DNA from: a virus
Direction: 5' to 3' (one strand)
DNA length: 64,000 bases
Virus record (IMG/VR): IMGVR_UViG_3300010160_000025
Coordinates: 62,001-126,000 of that record
The position numbers and the translations under genes were made by a program. Positions 1 through 64,000 of the stretch are shown here, piece after piece (within the stretch, counting starts at the first letter, position 1; each line of letters opens with the position of its first letter). The notes beneath the pieces were generated by a model. The model ran no database searches, was not told where the DNA came from, and saw only the letters and a list, made by a program, of their open reading frames with translations.

Positions 1-707
1 AAAGCGGCGTGTTCGTCACCAACGAATGTAGCTGTACCAGATACATTGCTCTGATCATACGTTTCGTAGTTTTGTGTACCAGCTAATGATGCTAGAGATG
101 CTAGGATCTCTTGATCGATTTCAGCTGTGATTTCTTGTGCTAGTGCAGCCATGATTTCTGCTTCGATGTCAATGCCTTGTTGGGCTTGTGCATCTTGAGC
201 AGCCTCGAATGTCCAACGAGCAGACAACTTACGAGTTTTGGCTTCAACTGTTTGCTTCAAGATTTGAATGCTTAGTTTGTTACCTGCTACGCCTTCTAGA
301 GCGGCTGTTGAGGCAGCACGTCCTGAAGTAGCACCAGAGTAGCTTTCAGCAATCTTGAATGGTGATAGAGCTTCTTCACCAGCTACTGCACCAGATGTTC
401 CTGCATTGTATGTATCGCTGTAGCGAACACGTAATGTATGGATTTGTCCAACTGGTCCAGTCATTGGTTGTACACCAACTAGTTCATTAGCAATGACTGT
501 TGGCATTACACGTCTGATCACTGGAAGGATCACACGATTTAGGGTTGCAACGTTACCGGCAGAAGTGGCACCAGCTGTAGCAGATTCTGACAAGTACTTA
601 CGAGTATTCTCTAAAGTAGTAGCCATTACGCTCTTTTTGGTTCCTTGAAGGCCTTCTAATAGTGCCTCTTTAGTTTCTTGCCAGCGGCTTTCTAGTAGTT
701 CTGACAT
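1..707 (-). CDS. 23: Major capsid protein gp23, 3' end outside the window
   Basis: This gene encodes the T4-type major capsid protein, which forms the hexamers of the head shell and is processed by the prohead protease gp21. The reading frame opens at ATG 705-707 (MSELLESRW) and runs off the left edge, so about 235 residues are visible. The stretch around residues 60-90 (VILPVIRRVMPTVIANELVG, then VQPMTGPVGQIH) matches the conserved gp23 segment of marine T4-like phages. A strong ribosome site (TAAGGAG) lies 8 bases upstream. It directly follows scaffold gene 22, as in T4. The N-terminal part seems short for a T4-style 65-residue delta peptide, but I cannot place the cleavage site. Family assignment is firm. 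Confidence 0.95.
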   Translation of the reverse strand, partial: MSELLESRWQETKEALLEGLQGTKKSVMATTLENTRKYLSESATAGATSAGNVATLNRVILPVIRRVMPTVIANELVGVQPMTGPVGQIHTLRVRYSDTYNAGTSGAVAGEEALSPFKIAESYSGATSGRAASTAALEGVAGNKLSIQILKQTVEAKTRKLSARWTFEAAQDAQAQQGIDIEAEIMAALAQEITAEIDQEILASLASLAGTQNYETYDQSNVSGTATFVGDEHAA

Positions 708-717
708 AAATTTCTCC

Positions 718-1809
718 TTATTTTAATCCAGCTAGGCGACGAATGTCTATTACTTCGCCCTGGCTTTTAGCACTACTAATGCTATGATTTTCTTTATTGC
801 CTGTGATTTCTTTTGCCTCTACAAGAGCCTTCTTCTTCTCCGGTGTGCTACCGCTGAGTACAGCAGGTAGATATTTGTCAAAACTAGTTCTTAGCTTGGC
901 AGTTTGCACACTTTCTAGTAACTCACTCATAATCTCTTTCTGATCCTTGTTCAAAGGATTTAGAAGCTCACTCATTACTTCTTTACGAGCCGCAGTAGCT
1001 TGAGCACGAGCAACTTGTTGCTGTGTACTTTCTACTAATGCTTGTTTTTCGGAAATAGCTTGTGTTGCTTCAGCGAGTTGTTTATCTTTTTCTGCAACTA
1101 CTTTCAATAGCTTGCTTGTCTCAGATTTCTCATTTAACAAACTGTGCTGGAATTCAGTAGCATATGCTTCAAAAATCTTACGTCCAAAGTCGTTCTTACG
1201 TGCTTGATCAATGTCTTCTTTAAGTTGTCCGATCTCTTTTGTAAGACCTTTTGTGACAACTGATTCAACAAGCTCAGCACTTTGTTTAACAAACTTGGTT
1301 TTTAATAAACCAAATTGTTCTTTAGCTTCTTTAATGAGACGTACCTTAGTCTCAGCTAAATCTTTCTTATCTTCATAGAAATCAGCGATTTCTTTAGCTA
1401 GAGCTTCTACAATGAAACCTTCCAACTTGGCAAAATTTTCAGCCATAACTTTTTGGTCACTATGTAATTCAGTGATTTCTTTAGCTAGACTATTAAGAAC
1501 AAATCCATTTAGTTTTGTTGAATGTTCACGGATTGCAACAGCATACTTGGCTTTCGCTTCTGCTAGCTGTGCGCGATCTTCTGTGAATTCTTGGATTTCA
1601 GCAGTTAAACGATCAGTAACCATCTTGTCGATAGCTTCGATCATTGTTTGCTTGTCATGTTCGTATTTTTGTGCGAATTCTTCGCGTAGTTGTTGTGTTG
1701 CTTGTTCACGGTTCTCTTGGATCTTTCTATCCCAAGCAGACGTGATGTCAGCTCTGATCTCTTCAGAAATCACATTGTTCTCGAATAATTGTTTAAGTGC
1801 GTCCAACAT
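718..1809 (-). CDS. 22: Prohead core scaffold protein gp22
   Basis: This is the likely internal scaffold around which gp23 assembles and which is then degraded by gp21. The 363 residues are almost entirely charged alpha-helix and coiled coil: long Glu/Lys/Gln/Ala-rich stretches, no cysteine, and repeated units of the form LAKEI plus (A/T)(D/E)L near residues 105-200. It is longer than T4 gp22 (269 aa), which suggests helical repeat expansion. Several Leu-x-Glu tripeptides could be gp21 sites. The start is ATG 1809 with GGGAG upstream. The assignment rests mainly on position between 21 and 23 and on composition, because scaffold sequences diverge fast. Confidence 0.85.
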   Translation of the reverse strand: MLDALKQLFENNVISEEIRADITSAWDRKIQENREQATQQLREEFAQKYEHDKQTMIEAIDKMVTDRLTAEIQEFTEDRAQLAEAKAKYAVAIREHSTKLNGFVLNSLAKEITELHSDQKVMAENFAKLEGFIVEALAKEIADFYEDKKDLAETKVRLIKEAKEQFGLLKTKFVKQSAELVESVVTKGLTKEIGQLKEDIDQARKNDFGRKIFEAYATEFQHSLLNEKSETSKLLKVVAEKDKQLAEATQAISEKQALVESTQQQVARAQATAARKEVMSELLNPLNKDQKEIMSELLESVQTAKLRTSFDKYLPAVLSGSTPEKKKALVEAKEITGNKENHSISSAKSQGEVIDIRRLAGLK

Positions 1810-1825
1810 ATGTGATTCTCCCTTG

Positions 1826-2455
1826 TTATTGGAGTCCGCCTATTATTTTCAATAGACTTTCTTTCAGGTATTTCTGTGCCTTTGCGTCGCCTGATACTTC
1901 TTGTGCTGTTAAAAATGCCTTATAGCCTCCACGAGTATTCATGATATGCTCATAAATGGGCGTTGGATACGCACCTGGGGCTGATGGTTGAGCTACCACA
2001 TCCACTGTGATAATCTCGAAATCTGTAACTTCACCGGATCCGTCTTCTTTGACGTTTCCGGATCCGCGTGAGCTAACACCTAACTTAACACCGGATTCTA
2101 GCATAGTACGCACTAGGTTACCCATTGGTGTAGGAAGGATTTTCATTTTACCGTAACCGTTTGGGCCATCCATCCACATTTCTGTGATCATATGGCTTAC
2201 ACGGTCTAGGTTAATTTTTAAATCATCTGGATGGTCTACTTCGCCTAAAACTGAATATCCGCCAGTTACCTGGTCGTTTAGTGTCTTGACAGCCCTGCCG
2301 ATTTCATTCACAGGGTACACACGCTGATTTGCGTTCTTGATGCCGCCTTGGATACAAATACCTTTCATGTAAAGGTTTTTGCCCTGTTCGCCATCAGTCT
2401 CTACAACCATGCGAGCTTGGTCGAAAGTCAAATTTTCACGTAAGTAGAAACTCAT
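1826..2455 (-). CDS. 21: Prohead core protease gp21
   Basis: This is the maturation protease of the T4 head (peptidase family U9/S80). It cleaves scaffold and capsid proteins after Leu/Ile-x-Glu. At 209 residues it is close to T4 gp21 (212). The catalytic signature is present: GEVDHPDD with His75, and GVSSRGSG with Ser128/Ser129. The flanking ITVDVVAQPSAPGA segment (about residues 149-162) is also typical. It lies 4 bp after the acidic core gene and 16 bp before gene 22, in the T4 order 20-67-68-21-22-23, so it is surely co-transcribed with them. The ribosome site is weak (AGG about 13 nt upstream), which suggests translational coupling. Confidence 0.95.
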   Translation of the reverse strand: MSFYLRENLTFDQARMVVETDGEQGKNLYMKGICIQGGIKNANQRVYPVNEIGRAVKTLNDQVTGGYSVLGEVDHPDDLKINLDRVSHMITEMWMDGPNGYGKMKILPTPMGNLVRTMLESGVKLGVSSRGSGNVKEDGSGEVTDFEIITVDVVAQPSAPGAYPTPIYEHIMNTRGGYKAFLTAQEVSGDAKAQKYLKESLLKIIGGLQ

Positions 2456-2459
2456 CTGA

Positions 2460-3278
2460 TTAACGGCCTAAAGTACTCTTTGTATTCTGGCCGTTGTCGC
2501 CACCTGCTGGCTTGCTGACACCTTTAAGATGCTTAACACCAGCTTTGCCACCTGGAACATTTACGTTACCAGAGTTCAAATCTTTTGTGCTTGGGTTTAG
2601 TAAACCACCTTTAGTACCGCCTGTTGTGCTTGTTCCACCTTTAGCGATATTAGCAGTTGTACCGCCCATATCATTCTTTCCGGCTACTGTTGAACGAGTG
2701 TTTTGACCGTTGTCGCCCATTTTAGCTGGTGCAACTTTCTCAACGTATTCACGGACCATACCTTCTTCCATGTCGTCTTCTTCATCATCGTTAGAAGCTT
2801 CGAACTGGTGATCTTCCATTTCTTCTTCACCTTCTTCGTCGCCCATTTCTTCTTCGCCATCTTCTTCTTCACCGTGCTCTTCACCGGCTTCGCCAGCTAG
2901 CATAGCTTCAAATTCTGCTTTTAGATCTTCTAAAGCATCTTTGATATCCATGACGTCATCTTTAGTAGCGGCTTCTGAACCACCTTCTTCGTCACCCATT
3001 TCGTCGCCGCCTTCATCGTCGCCGGCTTCTAGGTCGCCCATCATGTCGTCTGCTGGATCAGCACCGACTTCTTGCATACCCATGTCGAAGTTTTCTTCCA
3101 TATCTTCGTCTTCGTCATCTTCTTCAGATGCTTCTACTTGGATGTCATCGTCAAGTAGATTTTCGTAAATTTCGCGAGATTTAGCTACCACTAGTTCGTG
3201 GAATAGTTCCTCGGCTTTTGATTTGTCTTCATTAATAAGATATTCAAGCATCTGCTCGAATTTTGCGCGATCAGTCAT
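2460..3278 (-). CDS. Acidic prohead core protein (gp68/gp67 position)
   Basis: A 272-residue protein in the slot between portal and protease genes where T4 has core proteins 67 and 68. Residues 1-45 form a helical segment (LINEDKSKAEELFHELVVAK, then SREIYENLL). Residues 46-175 are extremely acidic, dominated by Glu, Asp, Gly and Met. The tail is Gly/Thr/Asn-rich and carries two copies of GDNGQNT(R/K)ST, about residues 188-197 and 260-269. Such acidic internal proteins usually fill the prohead core and are cut by gp21. The start at 3278 has an AGGAGA ribosome site. The family is inferred from position and composition; the N-terminal motif looks conserved in marine T4-like phages. Confidence 0.7.
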   Translation of the reverse strand: MTDRAKFEQMLEYLINEDKSKAEELFHELVVAKSREIYENLLDDDIQVEASEEDDEDEDMEENFDMGMQEVGADPADDMMGDLEAGDDEGGDEMGDEEGGSEAATKDDVMDIKDALEDLKAEFEAMLAGEAGEEHGEEEDGEEEMGDEEGEEEMEDHQFEASNDDEEDDMEEGMVREYVEKVAPAKMGDNGQNTRSTVAGKNDMGGTTANIAKGGTSTTGGTKGGLLNPSTKDLNSGNVNVPGGKAGVKHLKGVSKPAGGDNGQNTKSTLGR

Positions 3279-3330
3279 GTTAAGTCTCCTGTATTGTTAT
3301 GAGGCAGTTACGCCCGCAAGGCTGTCGATG

Positions 3331-3338
3331 TATTTAAT
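3331..3338 (-). promoter_or_regulatory. Possible weak late promoter box for the 3278-to-1 head operon
   Basis: On the minus strand this reads ATTAAATA followed by C, a one-base variant of the NATAAATA box seen elsewhere in the window. It sits just past the terminator at 3347-3376 and about 53 bp upstream of the acidic core gene, where a head-operon promoter would be expected. The mismatch keeps confidence low. Confidence 0.3.
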
Positions 3339-3346
3339 ACTACTGT

Positions 3347-3376
3347 AAAAAAACCGGTCAATACCGGCTATTTTTT
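3347..3376. terminator. Bidirectional rho-independent terminator
   Basis: A six-base-pair stem, ACCGGT (3353-3358) with ACCGGC (3363-3368), one pair being G-U, and a CAAT loop. It is flanked by seven A on the left (U-tract for the minus strand) and a T-tract at 3371-3376 for the plus strand. On the minus strand it separates the small core gene ending at 3396 from the core-protease-scaffold-capsid operon starting at 3278. Confidence 0.8.
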
Positions 3377-3395
3377 GTCAGTTTTGTCAAAATAC

Positions 3396-3632
3396 TTATT
3401 CTGCTGCCACAGGTGTAGCATACATTCTAGAAATAAACTCCATTTCGGCTTCATGTTCTTTGATATGTAAGTCACTGGCCTTGCGTAATTCATTGATTTG
3501 TTTTAAGGTCAAACGTGTTTTACGTGTGTCATCATTGTTAATAACACCCGTGTCGGCTTTGGCCATATACTGATCGTCTTGTTCAGACTCAGCAGTAGTT
3601 CTATTAAAATAAAACAGTTCTCTTAAAATCAT
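3396..3632 (-). CDS. Small prohead core-like protein (gp67 position)
   Basis: A 78-residue protein immediately downstream of portal gene 20, the position of T4 gene 67. The central part (DDTRKTRLTLKQINELRKAS, about residues 34-53) is basic and helical and is followed by a Glu-rich helix. I recall similar short proteins in the same place in marine T4-like genomes, but no domain is recognisable. It starts 12 bp after the portal stop, and a terminator follows 20 bp after its own stop. An AATAAATA box lies only about 5 bp before the ATG (3638-3645). A core-protein role is inferred from location. Confidence 0.6.
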   Translation of the reverse strand: MILRELFYFNRTTAESEQDDQYMAKADTGVINNDDTRKTRLTLKQINELRKASDLHIKEHEAEMEFISRMYATPVAAE

Positions 3633-3643
3633 AATAGTATTTA

Positions 3644-5341
3644 TTAAGCGGGCATCGAACCAGTGTCTTGACCAGCCATTTCTGCGCCTGCATCTGGTAC
3701 TTCCATGTCAGCAGGAGCTTCTTCACTACCGTCTAACGCGGCTGTATCTGCTTCCATACCCGTTGGGCTTACACCTGCGCCACGCAATTGTCCTGCGGCA
3801 TCTTGTCCGGATGCTTTGCCTTCTCCGCTTTCTTCTTGCCACATTTTTTCGTTTTCTTTTAGGTCTTCGTCTGTCATACCTAAGAAGCGTTTTAGTGCAA
3901 AACGTTTGCTGATAAACGGTAGAGCGACCATTTGTGCAAATGTAGCAATACGATCGTTGTCTAGTTCCGCTTGACGATATGCGGCAAAATTTTGCGGACT
4001 TTGGAAACGTATTTCAAACAAACTAAAGTCAATGTTAACACCTTTGTTGTGTAAGAATAGTTTAAATTCTGTATCAAATGTAGGTGTCATTAAGTTTTGT
4101 AAACGTTCGCAATACTTGTTAAAGCGTAGTTCTTGAATATATGCTGTGCCAACTCGACCATCGTTATACTGTGATTGGCTATCATCTGCACCTGTTGGCA
4201 GATAGCTACTTGGAATTCGTAGAGCTCGCATTAACTTGTTAGTAAAGTAACGTAAATCGTCAATCTCGCCTAGATTAGTACCGCCTGGAAGTGTTTCAAC
4301 TTTTGATCCACGACCTTCTGCGGTCTGTGGAAAGAAGTAGTCTTCGTTAATACTTAGAGGATTATATGTGCTGTCAATAGCACTACCACCGCCTGTTGCA
4401 CTAGGAATACGTCTTTGATGTATTTCATTTTTTACACGTTCTACAAAGCCCATTGCCAAATGACTTGGCATATTTCCTACGTCAATGTAAAATACTCTGC
4501 GTTCAGGAGCACGTTGTACGCGGTAGATAATGATAGCATCTTCAAGAAGTTCTTTCTGCTTGTAGACTTTAAAAACGCTTTCTAAAAGACTGTTACCAAA
4601 AGGAAAATTATTATCTAATCCTTCGCTTAGGCTTAGGTGTACTACATGTTTTGAGTCAATAGCATGTTCGTTTTGTTGCAGACTAAATCTACTACCCGGA
4701 ATAGGAGTTGTAGTTCCAACCATGCCTCGGCCGCCACCCTGTGTATTTGGCGGTGTGCCTGCTGTTGCATTTTGTGTATTTGGATTAATCTGTGTGACAA
4801 CTAGATGCTGAAAGTTAATATTAATATCACGGATAACATACTGTTCTGGCTGTTTGCCTTCGCTTTCGTTAACAATAATTTTTGTAACTTTGCCCGGATC
4901 TACATAGAACCATTTTTGTGTTTCAGGATCACGCAGAAAGAATCCGTCGCCGTACTTGAACAAGTTACGTGCAATGCGGAACATGCGTGTGTCTAACTTC
5001 TGCATTTTGGTCCACTGTTGTAGATATTCTTTTAAGATGCCTACTTCACTAGTAGTTGGGCTACCGCGGAACTGTAGAGTAAACGGTGTATTGTTTTCTT
5101 TGTTCTTTTGTGTAGTAAATTCTGCAAGTATGTCTAGGGCCGCATTAACTTCACTGTCCCAGTCCATAGTGTCATACTGCATGTAACGTTCAATACGATT
5201 TGGGCTACCTGAATATACATCCGGCAAGTATGAACTATAATTTGTGCGGGCTGGACCTGGCTTTCCACCACTGCCGTAGATTGGGCTAACTGTTCCCGAC
5301 TGGTTACTAGTTACGGGTGAAAAATACTTTTTCCAACTCAT
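3644..5341 (-). CDS. 20: Portal vertex protein gp20
   Basis: The portal protein forms the dodecameric ring at the special head vertex; it starts head assembly, docks the terminase and connects to the neck. At 565 residues it resembles T4 gp20 (524) plus an extended Ala/Gly/Asp-rich C-terminus (about 500-565). Typical gp20 segments include YMQYDTMDWDSEVNAALDIL (about residues 53-72), AERRVFYIDVGNMPS-like residues near 275-295 (here APERRVFYIDVGNMP), and the ALRIPSSYLPTG stem region near 392-403. It is 9 bp downstream of the tape measure gene. The start at 5341 has AGGAT upstream. Confidence 0.95.
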   Translation of the reverse strand: MSWKKYFSPVTSNQSGTVSPIYGSGGKPGPARTNYSSYLPDVYSGSPNRIERYMQYDTMDWDSEVNAALDILAEFTTQKNKENNTPFTLQFRGSPTTSEVGILKEYLQQWTKMQKLDTRMFRIARNLFKYGDGFFLRDPETQKWFYVDPGKVTKIIVNESEGKQPEQYVIRDININFQHLVVTQINPNTQNATAGTPPNTQGGGRGMVGTTTPIPGSRFSLQQNEHAIDSKHVVHLSLSEGLDNNFPFGNSLLESVFKVYKQKELLEDAIIIYRVQRAPERRVFYIDVGNMPSHLAMGFVERVKNEIHQRRIPSATGGGSAIDSTYNPLSINEDYFFPQTAEGRGSKVETLPGGTNLGEIDDLRYFTNKLMRALRIPSSYLPTGADDSQSQYNDGRVGTAYIQELRFNKYCERLQNLMTPTFDTEFKLFLHNKGVNIDFSLFEIRFQSPQNFAAYRQAELDNDRIATFAQMVALPFISKRFALKRFLGMTDEDLKENEKMWQEESGEGKASGQDAAGQLRGAGVSPTGMEADTAALDGSEEAPADMEVPDAGAEMAGQDTGSMPA

Positions 5342-5350
5342 TGTGTTATC

Positions 5351-8300
5351 CTATTTATAAACCTGGCCAGCTTTCTTGCTGGCGATTGTATCCAAGTATC
5401 TTTTGGAAGTGTCTTCAATTGTGACTAGTGAAGCTACATTACTATTTAACGTATCTAGCTTGTTGCCAAGGTCAGTTAAGATTCCTTCTTGAGTCTTGCT
5501 TCTGAGTTCTTCAAATTTTGGAATAAACTTATTAATGAAACTTTCGTTAAAATCTTTAAAGGCTTTGCTTAGTCCCTCAACACCTTCTTTGATGTTTTTA
5601 AGTCCTTGTTGATCTAATTTTTGGAAGCCATCTTTACTGAGTTTTAACTGTTCCGATAGCTGTCTTAGCTTGGTAGTACCGTCCGCTAGGCTGACTAGTT
5701 GTTCTTTACTGAATGAAAAATCTTTAAGATCAAATCCGGTAGTTGCCTGTTTGAACGCATTAATTGCTTGTGCTGTGGCATTTATGTTAGCGGCCTGTGT
5801 ACCCAGTGCTGTTATTGTGGTAGTAAAGTCTGGTAATCGTTTAGTTAGTGTTTCAAAACTGCTAGTTTGATCATTAGTCATAGACAAATTAGCCAGTTTC
5901 ATACCATCAATTGCTGTCTTAAATGCAGTAAACCCAGCGGCGGCGTTCTGTAATTTTGGACCTAAAACTGCCATTTGTTGTAGTGGCCCTGTTTGATCTC
6001 CGGCAAATATACTACCAAGACCTTGACTTATGCCGCTTAAGAATCCAGGATTAAATCCGTCTAGTGCTTTCTTGATTGCTTCAACGCCTGCGGCTGCGGC
6101 TGTCATATTTGCTGCCGGTATATTAGCAAGTTGTTTTACACTGTCTGTTGCTACCCTAGTTCCTTCAGTTTTATATTTAGAAATAGTGTCAATGATTTTA
6201 CTAATACTGTCGCCAATTGCTGTAATTGATCCAATAATAACTGACCCAATACTTTTAACTACTGTAGCAATACCGTTAAAGATAACTTCAAAGCCGTCTT
6301 TAGCATTGGTAATTGCAGTGCCTACATCTTTCATTACTGTACCGACTGCTGTGCCAAATGCTACTACTACCGGTGCTACGCCTTCGAGTATTCGCTTTAC
6401 CATTGTGCCAAATTTTTCAAATCCAGGACTTGCCGCTTCAAATGCTAGTGATAATGCATAAACTGCCGCGGTAACTGCCGCTAATCCTATCAGTGATGCT
6501 GGATTAGCAAATGCCGCAAGGCCGCCTGCTAAACTAGTCAATCCTGCACCCATCCCTCCACTTGCGGCTGCTCCGCCTGCGGCTGCGGCTCCACCGGCCA
6601 TCCTGCCGCCAATACCGCTTAGTAATCCACCGCCAACTTTAAATGCGGCCCATACTGCAAATAGTGCTAGTATACCTTTGATGCCTGCATTTCTAATGTC
6701 GTCATTATCCCATAGTGCTGTAAATCCTGATACTATTCCAGCTTTTATTCCTGGCCACATAGCTGCCATTGCTTCACCTATAGCTATGCCTATCTTTTTC
6801 ATTGCAAGTTCTGTGAGAGTTGCTATTTGTTTGCCCTCGCCATCGATTGTATCTTCTCGTTTTAGATCAAAAATATTCATTAATATATTTTCGTAGAGAT
6901 TTTTCATTGCTCCTGACCAACCAAGTGCGGGATTCTGAACATCAGTTAAAAACTCGTTAAGTGCTGTTAGAAAAGTTTTAAACCCGGCTGTGATACGATT
7001 AAGGATATCACCTAAACTAGTACTACCACCTTTAGAAAAATCATCCATCATTTTTTTAATATTTTTAAAGAAATCACTTTTTATAAATGTTGATTCCAGA
7101 GATCCTCTAAAATTATTAATAGTTTCTGAGAACTGTTGATAAAAACCTGTTAATGTGTCATTTTTTGCGGCGGCGTCTGCTTCTTTTTGTAACTGCTCTG
7201 CATTTTTAGTTGCCCTGCTAGCAATCTCTGCTATGGCCGCATATGCTGTTTTAAATCCTGGAATATTATCCATCTGTGCTTTTAATGTAGCGGCATACTC
7301 AGGCCTTTGAAACTGTTCCATCTTTTCTCGTGCCTTAAGAATCATTGAATTCATTTTTTCATTAACGTCTCCGCCGGTATCAGTAAAGTCTTTCATAGTT
7401 TGCATCAATTCAGGTGCCAGCGCATTTAATGCAATACCGTCAGACGAATTAATAAATCCTCGAGCGCCTTCTAATAATGCTTCGGATCCAATACCAAACG
7501 AGCTGGTAATTTGAGCCATACCAGCCATAAATTTTTCTTTATCTTTTCCTTGAAATCTATTAGCCAGTGCGGCAATATCTATTTGCTTACTTAATGCATC
7601 TGCTTTTTTAGCTAGCTCGCCTCTGCTAAGACCTGTTGCGGCAGCGGCCTTGTTTAACTCTATAGCAAATCTTCCGGATGCTTCTCCTAGTTCTCTAGTA
7701 TCAAGTATACGGTCTCGTCCTGCTCGACTGTTAATATTAGAATATGAAATTAAACTATCGTTAATCTCGTCAATGCTGAATCCCATACCTAATAGTTTTT
7801 TGCCAGTATCACCTTGACGGAAATCTTTACTAAATTTACCAAATGCCACAGCTCCCTGTGATACCGTGCCGCCAAATAATGCCATTGTCTCAGCATTATT
7901 TTTTACCAATGCAGTATATCGATCAAAACCCATTCCAGACTCTGCTGCCGCTAATCGCATGGCATCTATACTGTTTCCAAAGTTAGCACCCACTTGGGAA
8001 AGTTTGCGGAACTCATCAATATTTTTGTCTATAAATGCCGAAAGTGTGTGTACTAATCCGCCAAGGTATCCAAATATACTTGGTAACTTTGATAAGTGTG
8101 TAGTAAAGTCGCTAACTCGTTCGCCGCCGGTTAGTAATTCTTTGCTAAGGTCCAGCATTACACTAGCAGTACCGCCTATTATATTACCAGCAAATCCTAA
8201 CAGCTTACTTGTAGCATCTGCAACTGCGCCTGCAAATTTACCAACAGCATCGCCAGCTTTGTTAAAAGCTGTGGTAGTATTAGATGCTGCCTGAGCAGGA

Positions 8301-8458
8301 GTACCTGCTGTGCTACCACTCGAACTGCCACCGCCTGAGCCGGTACCGTTAGATTTGTTAAATGCTTCTAATAATTTTTGAAGTGTGGCTTCGCTTGCCG
8401 CGTTGATCAGCTGTACTTCTTGATCACCAATTTTACCAGTTACTGTGGTATCTGCCAT
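5351..8458 (-). CDS. Tail length tape measure protein (gp29-like)
   Basis: A 1035-residue protein with the usual look of a phage tape measure: long Ala/Gly/Lys/Asp helices broken by very hydrophobic Gly/Ala stretches, notably about residues 63-110 and 597-690 (a run built of GGGLLSGIGG and AAAAGGAAASGGMGAGL blocks). The tape measure fixes tail length and is ejected through the tube. It lies beside and divergent from the tail assembly chaperone gene (8534), the chaperone-tape-measure pairing conserved across tailed phages, though here in opposite orientation. It is larger than T4 gp29 (590 aa), predicting a longer tail. There is no lysin or transglycosylase motif. The start at 8458 has TTAGGTG upstream. 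Confidence 0.85.
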   Translation of the reverse strand: MADTTVTGKIGDQEVQLINAASEATLQKLLEAFNKSNGTGSGGGSSSGSTAGTPAQAASNTTTAFNKAGDAVGKFAGAVADATSKLLGFAGNIIGGTASVMLDLSKELLTGGERVSDFTTHLSKLPSIFGYLGGLVHTLSAFIDKNIDEFRKLSQVGANFGNSIDAMRLAAAESGMGFDRYTALVKNNAETMALFGGTVSQGAVAFGKFSKDFRQGDTGKKLLGMGFSIDEINDSLISYSNINSRAGRDRILDTRELGEASGRFAIELNKAAAATGLSRGELAKKADALSKQIDIAALANRFQGKDKEKFMAGMAQITSSFGIGSEALLEGARGFINSSDGIALNALAPELMQTMKDFTDTGGDVNEKMNSMILKAREKMEQFQRPEYAATLKAQMDNIPGFKTAYAAIAEIASRATKNAEQLQKEADAAAKNDTLTGFYQQFSETINNFRGSLESTFIKSDFFKNIKKMMDDFSKGGSTSLGDILNRITAGFKTFLTALNEFLTDVQNPALGWSGAMKNLYENILMNIFDLKREDTIDGEGKQIATLTELAMKKIGIAIGEAMAAMWPGIKAGIVSGFTALWDNDDIRNAGIKGILALFAVWAAFKVGGGLLSGIGGRMAGGAAAAGGAAASGGMGAGLTSLAGGLAAFANPASLIGLAAVTAAVYALSLAFEAASPGFEKFGTMVKRILEGVAPVVVAFGTAVGTVMKDVGTAITNAKDGFEVIFNGIATVVKSIGSVIIGSITAIGDSISKIIDTISKYKTEGTRVATDSVKQLANIPAANMTAAAAGVEAIKKALDGFNPGFLSGISQGLGSIFAGDQTGPLQQMAVLGPKLQNAAAGFTAFKTAIDGMKLANLSMTNDQTSSFETLTKRLPDFTTTITALGTQAANINATAQAINAFKQATTGFDLKDFSFSKEQLVSLADGTTKLRQLSEQLKLSKDGFQKLDQQGLKNIKEGVEGLSKAFKDFNESFINKFIPKFEELRSKTQEGILTDLGNKLDTLNSNVASLVTIEDTSKRYLDTIASKKAGQVYK

Positions 8459-8483
8459 TTATTTTTTCACCTAAATCTGCGTA

Positions 8484-8491
8484 TATAAATA
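8484..8491 (+). promoter_or_regulatory. Canonical T4-type late promoter TATAAATA
   Basis: An exact TATAAATA followed by C. With T4 geometry, transcription would start near 8497, about 37 nt before the GTG start of the chaperone gene and upstream of its GGAG ribosome site. It should be read by RNA polymerase carrying gp55. Confidence 0.8.
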
Positions 8492-8493
8492 CA

Positions 8494-8507
8494 ATATGAT
8501 ATCATAT
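8494..8507. repeat. 14-bp perfect palindrome between two opposed late boxes
   Basis: The sequence ATATGATATCATAT is its own reverse complement. It occupies the space between the plus-strand TATAAATA (8484-8491) and the minus-strand CATAAATA (8512-8519), covering both predicted transcription starts. It may be an operator, or just symmetry arising in AT-rich DNA. Confidence 0.6.
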
Positions 8508-8511
8508 CCTT

Positions 8512-8519
8512 TATTTATG
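8512..8519 (-). promoter_or_regulatory. Probable late promoter for tape measure and portal
   Basis: The minus strand reads CATAAATA followed by A, a one-base variant of the T4 late box. A start near 8506 would give a leader of about 48 nt before the tape measure ATG at 8458. It faces the plus-strand late box at 8484-8491. Confidence 0.5.
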
Positions 8520-8533
8520 TGGAGTTAAACTCA

Positions 8534-9391
8534 GTGGAAAATCAAACATTAAACCCGTTAAAGAAGTACTTTAGACAGCCCAAGATCTATATCAAGTTGC
8601 CCAGCAGTGGCAATTTTTATCCTCCAGGATGTTTAGAAAAATCTGAAAACGGAGAGTATCCTGTTTACGCTATGACTGCAAAAGATGAGTTGGTCATGAA
8701 AACTCCCGATGCTCTAATGAACGGACAAGCAACTGTAGATGTTATACAAAGTTGTTTTCCTAGTATCAAGAATGCTTGGCAAATTCCTAGTGTTGATATG
8801 GACGCAATTTTAGTTGCAATCCGTCTAGCTACCTACGGTGAAAAATTAGATATTACTATAACTATTCCGGTAATTGAAGACTCTAGAACATTTGAATTAG
8901 ATCTACGTCTAGTACTTGACTCGTTATTAAATGCGGCTTATGATAACGAAATTCAAATTGGTGAAGATCTCAAAGCCTATGTTAGACCTTTAACGTACAA
9001 AGAGTTTACTCAGACTGCAATTAAAACTCTAGAAGAACAACGTATTTTTAGTATTGTCAATGATGACAACATGGAAGATACTAGGAAGATGGAGTTGTTT
9101 AATGCGGCTTTTAAAAAGTTAACTGATATCAATGTTGACATGGTCACTAGCAGTGTTGTTAAGATTGTGACTCCAGATGGTGAAACTAGCGATCCTGTAT
9201 TCATTAAAGAATTTATTGACAATGCTGACAAAAGTTTCTTTAAAGCTATAATGGATCACCTTGAGATACAAAAGAATAAGTTTGCAATACCTGTACAAAA
9301 AGTTGCTACCACGGAAGAGGATCAAGCAGGTGGTGCACCTAAAATGGTTGAGATTCCAATTACTCTGGACGCCGCAAGTTTTTTCGCGTAA
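8534..9391 (+). CDS. Tail assembly chaperone, short form (gpG-like; gp26 position)
   Basis: This 285-residue product has the plan of T4 gp26 and lambda-gpG-type chaperones: an N-terminal FRQPKIYIKLPSSGNFYPPG strand motif, a middle helical region, and YVRPLTYKEFTQTA near the centre. Such proteins bind the tape measure during tail assembly but are absent from virions. I chose GTG 8534 because GGAG (8521-8524) lies nine bases upstream; an earlier in-frame GTG at 8519 would overlap that site. The frame ends at TAA 9389-9391, two codons after a TTTTTTC slippery heptamer that can shift ribosomes into the next frame. It is divergent from the tape measure gene. Function is inferred from context plus the frameshift signal. 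Confidence 0.8.
   Translation: MENQTLNPLKKYFRQPKIYIKLPSSGNFYPPGCLEKSENGEYPVYAMTAKDELVMKTPDALMNGQATVDVIQSCFPSIKNAWQIPSVDMDAILVAIRLATYGEKLDITITIPVIEDSRTFELDLRLVLDSLLNAAYDNEIQIGEDLKAYVRPLTYKEFTQTAIKTLEEQRIFSIVNDDNMEDTRKMELFNAAFKKLTDINVDMVTSSVVKIVTPDGETSDPVFIKEFIDNADKSFFKAIMDHLEIQKNKFAIPVQKVATTEEDQAGGAPKMVEIPITLDAASFFA
9379..9385 (+). promoter_or_regulatory. -1 programmed ribosomal frameshift site (T TTT TTC)
   Basis: Six T then C, in phase as T TTT TTC in the chaperone frame. This is a canonical X XXY YYZ heptamer. After a -1 slip the ribosome reads TTT TTT CGC GTA AGG and continues to 9615, while the zero frame meets TAA two codons later. The -1 frame is open from well before the heptamer. I see no strong downstream stem-loop or upstream Shine-Dalgarno-like stimulator. 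Confidence 0.85.
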
Positions 9392-9615
9392 GGCTCTTTA
9401 CTATCCCACTTGAAGATGCTCTCCGGATGGTGGATCACATAGATAATGAAGCCAAAAATTTCAAATTAGAATTATATAAATTAGCGTGGTATATGAGAGG
9501 TGCGATTTCTATGGAAGACGCATTTTATCTTACCTACGAAGATAGAGAAATTATTGGAAAGATTGTTGAAGACAATCTTGAAACAACTAAGAAAAGTGGA
9601 CTGCCTTTCTTTTAA
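9385..9615 (+). CDS. Frameshift extension of the tail assembly chaperone (gpT-like; gp51-like)
   Basis: This is the second exon-like part of a -1 frameshift product. Fused to the first 284 residues of the gene starting at 8534, it adds 76 residues, giving about 360. The segment reads through LFTIPLEDALRMVDHID and ends SGLPFF; it is helical, with a MEDAFYLTYEDREIIGKIV core resembling the short gp51-type proteins of marine T4 relatives. An independent start at ATG 9427 is possible, but no ribosome site precedes it (CTCTCCGG). The open -1 frame and the heptamer favour fusion. Its stop overlaps the stop of the convergent gene at 9612. Confidence 0.75.
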   Translation, partial: RVRLFTIPLEDALRMVDHIDNEAKNFKLELYKLAWYMRGAISMEDAFYLTYEDREIIGKIVEDNLETTKKSGLPFF

Positions 9616-10790
9616 GCTAGTCCAACTTTCTTTTCAATAGCCGCAATGCGCTGTTCTAGACTTGCGAGATCAGGTGTAGCGGCAGGTTTACCTGTAAACC
9701 CTTTCTTTAATCCAGCGGCAAATCCACCACCTGATGAAGATTTAGCTGTGTCTGTAGCATCAATATCACCGTCACCATCTGTATCAGTAGGAGCGCCGCC
9801 AGCTAAATTAGCTGATTTAGTCTGCTGTGTAGATGTTTTACCTTGCTTAGTGTTCATGATCTCTGCTTCTTGAGCAGCCTTAAGTATAGCTTTATCAATA
9901 ATACTTTGCGGTAAAACTCCAGGACCTGCTTCTGCTACCATGTTGCCACGATTAATTTTACCAGTTGTTACCGTTTGCCCACTTTTTCTTTTTTCTATTT
10001 CAGCTTTAACTGCGGCCGTAACTGTTGGATCTAATGTTGTGTTTGCGGCCATTTTAGACAATGCGGCATCATCTCTCCCAGCAAGTTGTTTATTCATTTG
10101 TTGAAGTTCTTGTGGAGAATAATCATCTTGTGATGCTGCCGGATTGTTAGTTTTAGGAATACCTCCTACTGATTTAGGATCCAATGGCTTAGATGTATTT
10201 TGATAAGTTTTAGGATCATTTCCAGTAGACATACTGTAGTTGGCTTTGCCTCCGCCTAATTGATTGTTATAACTACTACCTGTCTTAGCAGGAGCTGCCG
10301 CTGTAGTATCTGTAGCTCCTGTTGTTGTAGGAGTTTCAGGATTCATTGTTGGCTCTGTTTTATCAATAGGAGTAGCTTTAAGTCCTGGCTTTAGCTTATC
10401 TGCTATGTTGCCCGCTTGTTTAACCATTGCGTCTTTGGCTTTACCAGCAAGTCCTCGAGCAGTGTTTTTCATATTGGCTAGCGGTCCGGCAGGAGCATTT
10501 GCCGCACCTTTTAGTGCAGTATTAATAATAGTAGCGGCGCCCTGTGTGGGATACCCTTTGCTAGATAAAAAACCCATTACAGCATCTTTAGTAGCTTCAC
10601 GCCCAGTCTTACCCAAATATGTTTGAAACTCTTTGTGCAATTGATTGGCCAAAGCACCTGTACTAAGTTTACCAGTAGCTCGCGCACTACCCATTTTAGC
10701 CATAGCTTTATTACCTAGAGTATTCAGCATACCCATAGGTGCTTCTTGCACTTGTTTCTTATCTTCTAATAGAACTTCGTATAGTTTCAT
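9612..10790 (-). CDS. Low-complexity putative virion protein with a Ca-loop-like motif
   Basis: A 392-residue protein of unknown function, rich in Ala, Thr, Gly, Lys and Pro. The N-terminus (MKLYEVLLEDKKQVQEAPMG) resembles the opening of several cyanophage virion proteins. Residues about 20-130 are helical and basic; 130-300 look disordered. Near residue 335-348 is DTDGDGDIDATD, matching the acidic calcium loop of EF-hand/dockerin type. It ends with a short coiled coil (SLEQRIAAIEKKVGLA). A TATAAATA late box lies 26-33 bp upstream, so it is probably made late and either structural or involved in assembly. Its stop codon overlaps that of the convergent chaperone gene. Confidence 0.7.
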   Translation of the reverse strand: MKLYEVLLEDKKQVQEAPMGMLNTLGNKAMAKMGSARATGKLSTGALANQLHKEFQTYLGKTGREATKDAVMGFLSSKGYPTQGAATIINTALKGAANAPAGPLANMKNTARGLAGKAKDAMVKQAGNIADKLKPGLKATPIDKTEPTMNPETPTTTGATDTTAAAPAKTGSSYNNQLGGGKANYSMSTGNDPKTYQNTSKPLDPKSVGGIPKTNNPAASQDDYSPQELQQMNKQLAGRDDAALSKMAANTTLDPTVTAAVKAEIEKRKSGQTVTTGKINRGNMVAEAGPGVLPQSIIDKAILKAAQEAEIMNTKQGKTSTQQTKSANLAGGAPTDTDGDGDIDATDTAKSSSGGGFAAGLKKGFTGKPAATPDLASLEQRIAAIEKKVGLA

Positions 10791-10815
10791 ATTCGTATTC
10801 CTGAACAGTTATGTG

Positions 10816-10823
10816 TATTTATA
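10816..10823 (-). promoter_or_regulatory. Canonical late promoter TATAAATA
   Basis: The minus strand reads TATAAATA followed by C. The predicted start is near 10810, giving a leader of about 20 nt containing AGGAA before the ATG at 10790. It separates the low-complexity virion gene from the upstream hairpin-rich region. Confidence 0.8.
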
Positions 10824-11288
10824 TCGGGATGCATGTAGATGAACTGCGTTCATCTGTGTTTCGCTTTCGCTCACACTATTCTTCTTCTTTCTTATTGTGT
10901 ACTTATGATTTAGTGCGAAGCACTTAAGATATTATCTAGATTGTTCAGTCACACTTTGCCCAGGCAGGGCAAAGATTCTAACGACATTATCTGAGTTGAA
11001 CATGTCACACTAGCGTTACTGCGTTACAGTGGCGGTTGTCCGGTACCACGAGCAGAGTCTTTATTACAACGGCGGTGTGCAAATATACGCTAACATACGT
11101 ACACACGTAGGGTATTTCTCCCTTCTTTCTTGCCTTGAGATTTTATAACAGCAAAACCGCGGCATTTGCGATCGTCGTCCTGTTAAGGATAGTTGCTGAG
11201 TACTCTTAACGGCAAGAGATTCCCCTCCCTGTGACCCGAGGTCCAGGTTTCCGGGCACTAGATATTAGCCAGTGCGAGCTTTAACCGT
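10824..11288. ncRNA. Gene-free region with many perfect hairpins; candidate structured RNA
   Basis: I find no convincing gene in these 465 bp, between the GIY-YIG gene and the late promoter at 10816. The sequence looks less AT-rich than its surroundings and holds several short perfect stems: AGATGAAC/GTTCATCT (10837-10855, loop TGC), AGTGC/GCACT (10912-10924, loop GAA), CTTTGCCC/GGGCAAAG (10954-10974, loop AGGCA), GTTAAG/CTTAAC (11182-11210), GACC/GGTC (11233-11243) and GCACT/AGTGC (11255-11275). No tRNA cloverleaf and no group I intron core were seen on either strand. It may encode a structured RNA, belong to an intron remnant tied to the adjacent nuclease, or act as an origin or packaging site. 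The strand is undetermined. Confidence 0.4.
10929..11011. repeat. Pair of imperfect direct repeats around a hairpin
   Basis: Two copies of a roughly 28-bp unit, at 10929-10955 and 10983-11011. Both read GA(T/C)ATTATCT, then a variable part, then TTG followed by a short A/T/C run and GTCACACT. They are about 54 bp apart with the perfect CTTTGCCC/GGGCAAAG hairpin between them. A further CTCACACT lies near 10870. Confidence 0.55.
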
Positions 11289-11723
11289 TTATTTTGCCTG
11301 AGATTGTTCTAAAAGACGTTGCCTGAGTATGTTTGATCCGCCAACTCTGACATTTATAATACCATTATAATAGTCATCAGTTTCTAAAACTCTGCGTTCA
11401 AACTGTTCTCTTGCCTCTAGATATGACATTTCTGCCTTGGATTTGCAAAAGTAAAGTACTTCTCTTGTAAAATGTTCTGGACCTAATGCTTGGACGTCTG
11501 CGTTTAACCTGTCAGATGAACCGTAGTATTCGCGCCAATCGCTTTCTACTACACTTCTTCTTTTGAGTTTTTTGCCTTTGAGTGGGGGTTTAGTACGTTT
11601 GAATTGTGCTAATTTCTTGCCTATGTACTTTTGTCCAGTTTTGAGATTTGTAATGATATAGACAAAACCAATATAATCTTCTGGTATTTCGTCTAATGGT
11701 TGATGTTGATAAGTCCATTGCAT
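11289..11723 (-). CDS. GIY-YIG family endonuclease
   Basis: A 144-residue nuclease. The signature appears as GFVYIITN (residues 19-26) and KYIGKK (32-37), spaced as in the GIY-YIG fold; YLEAREQFERRVL with Glu103/Glu106 and YYNGI with Asn120 supply the expected metal and substrate residues. A basic loop (KPPLKGKKLKRR, 45-56) probably contacts DNA. Family members include free-standing homing (Seg-type) nucleases and repair or degradation enzymes. I prefer ATG 11723 over a TTG one codon upstream. It follows the gp46 cluster with almost no spacing, so it may be a recombination accessory nuclease; the neighbouring hairpin-rich region also leaves a homing origin open. Confidence 0.8.
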   Translation of the reverse strand: MQWTYQHQPLDEIPEDYIGFVYIITNLKTGQKYIGKKLAQFKRTKPPLKGKKLKRRSVVESDWREYYGSSDRLNADVQALGPEHFTREVLYFCKSKAEMSYLEAREQFERRVLETDDYYNGIINVRVGGSNILRQRLLEQSQAK

Positions 11724-11726
11724 CAA

Positions 11727-11957
11727 CTAGTTATCGTCACTATCCTCTTCGTTGCCTTCGTTTTGGATTCCGTGTATTAGATTTTTCTTTGCCTGTATTT
11801 CTGCTCGCCTAATCATTATTAGTCTGCGTATTTCTCCTAGAGCTACTCGTGCTTTAACAGCACTTTCTTTATAACCGTGGAGCTCAAATCGAGTACTCCA
11901 CTTAGAGTACTCCATAAACTCTCTAATGATTAGTTCGTGTGTATCAATATCACTCAT
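11727..11957 (-). CDS. Small conserved phage protein after gp46
   Basis: A 76-residue protein of unknown function, mostly helical and basic in the middle (SAVKARVALGEIRRLIMIRR, about residues 31-50) with an acidic tail ending EEDSDDN. Short helical proteins of this kind follow gene 46 in marine T4 relatives. The start chosen is ATG 11957, which overlaps the end of gp46 by eight bases (ATGAGTGA). A longer in-frame version from 11993 would lie inside gp46. It is translationally coupled to gp46. Confidence 0.7.
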   Translation of the reverse strand: MSDIDTHELIIREFMEYSKWSTRFELHGYKESAVKARVALGEIRRLIMIRRAEIQAKKNLIHGIQNEGNEEDSDDN

Positions 11958-13722
11958 AGATCTCAACGTCATTTGCATAAGACGTAAAGCCATTTTCTTT
12001 GATTACCTTGAGCACGTTGTTCACTCGACCCACTAATTCGTCCCTATGAGAGATTAGATAAATGTTCTTATTACGTTCCCGAGCCATCTTTTTAAGAATA
12101 CCAATAGAGTTTTCAACTCCGTTGGCATCCATGCCGGAATCAATAAGTTCATCTATGAATAAGAGATTGATGTTCTGATATAACGACTCCCAGACATCAC
12201 GGAACGCCCACGACAATCCTAAGATCAAGCGATTCCTTTCTCCTCGTGACAAGTTATCAAAGTCAAGATCTTGTCCGAGTTGGGTTATTTCTACCGTTAG
12301 GTCATTTTGGAATACAACGGTGTGAGGTAGACCCACCTTATCAAGGTAATAGGTTAGTCGGTTATTCAAGTAAGCAAGATTCTGATCAATGATCTTCTTA
12401 CGAATAAACGAGTCTTTAGATGTTAGGAGTTTTAATAAGAACTCCTGATGTTCTTTCATAAGATTTAAACTGTTAACTGTGTCCCAGTTTATTTCTTGTA
12501 GAGCAGTATGCTCTAGTTCTGTAATTTGTTCTTGGTATGTATCGCGTTCTTCTTGCTTGTTTTTCAACTGGATACCAAGACTTTCTAAATTTGTTCTATG
12601 ATTAAATGCTTCGCTAAGTGTGTCGTAGAAGGTTTTAGGGCGACCATTGATATCTCCAATTGCTTCTAGTTCTGTAACTAACACTTCTAAGTCCTCTGCT
12701 ACCTTGGACAAGTATGTATCTGAATCAGCAAGGTTTTTCTCTGCTAGCTTTTTCATTTCATCATGCTTGTGATCATGCAGTTCTTGGTCACATGCTGGAC
12801 ATTTATTAGCTTCTAGCTGTGCAATTTCTTTTTGATACTTCTTAACAGCCTTGTCTGCTTGCATTAGTGCAGTTTCAAGTGTGGCACGTTCTTTATTAAG
12901 GCTTTTAATCAGTGCGGCTTGTTCGTCATAGACCTTTAACTTCTCATGTTGACTGATTTCTGTATCAATATCTACTTGTGCAAGCTCTGCAATAGCTGAT
13001 TCAATCTTTTTAACATCGCTATCACGATTCTTTTGCCACATGCCTTGTTTAAGTTTTAGGCTATTGATGCTTTCTTGTATGCGCTCATTAGAACGTTTAA
13101 TAGCTTCAATACGAGCTCCTTCTTGTACCACTTCTTCTTTGCTAATACGGATTTGTTCTTTAAGTGTTTCTGCTTTTTCAGAAAGTATAGTAATGCCCAA
13201 CAACTGCTCAATAATAGCACGTTGGTCGTTAGCTTTCATACTCAAGAACGGCTCTGTATAGGTGTTTAATGCTACAATATGCTTGAACATATCGTGGCTC
13301 ATACCTAGCAGAGCATCAATGTCTTTTTGTGTTTCGCGACTGTCACCTTGACCATCATCTGCGGCTTCTTGTTCTTGATCGTCAATATAAAACTTAAGAA
13401 TGTTGGGTTTACGACCGCGTTCAATCTTATAAAGAATGCCGTCTTTCTCAAACTCAACAGTAACCAGCATGTTCTTACTGTTGATCTTGTTGATTAGGTT
13501 ATCTTTCTTAATATTAGTCAGTGCATTGCCAAAGATAGCATAGCTAAGTGCATTAACAATAGTAGTTTTACCTGTACCGTTACGACTTCCGCTGTCATCA
13601 CCGCCTTGATCTAAGTTTTCGCCTAGTACAAGTGTAAGATGCCCTTTCTTAAAGTCCACTGCCTGCGTAGCATTACCCACGCTCATAAAGTTTTTAACTG
13701 TTAGGTCTTTTATTTTTATCAT
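11950..13722 (-). CDS. 46: Recombination endonuclease subunit gp46 (Rad50/SbcC-like)
   Basis: The ATPase subunit of the gp46/47 complex, which resects DNA ends for recombination-dependent replication and helps degrade host DNA. The 590 residues show Walker A GSRNGTGKT (45-53), a zinc-hook CPAC (about 308-311) flanked by long coiled coils, the ABC signature LSRGERNRL (about 491-499) and Walker B LLFIDELID (about 519-527), followed by the H-loop ISHRDEL. T4 gp46 is 560 residues. Its start overlaps the gp47 stop by four bases (ATGA), so the two subunits are translationally coupled. Confidence 0.96.
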   Translation of the reverse strand: MIKIKDLTVKNFMSVGNATQAVDFKKGHLTLVLGENLDQGGDDSGSRNGTGKTTIVNALSYAIFGNALTNIKKDNLINKINSKNMLVTVEFEKDGILYKIERGRKPNILKFYIDDQEQEAADDGQGDSRETQKDIDALLGMSHDMFKHIVALNTYTEPFLSMKANDQRAIIEQLLGITILSEKAETLKEQIRISKEEVVQEGARIEAIKRSNERIQESINSLKLKQGMWQKNRDSDVKKIESAIAELAQVDIDTEISQHEKLKVYDEQAALIKSLNKERATLETALMQADKAVKKYQKEIAQLEANKCPACDQELHDHKHDEMKKLAEKNLADSDTYLSKVAEDLEVLVTELEAIGDINGRPKTFYDTLSEAFNHRTNLESLGIQLKNKQEERDTYQEQITELEHTALQEINWDTVNSLNLMKEHQEFLLKLLTSKDSFIRKKIIDQNLAYLNNRLTYYLDKVGLPHTVVFQNDLTVEITQLGQDLDFDNLSRGERNRLILGLSWAFRDVWESLYQNINLLFIDELIDSGMDANGVENSIGILKKMARERNKNIYLISHRDELVGRVNNVLKVIKENGFTSYANDVEIYE

Positions 13723-14723
13723 AGGTTATTGTAAATCGCTAGCAATACTTTTGGATCAAAGCTGTCGCTTTGAATAGTAGCCAGCTGACTGCTGACAATC
13801 TGATCAACTGATTCAAAATGTTCAACATCTAAATCGTTATTAATTTCAGTATCTTTCTTTTCTGGGATAAGAGTAAGCTCTCTAATGTTGTATTGTGCTA
13901 GAAAAGTTTCTTTAATGAAACTGGCTTCTTCGTAACTGATGGGAATATCAATGCCCACACGCAGATAACTTTTACTTTTAATAAGAGACTCTGCGTCGTC
14001 GATCAGTTGACTTAGTTTAACTGTCTTAAACTTGGGAGCATCTGGCCATATACGATATTCTGGCTTGTTTCCGTGTTCAAGAATCATCATTCCTCGGTCA
14101 TCATCCCATGCATCTGCATAGTTGTGCGGAAACGCATTGCCAATATAGACAATGTTTGCTTTGGCTTGACGTTTATGGAAGTGCCCCGAGAATACATATT
14201 CGGGATTTTTAAAATGTGAGCCCTGTAGTTCACCGTGATCAGGCATGGCAATCATAGCGTTCATATAAAATAGAGGAAGTTCAAAGTGACCAAAGACATA
14301 ACGGCTCTTTAGTTTCTCCATCTTCTTCCACTCGTCACCTACCAGCCATGGAACTAGAGTAGTATCACCAATGGTCGTTATTTCGTTAACAACAGTTATT
14401 CCTGGAACATACTTGCCAAATTCAACAGAATGAATATCACGCTTGTCTTTGTAGTATAAATCGTGATTGCCTGGAAAGAAATAAAAGTTATCAAATGCCT
14501 GACCAAGTTTTTCTAAACTACGTAGGGTATAATCCATGGTAGTGATATTCAAACTGTTTCTATTATGATGCCAGTCACCAAGAAATATACCAGTTTCACA
14601 GCCAGCCGCTTTAGCTTCCGCAATGAACCAATCTACGAAATCTTCGCAGTCCTGATTATGAGTTGAGCTATTTGATTTTAATCCAAAGTGTATGTCAGTA
14701 AAACAGGCAACTTTCTTAAACAT
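13719..14723 (-). CDS. 47: Recombination endonuclease subunit gp47 (Mre11/SbcD-like)
   Basis: The nuclease subunit paired with gp46. The 334 residues (T4: 339) carry the calcineurin-like phosphoesterase motifs: TDIHFG (Asp10, His12), LGDWHHNRN (Asp51), FPGNHD (Asn87, His88) and SGHFHKRQ (His182, His184). It is the first gene of a unit read from its own sigma-70 promoter at 14740-14769 and continuing through gp46, the small protein and probably the GIY-YIG gene. This places the recombination genes in the early/middle class. Confidence 0.96.
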   Translation of the reverse strand: MFKKVACFTDIHFGLKSNSSTHNQDCEDFVDWFIAEAKAAGCETGIFLGDWHHNRNSLNITTMDYTLRSLEKLGQAFDNFYFFPGNHDLYYKDKRDIHSVEFGKYVPGITVVNEITTIGDTTLVPWLVGDEWKKMEKLKSRYVFGHFELPLFYMNAMIAMPDHGELQGSHFKNPEYVFSGHFHKRQAKANIVYIGNAFPHNYADAWDDDRGMMILEHGNKPEYRIWPDAPKFKTVKLSQLIDDAESLIKSKSYLRVGIDIPISYEEASFIKETFLAQYNIRELTLIPEKKDTEINNDLDVEHFESVDQIVSSQLATIQSDSFDPKVLLAIYNNL

Positions 14724-14739
14724 TCTAATCCTTTTTTCT

Positions 14740-14769
14740 ATTATAACAGAAATTACTCTGCAGGGTCAA
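14740..14769 (-). promoter_or_regulatory. Sigma-70 promoter for gp47-gp46
   Basis: The minus strand reads TTGACC (14769-14764), an 18-bp spacer, then TATAAT (14745-14740). The predicted start is near 14734, a short leader before the gp47 ATG at 14723. The -35 lies inside the 3' end of gp55. Confidence 0.8.
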
Positions 14770-15616
14770 CTTCAATGTCACCAACAGGAACAACCGCAGT
14801 AGAATCTGCATCACGTTTGGCAGCGGCCACATACTCTGCATTGATCATTCTGGTATAACTAGGATTCATTCCGTTCATTTCTAAAATATCGTCTCGAATA
14901 TTTTGCATTTTCTTTTCAATGTTAATAACTCGAACAAAACTATTAGTAACTGCCGCAGTAAAGTAGGCAAATGGGTTGTCTGATTTCGATTCGTCAAATT
15001 GTAGACCAATCTGTGTTAACTGTAAAATGGCCTGCCCCTTCATTTCGTCATTATATGTGTAGCCACGAACGTTGCCACGAGTAGCATATCGTTCGCAAAG
15101 TTTAATATACATTCGAGCCAGTGTGTTAGTGACTTGTCCGTGATCCTTGCAAAACTTTCCAGTCTTCATCGGGCCTTTCCAATGACTCTTACCCACGCAT
15201 ACCAGTTCATCATGTTCGTCAAATTTCCAATGTTGGAAAGCAGGGAAGTTAACTTTTTCTCTGTGATCGGCCAGTGTCTTTGGTGTGCGCTTACGTCCTG
15301 GTTCTAACGGTATATGATCATAGGTCATAATGCGAAATACAACATCGGGCTTTTCGATAGTTTTATAATCTACTTCAAATTCAGCAGACTTGCATTTGGG
15401 GTTGACGGCTTTTGCCGCTTCAAATGCCTGTTGACCTAGTCTTTTTGCTCGAACTCGTTTGGCTTCTGCAATAGTTCGAATGTTAATCTTTTCTACGCTA
15501 GGCAAAATAACATCGTATTGATGATATTCAGGTTTTGTATAGCTGGAGTAACTGTTTTTACTTCTATGTATTTCTAATAACAAGTCTTTGTTATTTAGGT
15601 AGTTTACTTTTTTCAT
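14753..15616 (-). CDS. 55: Late sigma factor gp55
   Basis: This sigma-70-family factor directs RNA polymerase to TATAAATA late promoters, many of which occur in this window. The N-terminus MKKVNYLNNKDLLLEIHRSK parallels the YNYVNNKELL start of T4 gp55. Residues about 195-255 (DEMKGQAILQLTQIGLQFDE, then NPFAYFTAAVTNSFVRVINIEKK) match the sigma region 2 segment. At 287 residues it is about 100 longer than T4 gp55 (185), with a charged insertion near residues 35-190. The C-terminus (PVGDIEVDPAE) lacks the LDFLYE-type clamp-binding motif of T4. It has its own sigma-70 promoter and is divergent from the gp48 late operon. Identity is strong; mechanism may differ. Confidence 0.88.
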   Translation of the reverse strand: MKKVNYLNNKDLLLEIHRSKNSYSSYTKPEYHQYDVILPSVEKINIRTIAEAKRVRAKRLGQQAFEAAKAVNPKCKSAEFEVDYKTIEKPDVVFRIMTYDHIPLEPGRKRTPKTLADHREKVNFPAFQHWKFDEHDELVCVGKSHWKGPMKTGKFCKDHGQVTNTLARMYIKLCERYATRGNVRGYTYNDEMKGQAILQLTQIGLQFDESKSDNPFAYFTAAVTNSFVRVINIEKKMQNIRDDILEMNGMNPSYTRMINAEYVAAAKRDADSTAVVPVGDIEVDPAE

Positions 15617-15639
15617 TGTTCTTATGACTCCTCATATAC

Positions 15640-15668
15640 ATTATAATGTCAGCAGTTAATAAAGTCAA
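15640..15668 (-). promoter_or_regulatory. Sigma-70 promoter of gp55
   Basis: The minus strand reads TTGACT (15668-15663), a 17-bp spacer, then TATAAT (15645-15640), close to ideal consensus. The start would be near 15634, before the gp55 ATG at 15616. The -35 shares two bases with the plus-strand late box at 15667-15674. Confidence 0.88.
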
Positions 15669-15674
15669 TAAATA
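15667..15674 (+). promoter_or_regulatory. Late promoter box for the baseplate operon
   Basis: AATAAATA followed by C. The predicted start is near 15680, leaving GGAG (15683-15686) about ten bases ahead of the gp48 ATG at 15697. It overlaps the -35 element of the divergent gp55 promoter by two bases. Confidence 0.7.
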
Positions 15675-15696
15675 CTACTGACGGAGATTACCAAAT

Positions 15697-16533
15697 ATGG
15701 CCAACGATTTAAATAGTTTTGCAAGCACAGCTACCGCTATTTCCGGTATTGCAGCCGCAACAGGCAATAGCAAATTAGCTAAAATAGCAGGTGGCGTTGC
15801 AGTCGGCGCCGCACTAGTCAACGCATTTAGAGGTCCAATGTTTGGCGGAAGCGAAGCTCCTTTGGGGCATATTCCTGGTGAAGTATCGTTTGCCGCTTCT
15901 TCTGTAGACTGGCGAGTAAAATTAAGCTTGCCAACAAACAATACAGCATACAAACAAAGCCCAGTATTAAAACCATTAGTAAATTCGGGTGACAATTTGA
16001 TTTTTCCTTTTACGCCACAAGTTAATATAACACACTCTGCAACATATAACTCTCTTGACACCACACATAATAATTATGCTTTTATGGCCTATGACCATAG
16101 CAGAGTTGAACAAATTACTATTACTGCTGAATTCTATTGTGAAAACAGTGTTGATGCCGCATATTGGATTGCTGCCACTCACTATTTGCGATCTGTTACA
16201 AAAATGTCGTTTGGAGATTCAAAGGATGCCGGCCAACCCCCACCGGTAGTTCGACTAAACGGATATGGAGCATATGTTTTTAATAATGTTCCAGTAGTGA
16301 TTAAAACTTTTACAATGGACCTACCAAAAGATGTTGATTATATTTCTGCTAATGTAGGCGGAACTAAGACTATAGAAGGAATTTCTTTTGATGTTAATAA
16401 TACCAGCTATGCTCCTGTAAAAAGCACACTGATAGTACAGCTAATGCCAATTTACAGTAGAACACAACAACGTCAATTCTCACTAGATGCCTTTGTCAAC
16501 GGCACTTATATTGGTGATGGAGGTTATATTTAA
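15697..16533 (+). CDS. 48: Baseplate tail-tube cap protein gp48
   Basis: A 278-residue homologue of gp48 as found in marine T4-like phages; T4 gp48 (364 aa) caps the baseplate hub and nucleates tail tube growth. The first 45 residues are Ala/Gly-rich and hydrophobic (GVAVGAALVNAF). The body is beta-rich with VPVVIKTFTMDLPKDVDYIS (about residues 208-227) and IYSRTQQRQFSLDAFVNG near the C-terminus, features I associate with this family. It opens the 34-kb late structural block and is followed with a one-base overlap (TAATG) by gp53. Assignment to gp48 rather than gp54 is from memory of the family order. Confidence 0.75.
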   Translation: MANDLNSFASTATAISGIAAATGNSKLAKIAGGVAVGAALVNAFRGPMFGGSEAPLGHIPGEVSFAASSVDWRVKLSLPTNNTAYKQSPVLKPLVNSGDNLIFPFTPQVNITHSATYNSLDTTHNNYAFMAYDHSRVEQITITAEFYCENSVDAAYWIAATHYLRSVTKMSFGDSKDAGQPPPVVRLNGYGAYVFNNVPVVIKTFTMDLPKDVDYISANVGGTKTIEGISFDVNNTSYAPVKSTLIVQLMPIYSRTQQRQFSLDAFVNGTYIGDGGYI

Positions 16534-16829
16534 TGGCATATAAAATTACTAGTCCGTGGCACGATACTTCTTTATCAAACGGCTACCTTGGAAATTTTAA
16601 TATACGCCCTGTTAGTGCAGAGCCTGATGATATTCCTTATACTATTGATTCACACTATAATTATAGACCGGATTTGTTATCCCAAGATTTATACGGCACT
16701 CCTAAATTATGGTGGGTGTTCACACAACGAAATATGAATGTTATACGAGATCCAATTTTTGATTTTAAAGTAGGTACACTAATTTATCTTCCTAAAAAAA
16801 CTACATTATTCAGAGTATTAGGAATATAA
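16533..16829 (+). CDS. 53: Baseplate wedge protein gp53-like
   Basis: A 98-residue protein carrying LSQDLYGTPKLWWVFTQRN (about residues 50-68), the counterpart of the YGNPQLYWVLLMCN segment of T4 gp53, which joins baseplate wedges. A short C-terminal part (KVGTLIYLPKK) has the feel of a LysM-like end. It is only half the length of T4 gp53 (196), typical of the compact version in marine T4-like phages. GGAGG lies upstream and the start overlaps the gp48 stop by one base. Confidence 0.75.
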   Translation: MAYKITSPWHDTSLSNGYLGNFNIRPVSAEPDDIPYTIDSHYNYRPDLLSQDLYGTPKLWWVFTQRNMNVIRDPIFDFKVGTLIYLPKKTTLFRVLGI

Positions 16830-16830
16830 T

Positions 16831-19800
16831 ATGGCCGCAACAATTGCAGGATTAACACCTGAAAATTACGAGAAATATAGAGCTCAACGTTTTAAAGACG
16901 AGAGCGGTAGTAACTATATTCCAATAGACCCGCAGGCAACTGCTAGGGGATTACCTAACGGAGTAAATCGTCTGTCATACGCAGGCGGATATCAAATGGG
17001 CGCACAAGCATTAGAAACTGTAGGCCTCTTAAAACCCGGAGCCTATGCTAAGGCAGGTAATGCCGCAATATATGATCAAAACAATTGGGTAGGCACCGGC
17101 GGCCAGCCTAAAAATTTAAATGAATTTCTATATAACTCTGCCGCACAGGATAAAGCATATGAAAGATATACAGCGGTCAATGCTAGAACATTAGAAACTG
17201 TAAAAACCCCAGAAGGCACATATAGGCTTACAGCCGACACTCCCCAAGAACAACGTGCTGGTTGGTTAGCCGCATCGTCCTTATCGGGTGCTGGTGCAGT
17301 GGTCAAAAAAGGATTAAATGCAGACTCAGATGCTAACGGAGTATCACCTAAGACTCCTTTTATTGCCGCATCAAGGGCAGTAAGCGGTGCCTCAGGAGTG
17401 CCAACAACAACTGCTGCCGCAGGCGGCAATGTTGCTCCTGTAACAGGCACTGTTCTAGCAGAGCAAACTTTAGGCCCTAGAGAAACAATTCTGCCCAATG
17501 TTGATAGAGGAACAGATATCTCTGCAACTAGTGTAGCAAATTTAGCTACTACACTTGACGTGGGGTCAAACGGTGCAGGCGGCCAAGAAAAAATTAAATT
17601 ACCAATAGTAAATCCATTAGAAAAATTTGTCTCAAGTAATTGTTTGTTTACATTAAGCAGTCTATCTGCCGATGCTGTAAATTTTCCCGACGAAAGTTAT
17701 AGAAAAGGACTAGTTGGCAAAATTATTTTAAGCAGTGGAGGAAGATTTTCAGAATCTAGAGTATCTACTGCTTATCAGCCAGTAGATAATCCTTCAGGGA
17801 AATACGATTATTTTATTGATAACGTAGACATGTTGTGTCAAATTACTCCAACACCTTCAACAAAAGGAACCAACGTAGTCACTTTAGATTTTGAAGTGAC
17901 CGAACCTTACAGTATGGGGCAGTTCTTAGAAAGTTGTCAAATTGCCGCAGTACAAAATGGTCATACAGATTATACTCAAGCACCGTACTTATTAAGTTTA
18001 GAATTTGTAGGTACTGACGGAGATAACACAGCATCAACAGTTGCAGTTAGATATTTTCCAATTAGAATGTACAGTATTAATATGACCATCACGGCTTCAG
18101 GATGCAAATATCAAGTAAAGTCTCAGGCCTGGAATGAACTAGCGTTAAACGATAACTATAATTTTTTAAAAGCAGACTTTGCAATATCTGGATCAACAGT
18201 TGTTGAAATGTTACAAAGCGGCCCGCATAGTTTACAACATCTAGTATCTAGTAGATTATTAGAGTTATCAACTACTGATGAAAAAAAACCGTACTTGCCT
18301 GACGAAATTGCCATTGTATTCCCTACAGAATTGCAAACAATTAAACAACAAGATCCTCCGGATAACGGAGCAACATCAAATATAAAAGAAGGTACTGCGG
18401 GAGGCGGCAATGTTTTATCTAGAGTTCAATTAAACAGAGACAACAAAACTAATATTTTAGTACAAGCTGAAGGTGAACTTAGTGCATTAGGAAAAGCCAG
18501 CATGAATTTTACACTCGCTCAAGGTGGCCACGATCCTAAAAAACCTGACGATCCTAACTGGACCGGCGAAGTTACAATACCTGCATTATCAAATAAAAAA
18601 TATCCGCGCAACGCTTATCAAGTAAATGCAACAGAAAAAGAATTTGTATTTAGAAAAGGCACAAGTATTATTAATGCAATTACAGAAGTAATGTTAATGA
18701 GCGATTATTGCACAAGTGCTGTAACAAATACTCCCAAAGACGGATTTTATGATTGGTTTAGAATTGAAACTCAAGCCTATATAACAACAGCTAATAAACA
18801 AAACGAAAATACCGGTGTTAATCCTAAACTATTAGTGTTTAGAGTAGTGCCATATAAGATACACCAATCACTATTTGCAACGCCTAATATCACAGGCAAA
18901 GGTTATCAACAACTGGTTAACGAAGCTGTTAAAGAATACAACTACATATACACCGGAAAAAATGTTGATATATTAGATTTTAAATTAACTTTAAACAATA
19001 ACTTTGGTGTTCCGTTGTTAGCACAGGGATTAGGAGCTGCCGCAGGTGAAGCGTTAATGTCTCGGCTTGGCCAATCAGGTGCCGCACCGTCGGACAGTAT
19101 ACATCCGTATGTTCCTTCAATTAAAGGCAACGCTAAATCTGGCGGTGATGTGGCAACAGGAACTGCTATGGGATTAGCTAAGGTTGACAGATGGAAAAGT
19201 AGTGATGGTAGCGGCGATGCCGATACTTATAAAACGCTTGTGGCAAAACATTTTCAAGCACGTATACTAAACTTAGGCACTGAAAAAGTTCAAGCAGATA
19301 TGACTATTTTAGGAGACCCATATTATTTGGCTGACAGCGGCATAGGAAATTTTACTAACACTAATTCATCTAGCAGAATAAATGTTACAGCTACCGGAGC
19401 AATGGACTACCAATCAAGTGAAGTAGACATATTAATTAATTTTCTTACACCCGTTGATTTAAATGTAGACGGAAGTTTAACATTTCCAAAAGATATTAAA
19501 ACAGAGTTAGAAATACCGTTTAGCGGATTATACAAAATAATCTCCGTAAAGAGCAAATTCGAAAAAGGTAAATTTACACAGATGTTAAATCTAGCACGTA
19601 GAGCAAATCAAAATCCTCCTGGGTTAGAAGCATATAACGCAATAGATCAAGAAGATAAAGATAATGGCGAAGCTATGAGGATGCGGGCTCGCGGAGCTAC
19701 AGTAAATCCAGGAGTCCAAGAAACAAATAATCAAGCGCAAATTACAGTTGCAGAAGGAGAAGACGTAGTTAGTTATGCAGAAAGTAGAGACGGCTATCTT

Positions 19801-19836
19801 CAAGCCGCCGCAGAACTTGGAGACTTTCCAGGATAA
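16831..19836 (+). CDS. Baseplate hub protein with N-terminal lysozyme-like domain
   Basis: A 1001-residue protein between gp53 and gp5. Residues about 11-130 resemble a lytic transglycosylase or lysozyme fold: FKDESGSNY with a candidate catalytic Glu24, LSYAGGYQMGAQALETVG (about 48-65), a W-x-G segment near 90 and EFLYNSAAQDKAYERYT (about 98-114). A Thr/Ala-rich linker runs to about 225. The rest is a large beta-rich hub-like region ending with ELEIPFSGLYKIISVKSKFE and GKFTQMLNLARR (about 892-920), a pattern common in marine T4-like hub proteins at this locus. It may combine a gp27-like hub with a peptidoglycan-opening activity, as the neighbouring gp5 lacks one. Enzyme activity is inferred. 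Confidence 0.7.
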   Translation: MAATIAGLTPENYEKYRAQRFKDESGSNYIPIDPQATARGLPNGVNRLSYAGGYQMGAQALETVGLLKPGAYAKAGNAAIYDQNNWVGTGGQPKNLNEFLYNSAAQDKAYERYTAVNARTLETVKTPEGTYRLTADTPQEQRAGWLAASSLSGAGAVVKKGLNADSDANGVSPKTPFIAASRAVSGASGVPTTTAAAGGNVAPVTGTVLAEQTLGPRETILPNVDRGTDISATSVANLATTLDVGSNGAGGQEKIKLPIVNPLEKFVSSNCLFTLSSLSADAVNFPDESYRKGLVGKIILSSGGRFSESRVSTAYQPVDNPSGKYDYFIDNVDMLCQITPTPSTKGTNVVTLDFEVTEPYSMGQFLESCQIAAVQNGHTDYTQAPYLLSLEFVGTDGDNTASTVAVRYFPIRMYSINMTITASGCKYQVKSQAWNELALNDNYNFLKADFAISGSTVVEMLQSGPHSLQHLVSSRLLELSTTDEKKPYLPDEIAIVFPTELQTIKQQDPPDNGATSNIKEGTAGGGNVLSRVQLNRDNKTNILVQAEGELSALGKASMNFTLAQGGHDPKKPDDPNWTGEVTIPALSNKKYPRNAYQVNATEKEFVFRKGTSIINAITEVMLMSDYCTSAVTNTPKDGFYDWFRIETQAYITTANKQNENTGVNPKLLVFRVVPYKIHQSLFATPNITGKGYQQLVNEAVKEYNYIYTGKNVDILDFKLTLNNNFGVPLLAQGLGAAAGEALMSRLGQSGAAPSDSIHPYVPSIKGNAKSGGDVATGTAMGLAKVDRWKSSDGSGDADTYKTLVAKHFQARILNLGTEKVQADMTILGDPYYLADSGIGNFTNTNSSSRINVTATGAMDYQSSEVDILINFLTPVDLNVDGSLTFPKDIKTELEIPFSGLYKIISVKSKFEKGKFTQMLNLARRANQNPPGLEAYNAIDQEDKDNGEAMRMRARGATVNPGVQETNNQAQITVAEGEDVVSYAESRDGYLQAAAELGDFPG

Positions 19837-19839
19837 TTT

Positions 19840-21417
19840 ATGATAAACGACACACTTCCAGAAGATTCAAGATCAGAAGAACGGTACTTTGACTACCCGG
19901 GTCCTTACATGGCTCGAGTAATCAGTCACATTGACGCAAAATATATGGGATCGTTGCAAGTTGAATTAATCAATGACGTTGGCAGAGAAGAGCCCGGTAT
20001 TACTGGATCAGTTATTACAGTTAGATACCTAAGTCCGTTTGCAGGGCAAACTAGTATCACTTTTACAAATGAAGAACCTAACGACTACGACAGCACACAA
20101 AAAGCCTATGGTATGTGGATGGTTCCTCCTGATGTAGGAACTATTGTAATGGTTATGTTTGCCTACGGTAATGCGGCAAAAGGATATTGGATTGGTTGCG
20201 CTCCTGACGAATATGTAAACTTTATGGTGCCTGGAATGGCGGCAACATCAACTACAACTGAAGCAGGTAGTGATGAAAGAAAAGTAGTAGCAGAATATAA
20301 TAAGAAAGCAAACAAAGCTCTTTCGCAACCTGATATTACACAGTTACCTAAACCAATACATCCGTTTCATAAAATATTAACAACACAGGGCCTAAACAAA
20401 GACGACACTAGAGGAATTACATCTAGTAGTGCAAGACGAGAATTACCAAGTACTGTGTTTGGAATTAGTACGCCAGGACCAGTTGATAGAAAACCCAATG
20501 CACCAACAGGCGCAATAGGTAAAAAAGAAAGTAGAATTCAAAGTGCATTTGTCAGTCGTCTTGGCGGTACAACATTTGTTATGGATGACGGAGACGAAAG
20601 TTTTATTCGTAAGACTCCTGCAAGCGAAGGCCCACCCGAGTATGTCAGTGTAGAAAACGGCGAAACAGGCGGTCAGCCCGATATTCCTCATAATGAGCTT
20701 GTGCGTATTCGTACTCGCACAGGACATCAAATTTTATTGCATAACAGTGAAGATTTAATTTATATTGGCAATGCCGCAGGTACTACGTGGATAGAATTAA
20801 CCAGTATGGGAAAAATAGATATCTATGCACAAGACAGCGTTAGTATTCATACAGAAAAAGATATAAACATCAAGGCAGATCAAGATATTAACATGGACGC
20901 TGGCAGGAATGTTAATATTCGATCAGGCGCAAAACATAATGTTGAAGTGGGTTCTATACATAGTTTGATAGTTGGAGCAGATCAAAAAATATCTGTTGTA
21001 GGTACAAAGAATGAAAGCATTGGCGCTAATAGGAATACTAGCGTTACTGGATCAACTAGTGAAGCTATTGGCCAAGCATTTAATTTACAAACTGGTTCTA
21101 ATGTAAAAGTAACATCAGGAGCAGATATTGCCTTACTATCCGCCGGCGGAAATAAATTTACATCCGGAAAAACCACTTCAATCAACGGCGGAGCAAATAT
21201 CAACCTTACCAGTGGCGCTAAAATTAACTTAAACGGGCCATTAGCCGAAGCCGCAACCGCTGCCAGCATAACAGATGCAGTACAACCAGATGCATTGGCC
21301 ATTGTAGTAGCAAGAACACCCATGCACGAACCGTGGGACGGCCATGAAAATCTACACGGACAAGACCCGTTGAAGTATACCACTTCAACAGATACATTTA
21401 GAAAAATTAGCAAATAA
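19840..21417 (+). CDS. 5: Baseplate hub / tail needle protein gp5
   Basis: The central spike of the tail. At 525 residues (T4: 575) it has an N-terminal OB-fold region (YPGPYMARVISHIDAKYMGS, about residues 19-38, through WIGCAPDEYVNFMVPG) and a C-terminal triple-beta-helix needle from about residue 325 to 500, with short repeats such as KDINIKADQDINMDAGRNVN. The lysozyme domain of T4 gp5 (about residues 174-342 there) has no counterpart; that stretch here is a linker plus OB-like strands. It lies four bases after the large hub gene. The stop region contains AATAAATA just before gp25. Confidence 0.9.
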   Translation: MINDTLPEDSRSEERYFDYPGPYMARVISHIDAKYMGSLQVELINDVGREEPGITGSVITVRYLSPFAGQTSITFTNEEPNDYDSTQKAYGMWMVPPDVGTIVMVMFAYGNAAKGYWIGCAPDEYVNFMVPGMAATSTTTEAGSDERKVVAEYNKKANKALSQPDITQLPKPIHPFHKILTTQGLNKDDTRGITSSSARRELPSTVFGISTPGPVDRKPNAPTGAIGKKESRIQSAFVSRLGGTTFVMDDGDESFIRKTPASEGPPEYVSVENGETGGQPDIPHNELVRIRTRTGHQILLHNSEDLIYIGNAAGTTWIELTSMGKIDIYAQDSVSIHTEKDINIKADQDINMDAGRNVNIRSGAKHNVEVGSIHSLIVGADQKISVVGTKNESIGANRNTSVTGSTSEAIGQAFNLQTGSNVKVTSGADIALLSAGGNKFTSGKTTSINGGANINLTSGAKINLNGPLAEAATAASITDAVQPDALAIVVARTPMHEPWDGHENLHGQDPLKYTTSTDTFRKISK

Positions 21418-21420
21418 ATA
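21413..21420 (+). promoter_or_regulatory. Late-promoter-like box at the gp5/gp25 junction
   Basis: AATAAATA followed by CTACT, ending five bases before the gp25 ATG at 21426. If used with T4 geometry the transcript would begin at or next to the start codon. It also provides the gp5 stop codon, so chance is possible. Confidence 0.3.
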
Positions 21421-21425
21421 CTACT

Positions 21426-21869
21426 ATGAGCATAGAAAAATCACTATACACTAGAACAGTTGTTCCTGAAGTTAGGAAGACCACAGCACCTCCGTTGAGT
21501 AAAACCTACAGGGGACTTAGCACAGTGGGCAATCCAACTGGCAACTTTGCTCTATATGATCTAGCACTAATCAAGCAGGATATTATCAATCACTTTCATA
21601 TTCGCTATGGAGAGCGCCTAGAGAATCCAAATTTTGGAACTATTATTTGGGATCTATTGTTTGACCCGTTAACTAACGAAGTCAAAAATCTAATAGTACA
21701 AAATGTGTCTGCTATTATCAACTACGACCCCAGGGTCCGAGTTCAAAATGTCATAGTAAGCGAATACGAAAGTGGCATACAAATAGAGTGTGAGCTAACA
21801 TATTTGATATACAATATATCAGAAAATCTACGATTTAAGTTTGACAAAGACAACAGTCTACTCGGTTAA
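21426..21869 (+). CDS. 25: Baseplate wedge protein gp25
   Basis: A 147-residue member of the gp25/GPW family, conserved in contractile injection systems; it clamps gp6 in the wedge and starts sheath polymerisation. Visible signatures are IKQDIINHFHIRYGERLENPN (the first 20 of these at about residues 55-75), FGTIIWDLLFDPLT and the C-terminal strand IQIECELTYLIYN. T4 gp25 has 132 residues. No ribosome site is evident before the ATG (an A/T-rich leader of CTACT), so translation may be coupled to gp5. Confidence 0.93.
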   Translation: MSIEKSLYTRTVVPEVRKTTAPPLSKTYRGLSTVGNPTGNFALYDLALIKQDIINHFHIRYGERLENPNFGTIIWDLLFDPLTNEVKNLIVQNVSAIINYDPRVRVQNVIVSEYESGIQIECELTYLIYNISENLRFKFDKDNSLLG

Positions 21870-21892
21870 TAAACTGCCCACTTTATCTATAC

Positions 21893-21900
21893 GATAAATA
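21893..21900 (+). promoter_or_regulatory. Late promoter box before gp6
   Basis: GATAAATA followed by T. The predicted start is near 21906, just ahead of the GAGG ribosome site, and the gp6 ATG is at 21920. The spacing is suitable for a real late promoter. Confidence 0.6.
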
Positions 21901-21919
21901 TCTATAATGAGGACTGAGT

Positions 21920-24900
21920 ATGTCAAGTATAGATAGACAAAACAAATTGATTGCGGCAGAGGACTGGAAAAAGGTATATCAGAGCTTTAAAAATGCTGAT
22001 TTTAAAAGCTATGATTTCGACAATCTACGTCGAACAATGATCACGTATCTTCGTGAAAACTATCCAGAAGATTTCAACGACTATATTGAATCTAGCGAAT
22101 ATCTAGCCTTAATTGATTTAATTGCCTTTCTTGGACAAAACTTAGCCTTCCGTTTTGATCTAAATGCCCGTGAAAACTTTTTAGAACTTGCTGATCGTCG
22201 TGAAAGTGTACTACGTTTAGCACGTCTGCTCAGCTACAACCCTAAAAGAAACCAATGTGCTAACGGATTGTTAAAATTTAGTTCAGTAAGAACTAGTGAA
22301 GCTATTATAGACAGTAACGGTCGAAGCCTTGCTAATCAAACTATTGTATGGAATGATAGTGCAAACACCAATTGGCACGAACAATTTATTAAAGTATTAA
22401 ACGCCGCCTTGCCGTCAACTGGGCAGTTTGGAAGGCCCCAAGATTCAGGAACAGTTGCTGGAATTAGAACACAACAATATCGATTTAACGCAACCAACAC
22501 AGATGCTCCAATTTATGGATTTACCAAAAACATTGACGGTAGAAACATGAATTTTGAAATAGTATCTTGTGCAATTAAAAATTCCTTAAACATCTATGAA
22601 GAGCCACCAATGCCTGGAACTAACTTGGCATTTTTATATCGTGACGATGGCGGTGGATCTCCAAGTACCAATACTGGTTTCTTTGTACACTTCCGTCAAG
22701 GTAGTTTAAATCAAGGAACATTTTCTATTCTACGTCCAAGTACTAACGAAACAGTGGACTTGGATAGTTCTAACATCAACAATTCAGATATCTGGTTATA
22801 CAGTTTAGACAGTGCAGGACTATTATCACAAGAGTGGACAAAAGTTGATGCAGTTGAAGGCAACAACATTATATACAATTCTCTTTCTAAGAGTATTAGA
22901 AAAATATTTTCAGTAATCACACGAACCGGAGATCGAGTTCGTTTGAACTTTGCAGACGGCACATTTGGTGATTTACCTCAAGGTAATTTTAGAGTTTATT
23001 ATCGAGTAAGTAACGGATACGAATATGCAATCAGTCCGTCTAACATTAAAAATGTATCATTTAATATTTCGTATATTAGTAATAAATCTGGAAAGCAAGA
23101 AACACTAACTATCACAGCCGGATTAAACTATACTGTTCAAAATGCATCAGCTAGTGAAACAAATAACAGCATTAAAACTAATGCTCCAGCAACGTACTAT
23201 ACACAAAATAGAATGATAACCGGAGAAGACTATAATGTATTTCCGTTAAGTGTTAACCAAGAAATAATTAAAGTAAAATCAGTTAACCGAGTCAGCTCAG
23301 GTATTAGTAGATATTTTGACTTAAAAGATACCACCGGAAAATACAGCAATACTAATTTGTTTGGAACCGACGGAATACTGTATAAAGAACCCATTACTGG
23401 AAGTTTTAAATTTTCCTATAACACTAGAACTGATATTGAAAATGCAGTATTAAATCAAATCGAACCTGTGCTTGCTAGTCGTACAATTAAAGATTATTAT
23501 TTAGACAGCTATGCATTTATATCGTTGGGGGTTGCCTTTTCTTCTTTTACACAAGTTACTTCCGGCACAAATATATCAACGGGTTATATTAATGATAACA
23601 CCCAGGTTAATGCAATTAAAAAATTAGGATCTGCAACATTTTCAAATTTACGATATATAATTCCAGGAGCAATGTTAAAATTTACGCCACCCCCTGGGAA
23701 ACTATTCAGTGCAGATAACAAACTCATTGACGAAGCAGGGGCACCAGTATCTGCTAAAACAGGAATTTGGACAAAAGTTGTACAAATAGTCGGAGACGGT
23801 ACAGCAAAAAATAGCGGCATACTGGCAAATGGATTAGGACCAGTAACATTAAACGAAATTGTTCCATCGGGCGCAGTATGCGATACTGCGGTACCTAAAT
23901 TTGTTACGTCACTTGAAGATAGTGTTAAGAACAAAATTATTGATCTAATTGCCGCTAATAAGAATTTTGCTTTAAGATATGATAGTGCAGATACTGTATG
24001 GAAAATTATTACAGAATCTAATATTGATAAAAAATCTGCATTCAGCTTAGGAAAAACTGGCGACTCTAGTAATCAACAGTTAGATGCAAGTTGGATAATT
24101 TTATTTGAAACTGATGGTACGTCTTACCTTGCAACTTATCGCGGCTTAAGATATGTATTTGAAAGTGCTAAAGAAATGAGATTTTTCTTTGATAGCACTT
24201 CTAAAGTTTACGATCCAACTAACGGAAAAGTAATTAGAGATAAAATCTCAGTAATGAGTATCAATACACGCCCCGATTTATTGGCCGCATTTAATCAAAA
24301 TTTTGATTGGGAAATTATTGATGAATATTTAGGCAGTGACGGTTACATAGATACTAAAAAGATTTCTATTAGCTTTTTTGACAGTAACGAGGACGGTATA
24401 GTTGACGATCCAGAATTATTTAAAAACATTGTTAGTCCTTCAACAAATATTACGTCTAAATTTATTTTTCAAAAGCGTCAAGTAGCACTGGACGGTTCAA
24501 CTGATTTCTATTACATTGAAAATACTAACGATTTAATTAAAGTATATCTAAGCCAAGAAGCAGTTCCGTTAACATTAGACGACGGACAATTAATATACAT
24601 TATCAAAGAAAATTTAGTTAAGTCATTTAATAAATCATCAACTAATTTTACAATCACTAATGAGTACAGAGGTTTCTCAGGCAGAGATAGTTTAAAATTC
24701 CATTATATACATGCCGCAGATAACTCAGCAAGATTAGACCCAGCCGCTACAAATATAATAGATATTTTTATGTTAACTAAAACATATGATGTTTTATATC
24801 GTCGCTGGCTTGCAGGAGATGTAACAACTAAACCATTACCACCAAGTAGTGACGCATTATATACTAATTTTAGTATGGACATAAACAAGGTAAAATCAAT

Positions 24901-25354
24901 AAGTGATGAAATAGTTTATCATCCTGCAAAATACAAACCATTATTTGGTAAGCATGCCGCCTCTAGTCTTCAAGGCACATTTAAAGTAGTAAAAAATTCT
25001 AATGTAGTTATAAGTGATAACGATATTAAATCAGGAGTCATTACTGCAATTAATGAATTTTTTGCTTTAGAAAATTGGGAGTTTGGCGACACATTCTACT
25101 TTGGAGAACTGTCGGCGTACATTATTCGCAAGCTAAGTCCTAATCTAGTAAACATAGTAATAGTACCAAAACAGCAGAACTTGGCATTTGGTAGTTTATT
25201 TGAAATAACATCAAATGCTGACGAACTATTAATTAGTTCAGCTACTGTTGACGATATTGAAATTATTTCAGAAATTACCGCGGCAAGGATCAATTCAAGC
25301 GGCACAGTACTAACATCAATCCCGTTAAACAACAATGACATCACAAGTGCGTAA
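21920..25354 (+). CDS. 6: Baseplate wedge protein gp6
   Basis: The gp6 family forms the inner ring that joins wedges in the T4 baseplate. The N-terminal 120 residues are diagnostic, including DFDNLRRTMITYLRENYPED (about 34-53), YLALIDLIAFLGQNLAFRFD and LNARENFLELADRRESVLRLARLLSYNP. At 1144 residues it is nearly twice T4 gp6 (660). A central insertion (about residues 400-800) is beta-rich, and the C-terminal region (SNVVISDNDIKSGVITAINE onward) resembles the J-like/gp6 C-terminal fold. It is followed by the giant gene after 14 bases. Confidence 0.9.
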   Translation: MSSIDRQNKLIAAEDWKKVYQSFKNADFKSYDFDNLRRTMITYLRENYPEDFNDYIESSEYLALIDLIAFLGQNLAFRFDLNARENFLELADRRESVLRLARLLSYNPKRNQCANGLLKFSSVRTSEAIIDSNGRSLANQTIVWNDSANTNWHEQFIKVLNAALPSTGQFGRPQDSGTVAGIRTQQYRFNATNTDAPIYGFTKNIDGRNMNFEIVSCAIKNSLNIYEEPPMPGTNLAFLYRDDGGGSPSTNTGFFVHFRQGSLNQGTFSILRPSTNETVDLDSSNINNSDIWLYSLDSAGLLSQEWTKVDAVEGNNIIYNSLSKSIRKIFSVITRTGDRVRLNFADGTFGDLPQGNFRVYYRVSNGYEYAISPSNIKNVSFNISYISNKSGKQETLTITAGLNYTVQNASASETNNSIKTNAPATYYTQNRMITGEDYNVFPLSVNQEIIKVKSVNRVSSGISRYFDLKDTTGKYSNTNLFGTDGILYKEPITGSFKFSYNTRTDIENAVLNQIEPVLASRTIKDYYLDSYAFISLGVAFSSFTQVTSGTNISTGYINDNTQVNAIKKLGSATFSNLRYIIPGAMLKFTPPPGKLFSADNKLIDEAGAPVSAKTGIWTKVVQIVGDGTAKNSGILANGLGPVTLNEIVPSGAVCDTAVPKFVTSLEDSVKNKIIDLIAANKNFALRYDSADTVWKIITESNIDKKSAFSLGKTGDSSNQQLDASWIILFETDGTSYLATYRGLRYVFESAKEMRFFFDSTSKVYDPTNGKVIRDKISVMSINTRPDLLAAFNQNFDWEIIDEYLGSDGYIDTKKISISFFDSNEDGIVDDPELFKNIVSPSTNITSKFIFQKRQVALDGSTDFYYIENTNDLIKVYLSQEAVPLTLDDGQLIYIIKENLVKSFNKSSTNFTITNEYRGFSGRDSLKFHYIHAADNSARLDPAATNIIDIFMLTKTYDVLYRRWLAGDVTTKPLPPSSDALYTNFSMDINKVKSISDEIVYHPAKYKPLFGKHAASSLQGTFKVVKNSNVVISDNDIKSGVITAINEFFALENWEFGDTFYFGELSAYIIRKLSPNLVNIVIVPKQQNLAFGSLFEITSNADELLISSATVDDIEIISEITAARINSSGTVLTSIPLNNNDITSA

Positions 25355-25368
25355 AGAAGGAATATTTC

Positions 25369-28300
25369 ATGGCATTCGATAACAACCAACAAGAATCAGC
25401 GTTACCTATTGGCGACAATAATAAAAGAACGTCATTAGATTTTCTTCCCAAGTATTACAGAACTTCCGTAAATCAAAAGTTCTTGAGTGCTACAGTTGAT
25501 CAAATGATCAACGAGGGAACTGTTGGAAAAATAAACGCTTTTATTGGTCGTAAAAACACACCAGCATTTACTTCGGCAGACAAGTATCTAGGAGAAGTTA
25601 GTGTTGATAGAGCCGCATACCAACTTGAGCCGGCTATTGTTTCTAAAGACTCTTTAGATAATGTTACTTTTTTTAAAGATTATAATGACTATATTAATCA
25701 ATTAAATTTCTTTGCAGGAACCACTTTAGATCATAGTAAAGTTAACAGTGAAGAATATTATGCATGGAATCCTCATATAGACTGGGATAAATTTGTTAAC
25801 TATAGAGAATACTACTGGTTACCTAACGGCCCACAACCAATTACAGTTTTAGGACAGTCAACAGAAATTAATAGTACATATACTGTTAAGTTAGTTGACG
25901 AAGTTGATAATATTTCTTATTTGTTTACCCCTGATGGACTAACAGCAAATCCTAAATTTAAATTGTATCGAGGACAAACATATACTTTTGAAATAGATTG
26001 CGAAGACCGTCCGTTTGCATTTAAGACAGTTAGAACAATAGGTGATGCAGATTTATATACTAATGGAATTACAATAAGAAATAATAAAAATGTAATTGTT
26101 CCTTCTACCACCCATGTTAAGAAAGGGTCTATTGAATTTACAGTACCATTAGATGCTCCTAATATTTTGTATTATGTTAGCGAAACTGATATAAACACTT
26201 CAGGATATTTTACAATTTTTAATATTACTGACTCGACACACATAGAAATTGATAGTGAAATTATAGGTAAAAAATATTATACTACCGGTAGCGGAACTAC
26301 ATTATCTAACGGAATGAAGTTGTCTTTTTCTGGACAAGTAACTCCGTCAATATATGCAACTGGTAATTGGTACGTTGAAGGTGTTGGTGTTGCAATTAGA
26401 CTAGTAGCAGAAAAAGATCTTGAAACACCGTCAGCATATACTTCTGATTTAGAAATTGAATTTGATAATGAAAATTTTGATACACAAGGATTTGACGTAA
26501 ACAATAATTTCCCTGCAAGCAAAGATTATATTGTTATTAATAGAAGCAGTGCAGATAGAAATCCCTGGAGTCGTCATAATCGATGGTTTCACAGAAATTT
26601 AATTGAAGCATCAGCATCAGCAAATAATCAACCGTTAATTTTAGATCAGAATGCAAGAGCTAAACGCCCAATCATTGAATTTAACTCAAATGTTCAATTA
26701 TGGAATTTTGGTCGAATTGCTAAAAAAAATGTAACTTTAGTTGATACATTTACTGAAGATGTATTTTCTACAATTGAAGGTAGTTACGGATATAATATTG
26801 ATAAGGTTAATCTAGTTGAAGGTATGCGTGTATTGTTTACCGCAGACACTGACATTAGAGTTTCAGGAAGAATATTTACAGTAAGTTTTATAACACATTT
26901 GGGACAACGCAGAATTACACTATTGCCTACAGATGATACTGACCCACAAGCCGGCGAAACTGTTCTAGTAACAGAAGGAAGTAGTTATAGAGGTACCATG
27001 TTCCATTACATGGACGGTACATGGATGCAAAGCCAAGACAAGACTACTATAAATCAAAGCCCATTATTTGAAGTAGTTGACCCTACAGGAACTAGTTATG
27101 GAAATACAACAAAGTATCCTGGTACTACATTTAAAGGAACAAAAATATTCAGTTATCAAACAGGCACCACATACGATACTGAATTAGGGTTTGATATTAC
27201 ATATAGAAATATTGGCAACTTTGGAGACATTGTTTTCAATTTTAATCTTCATACTGACAAACATACCTATCAAAGCAGTACAAATCTAGTAGAACCGATT
27301 GATATAGAACTTGGTTACCTGCGTATTAATAATACGTTAACTTCTTATGATCACGCCAATGGGTGGACTATTGCTAATACAAAAACTAAACAATTTGTTG
27401 TTAGACAATATGTAATTGATCAAGTACGTAATATGTTTTTAATTGATGTATACGCAGACAGTGGCCTATTAACTGATTTAACAGTTAAAGTATATCTAAA
27501 CGGACATAGAAAATACGATACTGATTATACAATCACTGTTATTAATAAGAAAGCCTATGTTGAATTCTTTAAAGATTTATCTGTTGATGATGTATTAATA
27601 GTTAAAACAAATTCTTCCGCACCAAAAATTAATGGCTATTTTGAATTTCCTTCTAATCTAGAACACAATCCTCAAAATTTAAATTTAGACACTTTTACTC
27701 TAGGTGAAATTAATAATCATGTAAGTTCAATTGCAGACAATATTGACAAGTTTATTGGTACAATCCCTGGCTCTGCTAGTCTTCGAGATTTAGGAAATAT
27801 TACTCCGTTAGGAACAAAGATTGTGCAACATTCTGCACCACTGTTACCTATAGCATATCATATTACTAATAAAAATTATAATGTAATTAATGCATTAAAA
27901 ACAGCCAGACTTGATTATGCAAAATTCAAAAGAAATGTATTACGCAAAGCAACTGATTACGGATATGATGGCGTAACAAGAATTCACTTAGATTTAATTT
28001 TAAAAGAAGTGGTTAAGGACTTTACAAAAGATAGTCCGTATTATCTAAGCGACATGATACCTGCAGGTCCTAATTTTATTTTTGAACAAGAAATAATTGA
28101 TAACTCAATTACTGAATATCCATTAACTTTTGATTTTAATCTAACCACTGTTAGTGAACGTGCTGTACTTGTTTACGTAAACGACGAACTATTAGTTTAC
28201 GGTAAAGATTATGAATTTATTGACGTTAATTTTGTAAAAATCTTATCAACAATTGCGTCTGGCGACAATTTAAAAATTGTTCAATACGGAAAAACGGACG

Positions 28301-31300
28301 GCTGTTTCTTGCCGCCAACTCCGACAAAATATGGATTGTATCCTAAATTTGAACCACAGATTTTTATTGATACTACCTATCAAAATCCAACTAAAGTTAT
28401 TCAAGGCCACGACGGTAGTATAACTATTGCGTTTAATGATTTTAGAGATGATTTATTATTAGAATTTGAACGTAGAATCTATAACAATATTAAAATTGCA
28501 TATGATACAAAGTTATTTGATATCTATGATTTTGTTCCGGGGTACAATAGAACTACTGATCTAACATTCGATGATATTAATAACATTATGGCAGGAGATT
28601 TCTTGCACTGGTCAAATTTAATAGCTGATGATTATACCAAACACTCTTTCTTTGTACGTAGTAATCCAAAAACCTACAACTACCGAGAATTTAGATCATC
28701 TACTGGTACAGAACTTCCAGGATTTTGGAGAGGTATATTTAAATTAGTATACGATACTGATCGACCACATACACATCCCTGGGAAATGCTAGGATTAAGT
28801 ATTAAACCAACATGGTGGGAAACTACCTACGGTCCGGCACCATATACTAGCAATAACTTAATTCTATGGAATGATTTAGCTGCCGGTATAATTAGAAATC
28901 CTAGTACTAATTTTGTTAAGAACACTAAGTTTGTAAGACCACAGTTGTTATCAATGTTGCCGGTAAACGAAGACGGCGAACTACTAGCACCTAGCAATAT
29001 TGGTATTATTGACGGCTACACATCTTCATTAATTGAAGGAGAGTTTAGGTTTGGAGACCAAGCTCCTGTCGAATCAGCATGGAGACGTAGTGCAGAATAT
29101 CCATTTTCTTTAATAACAGCGTTAACTATACTACGACCTGCGCAAGTATTTTCCAGCTGTTTTGATCGTGTTCGACAATACAGAGATGATACAAATCAAT
29201 TAGTTTATAAAGTTACTAACGGAAATTTAAGATTTAATGTTACCAATTTAATTACTCCTAGCACCGCAGATAGTACATCAAGAGTATATACTGCTGGCTT
29301 AATAAACTATATTACTGATTATATTATTGGAAGACAGTCTCTTTCAGAAATTCCTGTTTATAAAAACGAATTAACAAATTTAATAGTTCGCTTATCAAGT
29401 AAACTTGGTGGATTTACTACTAAAGAAAAATTTAAATTAATATTAGATAGTCGTAATCCTTTAAACACAGGCAATGTGTTCATTCCTGAAGAAAATTATA
29501 ATATTATACTTAATACCAGCAGTCCAGTGTCGTCTGTTGATTATAGCGCAGTAATTATAGAAAAAGCAACAACCGGATTTATTATTAGAGGTTATAATAA
29601 ATTTTTACCAGCATTTAAATATTTCAAACCATTAATTATTAATAATGACGCTGAAATTAATGTAGGCGGTGTATCTGCTAGTTTTACTACTTGGATTGCT
29701 AATCAGTATTATACTAAAGATAAAATTGTATTTTTTAATAATCAATATTATAGAGCAACAGTATCACATCAAGCATCATCAGTATTTGAAATAAAATATT
29801 TTGCTAAGTTGCCGTCGTTGCCGTTAACTGGCGGTAGACAAATTGTTATTAGAACAAAATTTAATGATACAGTTTCTACATTACATTATGGTGCTGAGTT
29901 ACGAACTATTCAAGAAGTAGTTGATTTTCTATTAGGCTACGGTGCTTATTTAAAATCAATCGGCATGCTATTTGAAAATTTTAATTCTACCATCAGAACA
30001 ATAACAGATTTTCAAACTAGTGCAAAAGAATTTGCATTTTGGACTACACAAAATTGGTCACTCGGCGCAGTAATAAGTGTAAGCCCGTGTGCTGAAGAAG
30101 TTAAATTTAATCAAAAATATTCTGTAGTTGACAATATATATGACAATTTTTATGAGTATTCAATATTAAAACAAGACGGTGCGGCGCTGTCTTCATTGTA
30201 TACAGGTAATACTAGAGAAGGTAACCTATTCACACTATCACCTAAAAATACTGCTGATGGTATATATCATGCTACTTTAAATTTAGTACAAAAAGAACAC
30301 GTATTAATTTTAGATAACACTACTATATTCAATGATGTGATTTATGATCAGATACAAGGATATAGACAAGAACGTATCAAAGTGGTTGGTTATAGAACAA
30401 CTAACTGGAATGGCGATTTTGATATTCCTGGATTTATTTACGATCGTGCAATAGTTAAATTTTGGAAAGTATGGACTGATTATAAATTAGGTGATACTGT
30501 TAAGTACAAAGAATTTTATTATAGTGCAAAGGCTAATGTTCCAGGCAGCGAAACGTTTGACTACTCTGAATGGAATAAATTAGAAGCTAGACCAGAACCT
30601 AAGTTAATTCCTAACTGGGACTATCGAGCCAATCAGTTTCCTGATTTCTACGACTTAGATACTGATAGTTTTGATTTAAACCAGCAAAAATTTGCACAGC
30701 ATCTTATTGGCTACCAAAAGCGTCAGTATCTTGAAAATATCATTAACGATGATGTAAGCCAATACAAGTTCTATCAAGGATTCATTACTGAAAAAGGCAC
30801 TGAAAATAGTTTTGCTAAATTGTTTGATGCTCTAAGTACTAGCACTAAAGAAAGTTTAGAGTTTTATGAAGAGTGGGCAATCCGTGTTGGACAGTACGGA
30901 GCCAATGCCGGCTTTGATGAAGTTGAGTTTAGACTGGACGAGGTTAAATTTTTAATTAATCCTCAACCAGTTGAGCTGGTAAAATCTATTGATAATTCTT
31001 TATTAGATTTTGTTTATAGAATTTTACCTGACCAAGTTTACTTAAAGAGTAAAACATATTCACACAGCCCATTTGAAACACATCAGTTGTCAAATTATTA
31101 TGTATCAACTGCGGGATATGTTAATGCTGAAGATGTTGAATACAAATTAAACACTATAGAAGAAATATTTTCTGTCAATATAAACAAATTAAATGACGGA
31201 TATTATTTCTGGATTGCTAGCGATAAAAATACTTGGAATGTTTATAGATTTACATTATTTGAAAACTTAGTTAGAAAAGTTTCAATTATACAAAATACTA

Positions 31301-34300
31301 TTCGAATCACACTAAACAGGGTTGTTGACACTGATATTAATGTTGACAGTTATATTGGCATTAATAATTCTATAGCAACGTTAGAAGGATTTTATAAAGT
31401 CACCGCGGTCGGAGTTGACTATATTGAATTTGATAAACCAAAAATACTTAACACAGCAGATACTGTTGGGTTAACTTTGAATTTATATAAGTTTGTATCA
31501 GTGCGAGTACCGTCAATTGAGATTATTAATAATCTAGGAATAGCTTCAAAGAAAAACGGTGATCTAGTATGGGTCGACGGAGTTGACAATCAATGGACAG
31601 TTTGGAAATATCAAAACGAGTATAATTTAACAACAGTTTCAAATAACAAAACAAAGTTTGGTATTAATGTATCTGTAAATGAAGCTAGTACAGTAATGAT
31701 AGTCTCAATAGAAAACAGTATGCTATATTATACTAGACCTACTGCTAAGTCTAATTGGGCGTACAGAGAAGAGCTAAGTCCGGTTACTACACAGGATGCA
31801 AATAATCCTAATCCAACAATATTATTAACAAATAATTCTTTTGCTTCGTCAACGTCCGTAAGAAGTGACGGAGCTTTCTTGGCAGCAGGTGCTCCTGCGG
31901 CAAATGCCGCACCATTAGTTGTAGGAACAACTACATCAAATGGTAACAGGCTAGTATTATCGGCTGGCACTACTGCTAATTTTATTATCAACGGCCCAAT
32001 TGTATTTTCAAATACTACACTTGGTACTATAGTTGCTGGCAAAACATATTATGTGTCACAAATTATAGACCCAATACGTTTTACAATATCAGAGACTCAG
32101 GGCGGCCCAACTTTTGTGTTAGAAAATCGTTCAGGAGCAATGCCAGTATATGCTAATCACGGATACGTGGTTTTATATACACGAAACGCCAACGGATATT
32201 ATGTATTTTCAAATTTAGTAACCGCACCTACTAAAACAAATAATCAATTTTTTGGTCAGAAGGTAGCAGTAGTTGGAGACAAATTATTTGTAGCATCAAA
32301 AGGCTCTGCAACTGTTGCACCATCTTTAACTGTTTACTATATTTCAAAACTTGTAGCAAATGCACTTGATCCTGCGTTTGTTAGCAGTAGCGCGACAGTT
32401 GGAGCACCAGTAGTGTTTACATTAGGGCATGACTTGCTAGACATGTCAGTGGCCGCTAACGGAAACGTTATCCTTTCTTTTAGCAACAATTTATCTCGAG
32501 GCAATGATACAATTCGTATATGGAATTATTCTAATAATTATGAATTTAATAAAGATGTACAAACTATAGAATCTCCATTACCAGCAAAATCTAGTTTTGG
32601 CTCTACTATTGCAGTATCTAAAGACGGCGGCAAACTAGCAATCGGATCGCCAACATATTCTAATGTACATTTAAATGAAGGCGCAGTTTCGGTATACTAT
32701 AATATTCCTTCTGCATTTACTGCATGGACTGTTACATTACCGGGAGTAACAACTTCTAGTACAACCAAAATAACAATTGAACCTGGAACAAAAACATTTA
32801 CTGTACGTAAAAGCGGTACAGGTTTATTATTAAATGCGGTAGCAACTTTTGGTACTTTAAGAGCAAATCCGGGAATTGCTAATGCAGGTTCTAAATACGC
32901 GGTAGATGATATTGTTTATATTTCTGGCGGCGACGGCAAAGCAACTTACAAGGTTACACAGGTTAATCCAACTACAGGAGCAGTAGTTGCTGGAGAATTA
33001 TTAACTAGAGGTACAAATTATAATTCTAATCCGGTGTCTGTAACTATTCCAAAGCCTTTAAATATTTTAGAATTACAACGTGTTACTATTACACATGACT
33101 TGTCTAATTATATGGTTGGAGTTGTAACTTCTTATGACGATGCTACTGCTACTCTTGTTGTTAATGTTAAGGAAGCATATACTCCTGGAGAATATGTACT
33201 CAAAGAGCAATTAAGTAATCCTTATAATAGAGGCAGTGAGTATTTTGGATCAACTGTTAAATTTAATACAGTTGGTGATCAGTTGGCAATTACCAGTGCA
33301 GGCGGTCGACAATTAGCACACACAAAGTTTGATAATAATAAAACTGTCTTTGATCTAGATGCTACTACGTTTTTAGAAACTGAATTAGGATCTGGTAGTG
33401 TAATGTTATATGATCACTATGAAAATAAATTTATTTTCTCTGACAGTTTAGACGTTGGTGTTGCAGTTGGTTCTAATTATGGCTCTGCTATTGCTATGTC
33501 TGATAGAGTATACATTAGTGATTACAATACATTAACTGGTGCAATACACGAATTTTATTCTGAAAACAAATCTTGGTATAAATTTAGAACACCGGGGCAA
33601 TTAGTTAATATAGATAAAATTAAATCTGTATTCTTATATGACATTGAAGACAGTAGTATAGTTACGTATCTTGATATTGTAGATCCATTGCAAGGTAAAA
33701 TTTTAAGCATTGCTGAAGATGAATTAAAATTTAAAACATATTACGACCCTGCAACTTATTCTGTCGGAGATGATACGGTCGTAGTTGATCCTCTAATGTA
33801 TTGGAAAGAAAAACATGTTGGACATCTATGGTGGGATTTAAGTAGTGCTAAATTTATTGATCCTAACCAGGGTCCTGTATTGTATAAAGCCAACTCTTGG
33901 AACACTTTATTTGAAAATCAATTAGTAAATGTATACGAATGGGTTGAAAGCGAATACACTCCCGCTGAGTGGGATAAACTAGCCGATACTGAAGCAGGGT
34001 TGACTCTTGGCATTAGTGGTGTTAGCAAATACAAAAGCACTTCATACAGCGTTAGTAAAACATTTGACACAATTAGTAAAACATTTAAAAATATATACTA
34101 TTTCTGGGTTAAAAATAAAGTTACAGTGCCTGATGTAGACGGCAGAACAGTTTCTGCTAGAGATGTTGCAAATTATATTAGCAACCCTAAAAATATGGGA
34201 GTCAGCTACATATCGTTCCACGGCGCAAATCAGTTCTCACTAGTTAATTGTAAGGATCTAATTGCCAGTAGGAAAGTAGCGTTAAATGTTCGATACTGGA

Positions 34301-37300
34301 TTATTGATAATTTTGAACAATCAAATATTCATAGCCACTATCAATTATTATCTACAAGCGATATTGACAAACCAATTAACAAGTATGTTGAACAAAAATG
34401 GATTGACAGTTTGTCCGGATTTGATAGTTTAGGTAATGAAGTCCCTGACTCAAAACTTCCAGTTAAATTAAAATACGGAATTCAAAGTCGCCCAAGACAA
34501 AGCATGTTTGTTAATAGGATTGAAGCACTTAAACAGTTTGTTGAACGTGTTAATTCTGTAATAGCAACACAATCTATTATAGATGATGTTGATCTTACTA
34601 GTTTAAATTCTAAAGACGAATTACCAAGTCTAGGATCGGGCAAGTATGATTATGAAATTAGTTCTTACAGTCAAATTAGATTTGTAGGAACAAACGAAAT
34701 TGTTAGAGCAGTACTATCTCCTGTAATTGAAAACGGAAAACTTGTTAGAGTTGTTATTGTAACTTCAGGAAAGGGTTATATCAATCCGCCATTAGTAACA
34801 ATTAATGGAATAGGTACCGGAGCAAAAATTACCACCGTACTTGGTTCAAAAGGACAAATTATTTCAGCAACAGTTGATAAACCTGGTATCGGATATCTTG
34901 AATCAACTACGCTGTCTGTACGTACACTATCTGTATTAGTCACTAAAGACGAAACTGCAAATAATAGATGGTCGTTGTATACATGGAATTCTTTAAAGAA
35001 AACTTGGTTTAGAGAACGTACTCAAACATATGATACTACTCGTTATTGGAAATACATTGACTGGTACTCTGCAGGTTACAGCGAGTTTACTAAACTAGAT
35101 CATATAGTTGATTTTGCTTATCAACTACCTAGTGCTAATATTGAAATTGGCGAAATAGTAAAAGTTAATAATCAAGGTATTGGCGGATGGGTACTATTAG
35201 AAAAAGTTGACAATCAAAATGTTCTTGAAACAACAGTTAATTATAAAACTGTAGGACGACAATCTGGTACAATTAAATTTACTGATAGTTTATATCGTTT
35301 TGCAGAAAATGCAGAAGGGTTTGACGGACCAACTTTTGATTCGTTTGTGTTCGATGATCAACCAAAGACTGAATTAACAATTATCCTTGACACAATCAAG
35401 AACATAATTTTTGTTGATAATTTAGCAAAAGAATATAAAGAATTATTCTTTGCTAGTTTAAGATATGCATTTAGTGAACAGAAATCAATTGATTGGGCAT
35501 TTAAAACAAGTTTTGTAAGATCAAAACATAATCTTGGACCGTTAAAACAAAAACCAACATATCAAAACGACAACTTACCTAGCTATCAAGAATATATCAA
35601 TGAGGCTAAACCTTACAGAAGTAAAATTCGTGAATTTGTTAGTACATATGAAATTTTTGAACCAACCGGAAGCCAAATATCTGACTTTGACTTACCTCCA
35701 AAATATGATCAAACTACTAATAGTGTGATACCGTTTCAAACTAGTATTTCGGATGGTATATTAACATACAGCAGTAATGATATTAAACAATATCCATACA
35801 GCGATTGGTTATACAGCGCAGGATTTAATTTAACAGAAATACGAATAGTAGATGGCGGCTCTGGTTATATAACTGCTCCTGTTGTAACAATTGAGCCAGC
35901 ACCTTCTACTATTACTGCAAAAGCATATCTATCGTCTGGCAGAGTTTCTACTATTGTTATTAACGATCCGTTCGGAGAAAACTTCTTAGTTACTCCTATT
36001 ATCAAAATAAATGGGTCAATTAATGACGGCGGCACTCCTGCTAGAGCAGTGGCTATATTATCTAATAGCTTGGTACGATCTACAAAGATTGGTATCAAAT
36101 TTGATAGAGTATCACCGGAATATACATTTGGATCAATTGTAGCTAAAGAAACATTTATTGCTAGCGGTTCTAAAACTAGATTTGAATTAGCTTGGCCAGT
36201 TGATGTTATCAAAACACGTACTACAGTGTCTGATAATAATGGAGAAATATTAGGAGCTGATTACATAGTATTCAACGAACTTGATCCAAGTTACTCATAT
36301 GACCGTTATAAAGGAATATTGCAATTTAATTCAGCACCTGCAAACTTATCTAAAGTTGTTATTGAATATCATAAAAATATCAACTTATTAGATGCTGCCG
36401 ATAGAATTAATTATTTTTATAACCCGGCCGCAGGCCAATTAGGGCGCGATCTAGGACAGTTAATGCAAGGTGTAGATTACGGTGGCGTTGAGATCACTGG
36501 CATTGGATTTGATGTTGGATCTGGCTATGATGCATTACCGTGGTTTACTACAGGTTACGATCAGTTTGATCCCGATTTTACTGATTTCTTAATTAAGAGT
36601 GATGGTATTGCTAGATCGTTTACATTAAATTATGCTCCTACTGAAATTGAATATATTAACGTATACTGGACCGGCAATCGAAGTTATATTACTGCAACGC
36701 CGTTAGGAACAGGCAATGTTGATAGTTCATCTTTATCTGTTACCAATGCTAACGGAATTAAAAAAGGACAATCAGTTTCAGGAATTGGTATACAATCAAA
36801 TACCACAGTCTCGGATATTGTTGGCGCTAAAATAACTTTGACTAAAGCATTAGTGCAGGCAGCATCTGGTGTATACTCATTTAGAACAACAGAAACATTC
36901 AATAGACGATTAGACGATCCTAATTATATTGTAGTTAAACCATTGCTAGATAGACTAGTTGCTGTTAAAAATGAAAAACTAACTATTGCAACTAATTTAG
37001 CTACAGCACAAGAAGATAAAGATTTTAACATTGCATTACTTGCTGACTTAACTAGTCAGCTTCAGTTGTTATTTGATGCTAGAACTGCCGCTGAAGCAAT
37101 ATTGCTTCAAGCGCAAATTGCATTAGATAATGCAATTGTTCTTGGTGATCCACAAATAATATCTCATGCACAAGAAGTGAGAGATGCTAAACAATCAATC
37201 TATGATAATTTAAATTCAGATTATGTTGTTACTGAACAAGATGCAGTCACTGCTCAGTATGCTAGAGATAATGCAATTGCATTAATTGCCAACGGTTCTA

Positions 37301-40300
37301 GCCTCATAGCCGCATATGATATAACAAGCAACATTGCTTCTGTACAAATATTTGATATTTTTGGAAGATTAATTTTACCGAGCGGAGTAAGATTAGTTGG
37401 CCAAAGTATTAGAATAACAGGAACATTAAGTCACGGATCAATCCAAGGATATGTTTCTGGAACAACTTATTATATAGGCGAAGTTATAAACAACACTAGT
37501 GTACGTTTAACTAGCACTTATGCTAAAGCATTGGCTACTGGAAATGATAGATTTGATATTGTAACAACAGCCGGAGTAATAACTCCCGGAGCTACAGTTA
37601 CTATTAACGGAAAAATTAATACCGTACAACACGAAATTGAAAACTTCCCAAGTATTGTTAATCAAGATGCTATTATGAATTCCTTCATTGGTGACGGTGT
37701 AAGCACTGGACCTATTGTAATTCCTAACCATGCAACATTTACAGCAACATTTGCCGCAGACATCCAAGCAGGCGATAGTATTATTCTAAGAAAGAATACA
37801 AGTGACGGCAGTTTTAAACCTAGTGATATTCAATATGATACTCAAATATTTGGTGGAGATTTTGCTTATGTAAGTGCCACTGGATTAGCGGCTGAAGATA
37901 TTAACGTTGACGGTGACGGATTTGTTACTCCAACATCAAGTCATGCACCTGAAGAAGTAGTTACTGGTCAAGTAGTAGATACTGTTGATATTACAGTATA
38001 CCATAAGATTGGTGACGGAGCCCCTATTATTAATACCGTGCAGTATCTAACAGCAGACGATAATATATTTGACATTGGCCAACGCCCAGGAACATCGACT
38101 TCTGTTATTGTAAAAGTTGATGGAAATATTATCAAACAAAATGTAAATTATACAGTTAATTTTGCTAGCCAACAAATAGAATTAACTACTAGTTATGCAC
38201 CGGGATTAGAAGTTGTTATAACTAGTATTAGTCAAAACGGTTTAAATATTCTAGATTTAGATTACTTTACTGCCGACGGAACTACCACTGAATTTGTATC
38301 GACTGCAAGATGGACTACTGAAACTACTGCGTTTGTTACCGTAGACGGCGAAGCTACAGCAGTGACAACATTTAAAACAGACAGTCAATATACACTAGTT
38401 GGAACTATTGGTATACGTTTTGAAGTTGCACCGCCAGCTGGTGCAATTATCAACTATACAATTCTAGGATCAGCAGTTGACTCTATTAGTAAAGTACAAA
38501 AACAAACAATTGTACATAACGGTATTGATACAATTTACGAATTAACTCGTAATCCAGAATTTGCTAAACCTTTAGCTAATAATGTATTAGTAGTAACTAA
38601 CGGCAGTATTTTAAGACCAGCTGATACTTTCTATTTTATAGTAGCAGGCACAAGCAGAACATATACTGTTGACAGTTCAAAATATGCATTTAATACTGTA
38701 GACAGTAGCACAGTTATTGTAGCAGTTAACGGCGTAAATATTGTACAGGGTGTTGATTACTTTTGGATTCCGGTAAACAACCAACTTAAAGTTAAAAAAG
38801 GTGTTGCAAAAACCGGAGATAAAATTTCATTATCAATAGTTGCAAATTCTGACTATAATATAATTTCTACAGATAATAATTTATCCATTGAAGTAATTGG
38901 AACATATGCTCCTAACACAGTGATTACAGTGATTACTTTTAGTAATCATGATATACTTGAAATTGAACGCGAGCACGATAAGACTACTTCTGCATCAGCT
39001 TTAGTTCCCGGAGCAACAGAATACTATCGATACAATCAATTAGCCGGCGGTAGAATTAAATTACGTAGACCTGCAATTGGATCTCAGTATGTGTGGATCA
39101 CGTTAAACAGAAAACTATTAACACCTAATGTTGACTATGCTCTAGAGAGTAATATGAACTATATTAGCTTTACGCCAACTAGAGTTTTCTTAGAAACTGA
39201 TATTGTAGATATAATTGCATTTAGTAATAAAATAACAAAAAGTAGTTTTGGATATAAAATATTTAAAGACATGTTGAATAAGAATTCTTATTCAAGAATT
39301 GATGACGCATCGTCGACTACATTATCTAAAACATTAAATTATTATGACAATGTTATAGAGTTAGTTGACGGATCAGTATTGCCAGAACCTAGTGCTAGAT
39401 TAAATAAACCTGGTGTAATTTTTATTGACGGAGAACGTATTGAGTATCTAAGAAAAGATGGTAATATTATTCGACAATTAAAACGCGGTACTTTAGGTAC
39501 AGGCATTAAAGATATTCATGCTGAAGGTACTCTAGTAAGAGATCAAAGTATTATTCAATCGGTTCCTTACAAAGATGAATTTATTTCGTCAGTAACAGTA
39601 TCGGACGGGTATACTAATGGCGCAAGCATTTATACAAATTCTCCTGGACTAACAGTAACATCAATAGTATTTCCTGGAGAAGATCAAACAGCCGATTTAT
39701 CAGGAAGTCAAACAGTAACAGTTACCGGTACTGGTTTTAAAATCAATGTTAAGGTATTTGTCGGTGATGTTGATTGTGTAGTTAACAGAATAAGCGATAC
39801 AAAATTAACTTTTGTAACTCCCGCAAAATCTGTTGGAGCATACGATTTAATCATATATAATCCTCCAATTACATCGCTACCAAGATTTACAACAACTACA
39901 CTAACAGGAACAGTAACTGGTACAAGTTTAACTACTACAATTACCGGATTATCAAATGCTAATAGCACATTACGTGTTGGTATGGTATTATCTAAAATCA
40001 GCGGCATTGGCGCAATTGGCGGCCTAACAGTAATCACTGAAGTTAATAGTGACACACAAATTACTATTAAGTCAACTACTGCAAATACCTACGGAGCAAT
40101 AGAGTTTACTGGAACAGAGGATGTAAAAACTATAACTGTTCCGGGAATAGTTAGTACTGCTGGTTTAGTATCTACGGTCACATTAACTGGATCTTATGTA
40201 AAAAATGGCATAACAATTCCTAATGCTACCAGCGGTCTAAAAGTAGGACAAATTGTTAGCAAAGTTTCTGGAATAGGAAACTTTGGCACACTGGCCATTA

Positions 40301-40836
40301 TAACATCAATAGATAGTTTAACAACATTTACGGTAACTGCAACAACTGCAAATACAGCAGGAGAGTTAATTTTTAATATTAACAATCAAACACCAACTAG
40401 CCGAGTAATTGCTAAAGCAATCAAGTATTTGAAAATACAGTTAGACTTTAAACTAACTGTTCCTGTTGTTGATAACACTTGGTATAGGAAAACAATACCG
40501 TCTGCATTTAATCAGTGTAACGATGTAGAAGTATTTGTTGCAGGCCGTAGACTGCGTAAGACAACATATACTATTTGGAATCCTAATCTAGGGCCAGATA
40601 GTCCTAGCGGAGATGTACAATACGAAGCTGAATTTTCAGTAACTTCTGCAACAAACCAGCAGCCAATGCAAATTCGTTTAACTGAAGTACCGGAAGCAGG
40701 GCAGTATATTGTAGTTCAAAAGCGCATAGGTCAAGCATGGACTACAAATGGTGTTAGTTTAGCTGATTCTGGATCCGACCCGGCTAAATTTATTAGAGCA
40801 ACTTACGCTCTGCTACCAGATAAGAATAAAGTATAA
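25369..40836 (+). CDS. Giant multidomain virion structural protein (5155 aa)
   Basis: One uninterrupted frame of 15.5 kb, placed directly after gp6 where T4 has gp7, gp8 and gp10. The N-terminus (DFLPKYYRTSVNQKFLSATV near residue 25) is a type I associate with large virion proteins of marine T4-like phages. Visible modules in order: two CBM5/12-like stretches (about 1441-1488 and 1699-1741); FG-GAP/beta-propeller-like repeats (about 2160-2730); Gly-rich GYINPPLVTI-type repeats (about 3107-3184 and 3488-3551); a coiled coil (about 3854-3978); an IPT/TIG Ig-like domain (about 4762-4834); a duplicated module with V(S/T)GIG and STTANT(Y/A)G signatures (about 4844-5004); and a YD-type C-terminus (NDVEVFVAGRRLRK). 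A fibrous or baseplate-peripheral role is likely; exact function unknown. Confidence 0.85.
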   Translation: MAFDNNQQESALPIGDNNKRTSLDFLPKYYRTSVNQKFLSATVDQMINEGTVGKINAFIGRKNTPAFTSADKYLGEVSVDRAAYQLEPAIVSKDSLDNVTFFKDYNDYINQLNFFAGTTLDHSKVNSEEYYAWNPHIDWDKFVNYREYYWLPNGPQPITVLGQSTEINSTYTVKLVDEVDNISYLFTPDGLTANPKFKLYRGQTYTFEIDCEDRPFAFKTVRTIGDADLYTNGITIRNNKNVIVPSTTHVKKGSIEFTVPLDAPNILYYVSETDINTSGYFTIFNITDSTHIEIDSEIIGKKYYTTGSGTTLSNGMKLSFSGQVTPSIYATGNWYVEGVGVAIRLVAEKDLETPSAYTSDLEIEFDNENFDTQGFDVNNNFPASKDYIVINRSSADRNPWSRHNRWFHRNLIEASASANNQPLILDQNARAKRPIIEFNSNVQLWNFGRIAKKNVTLVDTFTEDVFSTIEGSYGYNIDKVNLVEGMRVLFTADTDIRVSGRIFTVSFITHLGQRRITLLPTDDTDPQAGETVLVTEGSSYRGTMFHYMDGTWMQSQDKTTINQSPLFEVVDPTGTSYGNTTKYPGTTFKGTKIFSYQTGTTYDTELGFDITYRNIGNFGDIVFNFNLHTDKHTYQSSTNLVEPIDIELGYLRINNTLTSYDHANGWTIANTKTKQFVVRQYVIDQVRNMFLIDVYADSGLLTDLTVKVYLNGHRKYDTDYTITVINKKAYVEFFKDLSVDDVLIVKTNSSAPKINGYFEFPSNLEHNPQNLNLDTFTLGEINNHVSSIADNIDKFIGTIPGSASLRDLGNITPLGTKIVQHSAPLLPIAYHITNKNYNVINALKTARLDYAKFKRNVLRKATDYGYDGVTRIHLDLILKEVVKDFTKDSPYYLSDMIPAGPNFIFEQEIIDNSITEYPLTFDFNLTTVSERAVLVYVNDELLVYGKDYEFIDVNFVKILSTIASGDNLKIVQYGKTDGCFLPPTPTKYGLYPKFEPQIFIDTTYQNPTKVIQGHDGSITIAFNDFRDDLLLEFERRIYNNIKIAYDTKLFDIYDFVPGYNRTTDLTFDDINNIMAGDFLHWSNLIADDYTKHSFFVRSNPKTYNYREFRSSTGTELPGFWRGIFKLVYDTDRPHTHPWEMLGLSIKPTWWETTYGPAPYTSNNLILWNDLAAGIIRNPSTNFVKNTKFVRPQLLSMLPVNEDGELLAPSNIGIIDGYTSSLIEGEFRFGDQAPVESAWRRSAEYPFSLITALTILRPAQVFSSCFDRVRQYRDDTNQLVYKVTNGNLRFNVTNLITPSTADSTSRVYTAGLINYITDYIIGRQSLSEIPVYKNELTNLIVRLSSKLGGFTTKEKFKLILDSRNPLNTGNVFIPEENYNIILNTSSPVSSVDYSAVIIEKATTGFIIRGYNKFLPAFKYFKPLIINNDAEINVGGVSASFTTWIANQYYTKDKIVFFNNQYYRATVSHQASSVFEIKYFAKLPSLPLTGGRQIVIRTKFNDTVSTLHYGAELRTIQEVVDFLLGYGAYLKSIGMLFENFNSTIRTITDFQTSAKEFAFWTTQNWSLGAVISVSPCAEEVKFNQKYSVVDNIYDNFYEYSILKQDGAALSSLYTGNTREGNLFTLSPKNTADGIYHATLNLVQKEHVLILDNTTIFNDVIYDQIQGYRQERIKVVGYRTTNWNGDFDIPGFIYDRAIVKFWKVWTDYKLGDTVKYKEFYYSAKANVPGSETFDYSEWNKLEARPEPKLIPNWDYRANQFPDFYDLDTDSFDLNQQKFAQHLIGYQKRQYLENIINDDVSQYKFYQGFITEKGTENSFAKLFDALSTSTKESLEFYEEWAIRVGQYGANAGFDEVEFRLDEVKFLINPQPVELVKSIDNSLLDFVYRILPDQVYLKSKTYSHSPFETHQLSNYYVSTAGYVNAEDVEYKLNTIEEIFSVNINKLNDGYYFWIASDKNTWNVYRFTLFENLVRKVSIIQNTIRITLNRVVDTDINVDSYIGINNSIATLEGFYKVTAVGVDYIEFDKPKILNTADTVGLTLNLYKFVSVRVPSIEIINNLGIASKKNGDLVWVDGVDNQWTVWKYQNEYNLTTVSNNKTKFGINVSVNEASTVMIVSIENSMLYYTRPTAKSNWAYREELSPVTTQDANNPNPTILLTNNSFASSTSVRSDGAFLAAGAPAANAAPLVVGTTTSNGNRLVLSAGTTANFIINGPIVFSNTTLGTIVAGKTYYVSQIIDPIRFTISETQGGPTFVLENRSGAMPVYANHGYVVLYTRNANGYYVFSNLVTAPTKTNNQFFGQKVAVVGDKLFVASKGSATVAPSLTVYYISKLVANALDPAFVSSSATVGAPVVFTLGHDLLDMSVAANGNVILSFSNNLSRGNDTIRIWNYSNNYEFNKDVQTIESPLPAKSSFGSTIAVSKDGGKLAIGSPTYSNVHLNEGAVSVYYNIPSAFTAWTVTLPGVTTSSTTKITIEPGTKTFTVRKSGTGLLLNAVATFGTLRANPGIANAGSKYAVDDIVYISGGDGKATYKVTQVNPTTGAVVAGELLTRGTNYNSNPVSVTIPKPLNILELQRVTITHDLSNYMVGVVTSYDDATATLVVNVKEAYTPGEYVLKEQLSNPYNRGSEYFGSTVKFNTVGDQLAITSAGGRQLAHTKFDNNKTVFDLDATTFLETELGSGSVMLYDHYENKFIFSDSLDVGVAVGSNYGSAIAMSDRVYISDYNTLTGAIHEFYSENKSWYKFRTPGQLVNIDKIKSVFLYDIEDSSIVTYLDIVDPLQGKILSIAEDELKFKTYYDPATYSVGDDTVVVDPLMYWKEKHVGHLWWDLSSAKFIDPNQGPVLYKANSWNTLFENQLVNVYEWVESEYTPAEWDKLADTEAGLTLGISGVSKYKSTSYSVSKTFDTISKTFKNIYYFWVKNKVTVPDVDGRTVSARDVANYISNPKNMGVSYISFHGANQFSLVNCKDLIASRKVALNVRYWIIDNFEQSNIHSHYQLLSTSDIDKPINKYVEQKWIDSLSGFDSLGNEVPDSKLPVKLKYGIQSRPRQSMFVNRIEALKQFVERVNSVIATQSIIDDVDLTSLNSKDELPSLGSGKYDYEISSYSQIRFVGTNEIVRAVLSPVIENGKLVRVVIVTSGKGYINPPLVTINGIGTGAKITTVLGSKGQIISATVDKPGIGYLESTTLSVRTLSVLVTKDETANNRWSLYTWNSLKKTWFRERTQTYDTTRYWKYIDWYSAGYSEFTKLDHIVDFAYQLPSANIEIGEIVKVNNQGIGGWVLLEKVDNQNVLETTVNYKTVGRQSGTIKFTDSLYRFAENAEGFDGPTFDSFVFDDQPKTELTIILDTIKNIIFVDNLAKEYKELFFASLRYAFSEQKSIDWAFKTSFVRSKHNLGPLKQKPTYQNDNLPSYQEYINEAKPYRSKIREFVSTYEIFEPTGSQISDFDLPPKYDQTTNSVIPFQTSISDGILTYSSNDIKQYPYSDWLYSAGFNLTEIRIVDGGSGYITAPVVTIEPAPSTITAKAYLSSGRVSTIVINDPFGENFLVTPIIKINGSINDGGTPARAVAILSNSLVRSTKIGIKFDRVSPEYTFGSIVAKETFIASGSKTRFELAWPVDVIKTRTTVSDNNGEILGADYIVFNELDPSYSYDRYKGILQFNSAPANLSKVVIEYHKNINLLDAADRINYFYNPAAGQLGRDLGQLMQGVDYGGVEITGIGFDVGSGYDALPWFTTGYDQFDPDFTDFLIKSDGIARSFTLNYAPTEIEYINVYWTGNRSYITATPLGTGNVDSSSLSVTNANGIKKGQSVSGIGIQSNTTVSDIVGAKITLTKALVQAASGVYSFRTTETFNRRLDDPNYIVVKPLLDRLVAVKNEKLTIATNLATAQEDKDFNIALLADLTSQLQLLFDARTAAEAILLQAQIALDNAIVLGDPQIISHAQEVRDAKQSIYDNLNSDYVVTEQDAVTAQYARDNAIALIANGSSLIAAYDITSNIASVQIFDIFGRLILPSGVRLVGQSIRITGTLSHGSIQGYVSGTTYYIGEVINNTSVRLTSTYAKALATGNDRFDIVTTAGVITPGATVTINGKINTVQHEIENFPSIVNQDAIMNSFIGDGVSTGPIVIPNHATFTATFAADIQAGDSIILRKNTSDGSFKPSDIQYDTQIFGGDFAYVSATGLAAEDINVDGDGFVTPTSSHAPEEVVTGQVVDTVDITVYHKIGDGAPIINTVQYLTADDNIFDIGQRPGTSTSVIVKVDGNIIKQNVNYTVNFASQQIELTTSYAPGLEVVITSISQNGLNILDLDYFTADGTTTEFVSTARWTTETTAFVTVDGEATAVTTFKTDSQYTLVGTIGIRFEVAPPAGAIINYTILGSAVDSISKVQKQTIVHNGIDTIYELTRNPEFAKPLANNVLVVTNGSILRPADTFYFIVAGTSRTYTVDSSKYAFNTVDSSTVIVAVNGVNIVQGVDYFWIPVNNQLKVKKGVAKTGDKISLSIVANSDYNIISTDNNLSIEVIGTYAPNTVITVITFSNHDILEIEREHDKTTSASALVPGATEYYRYNQLAGGRIKLRRPAIGSQYVWITLNRKLLTPNVDYALESNMNYISFTPTRVFLETDIVDIIAFSNKITKSSFGYKIFKDMLNKNSYSRIDDASSTTLSKTLNYYDNVIELVDGSVLPEPSARLNKPGVIFIDGERIEYLRKDGNIIRQLKRGTLGTGIKDIHAEGTLVRDQSIIQSVPYKDEFISSVTVSDGYTNGASIYTNSPGLTVTSIVFPGEDQTADLSGSQTVTVTGTGFKINVKVFVGDVDCVVNRISDTKLTFVTPAKSVGAYDLIIYNPPITSLPRFTTTTLTGTVTGTSLTTTITGLSNANSTLRVGMVLSKISGIGAIGGLTVITEVNSDTQITIKSTTANTYGAIEFTGTEDVKTITVPGIVSTAGLVSTVTLTGSYVKNGITIPNATSGLKVGQIVSKVSGIGNFGTLAIITSIDSLTTFTVTATTANTAGELIFNINNQTPTSRVIAKAIKYLKIQLDFKLTVPVVDNTWYRKTIPSAFNQCNDVEVFVAGRRLRKTTYTIWNPNLGPDSPSGDVQYEAEFSVTSATNQQPMQIRLTEVPEAGQYIVVQKRIGQAWTTNGVSLADSGSDPAKFIRATYALLPDKNKV

Positions 40837-40848
40837 GAAAACTATTAA

Positions 40849-40856
40849 AATAAATA
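40849..40856 (+). promoter_or_regulatory. Late promoter box before the 204-aa virion gene
   Basis: AATAAATA followed by C, with a predicted start near 40862, then TAGGTGA and the ATG at 40878. It sits in the short gap after the giant gene, allowing independent late expression of the fibre genes. Confidence 0.7.
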
Positions 40857-40877
40857 CAATGTATAGGTGAAAACAAC

Positions 40878-41492
40878 ATGACAACAAAACCAGACGAAAA
40901 TTCGGGAATATTACTCCAAGGACATATTAAAATTTGGGATCCCGTTTCTCAAGAAGTAATCGTTAACAAACGCAATGCTATTCATTATGAGAATATGAGC
41001 ATTGCCTTAGCACAGAGTCTCGCAAACGAAGGTATAGGAACAATATATCAAATGAGCTTTGGCAACGGCGGCACAGCAGTGGACCCAACAGGAATTATTA
41101 CATACTTGACCCCAAATACTACGGGATCTAACAGCAGTTTATATAATGAAACCTATACTAAAGTAGTCAACGATCGAAGCACAAATAACGTTGACCCGAC
41201 TCGTAATAAGATTGATGTCCGACATGTTACAGGAACAAACTATACAGATATTCTAGTCACTTGCTTGTTAGACTACGGCGAGCCTAATAACCAAGAAGCA
41301 TTTGACAATACAACATACCTAGACGGCGAATACGTATTTGATGAATTAGGCCTTAGAGCATATAGCCCAACAGGGACAGGAAAATTACTAACCCACGTTA
41401 TTTTCCATCCAGTACAAAAATCATTAAACCGTTTAATTCAAATTGATTATACAGTTAGAGTACAGAGTCTAACAGGTTTTAACGGAGCGTAA
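40878..41492 (+). CDS. Conserved virion structural protein, unknown role
   Basis: A 204-residue protein between the giant gene and the fibres. The N-terminal GHIKIWDPVSQEVIVNKRNA and the central DPTRNKIDVRHVTGTNYTDI stretches look familiar from marine T4-like genomes, where such proteins are annotated only as structural. It appears to be a beta-rich fold with no cysteine-rich or catalytic motif. I compared it with T4 gp8 by eye and saw no clear match. Its own late box and its location suggest a baseplate or fibre-attachment component. The next gene starts two bases after its stop. Confidence 0.65.
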   Translation: MTTKPDENSGILLQGHIKIWDPVSQEVIVNKRNAIHYENMSIALAQSLANEGIGTIYQMSFGNGGTAVDPTGIITYLTPNTTGSNSSLYNETYTKVVNDRSTNNVDPTRNKIDVRHVTGTNYTDILVTCLLDYGEPNNQEAFDNTTYLDGEYVFDELGLRAYSPTGTGKLLTHVIFHPVQKSLNRLIQIDYTVRVQSLTGFNGA

Positions 41493-41494
41493 AC

Positions 41495-43942
41495 ATGGCA
41501 TACCAAATTCGTTTTACCGATCAAATTAACAACACTCCGCTAACCGTAGATGATAATACTACGAATTCGGTTACTAGTCTTAACTTCCCAGGAAGAAACA
41601 CAACGGGTTATGGCCAAGCAATTGGCGAAAATTTCTTACATTTATTAGAAAATTTTGCAAACACTAGCGAGCCTGTTAATCCTGTTAAAGGACAGCTATG
41701 GTATGATACCAATGCTAGTATAAAACAATTAAATGTATATGATGGAACCCAGTGGGTTGCCGCAGGCGGCCTTAAAAAATCAAGCGGAAATCAACCCGAT
41801 GCAGGTAATAGCTTACCTGGAGATTTATGGGTTAATACTGATACACAACAATTATTTTTATTCTCTGGATCAGGTTGGATCTTAGTTGGTCCACGTTTTA
41901 GTGCAGGAGCTAGAACAGGAGCTGAACCAGAAAGTTTTAGAGATACTGATAATATTGAACGCACCGTTATTACTAATTATGTAGGCGGATTTAGAGTAGC
42001 AATATTCAGTACTGATAAATTTCAACCTAAAACAACACTCCCTGGTTTTCCTTATATCTATGCTGGTGTGACACTTAGCAGTTTATATAATGGTTACTTT
42101 GGTACAGCAGAAAAAGCTAGTAAACTAATTGTATCCGGTTATTTGTCAACAGGTTTAGAAGCAGACAACTTCCTACGTGGCGACGTTATCACTAATAACT
42201 ACAAAGGTCTTAACGTTAAAAGTAACACTGGTATTCAAATTGGTGCTGACGGACAGATGGAACTTGCTGTTGACAACGGCGTCGGATACATTTATCAAAA
42301 GACATCCGGATCCAGTCTAGACATCCGTGTTAATAATAACGGAAATGAACGTGTTGTTATTCGAGTAGACAGCCAAGAACGTGTTGGTATTAATAATATT
42401 GCTCCACAAGAAGCATTAGATATTAGTGGAAATATACGCCTTGGACTAACAGAAGAAAACCCTGACTCTTCGGGACAGTTATTCATCAAAGGTACTGCTA
42501 ACTCAACTAGTATTGTAACTGGTGCATTTCAGCTAGCAGGCGGAGCAGGTATTGAAAAGAATTTATTTGTTGGCGGCGACATTAGTTTAGATGGTAAAAT
42601 TACTGTTGGAGCAAATATATCACCAGCAACCAATAACGGTTCTTCATTGGGATCTGATCCTACATTGGCAGACGGCAAACAATTTAATAACATATATGCT
42701 AATAAAATATATGCCGCAACTGAATTCAACGGAAAACTAATTGGAACAGTTAAAGGATCAATAGACGGTTCTGCTACTAACTTAGCTAGTTCAACCATAT
42801 TTGAAATGATTGGCGATGTAACTAGTAACGAAATTGAGTTTGACGGAAAGACAGGAACTAATCCTGTAAACACTACAGTCGCATCGGGCAACGGAACAAT
42901 TATTAAACTTGAATTCGATGCTCAGACAGTAGTTCCTTTCCCAGCAGGTACAGTAGTTGTTGTATCTAATATTACTCCGGTAGCGTATCGCGGCACATAT
43001 AATGTTATTGAAGGAACAAAAACTTATATAACTTTTAACGGAACAGCAACAGGTCCGCAAGCAATTGCCGGAACTATTAGTCCGGCCGGTGTACTAGGTA
43101 ATAGAAAACAGTTTGTTACAAATCTTAGTGAAACATTTGTTTCCGGCAAATTAGAAGTAACAACAGCAGCCGGTTTAGGCGAAGGCGACGATTTCTTAAT
43201 AAGCCAAGGTACTGCTGGTCTTAAGAAAATTAAAAAGAATACATTGTTTTCAGCAATTCCACAACTACCAGTGGGTACTGTTGTACCATTTGCTGGACTC
43301 AAAGCACCAATGGGGTGGCTATTATGCGACGGATCTGAAGTTTCTAGGATACGATATGAAGCATTATATAATGTGATCGCTGGACTATATGGTAACTCTA
43401 ATGCATACGATGCTACTACTAATCCATTAGGTACAAAAGGATTTGATACGTTTAAACTTCCCGACTTAAGAGGTAGATTTCCTCTTGGTGCTGATAATAT
43501 GTTTAATGGTAAAAAAGTTCCTGACAGAAATAGTATTTCTTCAAAGATTGATACTATCACAACCCCTGCCGGCAGAGTAACTGATCCAAACGCAACTATT
43601 GATTATAATGATCCTACGGTTGTGCGTATTGGTGCAGGCGACGAACAGATGGAGTTAACAGTAAACAATCTTCCAGATCACGAACATGACTTAACAGGTA
43701 ATAAAGATGGACGCTTTGGCGCATACAGCCCAACAGAATTAGCTGATACTGATGCGATTCCAGTTAAAGGATTAGGCGGTGCAAACGATACAGGCAGACT
43801 TTTAAGATCAAGCGGCGGCATATTAACAGAACCAGCTGGTGGACCATTTGGCCAACCGTTCAGTATTATGAACCCGTTCCTAGCTCTAAATATGATTATT
43901 TGGACAGGTAAATTAACAGATTACGATTCGGACTACAAATAA
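41495..43942 (+). CDS. Tail fibre with C-terminal phage collar domain (gp12-like)
   Basis: An 815-residue fibre. The N-terminal adaptor (about 1-130) has YGQAIGENFLHLLENFA, a GQLWYD motif, SLPGDLWVNT and LVGPRFSAG, shared with the next two genes. The middle is beta-structured with repeats of the DISGNI(R) and VGINNIAP type found in many fibres. The C-terminal third has the tail collar domain: PVGTVVPFAGLKAPMGWLLC (about 588-607) with a downstream LPDLRGRFPLGAD and LPDHEHD histidine motif, as in T4 short tail fibre gp12. It is the likeliest receptor-binding short fibre. It overlaps the next gene by one base (TAATG). Confidence 0.88.
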   Translation: MAYQIRFTDQINNTPLTVDDNTTNSVTSLNFPGRNTTGYGQAIGENFLHLLENFANTSEPVNPVKGQLWYDTNASIKQLNVYDGTQWVAAGGLKKSSGNQPDAGNSLPGDLWVNTDTQQLFLFSGSGWILVGPRFSAGARTGAEPESFRDTDNIERTVITNYVGGFRVAIFSTDKFQPKTTLPGFPYIYAGVTLSSLYNGYFGTAEKASKLIVSGYLSTGLEADNFLRGDVITNNYKGLNVKSNTGIQIGADGQMELAVDNGVGYIYQKTSGSSLDIRVNNNGNERVVIRVDSQERVGINNIAPQEALDISGNIRLGLTEENPDSSGQLFIKGTANSTSIVTGAFQLAGGAGIEKNLFVGGDISLDGKITVGANISPATNNGSSLGSDPTLADGKQFNNIYANKIYAATEFNGKLIGTVKGSIDGSATNLASSTIFEMIGDVTSNEIEFDGKTGTNPVNTTVASGNGTIIKLEFDAQTVVPFPAGTVVVVSNITPVAYRGTYNVIEGTKTYITFNGTATGPQAIAGTISPAGVLGNRKQFVTNLSETFVSGKLEVTTAAGLGEGDDFLISQGTAGLKKIKKNTLFSAIPQLPVGTVVPFAGLKAPMGWLLCDGSEVSRIRYEALYNVIAGLYGNSNAYDATTNPLGTKGFDTFKLPDLRGRFPLGADNMFNGKKVPDRNSISSKIDTITTPAGRVTDPNATIDYNDPTVVRIGAGDEQMELTVNNLPDHEHDLTGNKDGRFGAYSPTELADTDAIPVKGLGGANDTGRLLRSSGGILTEPAGGPFGQPFSIMNPFLALNMIIWTGKLTDYDSDYK

Positions 43943-46023
43943 TGACATATAAAATTAATAAAACTGACGGTAACGTATTAGCAGAGATTCCAGACGGTCA
44001 ATTTGATACCGGCAGTAGTAGTCTTACGTTAATTGGAAAAAATGTTACAAACTTTGGCCAGGTGTTTAATGAGAACCTAGTAAAGCTACTAGAGAATTTT
44101 TCCAGCAGTACAGAACCTGAACATCCTATTAAAGGACAACTATGGTATAATACTAGTACTGGTAGAGTAAATGTGTATGACGGAAATGTTTTTAGAGCTA
44201 GCGGAGGCCCGTTAGTGAGTTCAATTCGCCCTCTTAATCTAGTTCCAGGCGACTTATGGATTAATAATGAAACAAATCAGTTATGGTTTTATGACGGTGT
44301 TGATTTAACATTAGCAGGTCCAGTTTATTCAGCACAACAAAAAACGTCAGGATTTTTAATTGACAATATTATTGACACTAATAATAGACTTAAAGTAGTT
44401 GCTAAACTTTTTGTTAATGGAGTATTATTGGGAATATTCAGCAATAGTGCATTTACTCCTGCACTAGCAATTGAAGGATTTACAGGTAATATTGGAGTTG
44501 GATTTTCAGTAGGAACTCTACTTGGTACTAAATTTAATGTTACTGTTTCTCGTGCAGAAGGTCTAGTCACAGCATTAGGCGAAACCAAAGTAGCAGACGA
44601 TATACTATATAACAACCAAGACGGTACAATTGTTGGTTCTTTAACAGTACAATCAGCATCTGGCGTTAGATTGCTAGGAGGAGATCCAGGCACTGGATCG
44701 GCACAAGGTGATACTAGTTTAAAACTTGAAGGCGGCAATTTCGTTATTGAAAATAACGAGTCAAGTAGATCAATTGAAATAAAAACAAAACAACCAGTTG
44801 GCGGTGTAAAAACCGCAATATATGTTGATTCTATAAATCAAAGAATTGGATTTTTTAATCGAGCCCCTACTAAGACTGTTGACATTAAAGGTGATTTAAA
44901 AGTTTCGGGCAATTTAACTATTGAAGGTGATAGTTTTACAATTAATACAACTACTTTACAAGTTGAAGATAAGAATATTGAATTGAACAAATCACCAACT
45001 GGCGTAGTAACTGATACTGATGCCGACGGCGGCGGAATTACATTACACGGTACCACTGATAAAACTTTAACATACTCATATGCACATAGCAGTTGGGATA
45101 GTTCAGAAAATTTTAACTTAGTTACTGGTAAAAATTATAACATTAACTATACTCCTGTATTATCGGCTACTGCCTTAGGAACTACAGTAATTAATTCTAG
45201 TTTAAAAACACTAGGTAACTTAACTACTCTAAATATGGATGCTGGATTAAACATTACTGGCAATATTATTACTAGTAGGACAACTGAATTAATATTATCT
45301 TCGGCTACTAGTGTTATAAACGTTAACGGTAAAACACTTACAAATTTAGCCAACTTAAATTATGTTACTAGTAATTTAACAGATGCAGCCAATAAAAAAT
45401 ATGTTGACGAACGTGTTAGTATTCGCCCAATTTCACTATCACTAGACATTAGTGATTTTGATATAACAACACAAATAGGAACTGAGGCGGCAAATGCAAA
45501 AATAGTTGAAATTTTAACATATACTGCTTCTATCTATGACGGAGTTAATAATCCTCAAGGTATTGCTATTGTTGGAACTATTGCTAAAATTCATGCAACT
45601 CATTTAGCAATAGTAGTTAATCCTATACAATATAAACCGGTACAAACAGGTACTGAATTAACTGGCACTGAAACTATTGCATTTAGTAAAAACACAGTTA
45701 ACAAAGGCGAGGGTAGCTATGATAACTGGTCAGTAGTAGAAGATATTATAGAAACACAAGTTATTCCAGCACCGTCAGCTGGCATTGTAACTACTAGATT
45801 TTATAAAAGATTTGTGGTCGTAGAACAACCAGATAATAGTCTAGCATGGGAATATATTACTGATTATGTTCCAGCGGGCAATTGGGATAATGCTACAGCA
45901 TATTCTGTAAATGATCTTGTAATTTTTGATTATAAAGAATGGATTTGTATTGTAAGTGTGGCCGCAGGACAAACAAATCCTTCAGGCAACAGCACAAATT
46001 GGAAACTTTTTGCATTAATTTAA
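43942..46023 (+). CDS. Tail fibre, second paralogue, with C-terminal chitin-binding-like module
   Basis: A 693-residue fibre. It repeats the same N-terminal adaptor (FGQVFNENLVKLLENFSSST, GQLWYNT, LVPGDLWINN) and shows fibre shaft repeats including DAANKKYVDERVS near residue 480-492. The last 45 residues (WDNATAYSVNDLVIFDYKEW followed by a Pro and a Trp) fit the pattern of CBM5/12 carbohydrate-binding modules: W, Y, D-x-V, W at the expected spacing. No collar domain is present, so its ligand probably differs from the first fibre. It arose by duplication with its neighbours. Function is inferred from architecture. Confidence 0.8.
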   Translation: MTYKINKTDGNVLAEIPDGQFDTGSSSLTLIGKNVTNFGQVFNENLVKLLENFSSSTEPEHPIKGQLWYNTSTGRVNVYDGNVFRASGGPLVSSIRPLNLVPGDLWINNETNQLWFYDGVDLTLAGPVYSAQQKTSGFLIDNIIDTNNRLKVVAKLFVNGVLLGIFSNSAFTPALAIEGFTGNIGVGFSVGTLLGTKFNVTVSRAEGLVTALGETKVADDILYNNQDGTIVGSLTVQSASGVRLLGGDPGTGSAQGDTSLKLEGGNFVIENNESSRSIEIKTKQPVGGVKTAIYVDSINQRIGFFNRAPTKTVDIKGDLKVSGNLTIEGDSFTINTTTLQVEDKNIELNKSPTGVVTDTDADGGGITLHGTTDKTLTYSYAHSSWDSSENFNLVTGKNYNINYTPVLSATALGTTVINSSLKTLGNLTTLNMDAGLNITGNIITSRTTELILSSATSVINVNGKTLTNLANLNYVTSNLTDAANKKYVDERVSIRPISLSLDISDFDITTQIGTEAANAKIVEILTYTASIYDGVNNPQGIAIVGTIAKIHATHLAIVVNPIQYKPVQTGTELTGTETIAFSKNTVNKGEGSYDNWSVVEDIIETQVIPAPSAGIVTTRFYKRFVVVEQPDNSLAWEYITDYVPAGNWDNATAYSVNDLVIFDYKEWICIVSVAAGQTNPSGNSTNWKLFALI

Positions 46024-46036
46024 AAGCACAAAGAGC

Positions 46037-46044
46037 GATAAATA
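46037..46044 (+). promoter_or_regulatory. Late promoter box before the third fibre gene
   Basis: GATAAATA followed by A, predicted start near 46050, with TAGGGG ahead of the ATG at 46074. It lies in the 50-bp gap between fibre genes two and three. Confidence 0.6.
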
Positions 46045-46073
46045 ATAATAACGTTAGTTTTAGGGGCTACTAG

Positions 46074-49000
46074 ATGTCATATACAATAAACAGATGGAAT
46101 AATGCAACAGTAATAACAACTGTACAAGATGGTACAGTTGATCAAACTCTTGACATTCAGTTAGTCGGTAAAAATTATGCCGGCTACGGAGAAATTCAGA
46201 ACGAAACATTTGTGCATTTATTGGAAAATTTTGCAAGACAAATTCCACCACCAAATGCTATTTCTGGACAACTATGGTACGATACAACTAACAAAAAAAT
46301 AAAAGTACATACTGGTGATACTTCTACTGGTGCAAAAGTGTGGAAAACCCTAACAGGTGCAGAATATAGCGCAACAGAACCACCGTTTCCTACCCCGGGA
46401 GACTTGTGGTTTGATTCAAATAAAGATCAGTTAAAAGTTAGAATTGGTGGAGTGACAGCAGACTGGTTAACAGTTGGCCCGCAAAATGCTGGTACAGGCA
46501 TCACACAAATGGTCAGTCGCAACGTTGTTGATGCTAGCGGAACACCGCACGGAATTATTGCCGCAACAGTTAATGGTGCAGTTAATTTTATCATATCTGA
46601 AGACGAATTTGTATTAAACATTGCTGATCCAGATAGTACTATTACAGGTTTTACAGATCCTTCTTCTAAACAAATCAAACGAGGAATTACATTTCCTAAC
46701 GTTGACGCAGTTGGCATAAGCGGATCTAACGGCGGCGGAACATATAAAGTTTGGGGAACAGTATCAAATGCATTGCGTTTTGGCGGCAAACTTCCATCTG
46801 AATACCTAAGTCCAGTAAACAATTTATTAACATTGCCTTACCAAGTAAAAATTAGCGTTGATGAAGGTCTTACTTTAGGAGCAAACGACGATTTAAAAAT
46901 TGAAGTTATTGCTAACCAACCACAAATTTCAGCTAGACTTGGCGGCCAGCGCATTACATTCTCGGTTAAACAAAATACAACTCCAGTATTTCCATTAATA
47001 ATTGACCAATACGGTATTAGACCGGATGCAACAAGTTCTGCATTTAACTTGGGTAGCACTAGTGCTAAATGGGCTACTGTATATGCTACAACTTTTGATG
47101 GAACAGCAACACAGGCTAATTCACTAAAAGTTGGCACATCATATCTTCAAGCTAGTTTTATGGCAACTAATAGTGGAGATACACTAGTAGCACGTAAAAG
47201 AAACAATGACGGAACTAGTACAATTTCAGCAGACACATTTGCCGGTAATGCGTCTACAGCTACAGTATTAAAAACTCCTCGAAATATTAACGGAAAACCA
47301 TTTGACGGTAGCGGCAATATTAATATTGAGTATACTGATATAGTTGGAAAACCAACAGATCCAACATATGCAACAGTTACATTAACTGGAACAGTTACTA
47401 CTGATCAACAGGCTGTACCTAAATCATATGTTGATGCTAAGTTTGGTGTTGGCGGCATTCTAGGAATTGCTGCCGGTGGCACAAACGCTAGTACAGATAC
47501 ACAAGCAAGATCTAACCTTAAGGTACCGCGCACAGATGGAGTTGGTGCAACAGCTAATTCCACATGGAACATCAATATTGCACCAACAGCAGTACCAATT
47601 GCTCTTACTAACAGCAATGCTACATTAGTTGGAACAAGTGGCGCCGCAACTTCTACTACTATTATTGTATCAAATGTTAATACATTTGCTAATCCAGGTA
47701 GTGTTCCTACAGGAAACGGATACGACGATCTTGTCTCGGTAACACAAACTACAGTTGGCACTGGGTCTAAAACATTCACAGTACAAAAAGTACCAGGATG
47801 GCAAGTCAATGATAGGGTTAAAATAACTAAAACCCAAAGCGGCGACACTATAACAATGTCTGGAAAAATTACAGCCGTTGATTACATTGCATTAACTATA
47901 ACAGTTCTTGTTGATTCATTTACTGGTTCAGGAACTTCGTTAGCACCTTGGACTTTCCAAGGGCTAGCTGATTGGAGAGTGGGTGCTAAAGTAACTGGTA
48001 CGGCAATTACTGGTAATGTAGTGATTACAGCTATTACACCTGATGCTCCTGCATTGGGACAGAATACATTAACAATTGGGTTTTCAAGCCAAACAGTCGT
48101 CGGCGCTGGCTCATTAACTATTGTAGCAACAGACAACGGTAACGGCATCGGCGGTAATGCGGCAACAGCTACTAAGGCTAAAAATTTATCCGACGGTGCA
48201 TTAGGAGATATACCTTATCAAACAGCTGGAAATACTACTAATTATCTTTCAATTGGTTCAGTAGGGTATGTATTATCTAGTACAGGAACAGTTCCAGAAT
48301 GGAAAAATTTAGCACAAATTAGTGTAGGTAATTCATCTCAAATTTTAGTTGCTGATAAACCAACAGATATTGGTACATTCTATCCTGTATTTGTTACAGG
48401 CGGGTTACCTGGTACAGGAAGTCAACCAAGAAGTATCTATGCAGACCAAACAACATTCTCATATGATACTAACCAAAATAAACTTACGCTTGGCGATAGT
48501 ACTAACGGATATGGTACTGTAATTGCTCGATTAAACGGCGATGTATTATCACCAAACGGTACAGTAGTTTTAAGTCAGGGAACTGGTAGTGGTACTAGTG
48601 CTTACTTTACAGGTAAAGCGGCAACTGCTGATAAACTACAACAAGCTAGAGCCATAGCATTAGGCGGCATTTTAAAAGGTACAGCTAATTTTGATGGTAG
48701 CGGTGCTATTACTATTTCAGCCGCGTTTGCTGATGATTTCCAATTAAGCGGTTCTAATTTATCTGGTTTAAATTATGTTGGGCAATTAACTGCTGGAAAT
48801 TATATATCATTAAATGAAGGATTGGCAGCATATTCGCCAGGACCTGGCGATAACGTTAAAATTAGCGTTAACGCTAGTACAAGTAACGTTGCCAGCACAC
48901 TAGTAGCTAGAAACAGTAGCGGCGACTTTAGTGCTAACTGGATTACAGCAGACAAATTTATTGGTGTGTCAACCGAAGCATACTTTGCTGACTTGGCAGA

Positions 49001-49340
49001 AAAATATCTACCAGATGCTGATTATGAAGTTGGAACAGTATTAACTATTGGCGGTGAAAAAGAAGTTACTGCTAGTAGATACGGTGATTTAGCAATTGGT
49101 GTAGTTAGCGATAAACCTGCTTATCTAATGAATAAAGATCTAGAAGGTGGTGTGGCAGTTGCACTAAAAGGAAGAGTTCCTGTTAAGGTAATTGGTTCTG
49201 TACGTAAAGGCCAACGACTAGTAGCAGCCAATGACGGTTGTGCTGTAGCCGCTGTACCCCATGCCAATGATGTATTTGCTATTGCTTTAGAATCTAGTGA
49301 TGATACCGGAGTCAAAGTAATAGAAGCGTTTATACGTTAA
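46074..49340 (+). CDS. Tail fibre, third paralogue
   Basis: A 1088-residue fibre with the same N-terminal adaptor ([37 protein letters not shown]). The shaft has repeated FAGNAST and [10 protein letters not shown]-type units and KSYVDAKF near residue 450. The C-terminal 140 residues ([20 protein letters not shown] through [20 protein letters not shown]) match a widespread fibre-end pattern, DLAE followed by a beta-roll, seen next to Peptidase_G2-like or chaperone-type ends; whether it is cleaved cannot be judged here. Its stop overlaps the stop of the convergent thyA. It has a dedicated late box. Confidence 0.8.
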
Positions 49341-50236
49341 ACAGCCATTTCAGCTTTAATGGCTGGATCAGGATTATAGTTTTGTAATACAAAATCGTCG
49401 ATGTTATAGTCGGCGATTTTTTTGCCTTCTGTAAACACTAGTATAGGCAATGCTTTAGGCTCTCTAGCCAGCTGTTCTTTTACAGCATCAAAGTGATTAT
49501 TATAGATATGGCAATCACCGCCAGTCCAAACAAAATCTCCAACCTTAAAACCGCACTCGCGAGCAATGATATGAACTAGTAAACTATAACTGGCAATATT
49601 AAAAGGCACTCCTAAAAACATGTCACAGCTACGTTGATACAGTTGACAGCTTAAATGACCATCTGTAACATCAAACTGTGCCATAACGTGACACGGCGGC
49701 AATGCCATTTGATCTAACTCACCTACATTCCATGCACTAAGAATATGTCTACGCCCATCAGGATCTTGTTTTAAACCTTCAATAAGTTTTTCTATTTGAT
49801 CAATGTGTTTGTATATAGGGTCAAAATATGTTTTGCCGTATTCATCATCAATGTCGGGATCACCTTCGGGTGTATGAGATATCCAATCGCGCCATTGTAC
49901 GCCATATACCCGGCCTAAGTCTCCTTCAAATCTTGCCTTAGGTTTCCAATAGTCTGCTTCAGCATTGGCAGTCCATATTGTTTTCTTAGAAGGATCTCGA
50001 GTACCATGTAGGATTTCCGCAAGCCGGCGTTCATCGCTACTACCCTCTAAGAACCAGAGGAGTTCGCTTACAACCGCTCGCCAGGCGAGCTTCTTAGTAG
50101 TTGTAGCTGGAAAACCTTCTTGCAGATTAAAACGCATTTGATAACCAAATACGCTACGGGTTCCTACCCCCGTTCTATCGGTCTTGTTTTTTCCGTTTGT
50201 TAGTATATGCTTTAACGCTTGATGATATTGCTTCAT
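49337..50236 (-). CDS. td: Thymidylate synthase
   Basis: It converts dUMP to dTMP using methylene-tetrahydrofolate, supplying thymidine for phage replication. The 299-residue ThyA-family protein (T4 td: 286) has [17 protein letters not shown] (20-36), the catalytic loop [10 protein letters not shown] with Cys182, QRSCD (201-205), [10 protein letters not shown] (161-170) and the C-terminal [13 protein letters not shown]. The start at ATG 50236 lies 62 bases inside the upstream dihydrofolate reductase gene, as the two enzymes are paired in T4 (frd-td). Its stop overlaps that of the convergent fibre gene. Confidence 0.97.
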
Positions 50237-50711
50237 TATGATATTCTTCTACTATACAAGATCCAAGGTTAACAGTTTGGTGTAATACCATTCCGTCTAA
50301 GAAGTCTACTATATCGATAGTAGTATCGTTTAAATAACCACCTGATATTCGAGTAAGATAAACACGTTCTAAAACTGGTCTACTTTGCATGAGCAAATTA
50401 GGACCACCAATAATAAAAACATTTTTTCTTTTATTATGGCTTTTTAAACTTACCAATGCTTCGCAAACATCGCCACGTATTTGTTCAATATCGTCTTGAT
50501 CAAAAAAGTTATTGGTAAACACTACGTTATGTCTACCGGGTAGCGGACTTGGCATATCGGGACTATCCCAAGTTTTTCTACCCATGACAACAATTTGATT
50601 TTGTGTAGTGGCTTTAAACCATTTCATATCGTCGGGGTTATTAGGCCAAGGCATAGAACCTTTCCAGCCCATTCCTCCGACACTATCTACTGCAAACATT
50701 CCTGCTATCAT
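50175..50711 (-). CDS. frd: Dihydrofolate reductase
   Basis: It regenerates tetrahydrofolate after thymidylate synthesis. The 178-residue protein (T4 frd: 193) shows the DHFR landmarks: [20 protein letters not shown] (residues 14-33) with the substrate acid at Asp27 or Asp28, [10 protein letters not shown] (41-50) and FIIGGPNL for NADPH binding. The C-terminus (TNKRKKQDR) overlaps thyA by 62 bases. The start overlaps the upstream gene's stop by four bases (ATGA). Confidence 0.95.
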
Positions 50712-51028
50712 TTTTCTCTTTTTGGTTTTTTAAGAAAACTCTTAGTTTGTTTTATTACATCTTTTTTAACTTTAGCGACGTCTAAACGAAAGTCTATATG
50801 TTGTATAGACTCTTCGTAGTTGCTGAGTAGTTCTTTAAGATGACCTTCTAAGTCTTCTTCGCCGGAGTGTTTAGCGTATTTGGCAATGTCTATGTCCCAG
50901 ACTTTACCGTTTTCAAAAATGATTCGTATGGAATCAAGATACTCTAACGGTATTGCACGAACATCTATATCACTAAAAATCTCTGGCCACGACTCGACTA
51001 CGTCTTTAGGCAAAGACTTTTTTGTCAC
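50708..51028 (-). CDS. Conserved hypothetical phage protein
   Basis: A 106-residue protein I do not recognise. It is highly charged: an acidic N-terminal half (LPKDVVESWPEIFSDIDVRA) and a strongly basic tail ([19 protein letters not shown]). The middle strand pattern (IRIIFENGKVWDIDI) suggests a small alpha/beta fold. It overlaps both neighbours by four bases (ATGA), placing it firmly in the frd-td unit and implying coupled translation. No enzyme motif is visible. Confidence 0.7.
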   Translation of the reverse strand: MTKKSLPKDVVESWPEIFSDIDVRAIPLEYLDSIRIIFENGKVWDIDIAKYAKHSGEEDLEGHLKELLSNYEESIQHIDFRLDVAKVKKDVIKQTKSFLKKPKREK

Positions 51029-51639
51029 TCGTCAACGGCAGCTTTCTTCTTTGTTGGAACTAGCTCTTCGGCCATCCTACGAAGTTGAGCCGCTTCCTTA
51101 CTAAGGCGATCTGCATCAGAACGATATTTCTTTGCAAGGTCTGTATCAGTAAGTGGTTGATCTAATTGTTTAGTTTCAAATGCTTTTTGTGGAACAGTTT
51201 CTTCTTCAACTGTTAGATCATTTACTTTAGCAACATCTTGTATAGATGTTTGATTACCTAATGCTAGATCATTGACACTAATTCCCTTTTGTTCAGCAAT
51301 TAATTGGTTTAGTTGATCTAAACTAATAACAGCTTTCATATTTGGAATTACTTCAATATCGCTAGTCTTTACTTTAAGTAATTTTTTATTAACGTGTAAG
51401 TTAGACAGCATAATACTACCGTCCTGGAACCTTGTTCGTGCTAGGACTTCTGCAAATTCATAACTTGATTGAGCACCCTGTGACTCAACTAACTTCATTA
51501 GTGAGTCGTGGTTTTCATCAGTTAAGTTTTCAGTTTGGATAACCAATGCAGAATCACTCTCACCGGGCAGTGTTCTATAGGCAATCAGACATTTACGTCC
51601 GTTTGACTTGAACCTTCCAATGTGTTTGATATCGGCCAT
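51025..51639 (-). CDS. Conserved hypothetical phage protein
   Basis: A 204-residue protein of unknown function. The first half looks globular (DIKHIGRFKSNGRKCLIAYR, EFAEVLARTRFQDG). Residues about 110-204 are charged and helical, ending in a coiled coil (KYRSDADRLSKEAAQLRRMA) and a Lys-rich tail. It follows the next small gene (51874) after 5 bases and overlaps the 106-aa gene by four. Coiled-coil ends of this kind suit a structural or DNA-complex adaptor, but nothing stronger can be said. Confidence 0.7.
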   Translation of the reverse strand: MADIKHIGRFKSNGRKCLIAYRTLPGESDSALVIQTENLTDENHDSLMKLVESQGAQSSYEFAEVLARTRFQDGSIMLSNLHVNKKLLKVKTSDIEVIPNMKAVISLDQLNQLIAEQKGISVNDLALGNQTSIQDVAKVNDLTVEEETVPQKAFETKQLDQPLTDTDLAKKYRSDADRLSKEAAQLRRMAEELVPTKKKAAVDE

Positions 51640-51643
51640 TAGA

Positions 51644-51874
51644 TTATTGTCCTTCTGCTGGTGCAGGCTGTTGTTTAGCTACTTGGTCCAAGAATGCATT
51701 TAGCTTGTTGAAGATTTTTCCAACAGCTTCCATTTCAGCGGCTTTAAATGCGCCACGTGAACTTGCTACATCGATTACTGAACGTAGTCCGGCTAGGTCT
51801 TGTACAGTTAAATCTACAGATGCTGGTGCTTCTGGTGTAGTTTGTGCTTCTGGTTGTGTAGTTGTTTCAGTCAT
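51644..51874 (-). CDS. Small conserved phage protein
   Basis: A 76-residue protein. After a disordered Thr/Pro/Glu-rich N-terminus it has one well-formed helical unit (LTVQDLAGLRSVIDVASSRG, then AFKAAEMEAVGKIFNKLNAF), a pattern I associate with short conserved proteins of marine T4-like phages. I chose ATG 51874 because AAGGAG lies seven bases upstream; an in-frame ATG at 51913 has no such site and would add an unlikely 13-residue leader. Function unknown. Confidence 0.75.
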   Translation of the reverse strand: MTETTTQPEAQTTPEAPASVDLTVQDLAGLRSVIDVASSRGAFKAAEMEAVGKIFNKLNAFLDQVAKQQPAPAEGQ

Positions 51875-51914
51875 GTTTTTACTCCTTTGGTTGTAAGTAC
51901 TATTATATATCACT

Positions 51915-52199
51915 TTAATGATTTGTATACTTTAAAAGTGGACACGCAAGCAAAAAGAAACTGGCCTCTTTTGGCTCTTCAAATCCAATTTTAATTTGTA
52001 TAGTAAATTGATTATCAGTAAGCTGTAGGCACTCGCCTAGATAGAATCTGCTGTGCAGATTTTCGTATATCCATTGTTTAACAGATGCTACGATATTATA
52101 TTTAAGGTTTAATTGAAGATAATGGAAATGGGGAGGTGGCTCACCAACCTCCCTACAACCTAATACATTAAGTGGATTGATCTTATCTAAAGATAACAT
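51915..52199 (-). CDS. Hypothetical protein downstream of the VWA gene
   Basis: A 94-residue protein without recognised motifs. It starts with a one-base overlap (TAATG) on the stop of the VWA/metalloprotease gene, which argues that it is real and co-translated. The sequence alternates strands and aromatic residues (PPHFHYLQLNLKYNI, FYLGECLQLTDNQFTIQIKI), suggesting a small beta-rich fold. It could be an accessory of the MoxR-VWA pair. Confidence 0.6.
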   Translation of the reverse strand: MLSLDKINPLNVLGCREVGEPPPHFHYLQLNLKYNIVASVKQWIYENLHSRFYLGECLQLTDNQFTIQIKIGFEEPKEASFFLLACPLLKYTNH

Positions 52200-53377
52200 T
52201 AGGCTGTTGAAGTTTCCATATCGTAGTATGCATAGCTACCAAACGGCGGAACAATAGTGTCGTTACCGTGTATAACAAAGATTGTATCACAGTAATCTTC
52301 GTCACCCCATGAACTCCAAGGATAACCGTCTGTAAACATAATAAACTTCTTAGGACGAATATCATGTTCCTTCATGTAGTCCCAGTTACAGTCAAATTCT
52401 GTACCGCCACCGCCCATGATTTCGTATTCGTCAATCTCATCGCCGTTGTAAGAGTCATAGTCTTGCTCATTATAGACCTTAGTGTCAAAACACCAAATCT
52501 TAATGTTAAAATCTTTGAACTCTTGCATAATGCCTTTGACTTCACCTAAGAAATCCGCACCCATTTCATCGCTAATAGAACCTGACATGTCAAGTGCTAC
52601 GCATACGTCAATGCTAGTGTCAAAATTGCAACCTGGCAATACAGCACCTGTCATTTGACCTTTGCGGTTAGGACGGCTAAAGCTGAAGTCATTTTTAACA
52701 AGACTTTGAATGTTCATACGCAACATTTCACGCCAATCCATTTTAGGCTCAGTCATGTCTTTAATCATACGTGCAATCTCGCCTGGCACATTACCTGCAC
52801 CTGCGGCATTAGCACTTTGGATCATTGCTTCTTTAATTTCGTCACGGATCTTTTTCAGTTCTTCTTTAGAGTACTGTGGCTGTCCATCTTTACCGCCTTC
52901 TGGATCCATATGATGATCCAACATTTGACCTAACTGGTTAAGTTGTTCTTCATCATACTTGTTATAGATTTCGTCGTAGACTTGTTCAGCTGACCAGTTG
53001 TCGTACTTGCGATCATAGAAGAACTTAACAGGAGGATCATCACCAATGCGGTCACGCTTTAGGATACCGTTAACACAATAGTCAGCGGCAATGTTCCAAA
53101 TTTGTTTTTCTCTGCCTTCGTTACGCATCATGTGATCAAATACACAATGCAAGATTTCGTGTGCTACTACAAACTCAACTTGACGAGGAGTCATTTTCTC
53201 AAAAAACTCACGGTTAAAGTAGAAGTTACGGAAATCGGTAGCGGCAGTTGGTAACCAATCTGACGCATCAATGAGCTTCATTCGAGTTGCCATATTGCCA
53301 AAAAACGGATGACGTAATAGCAGTCCTACTCGTGCTACTACAATTTTATCAATTACTGGATCGGTACTATGTGCCAT
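52199..53377 (-). CDS. VWA-domain protein with HExxH metallopeptidase motif (MoxR partner)
   Basis: A 392-residue protein of the DUF2201/VWA-like type. The N-terminal half has VVAHEILHCVFDH with the zinc motif His73-Glu74-x-x-His77. The C-terminal half is a von Willebrand A domain with a complete MIDAS: DMSGS (263-267), GGGTEF (Thr326) and FTDG (Asp350). Such proteins work with MoxR-type AAA+ ATPases, often in maturing or remodelling other proteins; the ATPase gene lies immediately upstream. The start at 53377 is fixed by TAGGAG and by the sigma-70 promoter at 53409-53437, which covers an upstream in-frame ATG at 53437. Confidence 0.88.
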   Translation of the reverse strand: MAHSTDPVIDKIVVARVGLLLRHPFFGNMATRMKLIDASDWLPTAATDFRNFYFNREFFEKMTPRQVEFVVAHEILHCVFDHMMRNEGREKQIWNIAADYCVNGILKRDRIGDDPPVKFFYDRKYDNWSAEQVYDEIYNKYDEEQLNQLGQMLDHHMDPEGGKDGQPQYSKEELKKIRDEIKEAMIQSANAAGAGNVPGEIARMIKDMTEPKMDWREMLRMNIQSLVKNDFSFSRPNRKGQMTGAVLPGCNFDTSIDVCVALDMSGSISDEMGADFLGEVKGIMQEFKDFNIKIWCFDTKVYNEQDYDSYNGDEIDEYEIMGGGGTEFDCNWDYMKEHDIRPKKFIMFTDGYPWSSWGDEDYCDTIFVIHGNDTIVPPFGSYAYYDMETSTA

Positions 53378-53408
53378 TTTTGCTCCTAAATGTTTACTGT
53401 ATATATGT

Positions 53409-53437
53409 ATTATACAGTCATTCTGTATAAAAGTCAA
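53409..53437 (-). promoter_or_regulatory. Sigma-70 promoter of the VWA gene
   Basis: The minus strand reads TTGACT (53437-53432), 17 bp, TATAAT (53414-53409), then a start near 53403 and the ATG at 53377. It begins right after the moxR terminator, so the VWA gene is a separately controlled unit. Confidence 0.9.
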
Positions 53438-53440
53438 GAT

Positions 53441-53464
53441 AAAAGGTGTATTTCTACACCTTTT
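53441..53464 (-). terminator. Rho-independent terminator after moxR
   Basis: A perfect ten-base-pair stem AAAAGGTGTA/TACACCTTTT with a four-base loop, followed on the minus strand by TTTTAT. It lies ten bases past the moxR stop and just before the VWA promoter. Confidence 0.85.
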
Positions 53465-53473
53465 ATTTTCTGC

Positions 53474-54568
53474 TTATTTGGTTTGAGCAGCCGCAATATA
53501 CTTGCCAAACTTAGTATGGAAGTCATCAAAACATGCAATCTCGTCTGGATCCAACGGCAATTGATATTGTGTCAATGCAAGTTTGGTACCCATAACAACC
53601 AATTCTGTTTCAAAATTATCCATCATAAATTGGAAGAAGTAGTTAACCTTGTCGTTAAACTTCTTATCATTCTTGTCAGCCGCATCTTTGAGCTCATAGC
53701 ACAATGATACAGTTAAAGAATACATGGCACTAATTTCTTTAGTTTCCATTTTCTTAACCTTGCCTGTAAGGATGTCTTCTGGTTTAGGCAGTTTAGAGCT
53801 GATCTTACGGTGAGCCATAAACTTAATAGCCAATCCTTCTCCAACTGCACCCGCAATCAAATCAGTCAATGTGTCGTTGCTAGTGTCATCATCTTCCAAC
53901 AACTCGCTAACAAAGGACCAGCTACGTGGAGTAGCAAAGGCACGTGAGCTAGACTTTGGATCAAAGTCGTACAGGTCTTTCTTAGCAAAGGTGCAGTAAC
54001 CAACCACATCTGGATGTACTTTGTTTACAGTAGCCCATTGTGACCAGTCATCAAAATCTACACGCATTTCCAAGTGAACAAAACGGTTAGCCAACGGAGC
54101 AGGCATACGGTAAGTAACACCCTTATCTGCTTCACGGTTACCAGCCGCAACAATAAGAACGTTATCTGGCAAATGATATTGTCCAACACGACGATTCAAA
54201 ATCAACTGATAAGCCGCCGCTTGTACACTAGGAGCCGCAGAGTTCATTTCGTCTAGGAACAAAATAACGTGGGGGAATTTAGAAGCAAACTCTTTTGTAG
54301 GCAGTTCGCTTGGGCTACCCCAAACCATAGTACCTGAGTTGCTGTCAAAGTAAGGAATACCTTTAATATCGGTAGGTTCCCAAAGACTCAAACGAATGTC
54401 AATAACATGAGCATCCATTTCTGCGCCTAACTGATGAATGACATCAGACTTACCAATGCCCGGGGGACCCCAGAGGAACAATGGACGCTGTTTCTTAAAT
54501 GCCTTACGAATAGCGTTCTTTGCACCGTTCGGGCTCACTTGACGATTGATAACTTCTGCTTTTGCCAT
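53474..54568 (-). CDS. MoxR-family AAA+ ATPase
   Basis: A 364-residue AAA+ ATPase of the MoxR branch. Walker A is WGPPGIGKS (33-41), Walker B VILFLDEMN (101-109), sensor 1 AAGNREADKG (141-150), and the APLANRFVHLEM segment (157-168) carries the conserved Arg of the arginine-finger region. A C-terminal helical lid follows. MoxR ATPases act as chaperones for VWA partners, and the next gene encodes one. It has its own sigma-70 promoter (54621-54649) and terminator, implying early expression. Phage copies are known in marine T4 relatives, but their substrate is not. Confidence 0.92.
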   Translation of the reverse strand: MAKAEVINRQVSPNGAKNAIRKAFKKQRPLFLWGPPGIGKSDVIHQLGAEMDAHVIDIRLSLWEPTDIKGIPYFDSNSGTMVWGSPSELPTKEFASKFPHVILFLDEMNSAAPSVQAAAYQLILNRRVGQYHLPDNVLIVAAGNREADKGVTYRMPAPLANRFVHLEMRVDFDDWSQWATVNKVHPDVVGYCTFAKKDLYDFDPKSSSRAFATPRSWSFVSELLEDDDTSNDTLTDLIAGAVGEGLAIKFMAHRKISSKLPKPEDILTGKVKKMETKEISAMYSLTVSLCYELKDAADKNDKKFNDKVNYFFQFMMDNFETELVVMGTKLALTQYQLPLDPDEIACFDDFHTKFGKYIAAAQTK

Positions 54569-54620
54569 ACTAGCTCCTGTCTGTTAAAAAATAGTTCTGC
54601 TTTTGTTTCGCAGTATTAGA

Positions 54621-54649
54621 ATTATAACGCAGAACGCTAGAAAAGTCAA
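54621..54649 (-). promoter_or_regulatory. Sigma-70 promoter of moxR
   Basis: The minus strand reads TTGACT (54649-54644), 17 bp, TATAAT (54626-54621). The ATG at 54568 follows an AGGAG ribosome site. It shares the TTGACT and TATAAT elements and the 17-bp spacing with the VWA and gp55 promoters. Confidence 0.9.
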
Positions 54650-54657
54650 GAACTTTT

Positions 54658-55053
54658 TTAATTATTTTCTTCTGTGGCTTTTTTGCTACGCATGGCTTTG
54701 GTAATTCCGTATTTTTGGACATCACCGTTAAAAAGGTATAACTCAAAACACTTTCTTTCCGAAAGTACAGTTATTGAGCGATCTGTTAAGAAATATGGAC
54801 AGTCTATAAATCTATCCAAAAATATAATCACTTGTGGTTTTAAATCGAATCCGGTTGGAAACGGAACTTCGTAAACAGCCAAATCCAAAGTAGTTCTTAA
54901 AAAATCCAAACCTTTTTCGGTTAGACGCAGACCACCTTCGCTTTTGGTTCTGTTGTTTTGCCACCACACTCGCATACTGACACTAATATTTTCTTCTGTA
55001 ACAGCAACGCCTGCTGATTTTAAGAATATTTTAGTGTAGGTTTTTCTGTTCAC
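54658..55053 (-). CDS. Conserved hypothetical protein
   Basis: A 131-residue protein of unknown role. The sequence has an N-terminal basic part (MNRKTYTKIFLKSAG), a winged-helix-like middle (GGLRLTEKGLDFLRTTLDLA, about residues 40-59) and a strand-rich end (KCFELYLFNGDVQKYGITKA). The LTEKGLDFL element resembles the wing helix of small DNA-binding proteins, but this is only a resemblance. Its start overlaps the upstream gene by four bases (ATGA). Confidence 0.65.
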   Translation of the reverse strand: MNRKTYTKIFLKSAGVAVTEENISVSMRVWWQNNRTKSEGGLRLTEKGLDFLRTTLDLAVYEVPFPTGFDLKPQVIIFLDRFIDCPYFLTDRSITVLSERKCFELYLFNGDVQKYGITKAMRSKKATEENN

Positions 55054-55334
55054 TTTATTTCTTCACCAGTTGTTAGTTTATAAACAGCAAAGTCTTTGCT
55101 ATTGAATAAAGTGTTTAATTTTTTAGCAAGATTATGTGCGTGGCCAGGATTTGAAAAACTGACTTTCTTATACTTGCTACCTGGATAACCACTTAGGCTG
55201 TTTTGACTTTTTAAGTTGAAAGGTTTTCCTAGATAGAAAACAGCCCAAATAGCTTCCGCTTCTAGGATTTGATCACTCTTATACGTTTTTTTATTAACGC
55301 TTTCAAGTACTACATTTGGTTTAGGTCGACTCAT
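55050..55334 (-). CDS. Hypothetical protein with its own late promoter
   Basis: A 94-residue basic protein with a KYKKVSFSNPGHAHNLAKKL segment near residues 54-73. No family recognised. A GATAAATA late box (55363-55370) and GGAG lie upstream, so unlike most neighbours this gene and the next (54658) are probably transcribed late. ATGA overlap with the downstream gene suggests a two-gene unit. Confidence 0.65.
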   Translation of the reverse strand: MSRPKPNVVLESVNKKTYKSDQILEAEAIWAVFYLGKPFNLKSQNSLSGYPGSKYKKVSFSNPGHAHNLAKKLNTLFNSKDFAVYKLTTGEEIK

Positions 55335-55362
55335 ATATACTATCTCCAGATAACTACGTATA

Positions 55363-55370
55363 TATTTATC
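55363..55370 (-). promoter_or_regulatory. Late promoter box inside the early/middle block
   Basis: The minus strand reads GATAAATA followed by T; predicted start near 55357, then CTGGAG and the ATG at 55334. It is the only late-type box I found in the minus-strand block at 49.3-64 kb. Confidence 0.55.
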
Positions 55371-55379
55371 GCATTTACA

Positions 55380-55622
55380 TTACTTTTCCGTCCATACTCC
55401 ACCGTCCATTTGAACAGTGATTACTGGTTCTTCCTTAGCCTGCGACTGCATTAAACCTTCATAGTTGCCTGCTAATCTAGTCATTACTAATGCTAGTGTG
55501 TGATGTATGTTTTTAGCAGTAGCAATGTCTAATCTAATTTCTCGCTGATTACTAGTATCAGCGGCCTTAATTTGATTCATAAACTGTGTCAATACAGTTG
55601 TATTAATCTTATCTGTTTGCAT
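55380..55622 (-). CDS. Hypothetical protein
   Basis: An 80-residue protein: mainly one helical hairpin (TVLTQFMNQIKAADT and KNIHHTLALVMTRLAGNYEG), then a short strand-rich tail (EEPVITVQMDGGVWTEK). It overlaps the upstream gene by 14 bases. No known domain; late transcription is unlikely as the late box lies beyond its end. Confidence 0.6.
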   Translation of the reverse strand: MQTDKINTTVLTQFMNQIKAADTSNQREIRLDIATAKNIHHTLALVMTRLAGNYEGLMQSQAKEEPVITVQMDGGVWTEK

Positions 55623-56085
55623 TGTTTAACCTATGTTTCATTTCCATTTCAGTTTTAAATGGACCTTCATATTGATAGCGTTCAACAGTAATAAGTTTAG
55701 GACAAAAACTCTTTACCCAACCTTTATCAAATTTAATAATATAGTAGCCTGCACAATAAACCGATTTTGATTTATTACTTTTAGTAAAAAGTGGTAAGTG
55801 TTTCTTTACATCATACATGGGATTATATGGTGCGCCGCTAGTTGGATATCCGTGTACTTCTCTATCTAATGATTCAACTTCTTCGTTTTTCTTTTTAGCT
55901 ACAAAGAAATTTGATCCAAACGCTTCAAATAATTTTTTCTTATTATCAAATACTGTAATAGTATCTTTTGAACTAAAGACAAATTTTTTCTGTTCAGTAA
56001 GTTTTAGAACACCTACTTTATTTTCGTCTTGTTCAACAATCCAAAATTTTCCGTCTACTACAGGCTTTGCATGGATTTCGGTCAT
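55609..56085 (-). CDS. Conserved hypothetical protein
   Basis: A 158-residue protein. The opening VVDGKFWIVEQDENKVGVLK and a later KSVYCAGYYIIKFDKGWVKS look like conserved strands of a small beta-rich fold; the middle is Lys-rich. Proteins of this look accompany the RNase H gene in marine T4-like phages. It overlaps rnh by four bases (ATGA). Function unknown. Confidence 0.65.
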   Translation of the reverse strand: MTEIHAKPVVDGKFWIVEQDENKVGVLKLTEQKKFVFSSKDTITVFDNKKKLFEAFGSNFFVAKKKNEEVESLDREVHGYPTSGAPYNPMYDVKKHLPLFTKSNKSKSVYCAGYYIIKFDKGWVKSFCPKLITVERYQYEGPFKTEMEMKHRLNNANR

Positions 56086-57089
56086 TGTACTTCCTTCTTA
56101 TTTAGAACTTGCCAAGTATAGCTAGCCGCAGGATACTTAGCGTTTAAAGGATCAGCATAACTAGATGCTTGATCGGAGATTTTTTGTAAATCATAAAGTT
56201 GTGCAAACTTTAATAGTCTAATTCCAACTTGTGTAACTTCCTTTGGCTTAATGCCACCAATGATAGTTTCTGTTATAATATTGCGAATATCTGCAGGTTG
56301 TTGTGTAAGATCAATTAACTTACGATTGCGTTCATAATCTTCTAGCACACGATGTTCGGCACCATTATGGTCAACCCAACGTTGCAACATGAGATTGTTC
56401 CACGCGAATCCTTTATTAGCTCTATCCTTAAATGCTTCTTCTAGTTTATTCTTACGTACCTTAGGATATGCACTAAACACGTTATCGCTAGTATCACCGC
56501 GAATACATTTTTCAAATAACAGCCATTGTGGGTCTGGAACTACTTTAGCTTCTTTAGTTTTATTATCAATAACACGCTTGCCCTTTTTATCAAAGATACC
56601 TTCGTGTGTAATAGTATGTTCCATTACTCCGTTATACTGCTTAACATTCGGAGCAATGAGTTGCACGAAATCTGTATCTGTCGAAATAATCACGTGATCG
56701 TCATTGGGATGACTTTGAATAAAACCTGCAATCAAATCATCTGCTTCTAACTGCTGATTCTGTAATACTGTACAGTTAGTCTTTTCTGTAACGAAATCTT
56801 TAAATGCATCAAATGATTCCCAGAACAGGGTTTCTTCTTCTTGCTCTTTTACAGTCTTTGCCGCACGAGCCGCCGCACGTTGCGCCTTGTAAGGAGTGTA
56901 ATAGTCTTTGCGCCATGATCTACCTTCGAGACAGAAGACTACATGTGTGCCTCCAAAGTCTTGCCAAGCCTTGCGGATACTGTTAAGTGTAATATGGAAT
57001 GCCATGCCCAACTTAATATCAGCGTCACCTTTAATGACGTGACGGGCACGGAAGAATGTGTTAGCAGTATCTACTAAAATATATGTCAT
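56082..57089 (-). CDS. rnh: RNase H / 5'-3' exonuclease (FEN family)
   Basis: It removes RNA primers and 5' flaps during lagging-strand synthesis. At 335 residues (T4 rnh: 305) it carries the FEN-family metal sites: LVDTANTFFRARH (Asp7), FCLEGRSWRKDYYTPYK, LEADDLIAGF (about residues 117-126), STDTDFVQLI (about 135-144) and FEKCIRGDTSDNV (about 192-204). It is embedded in a string of overlapping genes (ATGA at both ends), consistent with the early/middle class. Confidence 0.93.
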   Translation of the reverse strand: MTYILVDTANTFFRARHVIKGDADIKLGMAFHITLNSIRKAWQDFGGTHVVFCLEGRSWRKDYYTPYKAQRAAARAAKTVKEQEEETLFWESFDAFKDFVTEKTNCTVLQNQQLEADDLIAGFIQSHPNDDHVIISTDTDFVQLIAPNVKQYNGVMEHTITHEGIFDKKGKRVIDNKTKEAKVVPDPQWLLFEKCIRGDTSDNVFSAYPKVRKNKLEEAFKDRANKGFAWNNLMLQRWVDHNGAEHRVLEDYERNRKLIDLTQQPADIRNIITETIIGGIKPKEVTQVGIRLLKFAQLYDLQKISDQASSYADPLNAKYPAASYTWQVLNKKEVQ

Positions 57090-57538
57090 GAAACTTCGCT
57101 TTTACCTTCGGTTAACTTACGAACATTAATATAACCCGCACCTCGGTCAGTCATATCAATACCTTCTTCGCTAGCCACGTCTTTGCATAATCCTCTAAAC
57201 CAACGATCTACAATCTCTTCGTCGGCATCACCGTCAAATCCGTATCCAGCTTGTTTCAATTGTAACACAAAAAGGTCATTCCAGTCAAGCTCAAAAAAGC
57301 CATTACGTACATTGTCCGGATTTACTTTAGTATCAAGTACTGCTACATATGGCTCACCTTTGGCAGTAGCACGAGCCTTTGGATCTAATTTGGCTAGTTC
57401 TTCTGCTTTTTGCGCGGCCTCAGCGGCAGTTGCGGCTTTATTGGCTACTTGAATAGATTCTTCTGCTTGTTTTAATGCGGCTTCTGTTCTGGCTTTAATT
57501 TTATCAATGCCAAATAATTTTTCAATCCATTTATTCAT
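57086..57538 (-). CDS. Conserved hypothetical protein, coiled-coil N-terminus
   Basis: A 150-residue protein: residues about 1-55 form an Ala/Glu/Lys-rich coiled coil (ARTEAALKQAEESIQVANKA), then a globular tail (GFFELDWNDLFVLQLKQAGY, DADEEIVDRWFRGLC, GYINVRKL). I recall similar proteins in marine T4 relatives. I chose ATG 57538, which overlaps the queE stop by one base (TAATG) and has GGGGA upstream; an ATG at 57550 would be inside queE. Its 3' end overlaps rnh by four bases. Function unknown. Confidence 0.7.
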   Translation of the reverse strand: MNKWIEKLFGIDKIKARTEAALKQAEESIQVANKAATAAEAAQKAEELAKLDPKARATAKGEPYVAVLDTKVNPDNVRNGFFELDWNDLFVLQLKQAGYGFDGDADEEIVDRWFRGLCKDVASEEGIDMTDRGAGYINVRKLTEGKSEVS

Positions 57539-58395
57539 TAGGTTCCCCATTCATTTTTAAATAACGGTACTTGCAAACGATCACTATAACGCAAACCATT
57601 TTTCATTGCCAGTAATGCTACATTCTTATTGTTCATTGCATAGACACTTTCAACGCCGCCTACTGGCATTAAGTATACATGCCCTTTAAATCCCTGTTTA
57701 CGATAAGCCGCAATAGCACACTCAGCATCGGCAAAGTCTTGTTCTGTAGCAATAACAAACTTTAAATATGCAGTACCAAACCATTCGTACTCGCAAACAA
57801 TCTGTGGTTGAATAGCTTCATCCCATGATTCTCCGCTACAAGGAAGTTTAGCACTTACACTAAAGGTAATCTCTCGATCTGTATTTGCCTTACGCCAGTT
57901 GTGCAAATATGATCTAAATTCATCAGTTAACGGCTGAGTACCATTTGTTTCAAATGTAATTTCTTTAAGTCTACCCATACTAGCGTGTTCTAACAATTCT
58001 GGATAAGCACGTTGCCAACCCAATAAAGGTTCGCCACCTGTGATGACAAGATGTTCTTCTTCCCAACGTTTGTGCGGCAGTATTTCCATAATTCGATTTA
58101 CAATAGCATTACTTTCAAGCATTGGACTTAGATCTTTAAAGTCTGGATGCCAACTAGCATACGAATCACAGCCTGTACTAACCAAAGGCAAGTCTTCATA
58201 TTTTTCAAATGCTTTAATCATTGTATGTGTAGCCGCAAGGTCTGTTGCTTCATGGCTTTCTTCACCACGTGGCATACCAAAGCCAGCACACTTAAAGTTA
58301 CAACCAAATGTGCGTAGAAACACAGACGGAACACCCATGTACCGTCCTTCACCTTGTACGCTATAAAATAATTCTGCAATTTTAATTTTTGACAT
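57538..58395 (-). CDS. queE: 7-carboxy-7-deazaguanine synthase (QueE)
   Basis: A radical SAM enzyme that makes the 7-deazaguanine ring from 6-carboxytetrahydropterin, on the path to queuosine or to deazaguanine-modified DNA. The 285 residues show SVQGEGRYMGVPSVFLRTFG (12-31), Cys32-x3-Cys36, LVITGGEPLLGWQ (SAM site) and FETNGT. The usual third cluster cysteine (CxxxCxxC) is absent; Cys76 in STGCDSYASW is the next candidate, spacing C-x3-C-x39-C, as in marine phage relatives. folE, the first enzyme of the pathway, lies about 3 kb upstream. Confidence 0.9.
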   Translation of the reverse strand: MSKIKIAELFYSVQGEGRYMGVPSVFLRTFGCNFKCAGFGMPRGEESHEATDLAATHTMIKAFEKYEDLPLVSTGCDSYASWHPDFKDLSPMLESNAIVNRIMEILPHKRWEEEHLVITGGEPLLGWQRAYPELLEHASMGRLKEITFETNGTQPLTDEFRSYLHNWRKANTDREITFSVSAKLPCSGESWDEAIQPQIVCEYEWFGTAYLKFVIATEQDFADAECAIAAYRKQGFKGHVYLMPVGGVESVYAMNNKNVALLAMKNGLRYSDRLQVPLFKNEWGT

Positions 58396-58723
58396 TGTTC
58401 TTCCTAAATTCTTCTACATCACTAATTGCCAATTGTAACACATTTGCATAGTTAAGAGCTTGTTGTTTGGTTAAATGCACACTAGATTCGGTATCGATAT
58501 AACCTTTGGTTAGTAATGTCCAAATATGATACCATCGTGTTTTACTCCACCAGTTAGTTTTGCCTGTAGTATAAATGTTTACAACAATATCATGGTCGTC
58601 TGCTTCTATCCATACATTGTGATTGTGGGATTCATCGTGACAATTACAGGCGATTCGGTAGACTTTACTATCTCCCCAATCGCCTGTTTTCATAATACCT
58701 TCTGCTGGAATTTCTATCTTCAT
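58382..58723 (-). CDS. Conserved hypothetical phage protein
   Basis: A 113-residue protein with a strand-rich first half: DSKVYRIACNCHDESHNHNV (about residues 19-38) with a possible metal-binding cluster of Cys and His, and WWSKTRWYHIWTLLTKGYID in the middle. A final helix (QQALNYANVLQLAISDVEEF) follows. It resembles small proteins common in marine T4-like phages. It overlaps queE by 14 bases. A zinc site is possible; function unknown. Confidence 0.7.
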   Translation of the reverse strand: MKIEIPAEGIMKTGDWGDSKVYRIACNCHDESHNHNVWIEADDHDIVVNIYTTGKTNWWSKTRWYHIWTLLTKGYIDTESSVHLTKQQALNYANVLQLAISDVEEFRKNNVKN

Positions 58724-59010
58724 GCTTTTAAATTTTCCATAGTTGCAATTTTTGCAATGCGATCGCCAAAGTCTTGATCATTAGTAATAATGTAAGTGGT
58801 GCTATCATTGCGATCACTTTTACGATCATAACGTCTAAACTCTACAACCTTACCACCTACTGCTGAATAAACTTTGAAATTTAATACAGGATCATCATTA
58901 ATAGTCTTTTCTTCAGCACTACTAATTAATCGACTTGATCGTGTAGATGTTTCATGTATATCTTGTGCGCTGTTTATCCAATCTCGGAATTTGAGTTTCA
59001 ACCAGTTCAT
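58720..59010 (-). CDS. Hypothetical protein
   Basis: A 96-residue protein, probably a small alpha/beta fold: an N-terminal amphipathic helix (NWLKLKFRDWINSAQ) and three strands (LNFKVYSAVGGKVVEFRRYD, TTYIITND) before a final helix. It overlaps both neighbours by four bases. No family recognised. Confidence 0.65.
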   Translation of the reverse strand: MNWLKLKFRDWINSAQDIHETSTRSSRLISSAEEKTINDDPVLNFKVYSAVGGKVVEFRRYDRKSDRNDSTTYIITNDQDFGDRIAKIATMENLKA

Positions 59011-59180
59011 AATTTCATAATTCTTTCTAAGACTGCTTTTGCATCATCGAACTGACCACGAGCCAATTTATCTTCAATCTGAACTTCATAGTCATTACGA
59101 AGTTGGCGAAGATACGGGCGCATCTGATAAGTAGCATAGGGTTGTGTCCAGCGTATTGTATATAGGTGTTGCGGATTCAT
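59007..59180 (-). CDS. Very small conserved-looking protein (57 aa)
   Basis: A 57-residue frame from ATG 59180 to TGA 59007, linked by ATGA overlaps to the genes on both sides, so it fills an otherwise coding-size gap. It is helical and charged: TYQMRPYLRQLRNDYEVQIE (about residues 17-36) followed by ARGQFDDAKAVLERIM. Similar tiny proteins occur in marine T4 relatives. The coupled start and stop are the main support. Function unknown. Confidence 0.7.
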   Translation of the reverse strand: MNPQHLYTIRWTQPYATYQMRPYLRQLRNDYEVQIEDKLARGQFDDAKAVLERIMKL

Positions 59181-59392
59181 TTACAGCTTTCTAAAAAGTT
59201 ATCAAGTTGTGTAACAGCTTCATCAAAGTCAAGTGCTATTACTTTAGCACTTATTATACTATCTTTAATCTGCATGTCAAATGGTATTACGCCATTAAAT
59301 CTAAAATCTTCCGGAACATCGGTTTCAACAACAAACTCTTGTAAGTTCTTTGCTCGATGAATAAGATTATTTGCCATATCTACTGAATTCAT
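59177..59392 (-). CDS. Hypothetical protein
   Basis: A 71-residue protein, helical at both ends (MNSVDMANNLIHRAKNLQEF; FDEAVTQLDNFLESCK) with a short strand section (VPEDFRFNGVIPFDMQIKDS). The ATGA overlap with the 57-aa gene supports it as a real gene. No family recognised. Confidence 0.6.
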   Translation of the reverse strand: MNSVDMANNLIHRAKNLQEFVVETDVPEDFRFNGVIPFDMQIKDSIISAKVIALDFDEAVTQLDNFLESCK

Positions 59393-59393
59393 T

Positions 59394-59891
59394 TTATTCT
59401 TCCTTAGGAAATTCTGGACTAAACGGCCAACTTGTATTAGGATTTGGACGATCCTTTAATACTACATTTTCTTCGATAATAGTACCGTCATCTTCAACAA
59501 GACTAACTTGGAAAGGTGCTAACACATGAATAGCTGAATCCTCTTCTTGCCAATCATGTTCGCCGTCAAACAACCAAGCCGCACCGCCTTCATAGTATGC
59601 TTCTTTGATAGCTTCCTGTTCTTCTTCAGTAATATCATCGCTAAATTCAAACCAGCAAGCACAGCTATCGTCTAGTTCAGCACCCCATCCTGCATTAGGA
59701 TCACAGTAGGCAAGGTCACTATCTTTATACGGAAGGTTACAATCCATATCTGATTCAATAAATCCTTGACCCCATCGCCATGTTTCGTCTAAGTTAAACC
59801 AACTAGTAGAACCGTCCGCATTTTCACGAAACATTTCTACGTGGTAAACTACGCTTTTCTTTTCAAGTGGTTTAATTAGATATACTGACAT
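59394..59891 (-). CDS. Conserved hypothetical acidic protein
   Basis: A 165-residue protein rich in Asp, Glu and Trp. Notable stretches are WRWGQGFIESDMDCNLPYKD (about residues 38-57), AGWGAELDDSCACWFEFSDD (about 67-86) and AYYEGGAAWLFDGEHDWQEE (about 98-117). Closely similar acidic proteins are common in marine T4-like phages without an assigned role. Strong acidity may hint at DNA mimicry or metal binding, but this is a guess. One base separates its stop from the next gene. Confidence 0.7.
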   Translation of the reverse strand: MSVYLIKPLEKKSVVYHVEMFRENADGSTSWFNLDETWRWGQGFIESDMDCNLPYKDSDLAYCDPNAGWGAELDDSCACWFEFSDDITEEEQEAIKEAYYEGGAAWLFDGEHDWQEEDSAIHVLAPFQVSLVEDDGTIIEENVVLKDRPNPNTSWPFSPEFPKEE

Positions 59892-59893
59892 TA

Positions 59894-60592
59894 TTAATCC
59901 TTTTTATCGCCAAACAACTGTAGCAAGCTCAAGAAGATATTGATAAAGTCTAAGTACAGAGTTAGAGCACCTATTACTTCTACGGCAGGGCTAGAATCAA
60001 CGCTAACCATTTCACGAATCTGTTGGGTGTCGTAAGCAGTTAGTCCCATGAAGATCACAATGGCTAATGCTGAAATGACCATCTGCATTACACTACTACC
60101 AATAAAGATATTGATAACGCTGGCAATAATGATGGCAATCAATCCAACAAACATAAACTTGCCTAAACTATCTAAATTCTTTTTAGTAAAGTATCCGTAG
60201 AAGCTCATTGTTCCAAACAGAACACTAGCACCCATGAAGGCACTAAAAATACTGCTCATAGTATAGACCGCAAATATTACAGCAAAGCTCAAGCCCATGA
60301 TAGCCGCAAAGCCTGCTAATAATAGTATAGCAGTTTCTTTTGGCGGATCGTTGTTAAGTGCGTAGCCAATTCCAAATACTGCAATCAACGGCGCAAACAT
60401 TACCACCCAATGCATTGCACCTGTAAAGAAAAACTGCACTAACTCTGGATTGGTCCCCACAAAGAAACTGACCAGCATACTTACCAATGTGGCAAGACCC
60501 ATGTAACCGTAAACACGACCCATGGCTTGATTGATTTCTCCAGCAGAACGATAGTTAATAAAACCGTTTTCTGTATAGTTTGATCCAAACAT
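59894..60592 (-). CDS. Bax inhibitor-1 family membrane protein
   Basis: A 232-residue integral membrane protein of the BI-1/TMBIM (YccA/YbhL) family. About seven hydrophobic segments are visible, for example LATLVSMLVSFFVG, VVMFAPLIAVFGIGYAL, TAILLLAGFAAIMGLSFAVI and FMFVGLIAIIIASVINIFIG. The family marks include the GMGLS-like IMGLSFAVIFAVYTMSSI and FMGLTAYDTQQI near residues 187-200 (conserved acidic residue). BI-1 proteins act as calcium-leak channels or stress modulators in membranes. A phage copy is likely taken from a host and may modulate host membrane or stress during infection. ATG 60592 has an AAGGAG site upstream. Confidence 0.92.
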   Translation of the reverse strand: MFGSNYTENGFINYRSAGEINQAMGRVYGYMGLATLVSMLVSFFVGTNPELVQFFFTGAMHWVVMFAPLIAVFGIGYALNNDPPKETAILLLAGFAAIMGLSFAVIFAVYTMSSIFSAFMGASVLFGTMSFYGYFTKKNLDSLGKFMFVGLIAIIIASVINIFIGSSVMQMVISALAIVIFMGLTAYDTQQIREMVSVDSSPAVEVIGALTLYLDFINIFLSLLQLFGDKKD

Positions 60593-60602
60593 AATATTCT
60601 CC

Positions 60603-60794
60603 TTAAACGTCTAAAGGTAATGTATTCCACTCTTTAACTAGAGCAAGTACTTCTTCTTCTGAATTGCAAAGCGTCTTGGTAGTTTTCCAATCTTCTTTTT
60701 TATCTCGTCCACCGATTTCAACCATCCAACCGTTGTCGTAACGATTGATGCTGATATTTTCATTTACTTTTGCTAGTTTGCTTAGTTGTGACAT
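60603..60794 (-). CDS. Small hypothetical protein
   Basis: A 63-residue protein: ENISINRYDNGWMVEIGGRD (about residues 11-30) and CNSEEEVLALVKEWNTLPLD at the end, a compact beta-beta-alpha pattern. ATG 60794 has AAGGAG five bases upstream; an ATG at 60830 would overlap the previous gene and has no such site. No family recognised. Confidence 0.7.
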   Translation of the reverse strand: MSQLSKLAKVNENISINRYDNGWMVEIGGRDKKEDWKTTKTLCNSEEEVLALVKEWNTLPLDV

Positions 60795-60804
60795 TTGGGT
60801 CTCC

Positions 60805-61476
60805 TTAAAATTTGTAAATTGGTAAAGCATAGTTAGGGTCTTGCCAAACTTTGCTTTTAAATTTAATTTCTAATCTAGTTTTGCTACTGTAAACTCTTGT
60901 TTCAATAAATGCAGAATCTGCTAATCCTGATACTTTCATAGACTTTTTTGTGAACTTACAAAGATCGTCCTCGTATAATAGATTAGTGTCAGCAACCTTA
61001 AATGCACACAGTGAGCAGTTAAGCGTTTCTTTTTCTCTAACAATACCAATAAGATAATATTCATCTACAGATTTAACTTTGGAAAGCCACCCATCGACAA
61101 ATAAATTCCAAATACTTTCAGTATCTTTTTTATTGAAATATAATTTTGTTTCTTCTTTAAATGATTGGAACATACTAGCTTCGGTAGTCGACGTTGATGT
61201 TTCTTCTTTACTAACGCCCTTGACATCTATACCTATGCTACCAATCTTAACATCGATAATGCTTTTTCCTGCACCACACCATTCTGCATTAGGAATAGAT
61301 TCAGAAACCACATACTCCCATTGTTCTTTACCTAGTGCTAATGGATATCCTTTTGCAATATATTTTCTTAAAGGAGCAATAATCAAATCCATCTCAGTTT
61401 GAAATGTATTTACAAAATTAGCCCCTAAAAGATTATTAATCTCGGGAAGAGTCATTGGTATTAAACAGTAGGTCAT
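60805..61476 (-). CDS. Unknown protein with a nuclease-like D/DxK pattern
   Basis: A 223-residue protein overlapping folE by four bases (ATGA). In residues 72-90, SIIDVKIGSIGIDVKGVSKE contains an Asp75 and Asp84-Val-Lys86 spacing like the PD-(D/E)xK metal site of restriction-type nucleases, flanked by strands and preceded by EWCGAGK. The rest is alpha/beta with a helical half (SFKEETKLYFNKKDTESIWN). I cannot confirm a nuclease fold. Its tight linkage to folE and proximity to queE raise the possibility that it acts on unmodified or modified DNA. Confidence 0.65.
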   Translation of the reverse strand: MTYCLIPMTLPEINNLLGANFVNTFQTEMDLIIAPLRKYIAKGYPLALGKEQWEYVVSESIPNAEWCGAGKSIIDVKIGSIGIDVKGVSKEETSTSTTEASMFQSFKEETKLYFNKKDTESIWNLFVDGWLSKVKSVDEYYLIGIVREKETLNCSLCAFKVADTNLLYEDDLCKFTKKSMKVSGLADSAFIETRVYSSKTRLEIKFKSKVWQDPNYALPIYKF

Positions 61477-62243
61477 CGTGGTGCAAATTCTTGTTGAAGT
61501 TTAATGTTATCAAAAAACTCTTTCTTTGTGTTGCCATCGGTGTTAAATGCACCTTTTAAAACTGTAGTCTGTGTTAGACTAGAGTGTGCCATAATGCCGC
61601 GATTTTCACAGCACCCATGAACTGCTTGAACGTAGACTGCTACGTTTTCTGATCCTGTTGCCTTTTGTATTTCTCTTGCTATGTCATTACACAATTCTTC
61701 CTGTAGGGTTCCTCTACGACTACACCATTGGGCAATACGTGTATACTTGGACAATCCAATGAGTTTTTGGGCGGCGATGATCCCGATGTAGGCAACACCA
61801 CTAACAGGCTGGTGATGATGGCTACACATGCTACGAAGCTCACTCCTAACCACCAACATGCCTTCATACCTATCTTTACTGTCGTTTGGAAAAGCTGTTG
61901 CATCCGGTGCTGGTTCATAACGTCCTGCCATTACTTCGTTAAAATACATTTTAGCTAATCGTCTAGCTGTACCTTTGCTATTGGGATCTGTTTCACGATC
62001 AATTAGCAATCTATCTAACACAGTTTCAAATGCTTCAGCGGCATCGTTAATTAACTGTTCTTTGTCAGCTTCAGTAACATACTCGCTGATGTTGTCACCA
62101 GCCCAAAAGCGTTTTCCTTCACGTTTCATTTTAAAACGAAGGTAGTCGCCTAAGTATGCTTCTTTATAGTTTTTGTCGTCATCGCCCTGCTGTTCTGCGC
62201 CAGCAATGACATTTTGTAAATCTTCTGTTGTAAATGTTGTCAA
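61473..62243 (-). CDS. folE: GTP cyclohydrolase I
   Basis: It converts GTP to dihydroneopterin triphosphate, feeding folate and 7-deazaguanine synthesis. The 256-residue protein carries the zinc-binding set: Cys140 and His143 in CSHHHQPVSGVAYIG and Cys211 in HGCCENRGIMAHSS; LAKMYFNEVMAGRYEP (96-111) is also a family signature. It has its own sigma-70 promoter (62284-62313). In marine T4-like phages folE usually goes with queC/D/E, making it a first step to PreQ0-type bases; here queE is present in the window. A role in folate supply for td/frd is an alternative. Confidence 0.95.
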   Translation of the reverse strand: MTTFTTEDLQNVIAGAEQQGDDDKNYKEAYLGDYLRFKMKREGKRFWAGDNISEYVTEADKEQLINDAAEAFETVLDRLLIDRETDPNSKGTARRLAKMYFNEVMAGRYEPAPDATAFPNDSKDRYEGMLVVRSELRSMCSHHHQPVSGVAYIGIIAAQKLIGLSKYTRIAQWCSRRGTLQEELCNDIAREIQKATGSENVAVYVQAVHGCCENRGIMAHSSLTQTTVLKGAFNTDGNTKKEFFDNIKLQQEFAPR

Positions 62244-62283
62244 TTTTAATTCTCCGAGTTAATGACGTGGATGTCTTTGTGTT

Positions 62284-62313
62284 ATTATACTACTTTATTT
62301 AGGTCGTTGTCAA
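62284..62313 (-). promoter_or_regulatory. Sigma-70 promoter of folE
   Basis: The minus strand reads TTGACA (62313-62308), 18 bp, TATAAT (62289-62284), a full consensus at both elements. The -35 lies within the 3' end of the upstream gene. The leader to the ATG at 62243 is about 35 nt. Confidence 0.88.
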
Positions 62314-62587
62314 GTGTTTCCCAACATTTATTTTTATAATCCCAATGTCTATTGTCGTATATATTGCCACTTAAATTGTAGCCAAATACACCAACTTCAA
62401 AATTTGGACCAGCATGATCTCGACCAATCCAAGATAGATCTATGTTAAAAATAAACCATTCGTAGGCATAGTAGTATAACTCTACTTCCCAAGATTTATT
62501 TTTGGTAATCTTACCACTCCAATTATATAAACCAATAAAGTTTTCGTGTTTGAAAGGATTTAGTAAGCTGAGATTAAATTTTATCAT
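62285..62587 (-). CDS. Hypothetical aromatic-rich protein
   Basis: A 100-residue protein rich in Trp, Tyr, Phe and Asn (VELYYYAYEWFIFNIDLSWI, about residues 35-54; GRDHAGPNFEVGVFGYNL). The alternating pattern suggests a small beta sheet. It overlaps the preceding small membrane gene by four bases. No family recognised. Its end carries the folE promoter. Confidence 0.6.
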   Translation of the reverse strand: MIKFNLSLLNPFKHENFIGLYNWSGKITKNKSWEVELYYYAYEWFIFNIDLSWIGRDHAGPNFEVGVFGYNLSGNIYDNRHWDYKNKCWETLDNDLNKVV

Positions 62588-62787
62588 GTGGGATTTGCTA
62601 TACGAGCTTTACGACACGCTTGTTTTATTTCTGGACTAAAGTCTGGACTTATCTCACTCCACGTGCAGTCAATCTTAATAACATCACCTTTTTTTGACAT
62701 TATCATTGGAAATACTAAAAACATTACAGCAACATATACACCGATTGCTATAGTTATTAGAATCGTTCGCTTAACAGTATGCGGCAT
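62584..62787 (-). CDS. Small single-pass membrane protein
   Basis: A 67-residue protein with an N-terminal hydrophobic helix (TILITIAIGVYVAVMFLVFP, about residues 8-27) preceded by two basic residues, then a soluble tail with two cysteines (IDCTWSEISPDFSPEIKQAC). Two Cys suggest a disulfide if the tail faces the periplasm. Its start overlaps the upstream gene by 31 bases. Function unknown. Confidence 0.6.
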   Translation of the reverse strand: MPHTVKRTILITIAIGVYVAVMFLVFPMIMSKKGDVIKIDCTWSEISPDFSPEIKQACRKARIANPT

Positions 62788-62963
62788 AATTCTGCATCCT
62801 TTTTTGATTTAAATTTAAACAGCATATAGTCTGAGTCTGGATGAGACTCGTATCTATTTCCAGGTAACCCAAAAACTGATAATACTAATGCACAAGTTTC
62901 ATTCCACCAGAATCCATTTTGGTTATCCCAGTCGATACGCACATCGCACTCACTTGGCATCAT
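62757..62963 (-). CDS. Hypothetical protein
   Basis: A 68-residue protein, compact alpha/beta, with MMPSECDVRIDWDNQNGFWW at the start and FKSKKDAELCRILLSERF at the end. I chose the ATG pair at 62963/62960, preceded by TTAGG, because a longer version from 63026 would overlap the CDGSH gene by 77 bases. It overlaps the next small membrane gene by 31 bases. Unknown function. Confidence 0.55.
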   Translation of the reverse strand: MMPSECDVRIDWDNQNGFWWNETCALVLSVFGLPGNRYESHPDSDYMLFKFKSKKDAELCRILLSERF

Positions 62964-63129
62964 TAGACCTAATGCTAGTGCATGAATCGTTCCATAATTC
63001 TTGAGCTTGACGTTTGTATTCCTCAAGTTCGATTTCTCTACAGCGTTCTTTATACTGTTCTTCGGTTAATGTGTGACTACCATCACACCAAGGGTCGTTA
63101 ATAGTACGGCCGCAAGTACACTTACTCAT
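62950..63129 (-). CDS. CDGSH-type iron-sulfur protein
   Basis: A 59-residue protein with a perfect zf-CDGSH signature at the start: CTCGRTINDPWCDGSH (residues 4-19), matching C-x-C-x2-[ST]-x3-P-x-C-D-G-[SAT]-H. Three Cys and one His bind a 2Fe-2S cluster in this family (mitoNEET-like). The rest is a charged helix (EEQYKERCREIELEEYKRQA). ATG 63129 overlaps the HIT gene stop (TAA at 63122-63124). The role is unknown; electron transfer or redox/iron sensing is typical of the family. Confidence 0.85.
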   Translation of the reverse strand: MSKCTCGRTINDPWCDGSHTLTEEQYKERCREIELEEYKRQAQELWNDSCTSIRSNDAK

Positions 63130-63496
63130 TTTTGTAATTTCCTTTTTCTGGAATAACATGCCTAACTCCGCCACGCGGATCTTTCATATCGCCTGTACGT
63201 CTAGGTATCATATGTACGTGTGGATACATTACTGTTTGTCCAGCAGCCTCGCCAACGTTTTGTCCGACATTAAAAGCGTCCCACCTACCCGAGTCGACTC
63301 CCATGTAACCGAACTTGTATGCGGCTTTGTAACAGTCCCAGAGATGGTCCCAGTCTTCTTTGGTAGGCACAAATAACAGATGTCCTTCCGTAACTGGGTA
63401 GGCATCTCGGAAGACCCAATAATCTTTGGTTCGGTATTCAATACCTGTCCACGGTGCTCGTTTTTCATCAAGTGCCCTTTCAATATCAGTTGTCAT
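63122..63496 (-). CDS. HIT-family nucleotide hydrolase or transferase
   Basis: A 124-residue protein with VFRDAYPVTEGHLLFVPTKE (28-47), the HIT-family opening, and the triad region GQTVMYPHVHMIPRR (86-100). In the HxHxH triad, His93 (nucleophile) and His95 are present, but the first position is Tyr91. The end VRHVIPEKGNYK is typical of phage members. HIT proteins hydrolyse nucleoside phosphoramidates or dinucleotides. It overlaps the PRTase gene by 11 bases. The substrate cannot be predicted. Confidence 0.85.
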   Translation of the reverse strand: MTTDIERALDEKRAPWTGIEYRTKDYWVFRDAYPVTEGHLLFVPTKEDWDHLWDCYKAAYKFGYMGVDSGRWDAFNVGQNVGEAAGQTVMYPHVHMIPRRTGDMKDPRGGVRHVIPEKGNYKNE

Positions 63497-63995
63497 TGCG
63501 CCAAAATTCTTCCCACGGATAAACTAACCAACAATCTTCTTCTGCTTTGTTAACTTCCCAAACACTATAGTCAACAGTTTCTTTACTAGCCATATTGTTT
63601 GTTAAAGTAGCAAATCGAACATTATGTCCCCATGTCTTTGTCCATTGGTTATGATCAGGAAAACAGCCACTCGGCCAGTCTTTCTTAATCCAAGCAATTG
63701 TACTTCCTTGATCATTAATGTCATCTACAATAAGGATATTTTTAGGATCTTCATCATGACCAAATGCATCTTCGGCCATACCTAAATCGCTAACACAATC
63801 TCCACCGTCTCTTAAAGACACTTGTAATGGACGCATGGGAATATTAAAAAACTGACTTAACATTACTGCGGGGATTGCACCACCGCGAGTAATGCCTACA
63901 ATATAGTCAGGCCGCCATTGGCTAGAAATTACTTGTCTAGCAATATCTAAACAAGCACCTTCGACGTCTTTCCAACTGTAGTATATTTTTTTCAT
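63486..63995 (-). CDS. Phosphoribosyltransferase
   Basis: A 169-residue type I PRTase. The PRPP-binding loop ILIVDDINDQGST (87-99) follows a classic fold pattern: YIVGITRGGAIPAVMLSQFF (31-50). A Gly-Thr/Trp-rich end (DCWLVYPWEEFWRNDN) suggests a C-terminal hood like xanthine/hypoxanthine PRTases. In a phage this suits base salvage or modified-nucleotide metabolism, near the deazaguanine genes. It is the leftmost gene upstream in this direction and starts five bases from the window edge, so its promoter is not visible. Confidence 0.9.
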   Translation of the reverse strand: MKKIYYSWKDVEGACLDIARQVISSQWRPDYIVGITRGGAIPAVMLSQFFNIPMRPLQVSLRDGGDCVSDLGMAEDAFGHDEDPKNILIVDDINDQGSTIAWIKKDWPSGCFPDHNQWTKTWGHNVRFATLTNNMASKETVDYSVWEVNKAEEDCWLVYPWEEFWRNDN

Positions 63996-64000
63996 GCAGT

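Follow-up and report, generated by a model that had tools for sequence, protein, structure and literature searches.

The stretch of virus DNA analysed here (64,000 nucleotides, called the window below) carries on its forward strand a gene of the T4 gp26/gp51 protein family, followed in the -1 frame by an overlapping extension and flanked by a divergent gene that probably encodes the tape measure protein. The features of the locus are as follows.

5351..8458, reverse strand: 1035 aa, probably the tape measure protein (match to phrog_1204, tail protein, at E=5e-9, and its neighbours in relatives).
8484..8491, forward strand: putative T4-type late promoter octamer TATAAATA, by exact match.
8521..8524, forward strand: Shine-Dalgarno-like GGAG, 9 nt 5' of GTG 8534, by sequence.
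8534..9391, forward strand: short form (TAC-N), 285 aa, from PF12322 and phrog_150 matches, relatives and a fold match.
9379..9385, forward strand: slip heptamer T TTT TTC, in frame 0 as read from GTG 8534 and in X XXY YYZ phase, conserved.
9385..9615, forward strand: -1 frame extension (TAC-C), 76 codons and a stop, with a mostly helical model and pN/pS below that of the other frames.
9389..9391, forward strand: frame-0 stop TAA, one codon past the heptamer.
9392..9395, forward strand: GGCT, perhaps the 5' arm of a weak stem, with partner AGCC at 9450-9453; a matching stem covaries in a sister subclade.

The octamer TATAAATA has three exact copies in the 64 kb, at 8484-8491 on the forward strand and at 5352-5359 and 10816-10823 on the reverse strand, and each of them sits just 5' of an ORF. 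The divergent tape-measure ORF is faced by CATAAATA at 8512-8519 on the reverse strand.

The ORF at 8534-9391 matches PF12322 (T4_baseplate) in a Pfam scan at E=7e-11, exceeding the curated cut-off, and phrog_150 (baseplate hub) in PHROGs at E=1e-14. Its predicted structure, a mixed alpha/beta fold with pLDDT 84, matches models of T4-like 'baseplate hub assembly proteins' in a viral structure library. The short form is thus a member of the T4 gp26/gp51 protein family. PF12322 and phrog_150 also take in T4 gp26 and T4 gp51, the latter with an extra C-terminal part. The -1 extension was folded separately from the short form and gave a mostly helical model, also with pLDDT 84; taken alone, it found nothing significant in Pfam or PHROGs scans.

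The junction between the two frames reads GCC GCA AGT TTT TTC GCG TAA, so that the heptamer lies in slip phase in the frame of GTG 8534, as the first-pass annotation had stated. The -1 frame, likewise as described there, is already open 5' of the heptamer and continues for 76 codons past it to a stop ending at 9615. The predicted fusion would have about 360 residues and about 40 kDa, close to the size expected in that annotation. Among the 37 long ORFs of the 64-kb window (19,221 codons), which is the scope of this count, T TTT TTC occurs in phase only once, at 9379-9385, and Phe-Phe pairs occur 32 times.

The heptamer and its phase are also kept in relatives. It is identical in every member of the window's clade with a readable junction, and is present in nine jumbo-phage genomes (Phosso, Atu_ph07, Paride, 121Q, RaK2, GAP32, Vibrio 2.275.O, XaC1 and Kaldavass). 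The same T TTT TTC site is shared by P-SSM2, S-PM2, KVP40 and phiW-14, and T TTT TTT takes its place in HTVC008M, Cr30 and phiM12. Searches of viral contigs with cyanophage and 121Q queries gave 51 distinct junctions, in 50 of which TTTTTTC adjoins the stop; the single exception, the 121Q-type L159, has its stop further on. Since Phe-Phe at the slip site is invariant at the protein level, part of the heptamer conservation could be driven by the protein, which would not account for the codon choice. Such a heptamer was not found at the junctions of Salmonella phage Vi01, Rhodothermus phage RM378 and Sphingomonas phage PAU. In Vi01 (L064) the gp51-like C-terminal part lies in the -1 frame next to A ATT TTC, which is not a canonical slip heptamer. 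The extension is in the +1 (or -2) frame in RM378 (L073), with C TTT TTT TGG at the junction, and in PAU (L074), which carries TAAGGAGCGTATG together with an ATG and a ribosome site of its own.

A further question is whether the -1 frame could have a start codon of its own. In the window a single ATG, at 9427, lies 5' of the extension's conserved core. There is no start codon between the 0-frame stop and this position, and no Shine-Dalgarno sequence is evident 5' of the ATG, in agreement with the earlier view that no ribosome site serves an independent start at 9427. Moreover, this ATG is absent from L009, L011, L012 and other relatives. The stretch 5' of ATG 9427 looks as if it were under selection in the -1 frame: its pN/pS in 18 clade sequences is 0.61, with 0.99 and 1.16 for the two remaining frames, and in ten window-side sequences 0.47, with 0.96 and 1.79; since the values pool pairwise counts from sequences that are related, we claim a consistent direction and no significance. 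The first three residues of the -1 frame, FFR, are invariant in 20 sequences. With a -1 frame that seems to be under selection in a stretch holding no start codon, -1 frameshifting is by far the best reading of this locus. We consider it highly probable that this PF12322 tail chaperone is made in a short and a long form through a -1 frameshift at T TTT TTC. This reading also gains from the covarying stem of ten relatives and from the published precedent in T4-like phages, both treated below; weighing against it are the lack of a significant stem in the window, the overlapping ATG of a few relatives and a tape-measure ORF that is divergent, unlike that of lambda.

According to this mechanism, most ribosomes would terminate at TAA 9389 and release the 285-residue short form, and a fraction would slip back by one base on T TTT TTC (9379-9385), producing the fusion of about 360 residues with its mostly helical extension. 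On the model of lambda gpG/gpGT, the tape measure protein would be the partner of the short form, and tail tube subunits would be brought in by the extension. The analysis establishes the protein family, the slip site with its conservation and the selection pattern in the -1 frame; the slippage, its rate and the chaperone function are inferred.

The alternative that fares best is a second ORF that is a separate gene with its own start, coupled to the end of the first ORF. Several records annotate the second ORF in this way, and an ATG does overlap the stop in four relatives, as ATGA in Phosso, Atu_ph07 and L039 and as TAATG in 121Q. The refuting signs named earlier were looked for: the heptamer is missing from no clade relative with a readable junction, and an overlapping ATG is confined to these few. 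A start codon at the junction is lacking in the window and in most of its clade, translational coupling would not need the heptamer, and pN/pS in the -1 frame is low 5' of ATG 9427. We reject a separate gene as the main reading, and regard it as improbable, because conservation of the -1 frame extends ahead of any start codon. Genes annotated separately that resemble the -1 parts of the chaperone include 121Q gp595 (L004 6831-7040), a Phosso gene (L001 6825-7055), 'gp51' of S-PM2 (L161 7191-7364) and KVP40.0327 (L162 6613-6780).

The -1 frame might also be reached through edited transcripts if RNA polymerase slipped on the T run, which is possible in principle on six T, or on the seven found in some relatives. 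Nevertheless, a run of six T is on the short side for slippage of bacterial transcription, both the ribosomal phase and the final C are preserved in it, and relatives conserve a stem at the spacer distance typical of ribosomal sites, so that we hold this explanation to be very improbable. A sequencing or assembly error, conceivable for a homopolymer run in a metagenome contig, is ruled out for practical purposes, because cultured-phage genomes and many independent contigs carry the same junction.

Having set these alternatives against -1 frameshifting, we return to the RNA signals that could stimulate it. The first-pass annotation saw no strong stimulatory stem, and this is right for the window: compared with synonymous recoding, no significant stem was found 3' of the heptamer over 45, 60, 75 or 100 nt (z=-0.5 over 75 nt, and -0.4 to +0.4 over the other lengths). 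It is not right for the clade, where a covarying stem is present in ten sequences (L029-L033, L037-L039, L041 and Atu_ph07). Its 5' arm begins 6 nt past the heptamer, as GGCTTTTnnn or, in Atu_ph07, as GGCTCTTTGT, and the complementary 3' arm lies about 55 nt downstream. Across these ten sequences the 13-bp helix is paired in 94.6% of cells, and five of its pairs are changed on both sides, a number reached by 1 of 500 shuffles; these counts lean towards a stem, as the set was picked after looking at single-sequence folds. Versions of the helix slid along the alignment have none or one such pair, and RNAalifold recovers most of the helix unaided. When the -1 frame was recoded synonymously 1000 times, z lay between -4.0 and -6.5 in the ten sequences, with 0 or 1 recodings reaching so low a value; the same test gave z=-3.9 for L009, which is close to the window. 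The lack of a stem is peculiar to the window and its closest relatives. Elsewhere, strong downstream hairpins were found in P-SSM2 (z=-5.7) and Cr30 (z=-4.9), and the recoding test showed none in RaK2, Kaldavass and HTVC008M. Cyanophage-type sequences (L059, L060 and L078-L157) have a GGAGGG-like element about 9 nt 5' of the heptamer; the cyanophage downstream hairpin is strong in P-SSM2 and weaker in S-PM2.

We tentatively propose, at somewhat less than even odds, that frameshift sites in chaperone genes across the T4 superfamily retain a single slip heptamer and exchange their RNA stimulators from lineage to lineage. The freshwater/Atu_ph07 sequences would use a covarying stem of about 10 bp or more, 6 nt downstream, and the cyanophages a GGAGGG-like upstream element with a downstream hairpin, neither being evident in the closest relatives of the window. 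If this is so, the ratio of short to long form would have been held while its RNA control was rebuilt. The covarying stem is a concrete candidate for a stimulator and a route to the correct annotation of chaperone genes, and may not have been described before.

The comparison with T4 itself involves two divergent genes in place of one gene with a putative frameshift site. T4 gp26 ends close to the position of the slip site, with gene 26 closing on G TTC TTT GAG without a heptamer, and T4 gp51 continues like the long form. Among 16 whole phage records, T4 (genes 26 and 51) and Campylobacter phage CP81 have two PF12322 genes and each of the other 14 has one. In CP81 (L072, L076) the two copies are in tandem, short then long, which is a T4-like two-gene solution in another arrangement. 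The claim that a short and a long T4-type chaperone, made by -1 frameshifting, replace separate gp26 and gp51 is well supported by the protein family, the heptamer and the apparent selection on the -1 frame.

Profile comparison of the two parts gave a divided answer. It placed the short form with the gp26/gp51 family, and the extension of the window's clade stands at the same position as the gp51 C-terminus with no significant sequence match. The gp51 C-terminus does align with the extension of the cyanophage/KVP40 type (probability 84%, E 7e-6), and the extension of the RaK2-like phages aligns with the extension of the window's clade (probability 97%). An hhalign comparison between the window-clade and cyanophage-type extensions reached a probability of only 2.8%. 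Any homology of the window-clade extension to the gp51 C-terminus would thus be suggested by position only.

In lambda, a short chaperone and its -1 extension lie beside the tape measure gene (PMC5009743). The window shares with lambda gpG/gpGT a short chaperone with a -1 extension adjoining the tape measure gene, and to this extent the lambda-like arrangement seen in the first-pass annotation stands. However, the tape-measure ORF (8458..5351) is on the opposite strand from the chaperone ORF and divergent, and the gene order therefore differs from that of lambda, in which the chaperone gene immediately precedes the tape measure gene in the same orientation. No Pfam TAC family was matched, and neither sequence nor fold gave a significant link to lambda G or T. 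A structural link to lambda G/T was considered and set aside, as neither the model of the short form nor that of the -1 extension had a PDB fold match at E <= 0.001. The viral library returned a match to an annotated tail assembly chaperone of Arthrobacter phage Molivia (E=0.03), which is too weak to use.

The abstract of Vladimirov, Gautam and Davidson (Virology 2022, 566:9-15) reportedly describes frameshifting as conserved across several groups of T4-like phages, with T4 making use of genes 26 and 51. The principle has already been published; the mechanism is very probable in the window. The unification of the T4-type and lambda-type chaperone strategies, put forward in the first-pass annotation, is not new and was already made in that work, to judge from the passages of two papers that cite it (PMC10885494, PMC12846349). 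In the passage concerned, the PRFect paper (PMC10885494) cites Vladimirov et al. 2022 for some T4-like phages that have a short and a long fusion gene and do not use frameshifting, and the Adele paper (PMC12846349) refers to that work with regard to polyT slip signals in TAC-N genes of T4-like phages. A 2016 review still names T4 as the exception (PMC5009743). As far as these citing passages convey it, the T4-like TAC-N/TAC-NC system of Vladimirov et al. 2022 has the same protein family as the window, in a short and a -1 long form in some T4-like phages or in two genes in the T4 group; the window differs in belonging to a jumbo-related freshwater clade. A conserved polyT slip site with an uninterrupted -1 frame has also been described at the TAC locus of Vandenendeviridae/Andersonviridae, in phage Adele (PMC12846349), where the motif is GTTTTT as opposed to TTTTTTC in the window, the likeness resting on the published description. 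For the RaK2/Atu_ph07 group and for the stem we found no published report in a search of a library with few subscription papers.

The explanation published for T4 gp26/gp51, as short and long chaperones of the lambda type, is here extended to a clade related to jumbo phages, where the records of Phosso and 121Q list the -1 parts as genes in their own right and that of RaK2 leaves them unannotated. Elsewhere in the window, the structural module contains a single ORF of 5155 residues (25369-40836, forward strand), which is very long for a phage gene.
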